Shown: positions 1 through 37,509 of the stretch, one piece after another | Numbering within the stretch: the first letter of the stretch is position 1 | Layout: every line of letters begins with the position of its first letter | Source of the DNA: Caulobacteraceae bacterium | GTDB taxonomy: Bacteria; Pseudomonadota; Alphaproteobacteria; Caulobacterales; Caulobacteraceae | NCBI GenBank assembly: GCA_947378235.1 | Contig: CANCJE010000011.1 | Span: 1-37,509 of the forward strand | DNA: 37,509 nt | Direction of reading: 5' to 3' | Position numbers and translations under genes: made by a program | The notes under the pieces: generated by a model | Told to the model about the DNA's origin: nothing | Seen by the model: only the letters and a program-made list of their open reading frames with translations | Databases searched by the model: none

Positions 1-1437
1 GAAGCCGTTTTCGCTGATCTTCCCGACCACTGCGCCGGAAGCGTCCACAGCAACAGCGTCCAGCAGACGGCCATTGTTGCGGACATCGACCATTGCTGTC
101 GACATGTAGCGATCAAAGATGAACTCCGTACCGGCGAAATAGCCACCGATGGAAACATCGTGGGTTTGGGTGCCCGCTTGGAACTTCTTCACCAACCGAA
201 GATCGTTCACGAACTCTTTCAACGGGACATGAACGGCAAGGGCGTTGACGCTAACGACCTGACCATTGCCGTTGGCATTGACCATATCGAACGTGCCATT
301 GGCCGCATTCAGATACTGCAGTTTCACACCCGTCGCCGTCGGATAGAACGCCTTGGCGGTCGATACGAGGCCAGCCGCTCTCACGGTCGCGGCTTCAATA
401 TTTCCGGTTGGGAACAGGCCATTGCGCTGAGTGTCGCTATCGCGATAACGCAGACCATTTTGCAGATTCCAGCCGTCGCCGACGTCAAGATCTAGCTTTG
501 CCGTCCATTGGCTGAGCTTCACCTCAGTTCCGCGGGTCAGGTCAAAGTCATAGGGACCGTTGACGTTACGAAAGCTCAGGACTGAAGTTTCCGGCCCGGC
601 AAGCGTTCCGTAATTAGAATCAAATCCCGGTACCGCCGACTTGCTATCGTCATTGGAAAGGATCGGCACGGGCAGATAGAAGGCGATCGTGTCGTCGATG
701 CGCTTGTAATCAAGGCTCAACTGACCCTTATCAAGAGCCTTCACGACGCCAACCCGGAACTGACCGCCCTTGTTGGCTGTATAACCAGGATCACGGACGC
801 CATTGTTCTGACGATAGAAACCGCCGGCATAGACGCTGAGCCCCTCAGCAACAGGCGTTCCGTACCAGAAATCGGTGCGATAATGATCATAGTCACCCAC
901 TTCGAGCTTGATCACCCCCTCAGCCTTGTCACCGGGCTTGCGAGTGATGAAGTTTACCACGCCACCGGGCGCGTTGGAGGCGAAGATCGAGGCGGGACCG
1001 CCGCGAACGGCTTCAACCCGATTGATCGATTCATCAAGGCGGAAAGATTGGTCCGCGTTCAAATAGCCAAGGCCGGGATCATGTTGGACCGGCAAGCCAT
1101 CTTCTTGAAGGCCGACTGAAGAATAGCCATCCCGAGGAATGCCGCGCGTGCGGATATTGTTGGAGGCTTCACCACCAGAGGACTCGACCCAAAAACCCGG
1201 AACGGATTTGAACACGTCTGCGACGCTGGTTGGATTGACCAGACGCAGCTCATCCTTTCCGACTACGGAGATGGCAAAGCTCGCATCCTGCTTCACATAT
1301 TTGCCGACGCCTGCGCGGCCCGTAACGATAATTTCATCGTCAGCCTTAGGCTTTGTATCGACCGTTTGAGCATTAGCACCGCCGACGATCGCTAGAAGGC
1401 AGGTGAGAGACGCGCCCGCAAACCATGTATGTTTCAT
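1..1437 (-). CDS. TonB-dependent receptor, C-terminal part cut off by the window edge
   Basis: Outer-membrane receptor for TonB/ExbBD-driven uptake of a scarce ligand (siderophore, vitamin or glycan); the substrate cannot be told. The reading frame runs open from ATG at 1437 to base 1, 479 codons. It begins with a Sec signal peptide (MKHTWFAGASLTCLLAIVGG, cleavage probably after ANA-Q). A TonB-box-like EIIVTG follows near residue 36. The plug domain shows IRTRGIPRDGY and the conserved RVEAVRGGPASIFASNAPGG stretch, followed by the first beta strands of the barrel. Only about the first two thirds of a typical receptor are present. A Shine-Dalgarno AGGGGA lies about 10 nt upstream of the ATG. 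The upstream amidase is on the same strand, but 195 nt of AT-rich DNA and a hairpin suggest separate control. The family call is secure. Confidence 0.93.
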   Translation of the reverse strand, partial: MKHTWFAGASLTCLLAIVGGANAQTVDTKPKADDEIIVTGRAGVGKYVKQDASFAISVVGKDELRLVNPTSVADVFKSVPGFWVESSGGEASNNIRTRGIPRDGYSSVGLQEDGLPVQHDPGLGYLNADQSFRLDESINRVEAVRGGPASIFASNAPGGVVNFITRKPGDKAEGVIKLEVGDYDHYRTDFWYGTPVAEGLSVYAGGFYRQNNGVRDPGYTANKGGQFRVGVVKALDKGQLSLDYKRIDDTIAFYLPVPILSNDDSKSAVPGFDSNYGTLAGPETSVLSFRNVNGPYDFDLTRGTEVKLSQWTAKLDLDVGDGWNLQNGLRYRDSDTQRNGLFPTGNIEAATVRAAGLVSTAKAFYPTATGVKLQYLNAANGTFDMVNANGNGQVVSVNALAVHVPLKEFVNDLRLVKKFQAGTQTHDVSIGGYFAGTEFIFDRYMSTAMVDVRNNGRLLDAVAVDASGAVVGKISENGF

Positions 1438-1456
1438 TAGAATAGATCCCCTGATG

Positions 1457-1504
1457 AAAAATGATCCGCCCACTGACTGAAATACAGAACGGGGCGGAAT
1501 CATT
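1457..1504 (-). promoter_or_regulatory. Terminator-like hairpin in the leader of the TonB receptor gene
   Basis: Read on the minus strand, AATGATTCCGCCC (1504-1492) pairs with GGGCGGATCATT (1471-1460). This gives 12 base pairs with one bulged T and a 20-nt loop, and a short T run (1461-1457) follows at once. It sits about 20 nt before the receptor start codon and just before its ribosome binding site. It could be an attenuator or riboswitch expression platform for the receptor, or simply the terminator of the amidase gene that ends 130 nt upstream. The pairing is seen directly; the role is inferred. Confidence 0.5.
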
Positions 1505-1557
1505 CACTAAGAAGGATCATTTAAGGTTAGATATTGACGCTAATTTGAACGCTGATC

Positions 1558-1571
1558 GTCATTTTTATGAC
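1558..1571. promoter_or_regulatory. Short palindrome, possible operator upstream of the receptor
   Basis: GTCAT-tttt-ATGAC, a perfect 5-bp inverted repeat around a 4-nt spacer. It lies in the AT-rich gap between the amidase and the receptor, about 120 nt upstream of the receptor start. It fits a repressor or activator half-site pair in form only. No known consensus was matched. Confidence 0.2.
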
Positions 1572-1632
1572 TAATGCCAAATCTATTCATGACAGTTGAT
1601 CGATAATTACCTAATTTTATACCGAACTCCTC

Positions 1633-3132
1633 CTATCCACCAAACCAAACCGGCGGCTTGCGCTGGGCCCAGGGCTGGGCCTGTTCCAGTTCGAAGGCCA
1701 GTTCGAACAGCTTGCGCTCGTCCCCTGCCCTGCCTGCAAAATGCATGCCCACGGGAATGCCGTCAGAGGTCCAGTGGAGCGGCACGCTCATAGCCGCTGC
1801 CCCAGCAACATTGTGGACAGGCGTGTAGCCGACATAGTGCGTCACACGCGCGGACAGTTCGGCAAAGGGCACGGTCGGCGCGACATAGCCCAATTCAACC
1901 GCAGGCTTGGCTAAGACCGGGGTCAGGATCAGGTCGAACGACTTGAACCAAGCGTCGTAGACTGGAACCGAGGCCTCAAGTCGGGCAATGGACTCGCCAA
2001 TCGCGCTGGTGGGCAATTTGCTGACCATTTCAGCCAAGCCGATGGTGAAGGGCTCGAGCATTTCCGGCACAGCCTTAGCGCCCTTGGTCGCCGTGACGAT
2101 CTGAACCTGCCTCGCCGCATCCGTCGCCCAGAGTGTCAGGAAGTCTTGCGTGAAGCGTGCACCATCCAGTGGCCATTGGGTCGACGTGACCCTATGGCCG
2201 AGGCTGGTCAGTAACCTAACCGTGGATTCCAACCCCGCCTGAACCTCAGCATCCGGCTTTAACCCCCCGGCGGTATCGAGCAAGACGCCGATCCGAAGTC
2301 GGCGCTTGGAAGGCCCCGTGACCAGACCAACGGGTGGATAGTGCGCGCTCTCTCCAACAATTTCCGTCGCTGCAAATAGAGCCGCACTGTCGCGAACAGA
2401 ACGCGACACCACGTGCTCAACCCCCAGATCATAGGCGTGGGCCTGTTTTTCCGCGCCGATCATCCGCCCGCGTGAGGGCTTGAGGCCGAAAAGGCCGCAG
2501 TTGGACGCCGGAATGCGAATCGAACCGCCGCCGTCACTGGCATGAGCGACAGGTACGATACCCGCTGCCACGGCTGCCGCAGCGCCGCCTGATGACCCTC
2601 CGCTCGAATGACCGAGGTTCCAAGGATTGCGGGTTGGGCCGAAGGCCACCGGCTCTGTCGTCGGCAGATAGCCCTGCTCAGGCGAGGCGGACTTGCCGAT
2701 GACGACCAGTCCAGCGCGGGTAAAGGCCTCGACATGAGGCTCGCTGGCCTTGGCGACCGGCGCATCAAGAAAGGCGCGAGAGCCATTGCGCGTCGGCGCA
2801 CCCTTATAGTCGTTCAAGTCCTTGATCAGGAATGGAACCCCGGCAAAGGGGCCGCTTAGATTGCCGGTCTTGGCTTGATCAAGGGCCTGATCAAACAGGG
2901 AGGTGACCATGAAGTTCAGCTTGGGCTGAGCCGCTTCGGCGCGGCCGATGGCGTCGGTAACCGCCTCGAGCGGAGAAATCTCTTTGCGCCGAATGCGGTC
3001 GGCCAAGGTGGTGGCGTCGGGCTGAGGCGTTACAGTCGGCAATGCGGCCTTGGCAAGGGCGATGGGGGCCTGCGCTGCGGTGGCGACAGCGGCAGAGGCG
3101 GCCAAAAGGCCACGACGCGTAAGAGCGTTCAT
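1633..3132 (-). CDS. Secreted amidase, amidase-signature family
   Basis: Hydrolyses an amide bond by a Ser-cisSer-Lys mechanism; the substrate is unknown. At 499 aa it has normal family length. The N-terminus (MNALTRRGLLAASAAVATAA) has a twin-arginine-like TRRGLL followed by a hydrophobic Ala-rich stretch, so export is likely. The catalytic residues are recognisable: Lys104 in PFLIKDL, cis-Ser180 in GHSSGGSSGG, and nucleophile Ser204 in DGGGSIRIP. Their spacing matches the family. The start at 3132 is supported by the signal peptide beginning there. The gene diverges from tlyA across 108 nt, which must hold both promoters. Exported relatives are often annotated as amidase or Glu-tRNA amidotransferase A homologues. 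A signal peptide and the absence of gatB/gatC argue against GatA. Confidence 0.9.
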   Translation of the reverse strand: MNALTRRGLLAASAAVATAAQAPIALAKAALPTVTPQPDATTLADRIRRKEISPLEAVTDAIGRAEAAQPKLNFMVTSLFDQALDQAKTGNLSGPFAGVPFLIKDLNDYKGAPTRNGSRAFLDAPVAKASEPHVEAFTRAGLVVIGKSASPEQGYLPTTEPVAFGPTRNPWNLGHSSGGSSGGAAAAVAAGIVPVAHASDGGGSIRIPASNCGLFGLKPSRGRMIGAEKQAHAYDLGVEHVVSRSVRDSAALFAATEIVGESAHYPPVGLVTGPSKRRLRIGVLLDTAGGLKPDAEVQAGLESTVRLLTSLGHRVTSTQWPLDGARFTQDFLTLWATDAARQVQIVTATKGAKAVPEMLEPFTIGLAEMVSKLPTSAIGESIARLEASVPVYDAWFKSFDLILTPVLAKPAVELGYVAPTVPFAELSARVTHYVGYTPVHNVAGAAAMSVPLHWTSDGIPVGMHFAGRAGDERKLFELAFELEQAQPWAQRKPPVWFGG

Positions 3133-3240
3133 CTTGACGTTTCTCCGTGCGGGCGCATTGGTGTGCGTCTATATTCGGCCCGCTTAATGCTAGAGTGGAC
3201 GGCGAGACCACAGCTTTCAAGTCCGAGACCCCCATCCGCC

Positions 3241-3972
3241 ATGTCTAAAATTCGTGCTGATCTGGTTTTAGTCGAACGCGGCCTGTTTGACAGCCGCGCC
3301 AAGGCTCGGGCTGCGATCGAAGCGGGCGGCGTGCGGGTCGCGGGGCAGACGCTAAAGAAGCCATCAGACTTGATTGAACCAAACGCTTCCATCGAGGCCG
3401 TCGCCGCCCACCCCTATGTTGGCCGAGGGGCCTTGAAGCTCGAGCACGCGCTCAACCACTGGCCCATCGGAGTTGAAGGCCGCCGTGTCATTGATGTTGG
3501 CGCCTCCACGGGCGGCTTTACCGAGGTTTGTCTCATCCGCAGTGCAGCCAAGGTCTATGCAGTCGATGTCGGCCAGGGCCAGCTTCATCCTCGCTTGGCC
3601 AGCGATCGGCGCGTGGTCAACCTCGAACGGACCGATGCACGCAGCCTCGACCGCGCGATGATTGATGAGCCTATCGCGTTGGTCGTTTGTGATGCCAGCT
3701 TCATCGGCTTGGCCAAGGTCTTGCCCGCCGCGCTTGAGTTGGCTGAGGCCGGTGCGGACCTGATCGCGCTGATCAAACCCCAGTTTGAGGCTGGGCCTGA
3801 TCTGGTCGGCAAGGGCGGCATCGTTCGCGATGAGACCACGCGCCAAGCGACGGCCCAGGCGGTCGAGCGATGGCTGGGTCAGATCGGCTGGACCGTCCGC
3901 GACCGGATGGAGAGCCCGATCACGGGCGGAGATGGCAATGTGGAATATCTGGTCTGGGCGCAGAAGGGGTAA
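3241..3972 (+). CDS. tlyA: TlyA family rRNA 2'-O-methyltransferase (hemolysin A homologue)
   Basis: Predicted S-adenosylmethionine-dependent ribose methyltransferase acting on rRNA. The family includes mycobacterial TlyA, which modifies 16S and 23S rRNA. The product is 243 aa. It opens with an S4 RNA-binding domain (residues 5-60, with VLVERGLFDSRAKARAAIEA), then GRGALKLEHAL. A Rossmann FtsJ/RrmJ domain follows with the SAM-binding motif DVGASTGGFTEV at 85-96. The frame stays open upstream into the amidase region, but ATG 3241 (MSKIRADLVL) starts exactly where the S4 domain should begin. The ribosome binding site is weak. In many bacteria tlyA sits with dxs or xseB; here it stands alone, divergent from the amidase and convergent with clpP. 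Confidence 0.9.
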   Translation: MSKIRADLVLVERGLFDSRAKARAAIEAGGVRVAGQTLKKPSDLIEPNASIEAVAAHPYVGRGALKLEHALNHWPIGVEGRRVIDVGASTGGFTEVCLIRSAAKVYAVDVGQGQLHPRLASDRRVVNLERTDARSLDRAMIDEPIALVVCDASFIGLAKVLPAALELAEAGADLIALIKPQFEAGPDLVGKGGIVRDETTRQATAQAVERWLGQIGWTVRDRMESPITGGDGNVEYLVWAQKG

Positions 3973-3979
3973 GAGAAGT

Positions 3980-4078
3980 CCCCCTACCCCCGCTTCGCGG
4001 GTACTTCCCCCAGAGGGGGAAGATTTAGCGACTGAGATCTTCCCCCTCTGGGGAAGTGGCGCGCAGCGCCGTAGGGGG
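3980..4078. repeat. 99-nt nested inverted repeat between tlyA and clpP
   Basis: Outer arms CCCCCTAC (3980-3987) and GTAGGGGG (4071-4078) enclose inner arms of about 21 nt, 4003-4024 and 4037-4057 (ACTTCCCC...GGGGAAGAT against ATCTTCCCC...GGGGAAGT). Small hairpins (CCCGCTTCGCGGG; GGCGCGCAGCGCC) fill the spaces. The element could fold as a long stem on either strand. It lies just after the tlyA stop codon and beyond the clpP end, so it could block read-through in both directions. Its form is like a dispersed intergenic palindromic element of REP type. Confidence 0.7.
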
Positions 4079-4090
4079 TCTTGTTTCAGT

Positions 4091-4131
4091 CCCCCTCACC
4101 CAACCCTCTCCCCCAAGGGGGCGAGGGCTTA
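4091..4131 (+). repeat. 41-bp dispersed repeat, copy 1, overlapping the clpP stop codon
   Basis: These 41 bases are identical to 31452-31492, 27 kb away. The unit begins CCCCCTCACCCAACCC and contains a hairpin CCCTCtCCCCC-AA-GGGGGcGAGGG. Its last three bases, TTA, are the complement of the clpP stop codon TAA (4129-4131), so the repeat ends exactly at the end of clpP. A degenerate third copy is at 31663-31703. Confidence 0.8.
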
Positions 4132-4776
4132 ATCTTTCTTTTCGTCGTCCTTCTCGCCGCCTTCAGCGGCTTCACGGGTGGCATAGACGTGGTCGACAAT
4201 GCCCCAGGTCTTGGATTCTTCGGCGTCCATGAAATGGTCGCGATCGAGCGTGCGCTCCACCACTTCCAAGGGCTGGCCGCAATGTTTGGCGTAGAGCTCG
4301 TTCAAGCGGCGCTTGGTCTTGATGATATCTTCGGCATGGCGCTCAATGTCCGAGGCCTGGCCGCGGAATCCACCCGAGGGCTGGTGCAACATGATACGGG
4401 CATTGGGCAGCGCAACCCGCTGGCCCGCCGCGCCGGCCATCAGCAGGAACGACCCCATCGAGGCGGCCATACCCATGCACACGGTCGAGACCGGGCTCTT
4501 GATATATTGCATCGTGTCATAGATCGCCAAACCGGACGTCACCATCCCGCCGGGCGAGTTGATGTACATGGCGATCTCTTTCTTCGGATTTTCCGATTCC
4601 AGAAACAGCAGCTGGGCGCAGACCAGCGCCGAGACGCCGTCATCGATGGGGCCGTTCAGGAAAATGATCCGCTCACGCAGCAATCTTGAAAAGATATCAA
4701 AGGCGCGCTCGCCCCGGCTCGATTGCTCGACGACCATAGGGACGAGATTCATCATAGTGGCTTGGTGATCAATCAT
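4129..4776 (-). CDS. clpP: ATP-dependent Clp protease proteolytic subunit
   Basis: Serine peptidase of the barrel-shaped ClpP tetradecamer, which degrades proteins fed by ClpX or ClpA. In Caulobacterales it is needed for cell-cycle proteolysis (known for the family). The product is 215 aa from ATG 4776. This start is chosen because an AGAAGG ribosome binding site sits 7 nt upstream and the protein begins like other alphaproteobacterial ClpPs ([10 protein letters not shown]). An in-frame ATG at 4872 would add 32 unrelated residues. The catalytic triad is visible: Ser106 in GMAASMG, His131 in LHQPSGG and Asp180 in LDRDHFM. It lies 175 nt downstream of tig on the same strand, the usual order. 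clpX would be expected next, but the gene beyond is tlyA on the other strand. The acidic/Lys-rich C-terminus ([10 protein letters not shown]) runs into a repeat that carries the stop codon. Confidence 0.97.
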
Positions 4777-4890
4777 GGGTGCCTTCTCATCTGCGCTAAG
4801 AGCCGCTTCGCGCGAAGCAGGCTGCCTTGGATATTGCGTGCCCACGGCCATGTTGCAAGTCGTGCAACCCAACCAAAAGCGTTTGATCGG

Positions 4891-4928
4891 AAAAAAAGGG
4901 CGCCGACCCCTTCGGATCAGCGCCCCCT
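4891..4928 (-). terminator. Intrinsic terminator after tig
   Basis: On the minus strand GGGCGC pairs with GCGCCC (4925-4920 with 4903-4898), with further partial pairing inside around a small loop. Seven T residues follow (4897-4891). It lies 24 nt past the tig stop codon and separates tig from clpP, so clpP probably has its own promoter in 4777-4890. Confidence 0.8.
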
Positions 4929-4951
4929 TTTAAAGTCTAGCCAGCGACCAA

Positions 4952-6319
4952 TTAGGCGTCGCCATAGCCTTCAGGCATGTCATCGTCCTGCATCAGCTCT
5001 TCCTTGGACACTTCGGTATCCGTGACCTTGGCCTTTTCGAAGATCAGGTCGACGACCTTGTCCTCGTAAAGCGGCGCGCGAAGCTGCGCTTGAGCATTTG
5101 GATTGCTGCGGAAGAATTCGAACACCTGCTGCTCTTGGCCACGATAGCGCATGGCCTCCTGACGCATGGCGCCCAGCATTTCCTGCTCAGTGACGGTCAC
5201 GTTCTGAGTGCGGCCAATCTCGGCCAAGACCAGACCGAGGCGCACGCGGCGCTCTGCGATCTTGCGATATTCGCCCTTCAGCTGGTCTTCGGTCTTGCCT
5301 TCGTCTTCGGGTGACAGGCCACCGCTTTCCTTGTCGGCCTGGACCTGCTGCCAGATCACGTCGAACTCGGCTTCAACCATGCGCGGTGGCAGGGCGAAGT
5401 CGTGCTTAGTGTCCAGCACGTCAAGCAGGGCCCGCTTCAGCTTGAAGCGCGAGGCCGAGCTATATTGTTGTTCGATCTGGCCGCGCAGGGCGTCCTTCAG
5501 GGTCTCAAGGCTCGACAGGCCAAGCTTTTCAGCAAAGGCGTCATCAAGCTTGGTCTCGCCGGGTGCCTTAACCTCTTTGACGGTCACTTCGAACTCGGCA
5601 TTTTTGCCCTTCAGGCTCTCGGCCTGATAGTCCTCGGGGAAGGTCACGGAGACGGTGCGGACCTCTTCGGGCTTGGCACCGATCAGTTGGTCTTCAAAGC
5701 CGGGGATGAACTGGCCCGAACCGAGCACCAGCTCGCTGTCCGTTGCCGTGCCACCGTCGAAGGCGACGCCATCAATGCGGCCGATGAAGTCGATGACGAC
5801 CATGTCATCCTTCTTGGCCTTGACGGTCTTGCCCTTGCGCGGCTCGTAGGTCTTGTTCTGAGCGGCCAGTTCAGCCAACGCCTCGTCCACTTCCACGTCG
5901 GTCGGCTTATAGACCGGACGGGTCAGCTCAAGGGTCGCCGGATCGACGGGTTCAAACTCGGGCATCAGCTCGACGGAGAACTCATAGGCCAGATCGGCCG
6001 TGCCGTTCATGACCGCGTCCATATCAGACACAGGCTTGAAGTCGGGCTGGGCGGCTGGGCGCAGCTTATTATCGTCGATGATCTTTTGGTTGGTCTCGGT
6101 CAGCAGTGTTTCCACGACCTCGCCCAAGATCGACTTGCCATGTCCGCCGCGTCCATGGGCCACAGGCACCTTGCCGGGGCGGAAGCCCTTAAGCTGCATC
6201 TGAGGCGCGATCTCTTTGATCCGCTTGTCTTGGCGCTCGGCCAACTCGGCGGCGGAGATCGACACCGCATAAACGCGGCTAAGACCATCAACGGATTTTT
6301 CAGCAATCTGAATCGACAT
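4952..6319 (-). CDS. tig: Trigger factor, ribosome-bound chaperone and prolyl isomerase
   Basis: First chaperone met by nascent chains at the ribosomal exit tunnel. The product is 455 aa, the usual size. The N-terminal ribosome-binding domain has the signature GFRPGKVPV near residue 45. An FKBP-type prolyl isomerase domain spans about 160-245 ([12 protein letters not shown], then [18 protein letters not shown]). A helical C-terminal chaperone domain follows and ends in an acidic tail ([13 protein letters not shown]). A GGAAA ribosome binding site lies about 9 nt before ATG 6319. The stretch after the ribosome-binding signature reads [11 protein letters not shown], richer in Gly and His than I expect for trigger factors. 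A hairpin terminator follows the gene, and clpP is next on the same strand. Confidence 0.97.
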
Positions 6320-6543
6320 GTTATTTTTCCGAACCTACGGGGCGCCCGCTTATGGTCCGCCTTCGCCTGCAAAAACGTCTGAGCCGTCCGAAAGGTCACC
6401 CCACCGGACGGCGCATGAGGGCGCTCTTATGTCACGAGCTTTGCCGCCATCCAAGCCCAAAGGCAGGGATTAAAGCGATCACGGACGGTTTCGTGGGGAC
6501 ATCTGTGCACGTCCCACTCACTTCCATAACTTTTTGAGAGATT

Positions 6544-6628
6544 TGGTGCGGATGAGAGGACTCGAACCTCCACGCCTCTCGGCGCTGGAACCTAAATCCA
6601 GTGCGTCTACCAATTCCGCCACATCCGC
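6544..6628 (-). tRNA. tRNA-Leu (anticodon UAG), 3' CCA encoded
   Basis: The minus-strand cloverleaf has acceptor arms GCGGATG (6628-6622) and CATCCGC (6554-6548), discriminator A, then encoded CCA (6546-6544). The D arm contains AATTGGTAGACGC. The anticodon stem is CTGGA/TCCAG around loop TTTAGGT, giving UAG. A long variable arm (CGCCGAGAGGCG) marks a class II tRNA, and the T arm has GGTTCGAGTCC. The length of 85 nt fits leucine. It lies downstream of the IorAB-type operon and upstream of tig. No integrase or attachment-site duplication is seen beside it. Confidence 0.97.
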
Positions 6629-6660
6629 GTTCCGACCCGGTCCCTATCGTTCATGGGCTT

Positions 6661-6685
6661 GGGGCGCAATAGCTTATCGCGCCCC
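6661..6685. other. GC-rich hairpin between the molybdenum hydroxylase and tRNA-Leu
   Basis: GGGGCGC (6661-6667) and GCGCCCC (6679-6685) form a 7-bp stem with an 11-nt loop, 38 nt past the hydroxylase stop codon. There is no T run on the minus strand, so it is at best an imperfect terminator or an mRNA 3'-end stabiliser. Confidence 0.35.
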
Positions 6686-6722
6686 GCCCCTCAAAAGGAC
6701 CTTACCCATTACCCCAAGGGAC

Positions 6723-8945
6723 CTAGTCCCCCATTGATGCGCCGGGATAGAACGGCAGTGTGCGCAGGCGGGTCTTGGTCAGTTTGGCGAAGGCATTGGC
6801 GATGGCCGGAGCCACGCAAGGCACCCCGGTTTCACCAACCCCGCCCGGTGCCGCAGCCGTCGGACCCGTGCCGCCGACGATGGAGACGGCGATTGTGGGG
6901 GTGTCTCCCGCCTTAGCGACGCGATAGTTACTGAAGTTGCTGACGCTCGGCACGCCATTGGCAAAGGTCACCTGCCCCCACATAGCGGCCGACAGGCCGT
7001 GCAGTAGTCCGCCCTCCATCTGGCTTTCGATCTGGTCCGGGTTGATGGCCAGGCCGCAGTCGATGGCGCAGAACAGCTTGGTGACCTTAGGAATGATCAA
7101 GGTCGTGCGCGAGGCCGTGGTGACCGTGGTTTGAGAGACTTGGGCAACAACGGCGATGTAGCTGCCGAAACCCTTGAGGAAGGCAACGCCGCGCGCTGTC
7201 CCGGTCGTCGCTGTCGTGGTCCAGCCACTGAGAGTCTTAACAGCGTCCAGAACCGCAACAGCGCGGCTGTCACCGCCAGCAACCAACAGGGACCGGCGAA
7301 GCTCCATCGGATCAAGTCCGCCGGACAGAGCCAGCTCATCCAAGGCGCTTTCCACTGCAAAGGTGTTGTAGCTCTCGCCCACCGAACGCCAGTAACCCAA
7401 GGGGATGTCGGTGATCAGCGGGACATATTCGATCCGCTGGCCACCGATGGCATAGGGCAGATCGGCGGCACCGGCGATGGCCCCTGTATCTTCAGGATTG
7501 TTACCGGGCTTGGTATTGCGCTGGATGTTGATCGAGGGAGAGACGTTGCGATAGATCAGGCCGCTGAGAGCCTTGTTGGCATCGAGGCTTGCCTGCACCC
7601 GAATGGTCGCGCAGGGCCGGTACATGTCATTTTGGAAGTCTTGTTTGCGCGACCAGATCAGCTTGACGGGCTTGCCGACCGCCTTAGCGATCTTCACGGC
7701 CTGGCCGATATAGTCCTGCTCGATCTTGCGACCGAGACCGCCGCCAAGGAAGGTGGTGTGGACCGTGATGGCCGATGGAGCCAAGCCGGTAATGGCTTGA
7801 ATGGTTGGAATGCAAAATTGCTGGCCTTGGGTCGGGGCCCAAACCTCGCACGAGGTCGCCGTAACCGAGGCAGTGCAGTTTAAGACCTCCATACAGGCAT
7901 GGGCCAAGAAGGGCAGATTATAGGTCACATCGATCTTGGACTTGGCCGAGGCTAGCGCCGCGACGGGATCGCCTCCCGCCGTCTTGACAGAATTGAGGAC
8001 CGCCAGCGGGTCAGCCGCCAGCCGGCTCGCCGTGGCCTGCAGGGATGCGGAATCGCGCGAGGCCAGATTGGTTGGCAAGGTCCAAGTGATCTTTGAGGTC
8101 AGCGAATTGGCAATAGTCATCGCCGACCAGGTATCAGTCGCGACCACACCCACAGCATTTCCAAGATTGACCAGAGCAATTGCCCCAGACGCCGTAGTCG
8201 GCATGGTTTTCACCACCCCGCCAAGGGTTGGACAGTGCACGACGCTGGCATAGACCATGCCTGGAACCCGGACATCCATACCAAAGACCGCAGAACCATC
8301 GACCTTGGCTGGCACATCGACCCGCGCCATACGCTTGCCGATAACATTGGTCGTTGTCGCCAGCGTGACTGTGGTGGGGGGCGTCAAGCCCGCTGCGGTG
8401 CCGACCAGATCGCTGAACAGCAAGGTCTTTGTGCCGTTACTGACCTTGCCGCCAGGAACCAGGATCCAGGTTCCGGCACCGCCAACGACCGTTGCGGCCG
8501 CGATCAACATCTGACCGGCGGTCGCCGCAGCCTTGCGCAAGGGCGTATACCAGCCGCGCATACTGGTGCTGCCACCGGTGAGTTGGGCACCAAAGATTGG
8601 GTTGCCAAAGGGATTGGGCCAGACGGCTGAGGCCAGACCATGCTCGACCTTAATCTGGGTCCAGTTGAGTTGAAGCTCCTCAGCGACGAGCTGTGCGAGG
8701 CCCGTCATGATCCCCTGCCCCATCTCGGTAGAGCCAATCAGGAGCGTGACCGTGTCGGCACTATCAATCCTGAGATAGGCACCAAGCGCTGTTGCCAATG
8801 GGGCACCTGCCGTGCCGCTAACAGAAACGTTCGAATTGGAAACACTCGACAAAACGACTGGAACGACAAGTGCGGTTCCTGCCGCTGCGGCAACCACGCC
8901 CGTAACAACCGTACGGCGGCTAACATTTACGTCGGTCTCTGCCAT
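6723..8945 (-). CDS. Molybdopterin-binding large subunit, IorB-type aldehyde/heteroaromatic oxidoreductase
   Basis: Xanthine-dehydrogenase-family molybdenum hydroxylase, catalytic subunit, which inserts oxygen from water into an aldehyde or N-heterocycle. The product is 740 aa. The N-terminus has a Tat-like signal (SRRTVV at 9-14, then an Ala/Val-rich hydrophobic stretch), so the folded cofactor enzyme should be periplasmic. Motifs include TLLIGSTEMGQGIMTGLAQL near residue 65, FLGGGLGRKIEQD, and GGVGETG near the C-terminus with the expected catalytic Glu705. The small 2Fe-2S subunit is encoded 36 nt upstream and lacks its own signal, as usual for pairs exported together. IorAB (isoquinoline 1-oxidoreductase) is the named relative, but the substrate is not readable from sequence. 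No cytochrome or XdhC-like maturation gene lies beside it. Confidence 0.9.
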   Translation of the reverse strand: MAETDVNVSRRTVVTGVVAAAAGTALVVPVVLSSVSNSNVSVSGTAGAPLATALGAYLRIDSADTVTLLIGSTEMGQGIMTGLAQLVAEELQLNWTQIKVEHGLASAVWPNPFGNPIFGAQLTGGSTSMRGWYTPLRKAAATAGQMLIAAATVVGGAGTWILVPGGKVSNGTKTLLFSDLVGTAAGLTPPTTVTLATTTNVIGKRMARVDVPAKVDGSAVFGMDVRVPGMVYASVVHCPTLGGVVKTMPTTASGAIALVNLGNAVGVVATDTWSAMTIANSLTSKITWTLPTNLASRDSASLQATASRLAADPLAVLNSVKTAGGDPVAALASAKSKIDVTYNLPFLAHACMEVLNCTASVTATSCEVWAPTQGQQFCIPTIQAITGLAPSAITVHTTFLGGGLGRKIEQDYIGQAVKIAKAVGKPVKLIWSRKQDFQNDMYRPCATIRVQASLDANKALSGLIYRNVSPSINIQRNTKPGNNPEDTGAIAGAADLPYAIGGQRIEYVPLITDIPLGYWRSVGESYNTFAVESALDELALSGGLDPMELRRSLLVAGGDSRAVAVLDAVKTLSGWTTTATTGTARGVAFLKGFGSYIAVVAQVSQTTVTTASRTTLIIPKVTKLFCAIDCGLAINPDQIESQMEGGLLHGLSAAMWGQVTFANGVPSVSNFSNYRVAKAGDTPTIAVSIVGGTGPTAAAPGGVGETGVPCVAPAIANAFAKLTKTRLRTLPFYPGASMGD

Positions 8946-8981
8946 TTGGATGATCCTTGTTGGCCGATGGGGCCGTTAAAC

Positions 8982-9428
8982 TCAGAGGCCCTGTTGCGCC
9001 TTGGTGATGCGCGGATAGGTGCCACAGACGCAGACATTGGAGGTGCCGGACGCCAGTTGGCTGCCATGATGACCGGCCTTCATGCCGCCCACCGTCGCCA
9101 TCAGCATCCCCGGTTGGCAAAAGCCGCACTGGGGGACCTGTTTATCGACCCAAGCCGCCTGCGCCTTCTTGCCATCGGCGTCAGCGGCGAGGCCTTCGAC
9201 CGTCATGATCGCTTTACCAACGGCTGATCCGACATCGTAATCGCAAGAGCGAACTGGCTGGCCGCCCACCAACACGGTACAGGCACCACAGACCTCGATG
9301 CCACAGCCATATTTCGTGCCCGTTAGACCGATTATATCGCGGATGACCCAAAGCAGCGGCATACCGGTGCTAGGGACACTGACGGCGTAGGTTTTGCCGT
9401 TGACGTTCAAAGTGAGGTTCGTTGCCAT
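8982..9428 (-). CDS. 2Fe-2S subunit of an IorA-type molybdenum hydroxylase
   Basis: Electron-transfer small subunit that carries electrons from the molybdenum site. It is 148 aa with two iron-sulfur domains. The plant-ferredoxin-type cluster uses Cys42, Cys47, Cys50 and Cys62 (CGIEVCGAC...C). The second, four-helix cluster uses Cys101, Cys104, Cys133 and Cys135 (CGFC...CVC). All eight ligands are intact. The start at 9428 is preceded by AAGGA about 13 nt away, inside a perfect 12-bp palindrome. It is the first gene of a two-gene minus-strand operon with the large subunit, divergent from the virB operon. Confidence 0.93.
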   Translation of the reverse strand: MATNLTLNVNGKTYAVSVPSTGMPLLWVIRDIIGLTGTKYGCGIEVCGACTVLVGGQPVRSCDYDVGSAVGKAIMTVEGLAADADGKKAQAAWVDKQVPQCGFCQPGMLMATVGGMKAGHHGSQLASGTSNVCVCGTYPRITKAQQGL

Positions 9429-9431
9429 CTG

Positions 9432-9443
9432 AGGATATATCCT
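9432..9443. promoter_or_regulatory. Palindrome covering the ribosome binding site of the 2Fe-2S subunit gene
   Basis: AGGATATATCCT is a perfect 12-bp palindrome 4 nt before the start codon. It contains the only Shine-Dalgarno-like sequence (AGGA) of this gene, so a bound protein or self-pairing could limit translation. The palindrome is seen; control is inferred. Confidence 0.3.
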
Positions 9444-9489
9444 TCGCGAGCCTAAACCCGAGCCATCGCTGCACTCGTCGGTTACATTA

Positions 9490-9506
9490 GGATGATCTAA
9501 TCATCC
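9490..9506. promoter_or_regulatory. Candidate operator upstream of the molybdenum hydroxylase operon
   Basis: GGATGAT-cta-ATCATCC is a perfect 7-bp inverted repeat around 3 nt, about 62 nt upstream of the first start codon. A half-site-like GGATGATCC recurs at 8948-8956, just before the large-subunit gene. It has the size and symmetry of a TetR- or GntR-type operator. No regulator gene is adjacent. Confidence 0.4.
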
Positions 9507-9848
9507 AAGCCGGACGTCGTAAACAACAAATTGAAGTAAATTTAGATTAATCACAAATATTTATTGCGACATTTGGGCACAGAAATTGATACTGAAATTA
9601 AAAAATCGCCCGCTGATTGATAAATAGACCATCCTGAGTCGCAATTCTGCTCAGTTGATAAAAATATCAGTATTCGCGTAGGAAATATGCTCCAATTTGA
9701 CACAGGATCGACTATATCTAAAGTTATATTACAATCGTATCCGTTTCATCTTAGCCTCATCCTTTTGGGGTCGCACTCGGCTGCCGACCACAGGGGCAGG
9801 CCGATCGTCCCAATTGACCGGAGCCGTGGATTGAGATTGTTTGCCGGG

Positions 9849-10472
9849 ATGTCTGACGGTCGCAAAAAGGAAAGACTGGCTCGCCCCCTACTGATCGGGG
9901 GGCTTTTGGGCGTGCTCGCTGCCCTGTCATGCGCATCCGCCTTTGGTCAGGTGATCGAAATTTCTCCGGACGGCACGATCATTACCCATTCTGGGCCCGC
10001 CACCTACAGTGGCCCAGGCCAGCCCTCTCACCCCCTATCCCAACCGGCAACGCACCGGGCGACAGTGTCAGCAACCTCCGCTCCTCAGGCCGCAATTGCC
10101 CTGTCCGCCAAAAATGCAGGCCTAAGTCCTGCACTCGTCGAGGCGGTGGCATGGACGGAGTCTCGCATGAACCAATCGGCGCGGTCTGCGAAGGGGGCGC
10201 GAGGGGTGATGCAGTTGATGCCAGCAACTGCGCGCCAGATGGGTGTCAATCCAGAGCAGCTTGAAGGCAATGTCGAAGGCGGCACCCGTTATCTTAGCGG
10301 CCTTTTGGTGCGTTTTGATGGGGATTTGATCAATAGCCTCGCCGGTTATAATGCCGGACCAGAGGCCGTACGCCAACATGGTGGAATTCCGCCTTATCGT
10401 GAGACGAAGGCCTATGTATCTGCGATAATGGATAGACTTGCAGACACGGCACTTAAAGGGGACGCGCGATGA
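9849..10472 (+). CDS. virB1: VirB1-like lytic transglycosylase of the type IV secretion operon
   Basis: Cuts peptidoglycan to let the secretion channel cross the periplasm. The product is 207 aa from ATG 9849, which places a signal peptide (RPLLIGGLLGVLAALSCASAFGQ) at the N-terminus. An in-frame ATG at 9687 would add 54 residues ahead of it and is less likely. The SLT domain occupies roughly 85-200, with catalytic Glu104 in AWTES, then GARGVMQLMPATA, and AGYNAGPEAV. The ribosome binding site is weak. It is the first gene of an eight-gene operon; its stop overlaps the virB2 start by 4 nt (ATGA). Other SLT enzymes look alike, but position identifies it. Confidence 0.9.
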   Translation: MSDGRKKERLARPLLIGGLLGVLAALSCASAFGQVIEISPDGTIITHSGPATYSGPGQPSHPLSQPATHRATVSATSAPQAAIALSAKNAGLSPALVEAVAWTESRMNQSARSAKGARGVMQLMPATARQMGVNPEQLEGNVEGGTRYLSGLLVRFDGDLINSLAGYNAGPEAVRQHGGIPPYRETKAYVSAIMDRLADTALKGDAR

Positions 10473-10795
10473 CGAACCGATCCAGTCACATCAAGCTTTC
10501 ATCGGGCGTTATGGGGCTCGTTTGGGCGTCGGCAAGCGCGGCTCAGGCTCAGGTTGCGGATCCTGCCGGGTCTGGACCGATCCTTAATGCCCTAACCTGG
10601 ATCCAAAATACGCTGATGGGCACGGTCGCGACAACAGCGGCGGTCATTGCCATTGCGGCTGTGGGCTTCATGATGCTGACCGGTCGGATTGACTGGCGCC
10701 GGGGCCTCACCGTCATCTTGGGGGCCTTCATTATATTTGGTGCCGCAGCCATCGTTGCGGGCATCCGCGCGGCGGCCACGGGGTCGCCCTCATGA
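10469..10795 (+). CDS. virB2: VirB2 major pilin
   Basis: Prepilin whose mature form builds the T4SS pilus. It is 108 aa: a signal peptide probably cleaved after AAQAQ or AQA near residue 28, then a mature pilin of about 80 residues. Two hydrophobic helices (about 49-68 and 79-97) flank a short charged cytoplasmic loop TGRIDWRRG, the classic VirB2/TrbC layout. The start overlaps the virB1 stop by 4 nt and the end overlaps virB3 by 4 nt, so it is translationally coupled. Pilins are normally needed in large amounts, yet no extra ribosome binding site or internal promoter is obvious. Confidence 0.9.
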   Translation: MTNRSSHIKLSSGVMGLVWASASAAQAQVADPAGSGPILNALTWIQNTLMGTVATTAAVIAIAAVGFMMLTGRIDWRRGLTVILGAFIIFGAAAIVAGIRAAATGSPS

Positions 10796-11076
10796 GCCGA
10801 CTGACCTCTGATCCGGTCTTTGCTGCCCTCACCCGCCCTCAGATGATCGGCGGCGTGACCTATAGCTATGCGGTGTTCAACCTGATTGTGACGCTGGAAG
10901 CCTTTTTGATCACCAAGAGCTTTTGGACCCTGCTGATCGCCCCCATCATCCACGTCGTTGGCTATGTTGCCTGCCTGAATGAGCCGCGTTTCTTTGATCT
11001 CTGGATCACCCGTGTCCGTGAGTGCCCACGGATCGGGAATTTTAACTTCTGGCGCATCAATACGTATCAGCCTTGA
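10792..11076 (+). CDS. virB3: VirB3 inner-membrane T4SS protein
   Basis: Small membrane protein that associates with the VirB4 ATPase in the inner-membrane complex. It is 94 aa, the usual size. The N-terminus DPVFAALTRPQMIGGVTYS is the family hallmark, then one or two membrane segments around 24-60, and a C-terminal cytoplasmic tail (EPRFFDLWITRVRECP). It overlaps virB2 and virB4 by 4 nt each. Confidence 0.92.
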   Translation: MSRLTSDPVFAALTRPQMIGGVTYSYAVFNLIVTLEAFLITKSFWTLLIAPIIHVVGYVACLNEPRFFDLWITRVRECPRIGNFNFWRINTYQP

Positions 11077-13460
11077 GCCCGAAATTCGCCTCACTAGGCC
11101 TCGCAGGCCGTCTTGCCGCCAAAGAAGCGCGGGTGGGCCAACGGCTGCCCTATGCGGGCCATGTCGATGAACGGACCATCCGCACGCGCGACGGGAACCT
11201 TGTGCAGATCCTGCACCTGCAGGGCCTGTCGTTCGAAACCCGGACGGACGACGAGCTGAACTATCGTAAAATCCTACGCGAAACCCTGCTGCGCAGCATC
11301 GCGACCTCACGCCTCGCCGTCTATCACCATGTCATCCGCCGCGAGGTTGCACCCCATCTCCAAGGCAGGCCTGAAACTCCGTTCGGGCTGGGCCTCGATG
11401 AGACTTGGAAAGACCAACTGAATCGGCGTCGCCTGTTCGTCAACGACCTCTATTTGACCCTGGTCCATCGCCCGCTTCAGGGGGAAGCCGGTCTGATCGA
11501 AAAGCTGTTTGGACGGGGTCAAGGTGAGGCCAATCTGGCGGCGAACCTGCGCAATCTCAACGCCTTGAGGGAATCGGTTCAAGCCGCCCTTGCCCCCTAT
11601 GGCCCGCGCCTGCTGACAACCATCACGACCACGACCGGTACGCGTTCGGAGCCGGCGGAGGTTCTTGCCAATATTGTCAATGCCGCATCGACCAAGGTTC
11701 TCGCCCCCAGCGGCGATCTGGGTGAGGCCCTTGCGACCCGACGACTGAATTTCGGGGCCGACGCGATGGAATTTGCCGCCTCAGGCGTGCAGCCTTCCAC
11801 CTTTGGAGCCATTGTCTCGATCAAGGACTATCCGGCCAAGACCATTCCCGGCCTGCTCGATCCGGTTCTTCGCCTACCCTACGAGATGGTGCTGAGCGAA
11901 AGCTTCGTCTTCCTTGATCGCCCGGTAGCCTTAGGTCGGATGAACCTCGCCCTTCGTCGCTTGCGGGCAGCCGATGACGACGCCTTTAGTCTGCGCAATG
12001 ATCTGATGGCCGCGCGGGACGATTTGGGCGCAGGTCGCACCGTCTATGGCGAACATCACCTGTCGATCCTGGTCCAGGACGAGGACCTGGCCAGCCTTGA
12101 TCTGGCCTGCGCCGATGTCCAATCCGCACTTGGCGAGTCCGGCATTATTGCGGTGCGAGAACTGGTCAATCTGGAACCCGCCTTCTGGGCCCAGTTTCCT
12201 GGCAATTTCCAATATATTGCCCGCAAGGCCCTGATCTCAGCGTCGAACTTCTCGAGCTTGGCCAGCCTGCACAGCCATCCTCGCGGTCAGACGCGCGACC
12301 TGCATTGGGGCGCACCCGTGACCGTCTTGGAGTCCACGGCGTCCGGCCCATACAATTTCAGCTTTCACAATGGCGATCTGGGAAACTTCACCGTGATCGG
12401 CCCGAGCGGTAGCGGCAAGACCGCACTGCTTAACTTCTTGGCGGCGCAGGCCGAAAAATTCCATCCGCGAACGGTCATTTTTGACAAGGATCGGGGTGCT
12501 GAAGCCTTTGTTCGCGCCAGTGGTGGACGCTATGACCGGCTGTCACCCGGCGAGCCATCAGGCCTCAACCCGCTCAAGCTCCCTGACACGGCGGAAAATC
12601 GACTGTTCCTGAGGGACTGGCTGTCACGGCTCTTGACCCGCGAGGGAATGGAACTGGATCCCGGCGAGCAGGCAACCATCGCCGATGCCGTCGACGCGCT
12701 CTATCAGCAGGCTCCAGAGCTGCGGCAACTGGTTCATGTCCGTGACCTGCTGCAAGGCATGCGCCGCCCGGTACCCGGAGATTTGGCAGCGCGCCTTGCC
12801 CCCTGGATTGGCCAAGGTGAACATGCTTGGCTGTTTGACAATGCCGAAGACCGGATCGATCTCAGCGCCCGGATGCTCGGGGTCGACATGACGCGGTTGC
12901 TCGACAGCCCCGTTCTGCGCACCCCGGCCATGATGTATCTGTTTCACTGTATTGAGCAGAGCCTCGATGGGACACCTTCGATCATCATTGTCGATGAGGG
13001 CTGGAAGGCCTTGGACGACGAGGTCTTTGTCCGCCGCATTCGAGATTGGCAAAAGACCATCCGGAAGCGCAACGGCATCTTGGGCTTTTGCACGCAAAGC
13101 GCATCCGATGCGCTGGACAGCAAGATTGCCTCGGCCATTGTCGAACAGTCTGCGACCCAGATCTTCTTCCCCAATTCTAAGGCTCGGCCGCAAGACTATG
13201 TCGATGGATTTGGCCTGACCGAACATGAGTTCGAGTTGGTTCGGACCCTGCCCGACACCTCCCGCTGCTTTCTGATCAAGCAAGCCGACCATAGCGTCGT
13301 CGCCCGGCTCGACCTGTCCAACATGCCCGGATATTTGCGGGTTCTGGCGGGAACTGAGCGCAATATTCGCGCGCTGGATGGGCTCCGCGAGCGCCTCGGT
13401 GATGATCCCACAGCGTGGCTGGAAACCTTCATGTCGGACAGCAACGGAGGCCGCGCATGA
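11073..13460 (+). CDS. virB4: VirB4 ATPase of the type IV secretion system
   Basis: Hexameric ATPase that drives pilus assembly and substrate transfer at the inner membrane. It is 795 aa, full length. The N-terminal CagE/TrbE/VirB domain covers roughly 1-400. The P-loop is GPSGSGKT at 443-450. Walker B is IIIVDEGWK with Asp641 and Glu642. The downstream arginine-containing motif and FCTQSASDAL are present. The start used here is TTG at 11073, overlapping the virB3 stop (TTGA); this matches the 4-nt overlap seen at every other junction, and the first residues read like a VirB4 N-terminus. A later start is possible but would break that pattern. Confidence 0.95.
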   Translation: MSPKFASLGLAGRLAAKEARVGQRLPYAGHVDERTIRTRDGNLVQILHLQGLSFETRTDDELNYRKILRETLLRSIATSRLAVYHHVIRREVAPHLQGRPETPFGLGLDETWKDQLNRRRLFVNDLYLTLVHRPLQGEAGLIEKLFGRGQGEANLAANLRNLNALRESVQAALAPYGPRLLTTITTTTGTRSEPAEVLANIVNAASTKVLAPSGDLGEALATRRLNFGADAMEFAASGVQPSTFGAIVSIKDYPAKTIPGLLDPVLRLPYEMVLSESFVFLDRPVALGRMNLALRRLRAADDDAFSLRNDLMAARDDLGAGRTVYGEHHLSILVQDEDLASLDLACADVQSALGESGIIAVRELVNLEPAFWAQFPGNFQYIARKALISASNFSSLASLHSHPRGQTRDLHWGAPVTVLESTASGPYNFSFHNGDLGNFTVIGPSGSGKTALLNFLAAQAEKFHPRTVIFDKDRGAEAFVRASGGRYDRLSPGEPSGLNPLKLPDTAENRLFLRDWLSRLLTREGMELDPGEQATIADAVDALYQQAPELRQLVHVRDLLQGMRRPVPGDLAARLAPWIGQGEHAWLFDNAEDRIDLSARMLGVDMTRLLDSPVLRTPAMMYLFHCIEQSLDGTPSIIIVDEGWKALDDEVFVRRIRDWQKTIRKRNGILGFCTQSASDALDSKIASAIVEQSATQIFFPNSKARPQDYVDGFGLTEHEFELVRTLPDTSRCFLIKQADHSVVARLDLSNMPGYLRVLAGTERNIRALDGLRERLGDDPTAWLETFMSDSNGGRA

Positions 13461-14614
13461 TTGCGACCTGCGCCGCCCTAGCGGAACATTCCGGGACTAT
13501 TCGCGGGGCTATGGACGCCGTTGAGTGTCACTCTAGGACCTATGCCCAAGCCGGGTATGAGGCACTTGGCGGGGCGGGGTCACCCTTCCAATCCTGGCTC
13601 AACATCCTGTTGGTGATCTATGTCGCGGCGCTCGGCTATCGGCTGATGATGGGGCACGACAGCCGCTCCTTCAACCTGACCACCATCGGCCTGACCCTTG
13701 GCGCTGTTGTGGCTTTGGTAGGCAACTGGACCCTGTTTCAGACCCTCGTCTTTGATCTGGTGACCAAGGCCCCGCTAGAAGTGGCCGCGATCGTGACCCA
13801 TCCAGCGACCAACAATTCCGCCTTTGCAGGAGACCCACGCGCCTCGATACAGGTGGTCTATGATCAGCTATCGCTCGCGGCGGCGGACTTTGCGCGCGCC
13901 AGTGGTCCAAACACCCCGATCTATGCTGGCGGAAAGTCCGGCGCGGCTCAGGCCCTATGGCAATCGTCGCAGAGCCTATTTTACGCCACAGCCGGCGTCT
14001 TTAGCCTCAGCGTCATTACTGCCGCCGTTTTAACCGCCGTTGGCCCCATCCTCATCACCCTGTCCCTGTTTGAGGTGACCCGTGGCCTCTTTGCAGGCTG
14101 GGTGCGTGGGCTCCTGGCGGCCCTTTTGGTGAGCTTGCTCTGTTGGCTGTCAGCAGCCCTGATGTTGTCGATCCTGGAGCCGGGATTGATCACCTTGGCC
14201 CGCCAAAGGATGGCTGGAGACCTTCAGGTTGATACGGCCTTGAGCGTCAGTGCCCTGGTGATGTTGTTTAGCGTCGTGCAGGTGGGCGTCGCGTCCATGG
14301 GCGTGATGATGGCTATGGGCTTCAAATGGCCCGAATCGACCGCCTCTCGCGCAAGGCCAAGTCAGGTCCGTACCGACATCTCGATGACTGAAGGTGTGGG
14401 TCGCAGATCCGGTGAAAGCCTATCAAGGGCTGAACAACTCTCTACGACCCTTCGCCAGTCCCCTGCCAGCCAAGCCTATCGCACAGACCTGACGGGCCCA
14501 CGCCCTGCAGCCTCGCTATCGGGCTTAGCAAACAATGACACAGATCAACGCCTAACCGGCATGACCAACCGCCGCGCGGGCCGGTTGCCGGACCAGGACA
14601 GGGTAAGACCATGA
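13457..14614 (+). CDS. virB6: VirB6/TrbL polytopic membrane protein
   Basis: Inner-membrane channel component of the T4SS. It is 385 aa from ATG 13457, chosen because it overlaps the virB4 stop by 4 nt (ATGA). An upstream in-frame start at 13415 would add 14 residues inside virB4. Several hydrophobic segments are visible: WLNILLVIYVAALGYRLMM, TIGLTLGAVVALVGNW, VFSLSVITAAVLTAVGPILI, GLLAALLVSLLCWLSAALML, and SALVMLFSVVQVGVASMGV. The last 80 residues are polar and disordered-looking. The gene ends 4 nt into virB9. No virB5 precedes it, and neither virB7 nor virB8 follows it. Confidence 0.9.
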   Translation: MIATCAALAEHSGTIRGAMDAVECHSRTYAQAGYEALGGAGSPFQSWLNILLVIYVAALGYRLMMGHDSRSFNLTTIGLTLGAVVALVGNWTLFQTLVFDLVTKAPLEVAAIVTHPATNNSAFAGDPRASIQVVYDQLSLAAADFARASGPNTPIYAGGKSGAAQALWQSSQSLFYATAGVFSLSVITAAVLTAVGPILITLSLFEVTRGLFAGWVRGLLAALLVSLLCWLSAALMLSILEPGLITLARQRMAGDLQVDTALSVSALVMLFSVVQVGVASMGVMMAMGFKWPESTASRARPSQVRTDISMTEGVGRRSGESLSRAEQLSTTLRQSPASQAYRTDLTGPRPAASLSGLANNDTDQRLTGMTNRRAGRLPDQDRVRP

Positions 14615-15402
14615 TCCGCCGCCTCGTTCTTATCATGGCTATTGGCCTATTGATGGGCAGTCCCGCCCACGCACTCATCGCCCCGACGCCCGGTCCGGGG
14701 GATGGTCGGATCCGCACAACCCTCTATGACCCCAATCAGGTGGTCATGCTCACCGGGGTCTTGGGCTATCAGTTCAGCATCGGCTTTGGCGAGGGCGAGC
14801 GGATCGAGAATGTCTCCATCGGCGATGCGATGGGTTGGCAAGTCACGCCCAATGCCAAGGCCACGCTGCTGTTCATCAAGCCGATCTTGGCCGGGGCCAC
14901 GACCAATATGACGGTGGTGACGAACCTGCGGCGCTACGCCTTCGAGTTGGCGGTCGAGAGGCGCTCGGGGAAAGCGGCCTCTGGCACGGCGCTCTATGGC
15001 CTGCAATTTCTCTATCCCGCCCCGCCCAAATCCAGCGAACCCGTCAAGCCAGAGCCTCCAGCCTCCCCAACCATCGCCAACAGCGCCTACAGCTATGAAG
15101 GCTCGACCCAGACCCTGCCGAGTCAGGTCTTTGATGATGGCAAGGCGACCTATTTTAGGTTTGCAGAGCGCGGCACCTATCCGGCGGTCTTTGTTCTCGA
15201 AGAGAAGAACGGCGAGTCCATCGTCAACTCGGCCACGCGCGGTGACTATCTGGTGGTCGATCAGGTCGCTAAGGGTTTCGTCCTTCGACAGGGCGATCAG
15301 GTGACCCGCATCTTTAACGAAGGGTTCGAAACCCAGTCCGTCGGTCCGCTGAGCCCTCGCCCGAGGGCAAAGCCCAAATCGCGAGGCCTGTTTCGCAAAT
15401 GA
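14611..15402 (+). CDS. virB9: VirB9 outer-membrane core-complex protein
   Basis: Forms the outer-membrane core ring with VirB10 and, in the canonical system, the lipoprotein VirB7. It is 263 aa with a Sec signal peptide ending PAHA-L near residue 22. The N-terminal beta domain covers about 30-130 (RIRTTLYDPNQVVMLTG, GWQVTPNAKATLLFIKP). After a Pro-rich linker (PPKSSEPVKPEPPASP) comes the C-terminal VirB7-binding-type domain, about 155-245 (PSQVFDDGKATYFRFAERGTYPAVF, then the RGDYLVVDQVAKGFVLRQG region). It overlaps virB6 and virB10 by 4 nt. No lipobox is seen here, and there is no separate virB7. Confidence 0.93.
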   Translation: MIRRLVLIMAIGLLMGSPAHALIAPTPGPGDGRIRTTLYDPNQVVMLTGVLGYQFSIGFGEGERIENVSIGDAMGWQVTPNAKATLLFIKPILAGATTNMTVVTNLRRYAFELAVERRSGKAASGTALYGLQFLYPAPPKSSEPVKPEPPASPTIANSAYSYEGSTQTLPSQVFDDGKATYFRFAERGTYPAVFVLEEKNGESIVNSATRGDYLVVDQVAKGFVLRQGDQVTRIFNEGFETQSVGPLSPRPRAKPKSRGLFRK

Positions 15403-16520
15403 CCGTTCCCGATAAGGACAGTGCTGTCTTCGACTATGGCCGAGGCCTTACGCCCGGCGTTCAGGTCCGATCATCGCCTTGGGTCATGCCTCTGGCCATT
15501 ATTGGGCTCGCGGTCCTTGCGGGTCTCGTCTTTACGAGCCTTCAATCGGCTCGCCTTACGCGACAAAAGTCAGCGTCAATCAGCGCGCAACCCGCTCAGA
15601 CACAGGTCTTTCAGCCGACCGTGGTACCTCCCGTCACGGTCAACACCGAACCGCCCGCCTTCCCGGTCGCCATGCCAGAGGCGGCAATGGCCCCGGTCCC
15701 ATCGCCGACAGTCGCCCTAGCGCCACAGACCGTCGATGCGAACGTTCGCCTTAAGGCACCAGCCGTGATCGTTGACCTGTCGGGACAGACCGCAACCGTC
15801 CAAGTGCAGGCCCAGCCTGCCGCGTCAGCGCTGCAAGGGGCCAACAGCGACAATAGCCGCCAGTCCGCCGAGGACCGCTTCACCGCAAGGGTGCTGAGCG
15901 GTTCAGCCGAGACTGCGAGCGCCACTAGCATTGGTAATCTCTCGACCACAGCGGTTCAGGGCACGGTGATCCCCGCCGTTCTGGAAACGGCGATCAACTC
16001 CACCCTGCCCGGCTTTGTGCGCGGCGTTGTCACCCGCGATGTGCGCGGGTTTGATGGCAATCTCGTCTTGATCCCACGCGGCTCCAAGCTCATCGGCCAG
16101 TACCATGCCGGGGTTGCTCAGGGCCAATCCAGAGCCTTTGTCGTCTGGTCGCGCGTGGTTACGCCAGAGGGCATATCGGTCGATGTTGGCTCTCCGGGGA
16201 CCGATACGCTCGGGCGCGGCGGCATTGAGGGCGAGACCGACAATCAGTTTTTCCGCCGATTTGGCGGCTCGATCATGCTGTCGGTCCTGACAGCGGCATT
16301 GGACTCAGCAACGGGTCATGGCTCTAACAGCACGGCCATTGTCATCGGCTCAAGCACGCAAGCGACCAATATTGCTCAGATCGCACTGCAAAAGCAGATC
16401 GATATTGCGCCGATCATCCGCATTCCGCAGGGCGAGCCGATCCGGGTGTTTCTGGTCCGGGATGTCGATTTCTCGAAAATCTCTGGGGTGAATGCACGGC
16501 CAAAGGGCCCTGCGCGATGA
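15399..16520 (+). CDS. virB10: VirB10 core-complex protein spanning both membranes
   Basis: Connects the inner-membrane ATPases with the outer-membrane pore. It is 373 aa. A short cytoplasmic N-terminus leads to one membrane helix at 28-48 (WVMPLAIIGLAVLAGLVF). A Pro/Ala-rich periplasmic linker runs to about 110, and the C-terminal TrbI/VirB10 beta barrel occupies about 180-365. Family motifs include VTRDVRGFDGNLVLIPRGS, GQYHAGVAQGQSR and DTLGRGGIEGETDNQFFRRF. It overlaps virB9 and virB11 by 4 nt. Confidence 0.95.
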   Translation: MTVPDKDSAVFDYGRGLTPGVQVRSSPWVMPLAIIGLAVLAGLVFTSLQSARLTRQKSASISAQPAQTQVFQPTVVPPVTVNTEPPAFPVAMPEAAMAPVPSPTVALAPQTVDANVRLKAPAVIVDLSGQTATVQVQAQPAASALQGANSDNSRQSAEDRFTARVLSGSAETASATSIGNLSTTAVQGTVIPAVLETAINSTLPGFVRGVVTRDVRGFDGNLVLIPRGSKLIGQYHAGVAQGQSRAFVVWSRVVTPEGISVDVGSPGTDTLGRGGIEGETDNQFFRRFGGSIMLSVLTAALDSATGHGSNSTAIVIGSSTQATNIAQIALQKQIDIAPIIRIPQGEPIRVFLVRDVDFSKISGVNARPKGPAR

Positions 16521-17497
16521 GCGAAGGGCTGTTCCTACAGAGCTATCTTGCCCCATTAGAACCCTGGCTCAAGACCGAGACGGTGACTGATATTCTGGTC
16601 AATCGTCCCGGTGAGGTTTGGGTCGAGACCCAGACCGAGGGCCTAATGCGACATGAGGCCCCGGACCTTACGGAGGTCGTTCTGGGCCGATTGGGGCGAC
16701 AGATTGCGGCGGCCACCCATCAGGGCCTCAGTCGCGAACACCCCTTGTTGAGCGCGGCCCTGCCCGACGGCTCGCGCGTACAGATCATCGCGCCCCCCGC
16801 CTCTCGTGACGGCCTTTTGCTGGCCATCCGACGCCATGCCATTGTCGATCTAGACCTCAACCGCTTAGCTGAAACTCAATTTTTCGAACCGAGCCAAGTG
16901 GGTCAGGGTGCCGATGACGACCGTTACCTGCAAGACCTCCTGATCAAAGGGCAGACGCAGAAATTTCTGAGTGAGGCCGTCAAGCATCGCAAGACCATCG
17001 TCATTTCAGGCGGAACCGGGTCGGGCAAGACCACCCTGCTCAACGCCTTGCTCAAGGAAATTCCGTCGGGAGAGCGGTTGGTGCTGATTGAGGATGCGCC
17101 GGAGGTCCAACTCGGACGCGACAATTCGATCGGCCTACTGGCGGTTCGGGGCGATCAGGGTGAAACACAGGTCGATGCCCATGACCTGCTGACTGCTGCC
17201 CTGCGCATGCGCCCTGATCGCATTTTGCTGGGAGAACTGCGCGGGCGCGAGGCCTTGGCCTTTTTGCGTGCGGTCAATTCGGGACATCCGGGCTCAATCA
17301 CGACCGTTCACGCCAATGACCCCAAGGGCGCGCTCGATCAAATCACGCTGCTGACCATGAGCGGCGACATCTCACTGGACTGGGTAACGGCTCGCGCTCA
17401 GATCGATCGGATGGTCGATATTGTCGTTCAGGTCAGCCGCAAAAATGGCCGCCGAGGCATCCAAGACATCGCCTTTTCCCCGCGCCTCGAGCCTTAG
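16517..17497 (+). CDS. virB11: VirB11 traffic ATPase
   Basis: Cytoplasmic hexameric AAA ATPase of the secretion NTPase family that switches VirB4 between pilus making and substrate export. It is 326 aa. The N-terminal domain (about 10-150) precedes the P-loop GGTGSGKT at 165-172, an Asp box (LVLIEDAPEVQL), Walker B (RILLGELRGREAL) and the His box (GHPGSITTVHAND). It closes the operon. Its TAG stop (17495-17497) overlaps the TAA stop of the opposing DUF1501 gene, so no terminator can sit between them. Confidence 0.96.
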   Translation: MSEGLFLQSYLAPLEPWLKTETVTDILVNRPGEVWVETQTEGLMRHEAPDLTEVVLGRLGRQIAAATHQGLSREHPLLSAALPDGSRVQIIAPPASRDGLLLAIRRHAIVDLDLNRLAETQFFEPSQVGQGADDDRYLQDLLIKGQTQKFLSEAVKHRKTIVISGGTGSGKTTLLNALLKEIPSGERLVLIEDAPEVQLGRDNSIGLLAVRGDQGETQVDAHDLLTAALRMRPDRILLGELRGREALAFLRAVNSGHPGSITTVHANDPKGALDQITLLTMSGDISLDWVTARAQIDRMVDIVVQVSRKNGRRGIQDIAFSPRLEP

Positions 17498-19044
17498 AGA
17501 AAGCCCAGATAGGGCGTGTTGAAGTTCTTGAGGTTCGGGAAAATGGTTTGCAGATCACTGTCCGTCGCGCCAAGCCAGCGTCCCATGGTCGCCCCATACT
17601 GATCCACAGAAACACGGGGGATCATGATTGAACCGGCAAAATCGGGGTTGTTGAAACTTCCCGCATCCAATCCAACCGTTGGGAACTGGCCGTAAATATC
17701 CTTACCCTTGACCGCTCCGCCCATGACGAAATGGTGTCCACCCCATGCATGATCGGTCCCATCGCCATTGCTGGCAAAGGTGCGCGAGAAGTCCGACGCC
17801 GTGAAGGTGGTGACATTGGCGCGCATATCCAAACCGCCAATATTGCCCAGCACGCCATCAAAATAGGACATGGCGTGGGCGACCTGTGTCAGCAAACCCG
17901 GCTGCATGTCGTTTTGATAGTCGTGATTGTCGAAGCCGCCGATGCCGACAAAGAACACCTGCCGCTTCAGCCCTAAGGTGGGTCCTGCAGCGATCATCTT
18001 AGCGACTGACTGAAGTTGCTGCGCCAATGGATTGGCTGCGCTCACACCGGTAGAGGGGTGAACATAGTTGGTCGGCGCAGGGACGGCAGCGGGTGAAGCG
18101 GTTTGAAAGGCGGCATTGAGTCCTGCGGCGGCGCTAATGGACCGAGCCGTCAGGTCATTATAGTCCGCGCTCATCATGTTGGTGTTGGTGGAACTCTGAA
18201 TAATGTCCCGCATGATCGATGGAGCCACGCTGGAACCGAATAGCGACGTTGCGTTGGTGCCGGTGATTGAAACAGCGGGCGAGTTTCCGGTCGTGATCTG
18301 ATATTGCGCGATGGATTGCCCGGCGAGAAACACCGCATTGCCGGCCAAGGATACGCCGGTAAAGATGGTATTATTGCCATTCATGCTGGCCAACAGGTCT
18401 GCAAAACGGCCACCCCAACCGACCTTGGTCCCCTCTGTCTTCCCCGACTGCCAGGTCGAGACCTGGTCGTTGTGGGAAAAGAGATTGATCGGCAGGGTCG
18501 CGGTCTTGGCCTGATAGGCCGCCTTGGTCACCGGCGTCACCAGCGTACCGATATTGGCCACGGCCGCTAACCGTCCAGCGTTAAACAGGGTTCGCAAAGG
18601 CCCAAGCGCGGGATGGAGCGCAAAGGAACGCGCAGACGCATTGGTCCCGGAAGGCACAGGATTGACGGTGTTCGGTACGATGGGAAGAACACCGCCCCAG
18701 GCCTCTGGCATGTTCATGGCCACGGTACGCTTGGTGAAGGTCGAGACCTGACCCACAGCCGTTGCGGGGGTTCCCACCGGCATCAAGGCGATGGGCTCGC
18801 TGCCAATATTTCGGGTGTTGTAATAGCGGGTCCATGAATCTGTGTCGGTCGCGAGTAACATATTGTTGGCGTCATTGCCGCCGAACATGAACAGACAGAC
18901 CAGCGCCTTATAGTCCGGTGCGCTCTGTCCAGCGGCCGACCCAACAGCGGCCATCTGCAAGGCAAAGGGCGCAGCCGTTCCCAGCATGGACAGGGCTCCG
19001 CCTGCCCTCAGAAAATGCCTTCGATCCCAGTTTCCGATGCTCAT
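17494..19044 (-). CDS. DUF1501 family exported protein
   Basis: Function unknown; the family is related to the sulfatase/alkaline-phosphatase superfamily. It is 516 aa. The N-terminus carries a twin-arginine motif (DRRHFLRAGGAL, Arg8-Arg9) and a hydrophobic stretch, so Tat export is likely. Family features include VCLFMFGGNDANNML near residue 50, FALHPALGPLRTLFNAGRLA, and FSRTFASNGDGTDHAWGGHH toward the C-terminus, whose Asp/His cluster could bind metal. A GAGGG ribosome binding site precedes ATG 19044. It lies 10 nt after the DUF1800 gene on the same strand; this pairing is widespread, which suggests a joint role at the cell surface. Its end overlaps that of virB11. Confidence 0.88.
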   Translation of the reverse strand: MSIGNWDRRHFLRAGGALSMLGTAAPFALQMAAVGSAAGQSAPDYKALVCLFMFGGNDANNMLLATDTDSWTRYYNTRNIGSEPIALMPVGTPATAVGQVSTFTKRTVAMNMPEAWGGVLPIVPNTVNPVPSGTNASARSFALHPALGPLRTLFNAGRLAAVANIGTLVTPVTKAAYQAKTATLPINLFSHNDQVSTWQSGKTEGTKVGWGGRFADLLASMNGNNTIFTGVSLAGNAVFLAGQSIAQYQITTGNSPAVSITGTNATSLFGSSVAPSIMRDIIQSSTNTNMMSADYNDLTARSISAAAGLNAAFQTASPAAVPAPTNYVHPSTGVSAANPLAQQLQSVAKMIAAGPTLGLKRQVFFVGIGGFDNHDYQNDMQPGLLTQVAHAMSYFDGVLGNIGGLDMRANVTTFTASDFSRTFASNGDGTDHAWGGHHFVMGGAVKGKDIYGQFPTVGLDAGSFNNPDFAGSIMIPRVSVDQYGATMGRWLGATDSDLQTIFPNLKNFNTPYLGFL

Positions 19045-19054
19045 CAGATCGCCC

Positions 19055-20758
19055 TCACTTCTGGACCAGATATTCAGGCGAGACCATCGACAGGAACACC
19101 GCCAACTTGGCGCGATTGAGCAGGGCAGCGTCGGTCTGAGCCTGGGTGGGCGTCCCCGTCGGCAGAGCCACGCCGGTCACGGCATTGATGATTTGAGTCC
19201 GCAAGCCCGCAGACATCTGGCCCGCGTAAAGCATCCGGTTCATCCGATCGACGAGGGCGGCCGGGTCCTTCGCCAGCGCCATCTCTTGGGTGTAGCTTGC
19301 CTTAACATCCGCCCCCGTGCCGATGCCGTTGCCTATGGCTGACTGCATCATATTGGCATAGCCCGCTACACTGACCTCATCGGCAATTTGGAACTCTGGG
19401 GCCGTGAGGTTTTGCTGCGCCAAGCGAGTATTGGGCGGCACAAATCCTGGACGGTAGAAGTTGAAGACTGTCGGCGCCGTTAGGGGCGCCTCGGCCAAAG
19501 ATGTTCGACTGGCCGTGCTGCCAATTAAATAGTTCCCAGAGGCTGACACGGTGCCAAAGGTCCTCATCCAATTGCCGAGCCTAACGATGGGCTCCCGTAA
19601 CTTGCCATAGGTCGTGCCCGTTGCCGTCGCGCTGTCACGCGCCTCGCTATCGAGCAATATGGCCTTGACGACAGCGGCCATGTCGCCCCGCACGCCAGAG
19701 CCATTATTGTTAAATACGGCTGAAACCCGGCCGATATAGGCGGGGCTTGGATTGCTGGTGACCAGATTTTGAATAAGCCGCCGCGCCATAAAGGGACCGA
19801 CATTGGGATCGTTATAGAGACGGTCCAGCGCGACCTTGATCTCACCCTCTGGGTCCGCCGTGGTGCTCGCCGCGATGTTGGTTCCAAGGAAGCTCTTGGC
19901 GGAGGTCGAGTGATAGGCCGGATAGAAGATCATCGGCGTTATGCTGGCATTGGCATTGCGTGTCCCACCCTTAAAGGTGGTGGCGGTCGGGGTCGGAGAA
20001 TACCAGCTCATGCCGGTAAAGACCTTGGCCAAGCCCGATATGTCTTGGGGCGCATAGGTCGGCACCAATGCGCCGGACGAGTCCAGAACCGCCGACCCAT
20101 CCGCGTTCATCTTGTAAAGGCCGATGCTCATCAGTTGCATCACTTCACGGGCATAGTTTTCATCGGGCTGCTTACCGGTAACCGGGTCTTCCTTCTGGTT
20201 CCCCAGACTGGTCAGGTAGATACCCATCATCGGGTGCAGGGTGACTGCCTGAAGTAGGTCGCGATAGTTCCCAAAGGCCCGCTCCCCAAGCATGTCGTAG
20301 TAGGACGCTGCCCCACGCGCATCGACATTGGGATCCGCAAGCGAGATGACGAAAATCTGCGAGAGGGCAAACTTTACACGCTGGCGCAACTGGTCCGGTG
20401 AACTGGCCGCCTGCGACCAGAAGCTTTCGTAAAACTCAGTCGCGCTGAGGGTCGCCTTAGCGTTGGTGGCCTGCATCTCCGTCAGTCGTCGATCGACAAA
20501 GGCCTGATGCGAGGCCGAGGGTGCCAGTGCCAACTGATCAGCAACCCAGGTGGAGTAGCCCTTGGACTTGACCTGCTCAATGTCCGCGTCCGTTACGCCA
20601 AAGGTGGCTTGGGTGACGAGGCGTGCGGCATCGGAGTCTGAAATCGTCACCGCGGTTGGAACTGGGCCCGTAGAGGTAGAACCGCCGCCTCCCCCGCCGC
20701 CACAGGCCGACAGAAAGACAGCCAAGGTCAAGACCAGAGAACGCGAGCGGTTGAGCAT
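19055..20758 (-). CDS. DUF1800 family lipoprotein
   Basis: Function unknown. It is 567 aa. It starts with a lipoprotein signal (LTLAVFLSAC, lipobox Cys19) followed by a run of seven Gly and a Ser/Thr linker, typical of a surface tether. The DUF1800 domain fills the rest: DAARLVTQATFGVTDADIEQVK, RVKFALSQIFVIS, DENYAREVMQLMSIGLY, TGMSWY, and FNFYRPGFVPP. A GAGAAGG ribosome binding site lies just ahead of ATG 20758. It is the first of the DUF1800-DUF1501 pair, 76 nt downstream of nnrD. A 14-codon reading frame with its own strong ribosome binding site lies in that gap. Confidence 0.9.
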   Translation of the reverse strand: MLNRSRSLVLTLAVFLSACGGGGGGGSTSTGPVPTAVTISDSDAARLVTQATFGVTDADIEQVKSKGYSTWVADQLALAPSASHQAFVDRRLTEMQATNAKATLSATEFYESFWSQAASSPDQLRQRVKFALSQIFVISLADPNVDARGAASYYDMLGERAFGNYRDLLQAVTLHPMMGIYLTSLGNQKEDPVTGKQPDENYAREVMQLMSIGLYKMNADGSAVLDSSGALVPTYAPQDISGLAKVFTGMSWYSPTPTATTFKGGTRNANASITPMIFYPAYHSTSAKSFLGTNIAASTTADPEGEIKVALDRLYNDPNVGPFMARRLIQNLVTSNPSPAYIGRVSAVFNNNGSGVRGDMAAVVKAILLDSEARDSATATGTTYGKLREPIVRLGNWMRTFGTVSASGNYLIGSTASRTSLAEAPLTAPTVFNFYRPGFVPPNTRLAQQNLTAPEFQIADEVSVAGYANMMQSAIGNGIGTGADVKASYTQEMALAKDPAALVDRMNRMLYAGQMSAGLRTQIINAVTGVALPTGTPTQAQTDAALLNRAKLAVFLSMVSPEYLVQK

Positions 20759-20767
20759 AAAGCCTTC

Positions 20768-20812
20768 TCAATGTCTGCCGTTAACGGGGACGCTAAAGGG
20801 AATCCGGTCCAT
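20768..20812 (-). CDS. Possible 14-codon leader peptide upstream of the DUF1800 gene
   Basis: ATG 20812 is preceded at 6-nt spacing by AGGAG, a better ribosome binding site than most in this window. The frame reads MDRIPFSVPVNGRH and stops at TGA 20770-20768. That stop overlaps the GAGAAGG ribosome binding site of the DUF1800 gene, whose ATG is nine bases further on in the same frame. It could couple or tune translation, or mark an older start lost to a stop codon. It may be chance; there is no proof of expression. Confidence 0.3.
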   Translation of the reverse strand: MDRIPFSVPVNGRH

Positions 20813-20834
20813 AACCAACTCCTAAATTAGAGAG

Positions 20835-21668
20835 TCAAATGGTCCGATAGAGTCCTGCCAAAACTTGAGGAACCAGGCCTGGCAAATCTTCCGAAATGAG
20901 GCCGGGGCCATGGTGCCTCGCGGCTTCGGAGTGAATCCAAACGCCCGCGCAGGCGGCATCAAAACTGTCCGTACCTTGGGCAATCAGGCCCGCAACGAGC
21001 CCCGCCAACACATCACCTGATCCGGCTGTGGCCAGCCAGATCGACCCAGCCCTATTGATGACACAACGCCCGTCAGGTGCGGCGATGACCGTCTCATTGC
21101 CTTTCAAGAGAACAACGGCCCCCGCCCGCTTGGACGCTTCCAGCGTCGCCGCGACGCGGTCCGGACGGCTCCGCAGCAATCCCGGAAACAGCCTCTCGAA
21201 CTCGCCCTGATGCGGGGTCAAAACGTCATCGCGGTCCAAGACTGAGAACAGTTCGCTGACATCATGTTGAAAGACCGTCAGGGCGTCCGCATCGACGACC
21301 AATGCTGCCCCCGTCCGTGCCAACGCAAAGAGGTTGGAGACCGTAGACTCATCAACACCCGCAGCCGGCCCGATGACGGCGACGTCGACATGATCTGCGG
21401 CGGCTTCCAACTCGGCTTCTGTCTCGAACGGTTGCAGCATCACCGCCTCGAGATGGGCGGCATTGACTGCCAAGGCTTCAGGCGATGACATAAGGGTCAC
21501 CAGACCGGCTCCGATCCGAAGGCCCGCTCTGGCGGTCAACCGCGCCGCACCGGTACTCCAAGCATTGCCTGAAACCACAATCATCCGACCCCTCGCATGT
21601 TTATGAGACGCAGCGGTCGGCCAAGGAAACCTGCTTAGCCAAAGGTCCGGAGAATTGTCGTGGATCAT
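20835..21668 (-). CDS. nnrD: ADP-dependent (S)-NAD(P)H-hydrate dehydratase
   Basis: Repairs hydrated, damaged NADH and NADPH (NADHX, NADPHX). It is 277 aa with a ribokinase-like fold. Seen motifs are VVDADAL near 126, LTPHQGEFERLFPG at 150-163 with His153, and WLATAGSGDVLAGLVAG at 211-227 with the catalytic Asp219. The partner NAD(P)HX epimerase domain, fused to it in many bacteria (YjeF/Nnr), is absent, so the epimerase must be encoded elsewhere. It lies 5 nt downstream of the histidine phosphatase gene, probably one transcript. Confidence 0.93.
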   Translation of the reverse strand: MIHDNSPDLWLSRFPWPTAASHKHARGRMIVVSGNAWSTGAARLTARAGLRIGAGLVTLMSSPEALAVNAAHLEAVMLQPFETEAELEAAADHVDVAVIGPAAGVDESTVSNLFALARTGAALVVDADALTVFQHDVSELFSVLDRDDVLTPHQGEFERLFPGLLRSRPDRVAATLEASKRAGAVVLLKGNETVIAAPDGRCVINRAGSIWLATAGSGDVLAGLVAGLIAQGTDSFDAACAGVWIHSEAARHHGPGLISEDLPGLVPQVLAGLYRTI

Positions 21669-21673
21669 GGTGC

Positions 21674-22243
21674 CTATAGAACCTGCGTATCAGCCTGTTG
21701 GCCGAGGGAAAGGAGACGAACCCGCCCCTCTTCGACCGCAAAGGTCAGGATTGAGGTGTGGTCCGGGGTGCAACACAAGACTCGATCATCGTTCTGACTC
21801 AGCGATACAACGGCATTGATGGCAACATAATGACTAAAGACCGCCATACCCTCATAGCTAGCAACAGCGGCGCTGACCTCGGCACGCCAAGCCAAATAGT
21901 CCATGTCCCCGACCATATCGCGCCAAAGGCCAGCAAAGGCCGACTTCAGCCAACCCGGACGCTCCTCAGCCGACAGGGCCTTGGGTGTCGGTATTTCTCC
22001 CACGCGGGGGTCGATAACGACCGGAACGCCCAGCGCGTCAGCGAAGGGTTGTGCGGTTTCGCGGCAGCGACGCAGCGGCGAACTGATCACAGCGGTTGGC
22101 CGGTCCGCTTGCGGCAAGGCCAATAGAGTTTCCGCCGCGGCCCTTGCCTGAGCGTGCCCGGTCTCATCCAACCCAGGATCAGGATCGGCATCCCCCCATG
22201 TCGAGGCGGGCTTGCCATGTCGGATCATGTAGACTTTGCTCAT
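21674..22243 (-). CDS. Histidine phosphatase (phosphoglycerate-mutase-like) family protein
   Basis: A small phosphatase with the RHG motif; the substrate is unknown. It is 189 aa from ATG 22243, chosen because GGAAGG lies 7 nt upstream and because the product then begins MSKVYMIRHGKP, the family N-terminus. An in-frame start at 22342 would add 33 unlikely residues. Catalytic residues visible are His9 in RHG, Arg58 in SSPLRRC and His138 in FSHYVAIN. It is the first gene of a minus-strand group with nnrD and divergent from glnB. Confidence 0.85.
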   Translation of the reverse strand: MSKVYMIRHGKPASTWGDADPDPGLDETGHAQARAAAETLLALPQADRPTAVISSPLRRCRETAQPFADALGVPVVIDPRVGEIPTPKALSAEERPGWLKSAFAGLWRDMVGDMDYLAWRAEVSAAVASYEGMAVFSHYVAINAVVSLSQNDDRVLCCTPDHTSILTFAVEEGRVRLLSLGQQADTQVL

Positions 22244-22956
<713 letters not shown>

Positions 22957-23005
22957 CCGACTTTCTAAGGACTAACCCTCTCCACGCTCTCAAGGGACCA
23001 CGAGC

Positions 23006-24412
23006 ATGACAGCCGAGAAAATTCTGGCCGAAATCAAAGAAAAGGACGTCAAATATGTTGACGTTCGCTTTACCGACGTTCGCGGCAAGATGCAGCACGT
23101 CACCTTTGACATCGACCTGGTCGATGACGACTTCCTCAACGATGGCACCATGTTCGATGGTTCCTCGATCGCGGGCTGGAAGGCCATCAACGAGTCGGAC
23201 ATGAAGCTGCGTCCGGACCTGAGCACCGCGCACATTGATCCGTTCTATCAGCAGACCACGATGGTTCTGTTCTGCGACGTGCTGAACCCAGACACGAACG
23301 AGCCCTACAACCGCGACCCACGTTCGATCGCCAAGAAGGCTTTCGACTATGTGAAGGCCGCTGGCGTGGGCGATACCGTCTATTTCGGCCCCGAAGCTGA
23401 GTTCTTCATCTTTGACGATGTGAAGTGGTCCACTGACCCACACAATACCGGCTACTCCTATGATGCCAGCGAACTGCCGATCAACACCGGCAAGTCCTAT
23501 CCAGAAGGCAATATGGGCCACCGTCCTGGGCCTAAGGGCGGCTACTTCCCTGTGAACCCCGTTGACTCCGGTCAAGACCTGCGCGGCGAAATGCTGGCGG
23601 TCATGGGTGAGCTGGGCATGAAGCCTGAGAAGCATCACCACGAAGTGGCCCCAGCTCAGCACGAGCTTGGCCTGAAGTTCGACACCATGATCGTCATGGC
23701 TGACCGTCTTCAAATGTATAAGTACGTGATCCAGAACGTTGCAGCGGCCTATGGCAAGTCCGCAACCTTTATGGCCAAGCCAATGTTTGCCGACAATGGC
23801 AGCGGCATGCACGTGCACCAGTCGATCTGGGGTGAAGGCAAGCCTCTGTTTGCCGGTGACAAATATGCCGGTCTGTCGCAACTGTGCCTCTGGTACATCG
23901 GCGGCATCATCAAGCACGCTAAGGCCATCAACGCCTTCTCGAACTCGACGACCAACTCCTACAAGCGTCTGGTCCCCGGCTATGAAGCCCCGGTGAAGCT
24001 GGCCTATTCGGCCCGTAACCGTTCGGCCTCGATCCGTATTCCTCACGTCGACAGCCCCAAGGGCAAGCGTATCGAAGCGCGCTTCCCCGATCCTATGGGC
24101 AACCCTTACCTGACCTTCACGGCTCTGCTGATGGCGGGTCTGGACGGGATCGCCAACAAGATCGATCCAGGCGGCCCAGCCGACAAGAACCTCTATGATC
24201 TTCCCCCACGTGAGATGAAGAAGATCCCAGAAGTGTGCGGAAGCCTGCGCGAAGCTCTGGAAAACCTCGACAAGGACCGCGCCTTCCTGAAGGCCGGCGG
24301 CGTCATGGACGACGATTTCATCGACAGCTACATCGAGCTGAAGATGGAAGAGGTGATGCGCTTGCAACTGCACCCGCACCCCGTCGAGTTCGACATGTAC
24401 TACAAGTGCTAA
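23006..24412 (+). CDS. glnA: Glutamine synthetase type I
   Basis: Makes glutamine from glutamate, ammonia and ATP, the main entry of ammonium into metabolism; dodecameric and cytosolic. It is 468 aa, the size of the adenylylated GSI-beta class. Motifs are [10 protein letters not shown] near 50, the [11 protein letters not shown] metal-binding strand, [25 protein letters not shown], and NLYDLPP with the adenylylation site Tyr397. Codon use is the strongly biased kind of a highly expressed gene. It is second in the glnBA operon, which ends with a strong hairpin terminator. Confidence 0.98.
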
Positions 24413-24415
24413 TTC

Positions 24416-24433
24416 CATCAGCCTAGGCTGATG
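24416..24433. other. Perfect 18-bp palindrome after glnA
   Basis: CATCAGCCTAGGCTGATG reads the same on both strands and begins 4 nt past the glnA stop codon. It has no T run and precedes the true terminator by 17 nt. It may add an RNA 3'-end stem or be a protein-binding site; neither is shown. Confidence 0.45.
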
Positions 24434-24450
24434 TGAGATTGGACGATCTA

Positions 24451-24479
24451 GGGCTGTGGAGCGATCCACAGCCCTTTTT
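24451..24479 (+). terminator. Intrinsic terminator of the glnBA operon
   Basis: GGGCTGTGGA (24451-24460), loop GCGA and TCCACAGCCC (24465-24474) form a perfect 10-bp stem, followed by TTTTT. It lies 38 nt after the glnA stop codon. Confidence 0.93.
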
Positions 24480-24556
24480 CGTGGACAACTGTGGCCGAGG
24501 GACTTGATTCAAACCTTGTTAAGGTGCGCATTGGTTTAGAAACCACAGGACGATTC

Positions 24557-26038
24557 ATGATGCACTCCCCCCTTCTGGTCCGGCTGGCCCTGATCGCAAC
24601 AACGGTATCTCTGTTGAGCGCCTGCGTCTCAGTCGTGTCGGTTGCCCCTTCTAACAAAACCGACGTGACGGCCAAGACATCAGAAGCGGCTAAAGTCGCC
24701 GTTGTCTTACCGAAAGGATCCGATCCGAAGGCTGGACCAGCGCCCTTTGCCAGCACCTACAGGCCCCTGCCCTCGCAACTGACCGCATTGGTCGGGGGTC
24801 ATATTCTGACTGCGACGGGACAGGAAATTGATAGTGGCACGGTCATCATGGACGGCGGCAAGATCGTTGCCGTCGGTAAGGATGTGCAAGCCCCCGCAGG
24901 CGCTAAGATCGTCGACGCGACGGGCAAGTGGATCACGCCAGGCATTATCGACATCCATTCCCATCTTGGCGTCTATCCTTCACCGGGCGTGGAATCGCTC
25001 TCTGACGGCAATGAAATGACCGAGCCCAATACGGCCCATGTCTGGGCCGAACATTCGGTCTGGCCTCAGGATCCAGGCTTTAACCGGGCACGGGCGGGCG
25101 GCGTCACAACCCTTCAGATCCTTCCGGGTTCGGCAAACCTATTTGGGGGCCGATCCGTCACGCTTAAGAACGTGCCGGCCATCACGACCGAAGGCATGAA
25201 GTTTCCCGGTGCCCCTTACGGCCTAAAAATGGCCTGCGGTGAAAATCCCAAGCGGGTCTATGGCCACAAGGGGCGTTCCCCCTCCACGCGGATGGGCAAT
25301 GTCGCGGGCTATCGCAGCGCATGGATCCAGGCGGCGAGCTATAAGCGCAAGTGGGATGACTACCGCGCCAAGGTCGCTAAGGGCGAAAAGGCCGATCCCC
25401 CAGAGCGCAATCTCAATCTCGACACCCTATCTGGCGTCTTGGCCGGTGAGATACGCATCCAGAACCACTGCTACCGCGCCGATGAGATGGCGACCATGAT
25501 CGATATCTCGCGTGAATTTGGCTTTAAGATCAGCGTCTTCCACCATTCATCTGAGGCCTACAAGATCGCCGACCTGCTGGCCAAGGAAGGGATCTGCTAT
25601 GCGACTTGGGCCGATTGGGCGGGCTTTAAGATGGAAGCCTATGACGGTATTGCCGAAAATGCGGCCATTGGTCAGAAGGCCGGGGCCTGCGTCATCATCC
25701 ACTCTGACGATCCGATCATGACCCAGCACCTCAACCAAGAGGCTGGGATTGCCATGGGTGCCGGGGCTCGGATGGGCCTGCCGGTCAGCCGCGCCGACGC
25801 TATCGCGTGGATCACCCTCAACCCGGCCAAGGGGATGGGCATTGACGACAAGACCGGTTCACTGACCCCGGGCAAGAATGCCGATGTCGTTCTGTGGAGC
25901 GGCGATCCCTTCAGCGTCTATTCCACCGCCGACACCGTCTTCATCGATGGGGCAGTGGTCTTTGACCGCAAGGACCCGCGCTATCAACCCAAATCCGATT
26001 TCGAACTTGGCCAGCCAGGCGAAGGGGTTCACCCATGA
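24557..26038 (+). CDS. Lipoprotein amidohydrolase, imidazolonepropionase-like
   Basis: Predicted metal-dependent hydrolase, perhaps a dipeptidase or prolidase-like enzyme, in the cell envelope; the substrate is unknown. It is 493 aa from ATG 24557, preceded by AGGA. The N-terminus is a lipoprotein signal with lipobox LLSAC (Cys23), then a low-complexity linker to about 65. The amidohydrolase metal site looks complete: His134 and His136 in PGIIDIHSH, later the His in IQNHCYRAD, the HH of SVFHHSSEA and the Asp in IIHSDDPIM. The C-terminal composite domain has LNPAKGMGIDDKTGSLTPGKNADVV. It overlaps the second amidohydrolase gene by 4 nt, so the two are made together. Confidence 0.9.
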   Translation: MMHSPLLVRLALIATTVSLLSACVSVVSVAPSNKTDVTAKTSEAAKVAVVLPKGSDPKAGPAPFASTYRPLPSQLTALVGGHILTATGQEIDSGTVIMDGGKIVAVGKDVQAPAGAKIVDATGKWITPGIIDIHSHLGVYPSPGVESLSDGNEMTEPNTAHVWAEHSVWPQDPGFNRARAGGVTTLQILPGSANLFGGRSVTLKNVPAITTEGMKFPGAPYGLKMACGENPKRVYGHKGRSPSTRMGNVAGYRSAWIQAASYKRKWDDYRAKVAKGEKADPPERNLNLDTLSGVLAGEIRIQNHCYRADEMATMIDISREFGFKISVFHHSSEAYKIADLLAKEGICYATWADWAGFKMEAYDGIAENAAIGQKAGACVIIHSDDPIMTQHLNQEAGIAMGAGARMGLPVSRADAIAWITLNPAKGMGIDDKTGSLTPGKNADVVLWSGDPFSVYSTADTVFIDGAVVFDRKDPRYQPKSDFELGQPGEGVHP

Positions 26039-27387
26039 TCCGCAAGACCTCACTGATTGCTGCAGCCTCAGCCCTGAGCCTACTCAGTGCCCTGCCCGTC
26101 GCAGCCCAGACCATCGCCATTGTTGGTGGCCGGATCCTGAGCCAAGGCCCAGCCGGTGACATTTCCTCCGGAACGGTCCTGATCAAGGATGGCAAGATCG
26201 TCGCCGTCGGGGCCAAGATCACGGTTCCTGCCGACGCCCGCATTGTCGATGCCAGCGGCAAGACGGTCAGCCCCGGCCTCGTCCTGCCCAGCACCAGCCT
26301 TACCGTCGCTGAGGTCGAACAGATCGGCGATACGATGGACGACTCCGCCGGAAAGCGAATGGGCGCGGCCTTTGATGTCCAATATGGCGTCAATCCGAAC
26401 TCTGCCCTTATCCCCCTTGCGCGGATCAGCGGCGTCACCCGCGCGGTTGTCACGCCCGTGCTCGGACGCGGCGGCTCTGGCGGTCACAAGGATGATGGCG
26501 CAGACGATTTTTCGGGCAGTTTCGAAGATGGTGAGGCCAGCCTGTTTGCGGGCCAAGTCGCCACCGCCACCCTCGCTGCAGGCGTTACGGAGGCGGTCGT
26601 AAAGGCTAAGATCGGCATGGCCCTCGACCTAGGCGAATCCGGCGCTGCCTATGCCGGCGGATCACGCGGCGCGGCCATTGTCCTGATGAGATCAGCACTC
26701 GAGGATGCGCGCCACTATGCCCGCAATCGCGCGGCCTTTGATATGGGGGCCAGCCGTCCCTATCCCTATAGCCGTGATGATCTGGAAGCTTTGATCCCCG
26801 TGGTCGAGGGGCGCATGCCTCTGCTCGTCCGGGTCCACCGCGCCTCGGACATCACCCAAATCCTCAAATTCGCCGCCGATCAAAAGCTAAAGCTGATCCT
26901 TGAAGGGGCCGAAGAGGGCTGGATGGTCGCCGATGCCATCGCCAAGGCTGGCGTGCCCGTGTTGGTCGATGGACAGGCCGACCTGCCCGGCAGTTTTGAA
27001 ACCCTAGGCTCGACCTTACAAAATGCGGGCCGCCTCAATGCGGCAGGCGTTACGGTCGCCGTGATGGGCAGCCGTGACTACAACAATCTGCGCCAAGGCC
27101 GATTCAATGCGGGCCTCGCCGTGTCCTATGGCCTGCCCTATAGCGCGGCCATGGCCTCGGTGACGCTCAATCCTGCCAAGATCTGGGGTCTCTCTGACCG
27201 GATCGGCAGCCTCGAGCCGGGTAAGGACGCCGATGTGGTCATCTGGACTGGCGATCCCTTAGAGGTGACGACCTATGCCACCTCAGTCTTTATCCAAGGC
27301 AAGGAACAGCCCATGACCTCACGCAGCTTGGAACTGGCCGAACGCTATCGTCCGGGAAAGGCCGACTACCCACCGGCCTATCGTTAA
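26035..27387 (+). CDS. Exported amidohydrolase-fold protein lacking the usual metal ligands
   Basis: It is 450 aa with a Sec signal peptide (ALSLLSALPVAAQ, cleavage near 25). The small beta domain (IAIVGGRILSQG, GTVLIKDGKIVAVGA) and the C-terminal LNPAKIWGLSDRIGSLEPGKDADVVIWTGDP mark it as an amidohydrolase relative. Where an active member has PGLIDxHxH, this one has SPGLVLPSTSL at 79-89, so both histidines and the aspartate are missing. Later positions also differ: ILEGAEEG instead of a His-bearing strand, and VAVMGSRDYNN where SDD is expected. It may be an inactive partner or regulatory subunit of the upstream enzyme, with which it overlaps by 4 nt. The frame is intact, so it is not a decayed gene. 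Confidence 0.85.
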   Translation: MIRKTSLIAAASALSLLSALPVAAQTIAIVGGRILSQGPAGDISSGTVLIKDGKIVAVGAKITVPADARIVDASGKTVSPGLVLPSTSLTVAEVEQIGDTMDDSAGKRMGAAFDVQYGVNPNSALIPLARISGVTRAVVTPVLGRGGSGGHKDDGADDFSGSFEDGEASLFAGQVATATLAAGVTEAVVKAKIGMALDLGESGAAYAGGSRGAAIVLMRSALEDARHYARNRAAFDMGASRPYPYSRDDLEALIPVVEGRMPLLVRVHRASDITQILKFAADQKLKLILEGAEEGWMVADAIAKAGVPVLVDGQADLPGSFETLGSTLQNAGRLNAAGVTVAVMGSRDYNNLRQGRFNAGLAVSYGLPYSAAMASVTLNPAKIWGLSDRIGSLEPGKDADVVIWTGDPLEVTTYATSVFIQGKEQPMTSRSLELAERYRPGKADYPPAYR

Positions 27388-27428
27388 GCGGCATACGGTC
27401 TCGGTGAGAATCGCTGCATTCTAAGGCT

Positions 27429-29564
27429 ATGGCTACGAATCCCCCGCAAGGCTCCCTGTTCGACGATACCCCGCAGGCCGCTGCCCCCACGCCCCCTGCT
27501 GTACCCGCAAGCCCAAAGCCTGCGGCCGTAGCACCCGTGCAGGCTGCGGCCCCGACACCCGCGCCAAAGGTTGCGGCGGACATCCCGTCTCAGGCGGCAT
27601 CCAATGCTGCCGCGGCTGCCTCTGGCTATTCGGCCAAGGACATTGAGGTCCTCGAGGGACTGGAGCCGGTCCGTAAGCGTCCCGGCATGTATATTGGCGG
27701 CACAGATGAGCGGGCGCTGCATCACCTCTTTGCCGAGGTGCTCGACAATGCCATGGACGAGGCTGTCGCAGGCCACGCCAAGTTCATTGAGGTTCGCCTA
27801 GAGGCTGACGGCGCGCTCGTGGTGCGCGACGATGGTCGCGGCATCCCGGTCGACCCGCACCCGAAATATACCGACAAGTCGGCGCTCGAAGTGATCATGA
27901 CCGTCCTGCATTCGGGCGGCAAGTTCTCCGGCAAGAGCTATGAGACCTCCGGCGGCCTGCACGGTGTCGGCATTTCGGTTGTGAACGCCTTATCCGAGCA
28001 TCTCGATGTCACCGTCTGGCGCGACGGGGCCGAGCATCGCCAGAGATTCTCGCGCGGCAAGCCTGTCACCGCGCTGGAGCGGGTCGGACCGTCGCGAAAG
28101 CATGGCTCCTCCTTACGCTTCCTGCCTGACGAGACCATCTTTGGCGAGGGCGCGGCCTTCAAGCCTGCCCGCCTCTATCGCATGGCCCGCTCCAAGGCCT
28201 ATCTGTTCCGGGGCGTCGAGATCCGCTGGTCCTGCGCGCCCGAACGCGTCACCGACCAGACCCCCGCCGAGGCCGTCTTCCACTTCCCCAACGGCTTGGC
28301 GGATTTCCTCGCCGAGCGCGTCGCCACCACAGAGACCCTGACCGAGACCTTCAGCGGACGCATCGAGCGTCCGACCAAGGCCGGAAGCAATGAGGGCGGC
28401 GCGGTGGAATGGGCCATCACCTGGTCGCCCATCGGCTTTGGTGACAGTGACAGCTTCATGCAGTCCTACTGCAACACCGTACCGACGACCGAAGGCGGCA
28501 CCCACGAGGCGGGCCTGCGCGCGGCCCTGATGCGCGGCCTCAAGGCCTATGGCGAAATGACCGGCGAGAAACGGGCGGGCCTGATCACCGCCGAGGATGT
28601 CATCGGCAATGCCGGGGCCTTGATCTCGGTCTTTATCCGCAACCCGGAATTCCAAGGCCAGACCAAGGAAAAGCTATCCTCGTCCGAGGCGCAAAGGCTG
28701 GTCGAGACCGTCCTGCGTGACCCGTTCGATCACTGGCTGACGGCGGCGCCCAAGTCGGCGGACCGACTGTTGCAATTCATCATTGAGCGGGCCGAAGACC
28801 GGCTCAAGCGCCGCCGCGACAAGGATGTGGCCCGCGCCTCGGCCACGCGCAAGCTGCGCCTACCGGGCAAGCTGGCCGACTGTTCAGGTCAGGCGACCGA
28901 TGGGACCGAACTGTTCATCGTCGAGGGAGACTCCGCTGGTGGCTCGGCCAAACAGGCCCGCAACCGCCAGACCCAGGCCATCCTGCCCCTGCGCGGTAAG
29001 ATCCTCAATGTCGCCTCGGCCACCAATGACAAGGCCGGGCGCAATACCGAACTGTCGGACCTGTTGCTGGCGCTCGGCGTTCAGGGCGGCAACCGGTTCA
29101 AAGAAGAGGACCTGCGCTATGAGCGCATCGTCATCATGACCGACGCTGACGTTGACGGTGCCCACATTGCCAGCCTCTTGATCACCTTCTTCTACCGCAC
29201 CATGCCCGGCCTGATCCGAGCGGGTCGCCTGTTCCTCGCCCTACCGCCGCTCTATCGCATCAGCCACAACGGCAAGACCGTCTATGCCCGCGACGACGCC
29301 CACAAGGACGAGTTGATGGCCGGCATGTTCAAGAACAAGAAGCCTGAGATCGGCCGCTTCAAAGGCCTTGGCGAGATGATGCCCGCCCAGCTCAAAGAAA
29401 CCACCATGGACCCGGCCAAGCGAACCTTGGCCCGCGTCACCCTGCCCCGCTCAGAAGAGGCGGTTGAAGATCTTGTCGAGACCCTGATGGGCAGAAAACC
29501 CGAGTTGCGCTTCCGCTTTATTCAAGAAAATGCGGAATTTGCGGTGGATGATCTCGACGTTTAG
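27429..29564 (+). CDS. parE: DNA topoisomerase IV subunit B
   Basis: ATPase subunit of topoisomerase IV, which unlinks daughter chromosomes together with ParC. It is 711 aa. After an Ala/Pro-rich tail of about 67 residues the GHKL ATPase begins: [30 protein letters not shown] with Asn107, DDGRGIPVD, and [16 protein letters not shown]. The TOPRIM domain has [15 protein letters not shown] with Glu499, [10 protein letters not shown], and DADVDGAHI with Asp572, Asp574 and Asp576. The C-terminus ends FKGLGEMMP...[12 protein letters not shown]. The shorter length and absence of the GyrB-specific insert favour ParE over GyrB. It stands alone, 41 nt after the amidohydrolase pair, with a weak AAGG ribosome binding site. 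Confidence 0.94.
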
Positions 29565-29729
29565 ACCAAAGCCAACCGTCATCTGAACGTGGAGCACTGG
29601 GCCCCGGCCTCGAATCCTTGACTTCTGCGCCATTCACCGTAAGACAGACCCAAAGTCAGGAGCAGGCTCGGCGAATCCGCGCTGCCCGTTCGCCCAAGCA
29701 CGGGCGGCTCCGGCTCCTTACAGCGTGAC

Positions 29730-31427
29730 ATGACAGAATTTTCCCAACTGGGCCTATCGCCCACGACTCTCCAAGCCGTAGCTGACACCGGCTACACCAC
29801 TGCCACTCCCATTCAGGCCGCCGCCATCCCCATCGCCCTCGCAGGCCGGGATGTGTTGGGCATCGCCCAGACCGGGACCGGCAAGACCGCCGCCTTCACC
29901 CTGCCCCTCATTGAGCGGTTGCAGTCGGGACGCTCCAAGTCGCGCATGCCGCGCGCTCTGGTCATCGCCCCGACCCGCGAACTGGCCGATCAGGTTGCCA
30001 TGTCGTTTGAGAAGTACGCCAAGGGCACCAAGCTGACCTGGGCCCTGCTGATCGGCGGCGTGTCCTTCGAAGATCAGGTGCGTAAGCTCGACCGGGGCGT
30101 TGACGTCCTGATCGCCACGCCCGGACGCCTGCTCGACCATTTCGAGCGCGGCAAGCTGCTCTTGACCGGCGTCCAGATGATGGTCGTCGACGAGGCCGAC
30201 CGCATGTTGGACATGGGCTTCATCCCCGACATTGAGCGCATCTTTAAGATGACGCCGCCGAAGAAACAGACTCTGTTCTTCTCGGCGACCATGCCTCCGG
30301 AAATTACCCGCCTGACCAAGCAGTTCCTCAATGATCCCGAGCGGATCGAGGCCAGCCGCCCGGCAACGACCGCCACGACCATTACTCAGCACATCGTGCC
30401 GATCCCGATTATCGACCATAAGGCCAAGCGCATGGCGCTGCGGGCCCTGATCGAGCGCTCGGAGATCAAGAACGGCATCGTGTTCTGTAACCGCAAGAGC
30501 GAAGTCGACATCGTCGCCAAGTCCTTGAAGGTGCATGGCTTTGACGCCGCCCCGATCCATGGCGATCTGGACCAGAGCATGCGCACCAAGACGCTGGAAT
30601 CGTTCCGCAAGGGCGATCTGAAGCTTCTGGTGGCCTCAGACGTGGCCGCGCGCGGCCTCGACATTCCCGATGTCAGCCACGTCTTCAACTATGATGTGCC
30701 ACACCATGCCGACGACTATGTGCACCGGATCGGGCGCACGGGCCGCGCTGGTCGATTGGGCGAGACCTATATGCTGGTCACGCCTGCCGACACCCGCAAC
30801 CTCGACAAGGTGCTCAAGCTGATCGGCCAAAAGCCGGAAGAGACCATTTTGGACCTTGATTGGGCCTCGGCTGCGGGCGGCGACGCTCGTCGGGCGCCGT
30901 CGGGTCGCAGTGGTGGGCGTGACCGGGCCGGTGGCTCAGACCGCAAGCCCAAGCGCGACTATTCCAAGGGCCGCGATGGCGCACCTCTGCACAACGAGGT
31001 TGCCTCCATGACCCCGGTGATCGCTGAGCAGACAGACGCACCGCGCGTTTCCTTCGAGCGCACTGAAACGGCCGAAACGCCGGAGGCGACGGCACCACGT
31101 CGTCCTGCCCGCTCACGCGGTCGCGGCAAGCCTGCAGCTGAATCTGTGACAGTGGAACCCGCAACGGCCCCTGAGGCTGTCGTCGTTCGCGAGCGTGAAC
31201 CGCGCCGCGAGCGCACCCCGCGTCCAGAGCGCCGACCGGAGCCCCAAGCCGCCGCTCCTGCACCGCGTCCTACCGCTCAAGAACCCGAACTTCGCTCACG
31301 CGGCGTTCAGTCGGTTCGGCCTCGCGAGGATGATGATCGCCGCGTCGTCGGCTTCGGTGGCGACCTACCCGCGTTCCTCGCCAAACCCCTGCCCAAAAGA
31401 ACACCGGTTAAGGACAGCGACGACTAG
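29730..31427 (+). CDS. DEAD-box RNA helicase (RhlE-like)
   Basis: ATP-dependent RNA unwinding in ribosome assembly or RNA decay. It is 565 aa. The helicase core covers 1-370: Q motif PIQAAAIP (Gln29), motif I AQTGTGKT (46-53), PTRELA, TPGRLLD, DEAD at 154-157, SAT at 185-187, then ARGLDIPDVSHV and HRIGRTGRAG. From about 380 on there is a tail rich in Arg, Gly, Pro and Ala (GRSGGRDRAGGSDRKPKR; RREREPRRERTPRPERRPEP-like blocks), probably disordered and RNA-binding. The tail ends GFGGDLPAFLAKPL. The core resembles RhlE more than DeaD or SrmB, but I do not assign the name firmly. The 165-nt gap before it shows nothing definite. Confidence 0.94.
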   Translation: MTEFSQLGLSPTTLQAVADTGYTTATPIQAAAIPIALAGRDVLGIAQTGTGKTAAFTLPLIERLQSGRSKSRMPRALVIAPTRELADQVAMSFEKYAKGTKLTWALLIGGVSFEDQVRKLDRGVDVLIATPGRLLDHFERGKLLLTGVQMMVVDEADRMLDMGFIPDIERIFKMTPPKKQTLFFSATMPPEITRLTKQFLNDPERIEASRPATTATTITQHIVPIPIIDHKAKRMALRALIERSEIKNGIVFCNRKSEVDIVAKSLKVHGFDAAPIHGDLDQSMRTKTLESFRKGDLKLLVASDVAARGLDIPDVSHVFNYDVPHHADDYVHRIGRTGRAGRLGETYMLVTPADTRNLDKVLKLIGQKPEETILDLDWASAAGGDARRAPSGRSGGRDRAGGSDRKPKRDYSKGRDGAPLHNEVASMTPVIAEQTDAPRVSFERTETAETPEATAPRRPARSRGRGKPAAESVTVEPATAPEAVVVREREPRRERTPRPERRPEPQAAAPAPRPTAQEPELRSRGVQSVRPREDDDRRVVGFGGDLPAFLAKPLPKRTPVKDSDD

Positions 31428-31451
31428 GTTTTTCAAATTGCGGGATGAACA

Positions 31452-31535
31452 CCCCCTCACCCAACCCTCTCCCCCAAGGGGGCGAGGGCTTATCCCTTCC
31501 TAGCCCTCTCCCTGTGGGAGAGGGTTGGGTGAGGG
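31452..31535. repeat. 41-bp repeat copy 2 within a 20-bp perfect inverted repeat
   Basis: 31452-31492 is identical over 41 bases to 4091-4131. The first 20 bases of its core (31454-31473, CCCTCACCCAACCCTCTCCC) return in perfect inverted form at 31516-31535. A tight hairpin CCCTCTCCC-TGT-GGGAGAGGG (31504-31524) lies inside, and a T-rich stretch (CCTTTGTTTTT) follows. The cluster could serve as a two-way terminator between the helicase and the opposing aldehyde dehydrogenase. Confidence 0.8.
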
Positions 31536-31559
31536 CCTTTGTTTTTCTACCCGATCCGT

Positions 31560-31638
31560 GTTCCCCGCGAAGGCGGGGACCCAGACCCTTACGCACAGGC
31601 CAGAATCAATCATCTGGATCCCCGCCTTCGCGGGGAAC
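31560..31638. repeat. Second repeat family: 25-bp inverted arms
   Basis: Left arm 31560-31584 (GTTCCCCGCGAAGGCGGGGA...) and right arm 31614-31638 (...TCCCCGCCTTCGCGGGGAAC) are inverted copies with one mismatch in 25. Each arm is itself a small hairpin, CCCCGCGAAGGCGGGG. About 29 nt of unique sequence separate them. This is the look of a dispersed palindromic element common between genes in alphaproteobacteria. Confidence 0.75.
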
Positions 31639-31662
31639 GCGGCGTAGAGAACCGTGGATACC

Positions 31663-31703
31663 CCCCCTCACAACCCTCTCCCCCTCAAGGGGGAAAGGGC
31701 CTT
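31663..31703 (+). repeat. Diverged third copy of the 41-bp repeat
   Basis: CCCCCTCACAACCCTCTCCCC followed by a CAAGGGGGAAAGGG hairpin half resembles the copies at 4091 and 31452, with a short deletion and a few changes. It ends 17 nt before the stop codon of the aldehyde dehydrogenase gene on the other strand, a placement much like that of copy 1 beside clpP. Confidence 0.6.
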
Positions 31704-31719
31704 GGGACGGGGTCTTGTT

Positions 31720-33177
31720 TTATCGCTTCAATTCACCGGCCAGATATTTGCGGATCGCTGCGCCATAGGGCGGACGCATCTGGAGCAGAGGGCCGATATC
31801 CTTCTTCATCTGGGTAAAAATTGCCTTCTTGTGGCTAAATTCCAAGAAGCCATCATGGCCGTGATAGCTACCCATACCCGCAGGTCCAACACCGCCAAAG
31901 GGCAGTTCTTCTTGAGCAACATGCATTACCACATCATTGACGCTCACGCCGCCTGACGTCGTGGACTTCAAGACAAGATCACGTTCGGTCGCATCGTCGC
32001 CGAAATAGTAGAGCCCCAAAGGCCGATCATGGGCGTTCACATAGCCGATGGCCTCTTGCACAGTCTTGTAGGTCTTGACCGGCAAGACCGGACCAAAAAT
32101 CTCTTCCTGCATGACCTTCATATCATCGGTAGGATTGATGATCAGGGTTGGCGGGATGCGGCGATGTTCCTGCTGGCTGAAGTCTTCGTCGGCTGGATTG
32201 ATCTGAACGATCCGAGCGCCCTTTGCCCGGGCATCTTCGACATAGCCCATGATCCGATCATAATGACGCTGGGCAACGATAGCCGTGTAGTCGGGATTGT
32301 CCTTAATGGTCGGGAACATCTTGGCCACAGAGGCCTGGGCCTCACCGACAAAGGTTTCCAGCCTGTCTTCGGGCGTCAGCACATAGTCCGGTGCCAAGCA
32401 GATCTGACCGGCATTCAAGGTCTTGCCGTTCATTACGCGCGCTGCAGCCGTGGCAAAGTCCGCCGACTTGCCCAAGATCACCGGGCTCTTGCCTCCCAGT
32501 TCTAGGGTCAGGGGCACGAGGTTCTCAGCGGCTGCACGCATGACATGCTTGGCCACGCCGGTCGCACCGGTAAAGATCATGTGGTCGAAGGCAAGCCCCG
32601 AAAAGGCCTGGCCGACCTCTGGACCGCCCGTGATGACCGCAACCTCTTCCTCAGAAAAGACCGAGGCAAACATCTTGGCCATAAGGGCCGAGGTCACAGG
32701 CGTAAATTCAGAAGGCTTGATCATGGCACGGTTACCCGCCGCCAGGATGCCCGCTAGCGGCGCGAATGTGAGGTTGACCGGGAAGTTCCAAGGACTGATG
32801 ACCCCAACCACGCCCTTGGGCTGAAACTGAACCTCTGCCTTAGCGCCGAATAGGGCCAAGATTGCTGGGGTGGTCTTGCGCTTTTCGGTCTTCATCCACT
32901 TGGCGACATTGGCCCGCGCGAACTTTAAGGGGCCAATCGAACCGGCCACATCGGTGAAGCGCGTGGCCTCAATCGAGCGCGCCCCAAAATCGGCATTCAA
33001 GGCCTGCTCGATTTCGTCCGAATAGTCGACCAACAGGCCGATGCAGCGATTGAGCCAATCGATCCGCTTCTCCAAGGATGGCGCACCGTCGCGAAGATGG
33101 GCGGCCTTTTGAAGCGCCAAGATGGCATTCATCCGTGCAGTGTCAGAACTCAATTCAACAGGGGCCTTGGCGTTCAC
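31720..33177 (-). CDS. Aldehyde dehydrogenase, coniferyl-aldehyde dehydrogenase type
   Basis: NAD(P)-dependent oxidation of an aldehyde to the acid. It is 485 aa. Catalytic residues are present: Asn131 in PWNFP, Lys154 in IKPSE, Glu226 in LELGGKSP and Cys260 in NAGQICLAPDY. The CLAPDYVL variant and the C-terminal SYHGHDGFLEFSHKKAIF are typical of the coniferyl-aldehyde group, which also includes long-chain aldehyde enzymes; the true substrate is uncertain. The start is GTG 33177, with GGAGG 8 nt upstream. An ATG at 33192 stops after three codons and overlaps that ribosome binding site. The gene stands alone, divergent from the diguanylate cyclase. Confidence 0.92.
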   Translation of the reverse strand: MNAKAPVELSSDTARMNAILALQKAAHLRDGAPSLEKRIDWLNRCIGLLVDYSDEIEQALNADFGARSIEATRFTDVAGSIGPLKFARANVAKWMKTEKRKTTPAILALFGAKAEVQFQPKGVVGVISPWNFPVNLTFAPLAGILAAGNRAMIKPSEFTPVTSALMAKMFASVFSEEEVAVITGGPEVGQAFSGLAFDHMIFTGATGVAKHVMRAAAENLVPLTLELGGKSPVILGKSADFATAAARVMNGKTLNAGQICLAPDYVLTPEDRLETFVGEAQASVAKMFPTIKDNPDYTAIVAQRHYDRIMGYVEDARAKGARIVQINPADEDFSQQEHRRIPPTLIINPTDDMKVMQEEIFGPVLPVKTYKTVQEAIGYVNAHDRPLGLYYFGDDATERDLVLKSTTSGGVSVNDVVMHVAQEELPFGGVGPAGMGSYHGHDGFLEFSHKKAIFTQMKKDIGPLLQMRPPYGAAIRKYLAGELKR

Positions 33178-33364
33178 GGGTCAATCCTCCATGGGGCAGA
33201 TAGGATATTCATCCTCTTAAACTCCACGCTAACGCTATTTGGTCAATATGGAACCACTGGAATAGTTTTGATCGCTCTGATGCGATACAGGCCTGGATCA
33301 TCCCTTGGGTTGACGAGCTTAGCCGAACCAAGCTTATGTGCAGTGTGCTTTAGAAAGTCGTGAT

Positions 33365-34420
33365 ATGTCCGCTGATGTTGATAGCCTATTGCGTGGGATG
33401 CAGGCCTACCAGCTGGGTCAGGCCACGCTCGCCGCGATGGAACGCGATCAGGTTTGGCCAACCCCGCTCAATTACGAAATTTGGATGCATGCTGTCGCCA
33501 ATCCAGATGGGGACTTAGCCATTGAAATTCAGCGCCTTCTCAAGCGCGATAAGATGATTACCGAAGAGACGAGCGATCGACTCGCCGTTGAGTTCCTTCC
33601 GAAAAGGCGCTTCGACGATGAGGTACGTGAGGCTGGAGACCAACTCAATCGTGAACTGGTCTCTGTCACCACGGCGATCAAAAAGGCCCAGCAAACTAGC
33701 AAAGACTATCACTCGACCCTCGACAGCGCTGATCGCTCGCTCGCGCTCGATGTTGAAGTCACCACAGTTCGCAATGTGGTCAAGGACCTGAGCACAGCCA
33801 CTGAGGCCGTACGAACTGAAAATCGCACCCTCGAAGTTATGCTCGAAAAGTCGACCGCTGAGGTTAGAAGGCTTCAGGTCCATCTGGAACAGGTCCGGCG
33901 TGAGGCGAGCACTGACGCCCTGACCGCCCTTGCCAACCGCAAGGCCTTTGATGACGAGATCATTCTACTTTGTGAAAAGGCAGATGCCTCAGGACGACCC
34001 TTGAGTTTTGCCGTGATAGACATCGATTTCTTCAAGAAATTCAATGATACTTGGGGGCATCAAACAGGCGATCAAGTGATCCGTTTTGTCGCCAGCGTTA
34101 TCGGCCGGGTCGCCGGTGCACCGCGTTTTGCCGCCCGATATGGCGGCGAAGAGTTCTGCATCATTTTCCCCAATGAGAACGCCAATCTGGTCGAAAGGGT
34201 CGTCGAGGAAATACGCGACGAAATCTCCACCCGAATGCTCAAACGCCGTTCGACCAACGAAGATTTGGGGATGATCACGGTTTCGGTCGGCCTCGCCCAA
34301 AGAACACCGAACGAGCCCGTCCACACCCTCATCGACCGTGCTGACGCCGCCCTCTATGTGTCCAAGCGCAATGGCCGAAACCGCGTGACCAATGTTGGGG
34401 CCTCTGCCCTAGCCGAATAG
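33365..34420 (+). CDS. Diguanylate cyclase with N-terminal helical region
   Basis: Makes cyclic di-GMP from two GTP. It is 351 aa from ATG 33365 (MSADVDSLLRG). Residues 1-90 form a region without recognised domain (PTPLNYEIWMHAVANPDGDL). A coiled coil of about 90-180 follows, then the GGDEF domain: DALTALANRKAFDDE, FAVIDIDFFKKFNDTWGHQTGD, and active-site GGEEF at 260-264. The residues where the inhibitory RxxD site would lie (251-254) read GAPR, so product feedback at that site is absent. No membrane segment is seen; it should be cytosolic and dimerise through the coiled coil. Confidence 0.92.
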   Translation: MSADVDSLLRGMQAYQLGQATLAAMERDQVWPTPLNYEIWMHAVANPDGDLAIEIQRLLKRDKMITEETSDRLAVEFLPKRRFDDEVREAGDQLNRELVSVTTAIKKAQQTSKDYHSTLDSADRSLALDVEVTTVRNVVKDLSTATEAVRTENRTLEVMLEKSTAEVRRLQVHLEQVRREASTDALTALANRKAFDDEIILLCEKADASGRPLSFAVIDIDFFKKFNDTWGHQTGDQVIRFVASVIGRVAGAPRFAARYGGEEFCIIFPNENANLVERVVEEIRDEISTRMLKRRSTNEDLGMITVSVGLAQRTPNEPVHTLIDRADAALYVSKRNGRNRVTNVGASALAE

Positions 34421-34510
34421 TCGGCCCCTCCGCTCAAAAATCGCTGGCATTCCGTTGCGTTAGTCCGACTTAGCTTGGGTTAAAGCCCAAGAGGCGCGTG
34501 GGAGGATCAG

Positions 34511-35314
34511 ATGGACTATTCTAAAATCAAGTTGGACGTCATCGACAATGTCGCAGTGATCACCATGAATGACCCAAGCGCGATGAATGCGGCCGGTCTG
34601 GAAATGGTCACAGAACTTTTGGACGCGTTAAACCGCGTCGCTTTGGGGGCGGTCAACGCCCGCGCTGTGATCCTGACCGGTGAAGGTCGCGGGTTCTGCT
34701 CAGGGGCCAACCTATCGGGCGGCGGCGCCTCTGCCCGCGAAGTTGAGGCGGACGGCAAGCCTGATGCAGGCCGCGCCCTAGAAACTCACTATAATCCGCT
34801 GGTTAGCATGATGCGTGACTTCCCCATGCCCATCGTCACCGCTGTCAATGGTGCAGCCGCTGGCGTTGGCTGCTCGCTGGCCCTGCTTGGCGACATCGTT
34901 GTTGCGGGCCAGAGCGGCTATTTCTTGCAAGCCTTCCGCCGGATCGGTCTTGTGCCAGACGGCGGCTCGACCTACTTGCTGCCGCGCATCATCGGTAAGG
35001 CGCGGGCCATGGAAATGGCGCTTCTGGGCGACAAGATCCCAGCCGCAACGGCTCTGGAGTGGGGCCTGATCAATCGCTGCGTCGCCGATGCCGACCTGAT
35101 GGACACGGCCATGGGGATTGCCAAGGAACTGGCCAATGGACCGATGGCTCTGGGCCTGATCCGCAAGATCATGTGGGAAAGCCTTGATGCCGACTGGACC
35201 GGCCAACTCAACACCGAACGCCAAACCCAGCGCAAGGCGGGCAAGTCTCACGACTTCGTCGAGGGCGTCAGCGCCTTCCTGCAAAAGCGTATCGCTCAGT
35301 TCAAGGGCCAATAG
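34511..35314 (+). CDS. Enoyl-CoA hydratase/isomerase family protein, PaaG-like
   Basis: Crotonase-fold enzyme acting on an acyl-CoA. It is 267 aa with GGAGG 7 nt before ATG 34511. Oxyanion-hole segments are GFCSGANLSG (near 61-70) and NGAAAGVGCSLAL (near 113-125). The first hydratase glutamate, in GGxCELA of true hydratases, is Ser122 here. An acidic residue, Asp150 in GLVPDGGSTYLLPR, sits where PaaG-type isomerases have theirs. Double-bond isomerase or ring-opening activity is therefore more likely than simple hydration. No paa or fatty-acid genes are adjacent. Confidence 0.88.
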   Translation: MDYSKIKLDVIDNVAVITMNDPSAMNAAGLEMVTELLDALNRVALGAVNARAVILTGEGRGFCSGANLSGGGASAREVEADGKPDAGRALETHYNPLVSMMRDFPMPIVTAVNGAAAGVGCSLALLGDIVVAGQSGYFLQAFRRIGLVPDGGSTYLLPRIIGKARAMEMALLGDKIPAATALEWGLINRCVADADLMDTAMGIAKELANGPMALGLIRKIMWESLDADWTGQLNTERQTQRKAGKSHDFVEGVSAFLQKRIAQFKGQ

Positions 35315-35328
35315 GACCTAACCGAGAC

Positions 35329-35356
35329 CGGAACCTGTTTAGACCAACAGGTTCCG
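35329..35356. terminator. Stem-loop between convergent genes
   Basis: CGGAACCTGTT (35329-35339) and AACAGGTTCCG (35346-35356) form a perfect 11-bp stem with a 6-nt loop, between the ends of the PaaG-like gene and the DUF6165 gene. No T run follows on either side, so it is a factor-dependent or stabilising stem rather than a classic intrinsic terminator. Confidence 0.55.
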
Positions 35357-35363
35357 GAGCGGC

Positions 35364-35756
35364 CTAGGCCTGATAGGGTTGGTAGCTTTTTTCTTCAACA
35401 ATATCAGAGCCAGTGAGATCATTGATCCGTCGTTTGATCGCGGCGCGCCGGTCATTTTCGATATAGACCGAACGGGCCAGAGCAATGAAGGCCGGACCAA
35501 AGTCCTGCCGCCGCTCGCAATCACGCTTGCCGTCTTCAATATCCCAGAGTGCGGCATTGACCGCAAACAGCTCTGCGGTCAGGGGATCGAGACCCTCAAC
35601 ACCCCCTATCGTCTGTACACAGACCTTTTCCAGCAGGGCCAATTCTTTTCGGACATTGGCCTCTTTACTCGGGTCACCAATCCGTGCGGCCTTGACGCGA
35701 AGAATGGTGATCTTATCAATCAATTCGCCCGCTGAGACAGGGATCAAAAGGCTCAT
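35364..35756 (-). CDS. DUF6165 family protein
   Basis: Function unknown. It is 130 aa, helical, with no signal or membrane segment. Recognisable family stretches are VSAGELIDKITILRVKAARI at the N-terminus, FAVNAALWDIEDGKRDCE in the middle and FIALARSVYIENDRRAAIKR then INDLTGSDIVEEKSY at the end. Its start overlaps the stop of the upstream GT9 glycosyltransferase by 4 nt, so the two are translationally coupled. An accessory role in surface-glycan synthesis is inferred from this context. Confidence 0.8.
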   Translation of the reverse strand: MSLLIPVSAGELIDKITILRVKAARIGDPSKEANVRKELALLEKVCVQTIGGVEGLDPLTAELFAVNAALWDIEDGKRDCERRQDFGPAFIALARSVYIENDRRAAIKRRINDLTGSDIVEEKSYQPYQA

Positions 35757-36748
35757 AGGGTGTCTCCCGACAAGAGCGCATCAAGCGCCGTCTGCACGAC
35801 CTCTAAAGCTAGGGCCGCCATGTCCTGACCATAGTCCTCAGCAATCAAGACCGACAGGCGATGGGCAGAGGGGCGGAACTTTACCGCCTTGCGACGATCT
35901 TTCTGCAGGCTCAGCAAGGGTGCCCCGCCCGCCGCCATCATATGGCCAGGACCCGCATCATTGGCGACGGCTGCTGCGAGACGACCAGCCAGAGCAATGA
36001 CCAGCAAGGGGCCCTTAATGTCGGCAAAGTCATCCCGGCGATCTACCTCGGGAAACAGGGCCTGAGGCACCGCTGCCTGCGCCAAGGCGCGGTCCGCCTG
36101 CTCGTCAGGACCGAAGAAAAAGACCGGCATCCGGCCCAGATCCAACTGCGTGCGCGCTAAGGCTAGATAGTTGTGCAAGGGCCAGCGCTTATCTTGGCCA
36201 CCGGCTCCGGGCGCAAGGCCGATATAGCATGGCCCATCGGGAAGGAGTGCAAGCGCCGACTGCCCTGCCCTTGCGCCCGCAAGATTGATGGGCTGAAGCG
36301 GCGTCGGCTGTCCCGTCGCTAAGCTCAGAAGCTGGGTCAGACGGTCAATCACCGCATCGGGCTGCGCGGTTCCAGCGGGCGGCTTAGCATCACTGAGACG
36401 AAAATCTGCAGCGCCAGAGATGAACCGACCTGTAGCCCGTTTAGCGACCCAACTACGGCGCGGATTGTCTTGCGTATCAATGACCAGATCAAACCGGCGT
36501 CCGCCGAAGGGCTTGGGATGGACCAGATCGAACAGGCCAGCCCCCAGAACCCCCTCGGTCAGCACCTCATCAATCAGGCCCTCGACCACACCCCGCAGAG
36601 GTCCTGAATAGACCGTCTCCCCCTTGGCCGCACACCAGACGATGTGGGCCTGCGGAAAGGCCCGGCGAAGGGCGGCGATAAAGGGCAGCTTGATCAGGCC
36701 ATCGCCGATCACTTCTCCCATCGAATAGATCATCACCGTGAAGGTCAT
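35753..36748 (-). CDS. Glycosyltransferase family 9 (heptosyltransferase-like)
   Basis: Predicted to transfer a sugar, perhaps heptose, to lipopolysaccharide core or a related glycan. It is 331 aa with two Rossmann-like halves. The N-terminal half has GDGLIKLPFIAALRRAFP near 17-34. The C-terminal half has GLAPGAGGQDKRWPLHNY (nucleotide-sugar binding) and VANDAGPGHMMAAGGAPLLSL. The first of these is the (P)GAGxxxKRWP variant of the GT9 signature. It is followed by DUF6165 with a 4-nt overlap. The acceptor and donor cannot be told. Confidence 0.87.
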   Translation of the reverse strand: MTFTVMIYSMGEVIGDGLIKLPFIAALRRAFPQAHIVWCAAKGETVYSGPLRGVVEGLIDEVLTEGVLGAGLFDLVHPKPFGGRRFDLVIDTQDNPRRSWVAKRATGRFISGAADFRLSDAKPPAGTAQPDAVIDRLTQLLSLATGQPTPLQPINLAGARAGQSALALLPDGPCYIGLAPGAGGQDKRWPLHNYLALARTQLDLGRMPVFFFGPDEQADRALAQAAVPQALFPEVDRRDDFADIKGPLLVIALAGRLAAAVANDAGPGHMMAAGGAPLLSLQKDRRKAVKFRPSAHRLSVLIAEDYGQDMAALALEVVQTALDALLSGDTL

Positions 36749-36781
36749 GACCGCCGCAGTACGCTAATCCGCGCGGACCGG

Positions 36782-37210
36782 TCAATCATCGTCCCACGGA
36801 CCGTCGATCAGAAGTTCCGGCTCTTTGCGGGCCTTGGCCTTGGATTTCGCGCCGGACTTACCGACGGCCTTGCCCTTTAAGCGTGCCTTGATCGCCGTCT
36901 CCACGGCCAGCCGCGCCCATCGGCAAGCAGCCGCACGGTCATCGCCGGCCTCTTCCGGCAAACGCCAATAGTGCAATATGCCGGTGCGGCCATCCTTCAT
37001 CTCGAAGGTAAAGGGGCTAGAGCCCGCCGCCTCGAACTGGGCCTCAGTCTGCTTGTCCGCCTTCAAATAGAGGCTATCGCCAAAGATCAGAGCGAACATC
37101 AGGTCGCTTTGATAGAGCCCCACCCCGCCAAACATGCGCTTCACCTGAACCGGACCAAGATCCGACAGCAGGTCGGTCACATGATCAAGAAAGCCAGGAT
37201 CAACGGCCAT
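36782..37210 (-). CDS. TfoX/Sxy N-terminal domain protein
   Basis: It is 142 aa. Residues 5-95 match the TfoX N-terminal domain: KRMFGGVGLYQSDLMFALIFGDSLYLKAD, then FTFEMKDGRTGILHYWRLPEEA. The C-terminal TfoX domain is absent. A Lys/Ala-rich tail (about 108-130: ARLKGKAVGKSGAKSKAKAR) and an acidic end follow. Enterobacterial TfoX/Sxy controls competence, but single-domain versions like this are widespread and uncharacterised, so no competence role is claimed. It starts 12 nt after the upstream Fe-S carrier gene. Confidence 0.82.
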   Translation of the reverse strand: MAVDPGFLDHVTDLLSDLGPVQVKRMFGGVGLYQSDLMFALIFGDSLYLKADKQTEAQFEAAGSSPFTFEMKDGRTGILHYWRLPEEAGDDRAAACRWARLAVETAIKARLKGKAVGKSGAKSKAKARKEPELLIDGPWDDD

Positions 37211-37222
37211 CAGGTTTGGGTC

Positions 37223-37509
37223 CTAATCAGCGTCGGGTAGGGCAGGAATGATAGTCACGCTCTCACCGCAGCCACAGGCATCCGTCTCATTGGGGTTGCG
37301 GAACACGAATTTGGACGACAGGCGCGTGGTCTCATAGTCGATCTCTGAGCCGATCAGGAACAGGACGGCCTTGGGATCAATCAGGATCCGAACCCCCTTA
37401 TCCTCTACCACCTCGTCCAGCGCAGCCGCAGCTTCGGCATATTCGAGGATATATTCTTGACCGGCACAGCCCCCGTTCTTCACGCCGACGCGCAGGCCCG
37501 CATAGGGCT
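37223..37509 (-). CDS. A-type Fe-S cluster carrier (IscA/SufA/HesB family), 5' end outside the window
   Basis: Carries or assembles iron-sulfur clusters for target proteins. The visible frame is 94 residues and open through base 37509, so the true start lies beyond the edge. It enters at PYAGLRVGVKNGGCAGQEY, a mid-family sequence. All three cluster cysteines are present: one in NGGCAG and two in ACGCGES near the C-terminus, after SKFVFRNPNETD. An internal GTG at 37483 would drop conserved residues and is not the start. SufA is the likely subtype from the C-terminal sequence, but the neighbouring suf genes are not visible. Confidence 0.9.
   Translation of the reverse strand, partial: PYAGLRVGVKNGGCAGQEYILEYAEAAAALDEVVEDKGVRILIDPKAVLFLIGSEIDYETTRLSSKFVFRNPNETDACGCGESVTIIPALPDAD

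Follow-up and report, generated by a model that had tools for sequence, protein, structure and literature searches.

A VirB8- and VirD4-less virB operon of Caulobacteraceae linked to genes for poly-Gly lipoproteins and Tat-signal proteins

Introduction

What can a type IV secretion system (T4SS) transport, and how, when it has neither VirB8 nor VirD4? VirB8 figures among the listed components of all structurally characterised and all model T4SSs (PMC12624023). Its arches surround the site of pilus assembly (PMC9259494, PMC12624023), and in R388 the VirB8 protein TrwG makes up both the arches and the inner-complex tails (PMC9259494). The question is raised by an operon of a Caulobacteraceae bacterium, located in a window (the whole stretch of DNA analysed) of 37,509 nucleotides. 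Our search for prior literature on VirB8-less T4SSs found nothing beyond a footnote of Persson et al. 2009 (PMC2702493) on Erythrobacter litoralis HTCC2594 and Erythrobacter sp. NAP1, whose alphaproteobacterial VirB operons are listed there without VirB8; that table footnote is our only source for the pair. The same study included VirD4 among the proteins required for a positive score, and treated no relatives, evolution or neighbourhood (PMC2702493).

Composition of the operon

Pfam/NCBIfam profiles identify eight genes in the order virB1-2-3-4-6-9-10-11, all with open frames:

9849..10472, + strand: virB1, lytic transglycosylase (PF01464 SLT, 71.9 bits)
10469..10795, + strand: virB2, pilin (PF04956 TrbC/VirB2, 67.4 bits)
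10792..11076, + strand: virB3 (PF05101, 95 bits; NF010474 above its cut-off)
11073..13460, + strand: virB4, ATPase, TTG start, intact Walker A GPSGSGKT (TIGR00929, 727.9 bits, over cut-off)
13457..14614, + strand: virB6, polytopic inner-membrane protein, TrbL (PF04610, 74.5 bits)
14611..15402, + strand: virB9, outer-membrane core, CagX (PF03524, 178.9 bits)
15399..16520, + strand: virB10, envelope-spanning core, TrbI (PF03743, 182.8 bits)
16517..17497, + strand: virB11, ATPase, Walker A GGTGSGKT (TIGR02788, 339.4 bits, over cut-off)

The original prediction, made from the letters of the DNA, had described an intact eight-gene virB operon whose overlapping junctions leave no room for virB5, virB7 or virB8. 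The profiles recover every gene at these coordinates, and re-measurement gave the same junctions: all seven overlap by exactly 4 nt, six as ATGA and one, at virB4, as TTGA. The start of virB9 lies immediately 3' of virB6, with no space for virB7 or virB8. No short lipobox ORF that could serve as a VirB7 candidate was found within the operon, and the VirB9 protein has zero cysteines. The locus therefore holds the core of a P-type (VirB-like) T4SS, i.e. a TIGR00929 VirB4 with VirB3, VirB6, VirB9, VirB10 and VirB11, and lacks the VirB8 and VirB7 of that type, the latter being judged at the locus only.

The closest solved relatives of VirB9 and VirB10 are TrwF and TrwE of the conjugative P-type R388 Trw system (7o3j, PMC9259494), which has the same VirB2/3/4/6/9/10/11 families in the same relative order. 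R388, however, also has VirB5 (TrwJ), VirB7 (TrwH), VirB8 (TrwG), VirD4 and a relaxase, none of which was found for the window operon.

Missing components in the host and its relatives

Since the host metagenome-assembled genome (MAG; G000) is ~89% complete and fragmented into 211 contigs, its own absences are not final, and closed relatives carry more weight. For VirB8, the PF04335 profile found no match genome-wide in the host MAG or in the closed genomes G083 and G068; a family-specific HMM from sister operons likewise gave nothing at E ≤ 0.1 in the host MAG, with positive controls at ~1e-102, and nothing in the two closed genomes. On the strength of these two profiles in closed genomes, a VirB8 encoded elsewhere in the genome is rejected. 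VirD4 (PF02534) was found neither in G000, G036, G001 and G023 nor in the closed G083 and G068, so that the VirD4 of a conjugative T4SS (MPF-T with mobilisation genes) is lacking. The VirB5 profile (PF07996) matched nothing in the host MAG or closed relatives, and no positive control either. A search confined to PF03432 relaxases, with the MobA/MobL and TrwC families outside its scope, found none in G000 or G083 and a weak match in G068; VirD4 and a PF03432 relaxase are both missing in G083 and in most near-complete carriers. Closed and near-complete relatives carrying the same operon are likewise without VirB8, VirB5 and VirD4. In a named C. vibrioides control genome, VirB9 was found and VirB8 and VirD4 were not, and this genome appears to carry the reduced system.

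Two further explanations for the absence of VirB8 were rejected. Fusion into VirB6, VirB9 or VirB10 is contradicted by their lengths, which equal those in VirB8-bearing sisters; virB6 in particular has no VirB8-sized extension. An assembly or MAG artefact is contradicted by the identical architecture of closed and isolate genomes, the VirB8-less gene order recurring in dozens of loci from independent genomes, several of them closed. The original prediction had left open whether the parts are encoded elsewhere or the apparatus is reduced, and had proposed a genome search for VirB8, VirB5, VirD4 and relaxases. That search (PF03432 for relaxases) found none in the host MAG; VirB8, VirB5 and VirD4 turned up neither elsewhere in the MAG nor in its closed relatives, which leaves the first option unsupported and favours the second, in conserved form. 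Its doubt about conjugation was also well placed, as VirD4 was not found in the host or closed relatives and conjugation is judged unlikely.

Conservation and repeated loss of VirB8

The operon genes are under purifying selection, with dN/dS of 0.05-0.07 for the core genes B2, B4, B6, B9, B10 and B11, and 0.13-0.19 for B3 and B1. The operon is distributed over many genera and several orders (Caulobacterales, Sphingomonadales and one Xanthomonas), and the proposed comparison of gene order shows the reduced form to be conserved among Caulobacter relatives. Sister operons share this gene order but also include virB8, which argues that VirB8 was lost and that the reduced form is no artefact. VirB4 trees require 3-6 changes of VirB8 state, a number not to include L071, which was scored VirB8-less because its operon is broken off after virB6. 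A single loss is thereby rejected, and gene order and trees together indicate that VirB8 has been lost repeatedly from a lineage already without VirD4. Relatives with the missing genes in the same operon had been named as evidence against a distinct reduced system; sisters do keep virB8 in the same place, but VirB5, VirB7 and VirD4 are missing across the whole lineage, in which VirB8 is the only variable part. Passenger type as the driver of VirB8 loss is unsupported, with only 3-4 independent contrasts and no trend for poly-Gly lipoproteins.

Linkage to poly-Gly lipoproteins and Tat signals

Four genes adjoin the operon in the window:

6723..8945, - strand: molybdopterin oxidoreductase large subunit, Tat-like signal SRRTVVTG (PF02738, PF20256)
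8982..9428, - strand: [2Fe-2S] small subunit of the same oxidoreductase (PF01799, PF00111)
17494..19044, - strand: DUF1501 protein, Tat-like signal DRRHFLRAGG (PF07394, 119.2 bits)
19055..20758, - strand: DUF1800 lipoprotein, lipobox plus poly-Gly, N-terminus ...FLSAC-GGGGGGG (PF08811, 295.8 bits)

The DUF1501 gene is convergent with virB11 and overlaps it by 4 nt. The DUF1800 lipoprotein is the sole A-C-G6 match in the host genome and, behind its lipobox cysteine, bears GGG at P2'-P4', the sorting motif of the T2SS type. Its predicted structure (pLDDT 87) has no fold match in the PDB, and neither the DUF1501 nor the DUF1800 sequence matches a PDB entry. No DNA-processing genes were seen in the flanks. 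The original prediction that no effector lies beside the operon overlooked the DUF1501/DUF1800 pair, which, together with the Tat and poly-Gly lipoproteins of relatives, provides the best candidates: DUF1800 as a candidate substrate and DUF1501 as a candidate substrate or partner. The oxidoreductase, which also adjoins the operon at L025 and L101, is a possible further passenger.

Across loci, lipobox-Cys-poly-Gly starts number 25 per 344 kb of VirB8-less flanks (23 of 50 non-redundant loci, hence under half), 3 per 157 kb flanking VirB8-bearing VirD4-less operons, 0 per 99 kb beside canonical virB/D4 operons and 0 per 400 kb of random background. Relatedness among many of the loci means that raw p-values overstate their independence. 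Such neighbours are not confined to VirB8-less operons, as the VirB8-bearing loci L196, L199 and L232 have them too. The canonical chromosomal systems (L072-L082) have homologous VirB genes, with VirB4 ~40% identical, but VirB8 and VirD4 are adjacent and their flanks are devoid of poly-Gly lipoproteins. Genome-wide, 21 of 132 A-C-G6 motifs lie within 10 kb of these operons, vs 0.37 expected. The poly-Gly neighbours span unrelated families (DUF1800, dioxygenase-like, a ~500-aa lipoprotein, DUF3443 and others), and Tat-signal DUF1501 proteins are further neighbours in many genomes. DUF1501/DUF1800 genes are linked to the operons in either orientation, with 21 state changes on the tree; 32 of 53 linked DUF1800 proteins are poly-Gly, and the lipoprotein-type DUF1800 is mostly tied to these T4SSs. 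The linked DUF1800 of C. vibrioides DSM 9893 (L206/L031) shows no lipobox. Tat-like signals occur in 30 of 241 neighbours vs 9 of 361 background proteins, signal peptides being assigned by simple patterns rather than by SignalP.

Bordetella Ptl is a VirD4-less and VirB5-less T4SS whose substrates are already in the periplasm and whose substrate genes are adjacent. The window operon shares the lack of VirD4 and VirB5 and the adjacency, here of candidate substrate genes, and its neighbours carry the putative export signals of a Ptl-like VirD4-independent exporter. Ptl keeps VirB7 and VirB8 homologues, is without VirB1, and its substrate is unrelated.

Proposed function and alternatives

The unusually frequent adjacency to poly-Gly lipoprotein genes suggests transport of proteins to the surface rather than movement of DNA. 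It is quite possible, though short of probable, that this P-type T4SS without VirD4, VirB5 and VirB7, from which VirB8 was lost several times, is a second-step exporter carrying Sec/Tat-exported lipoproteins and their partners to the surface. Passengers would first cross the inner membrane via Sec or Tat. Lipoproteins with Cys-poly-Gly would then escape the Lol pathway and be kept in the inner membrane, facing the periplasm; in Pseudomonas, Cys-GGG acts as a motif for retention in that membrane, and surface lipoproteins of the T2SS require it for sorting (PMC12802150). The VirB2/B3/B6/B9/B10 apparatus, driven by VirB4/VirB11, would finally move them across the outer membrane, and might take Tat-exported partners such as DUF1501 the same way. 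VirB8, which scaffolds pilus assembly and anchors the inner complex, would be dispensable. Genomic linkage is what points to the neighbours as substrates, and with them to the outward direction, the role of poly-Gly and the surface location.

Reduced pilus or adhesin display is unlikely. VirB2 pili would here be built without VirB5 and VirB8 for attachment, next to exported surface genes of no relation, as might be supposed from the retained pilin, VirB3/4/6/11 and outer-membrane core, and from Bartonella Trw, a VirD4-less T4SS serving attachment. However, the parts gone are exactly VirB5 (tip/adhesin) and VirB8 (arches), and pilus display does not predict poly-Gly/Tat neighbours, which are missing beside canonical virB operons and in the background.

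It is quite unlikely that a T2SS exports the poly-Gly lipoproteins and Tat proteins, as in Acinetobacter, while the adjoining T4SS has another job. The T2SS/GspN route (InvL, pullulanase) is likewise a two-step export, of lipoproteins with Cys-GGG or another inner-membrane-association motif, and Cys-GGG is needed for its surface lipoproteins (PMC12802150); a T2SS is present in C. crescentus (PMC2996285). Against this, GspN, which that route requires, was not found with one Pfam model (PF01203) in the host MAG or in 30 of 35 operon-carrying genomes, including all Asticcacaulis tested, the carriers with most poly-Gly lipoproteins; the Cys-poly-Gly motif clusters at the T4SS, and the C. crescentus lipoprotein ElpS surfaces independently of the T2SS.

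A DNA uptake or release machine, or a conjugation system borrowing VirD4 and a relaxase from another element, is improbable. H. pylori ComB imports DNA as a VirD4-less T4SS, but it retains a VirB8. Some carrier genomes do have other conjugative elements with VirD4; in closed G083 and most near-complete genomes, however, both VirD4 and a PF03432 relaxase are missing, and no DNA-processing genes adjoin the operon. Finally, a conjugative T4SS in decay, which the missing parts might suggest, is extremely improbable, being refuted by the open frames, the preserved overlaps, the low core dN/dS (~0.05-0.07) and the spread over genera and orders.

Implications

The proposed exporter may also represent a distinct VirD4-independent T4SS class that works without VirB8 arches and is dedicated to surfacing Cys-poly-Gly lipoproteins and Tat partners, a T4SS counterpart of the T2SS/GspN route; we regard this as conceivable but rather doubtful. 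Because VirB8 is listed for every structurally characterised T4SS, a machine without it that is widespread, under selection and repeatedly derived offers a natural experiment on the purpose of the arches. Since the C. vibrioides control genome appears to carry the reduced system, the system is testable in a standard laboratory organism, where at least one lipoprotein, ElpS, reaches the surface through the outer membrane independently of the T2SS. If the lipoprotein link is true, T4SSs would be a further kind of surface-lipoprotein exporter, besides the T2SS, SLAM and the Bacteroidetes route.

Operon organization and the missing components

Pfam assigns all eight products of the operon, NCBIfam most of them, and inspection of the junctions bears out the original prediction that the array leaves no room for virB5, virB7 or virB8.

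6723-9428, minus strand: Tat-signal molybdo-oxidoreductase with 2Fe-2S subunit, immediately upstream of the virB genes
9849-17497, plus strand: virB1-virB2-virB3-virB4-virB6-virB9-virB10-virB11
19058-20758, minus strand: DUF1800 protein with a confidently predicted, mostly helical fold (pLDDT 87) and no PDB match

In the window sequence, neighbouring virB genes overlap by 4 nt throughout, the overlap reading ATGA except for TTGA at virB4, with zero space for the three genes; the operon holds no short lipobox ORF and its VirB9 no cysteine. The molybdo-oxidoreductase/2Fe-2S pair also adjoins the operon in L025, the locus of a 97% relative, and in L101.

Genome-wide, too, VirB8, VirD4, VirB5 (a weaker negative, since that search matched in no control genome) and the PF03432 relaxase were not found in the host MAG (2.8 Mb, 211 contigs, ~89% complete). 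Because this MAG is incomplete, relatives were brought in. The VirB8 model PF04335 matches in 74 of 149 genomes of the family and therefore works; it has no match in same-genus genomes or in the closed genomes with a VirB8-less operon, G083 and G068. A second profile, built from sister operons (two positive controls, ~1e-102), had no match at E<=0.1 in 15 carriers of the operon. VirD4 was not found in 17 of the 24 carriers searched, G083 and G068 among them. Of the control-panel genomes, that of Caulobacter vibrioides yielded VirB9 but neither VirB8 nor VirD4.

Distribution and evolution

Annotation of 40 + 40 further loci around VirB4 homologues, with profiles made in this analysis, yields one gene order in two architectures: B1-B2-B3-B4-B6-B9-B10-B11, and a longer form in which B8 follows B6 and precedes B9. 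The arrangement of the window recurs among relatives, and sister operons carry virB8. Gene lengths show no difference that would suggest fusion of VirB8 into another gene. The named-genome scan, in which VirD4 adjoins 0 of 80 loci, adds Caulobacter, Phenylobacterium, Asticcacaulis, Aquidulcibacter, Hyphomonadaceae, Sphingomonadales, a Rhizobiales isolate and Xanthomonas bonasiae. Records titled Candidatus Sulfopaludibacter (L196) and Mucilaginibacter (L167) carry alphaproteobacterial operons of this lineage and are probably misbinned or mistitled MAGs.

VirB8-less and VirB8-bearing operons are intermixed in VirB4 trees, with three changes of VirB8 state among 81 rows and six among 128, at least five of them forced by well-supported branches; the true minimum is slightly lower, because one VirB8-less row (L071, genome G117, contig C19) is a broken canonical-clade operon. 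L071 breaks off after virB6, with B8, B9, B10 and B11 unrecognised downstream, and may have been interrupted by a mobile element. Since canonical VirD4-bearing systems and several VirB8-bearing operons branch outside, loss of VirB8 is the simplest reading. No tie between this loss and the putative passengers encoded nearby is demonstrable. Between the window and L025, dN/dS is 0.05-0.07 for B2, B4, B6, B9, B10 and B11, 0.13 for B3 and 0.19 for B1, implying that the operon is in use. A gammaproteobacterial VirB8-less operon (L239, Xanthomonas bonasiae FX4 contig, ~4.3-13.2 kb) falls within the Caulobacteraceae clade next to a dioxygenase-like gene, and the two likely moved together by horizontal transfer.

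Neighbouring proteins, putatively exported

A DUF1501 protein with a Tat-like signal, then the DUF1800 protein (...FLSAC-GGGGGGG), lie 3' of the window operon, tail to tail. At VirD4-less operons this pair turns up repeatedly, upstream or downstream and in either orientation, with 21 changes of state over the tree. Of 72 non-redundant loci, 25 have it, and a dioxygenase-like lipoprotein occurs alone in five more. Pair-less loci often have unrelated lipoproteins with the same start: a ~500-aa protein (...AGCGGADNVASPGEG...), DUF3443, and those in L058 and L032. Beside the operon in L028, L061, L063, L097, L103 and L105, a large TonB-dependent receptor adjoins a member of the ~500-aa SPGEG lipoprotein family; the two may form a receptor-lipoprotein pair.

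DUF1800 proteins are of two kinds, a long lipoprotein that is nearly always T4SS-linked or in carriers, and a short form without lipobox that is found everywhere; the profile was built from linked members, and the lipobox criterion is independent of it. Five Asticcacaulis genomes (G068, G088, G098, G108, G144) have extra, unlinked Cys-polyGly DUF1800/DUF1501 pairs, possibly further substrates.

By six-frame scan, lipobox-Cys-polyGly starts number 25 in 344 kb of VirB8-less flanks, 3 in 157 kb of VirB8-bearing VirD4-less flanks, and 0 in both 99 kb of canonical flanks and 400 kb of random sequence from carrier genomes. Tat-like signals occur in 30/241 neighbours versus 9/361 background genes. 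Genome-wide there are 132 Ala-Cys-Gly6 motifs, 21 of them no more than 10 kb from a VirD4-less operon, versus 0.37 expected. The motif is commoner in carriers than in other genomes, with no such excess for a reversed control pattern; much of the excess is Asticcacaulis, without which it stands at 22/47 versus 19/76 genomes (Fisher p 0.011), p-values here being upper bounds on the strength of evidence because counts include related loci. The poly-Gly linkage is persuasive since it recurs over unrelated protein families and with 11 state changes.

Proposed function

Solved T4SSs have VirB5 at the tip of the pilus and VirD4 as the recruiter of cytoplasmic substrates. In them, VirB8 forms arches around the site of pilus assembly and serves as an anchor for VirB4 (PMC9259494, PMC12624023). 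Since these three are missing while both ATPases, the pilin, VirB6 and the outer-membrane core are kept, the reduced T4SS is best read as exporting substrates already in the periplasm. Bordetella Ptl, VirD4-less and VirB5-less, exports periplasmic substrates. For the VirB8-less operon, adjacency of the genes is what is observed, and export, substrates and route are what we infer.

In Pseudomonas, Cys-GGG acts as a Lol-avoidance motif; for the sorting of T2SS-dependent surface lipoproteins it is required but not sufficient (PMC12802150). From this role we propose that the poly-Gly lipoproteins would be held at the inner membrane and then brought to the cell surface by the T4SS. The alternative, export by the T2SS with GspN, is weakened, because 30 of 35 carriers gave no GspN match.

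DUF1501 and DUF1800 have been reported adjoining bacterial chitin synthases, DUF1501 there with a Tat signal (PMC5122149); among the open-access papers searched, none ties either to a T4SS. VirB8-less T4SSs were previously noted in one footnote only, for two Erythrobacter genomes (PMC2702493). We file the system as a variant of the P-type T4SS that would carry periplasmic proteins and poly-Gly lipoproteins to the cell surface.
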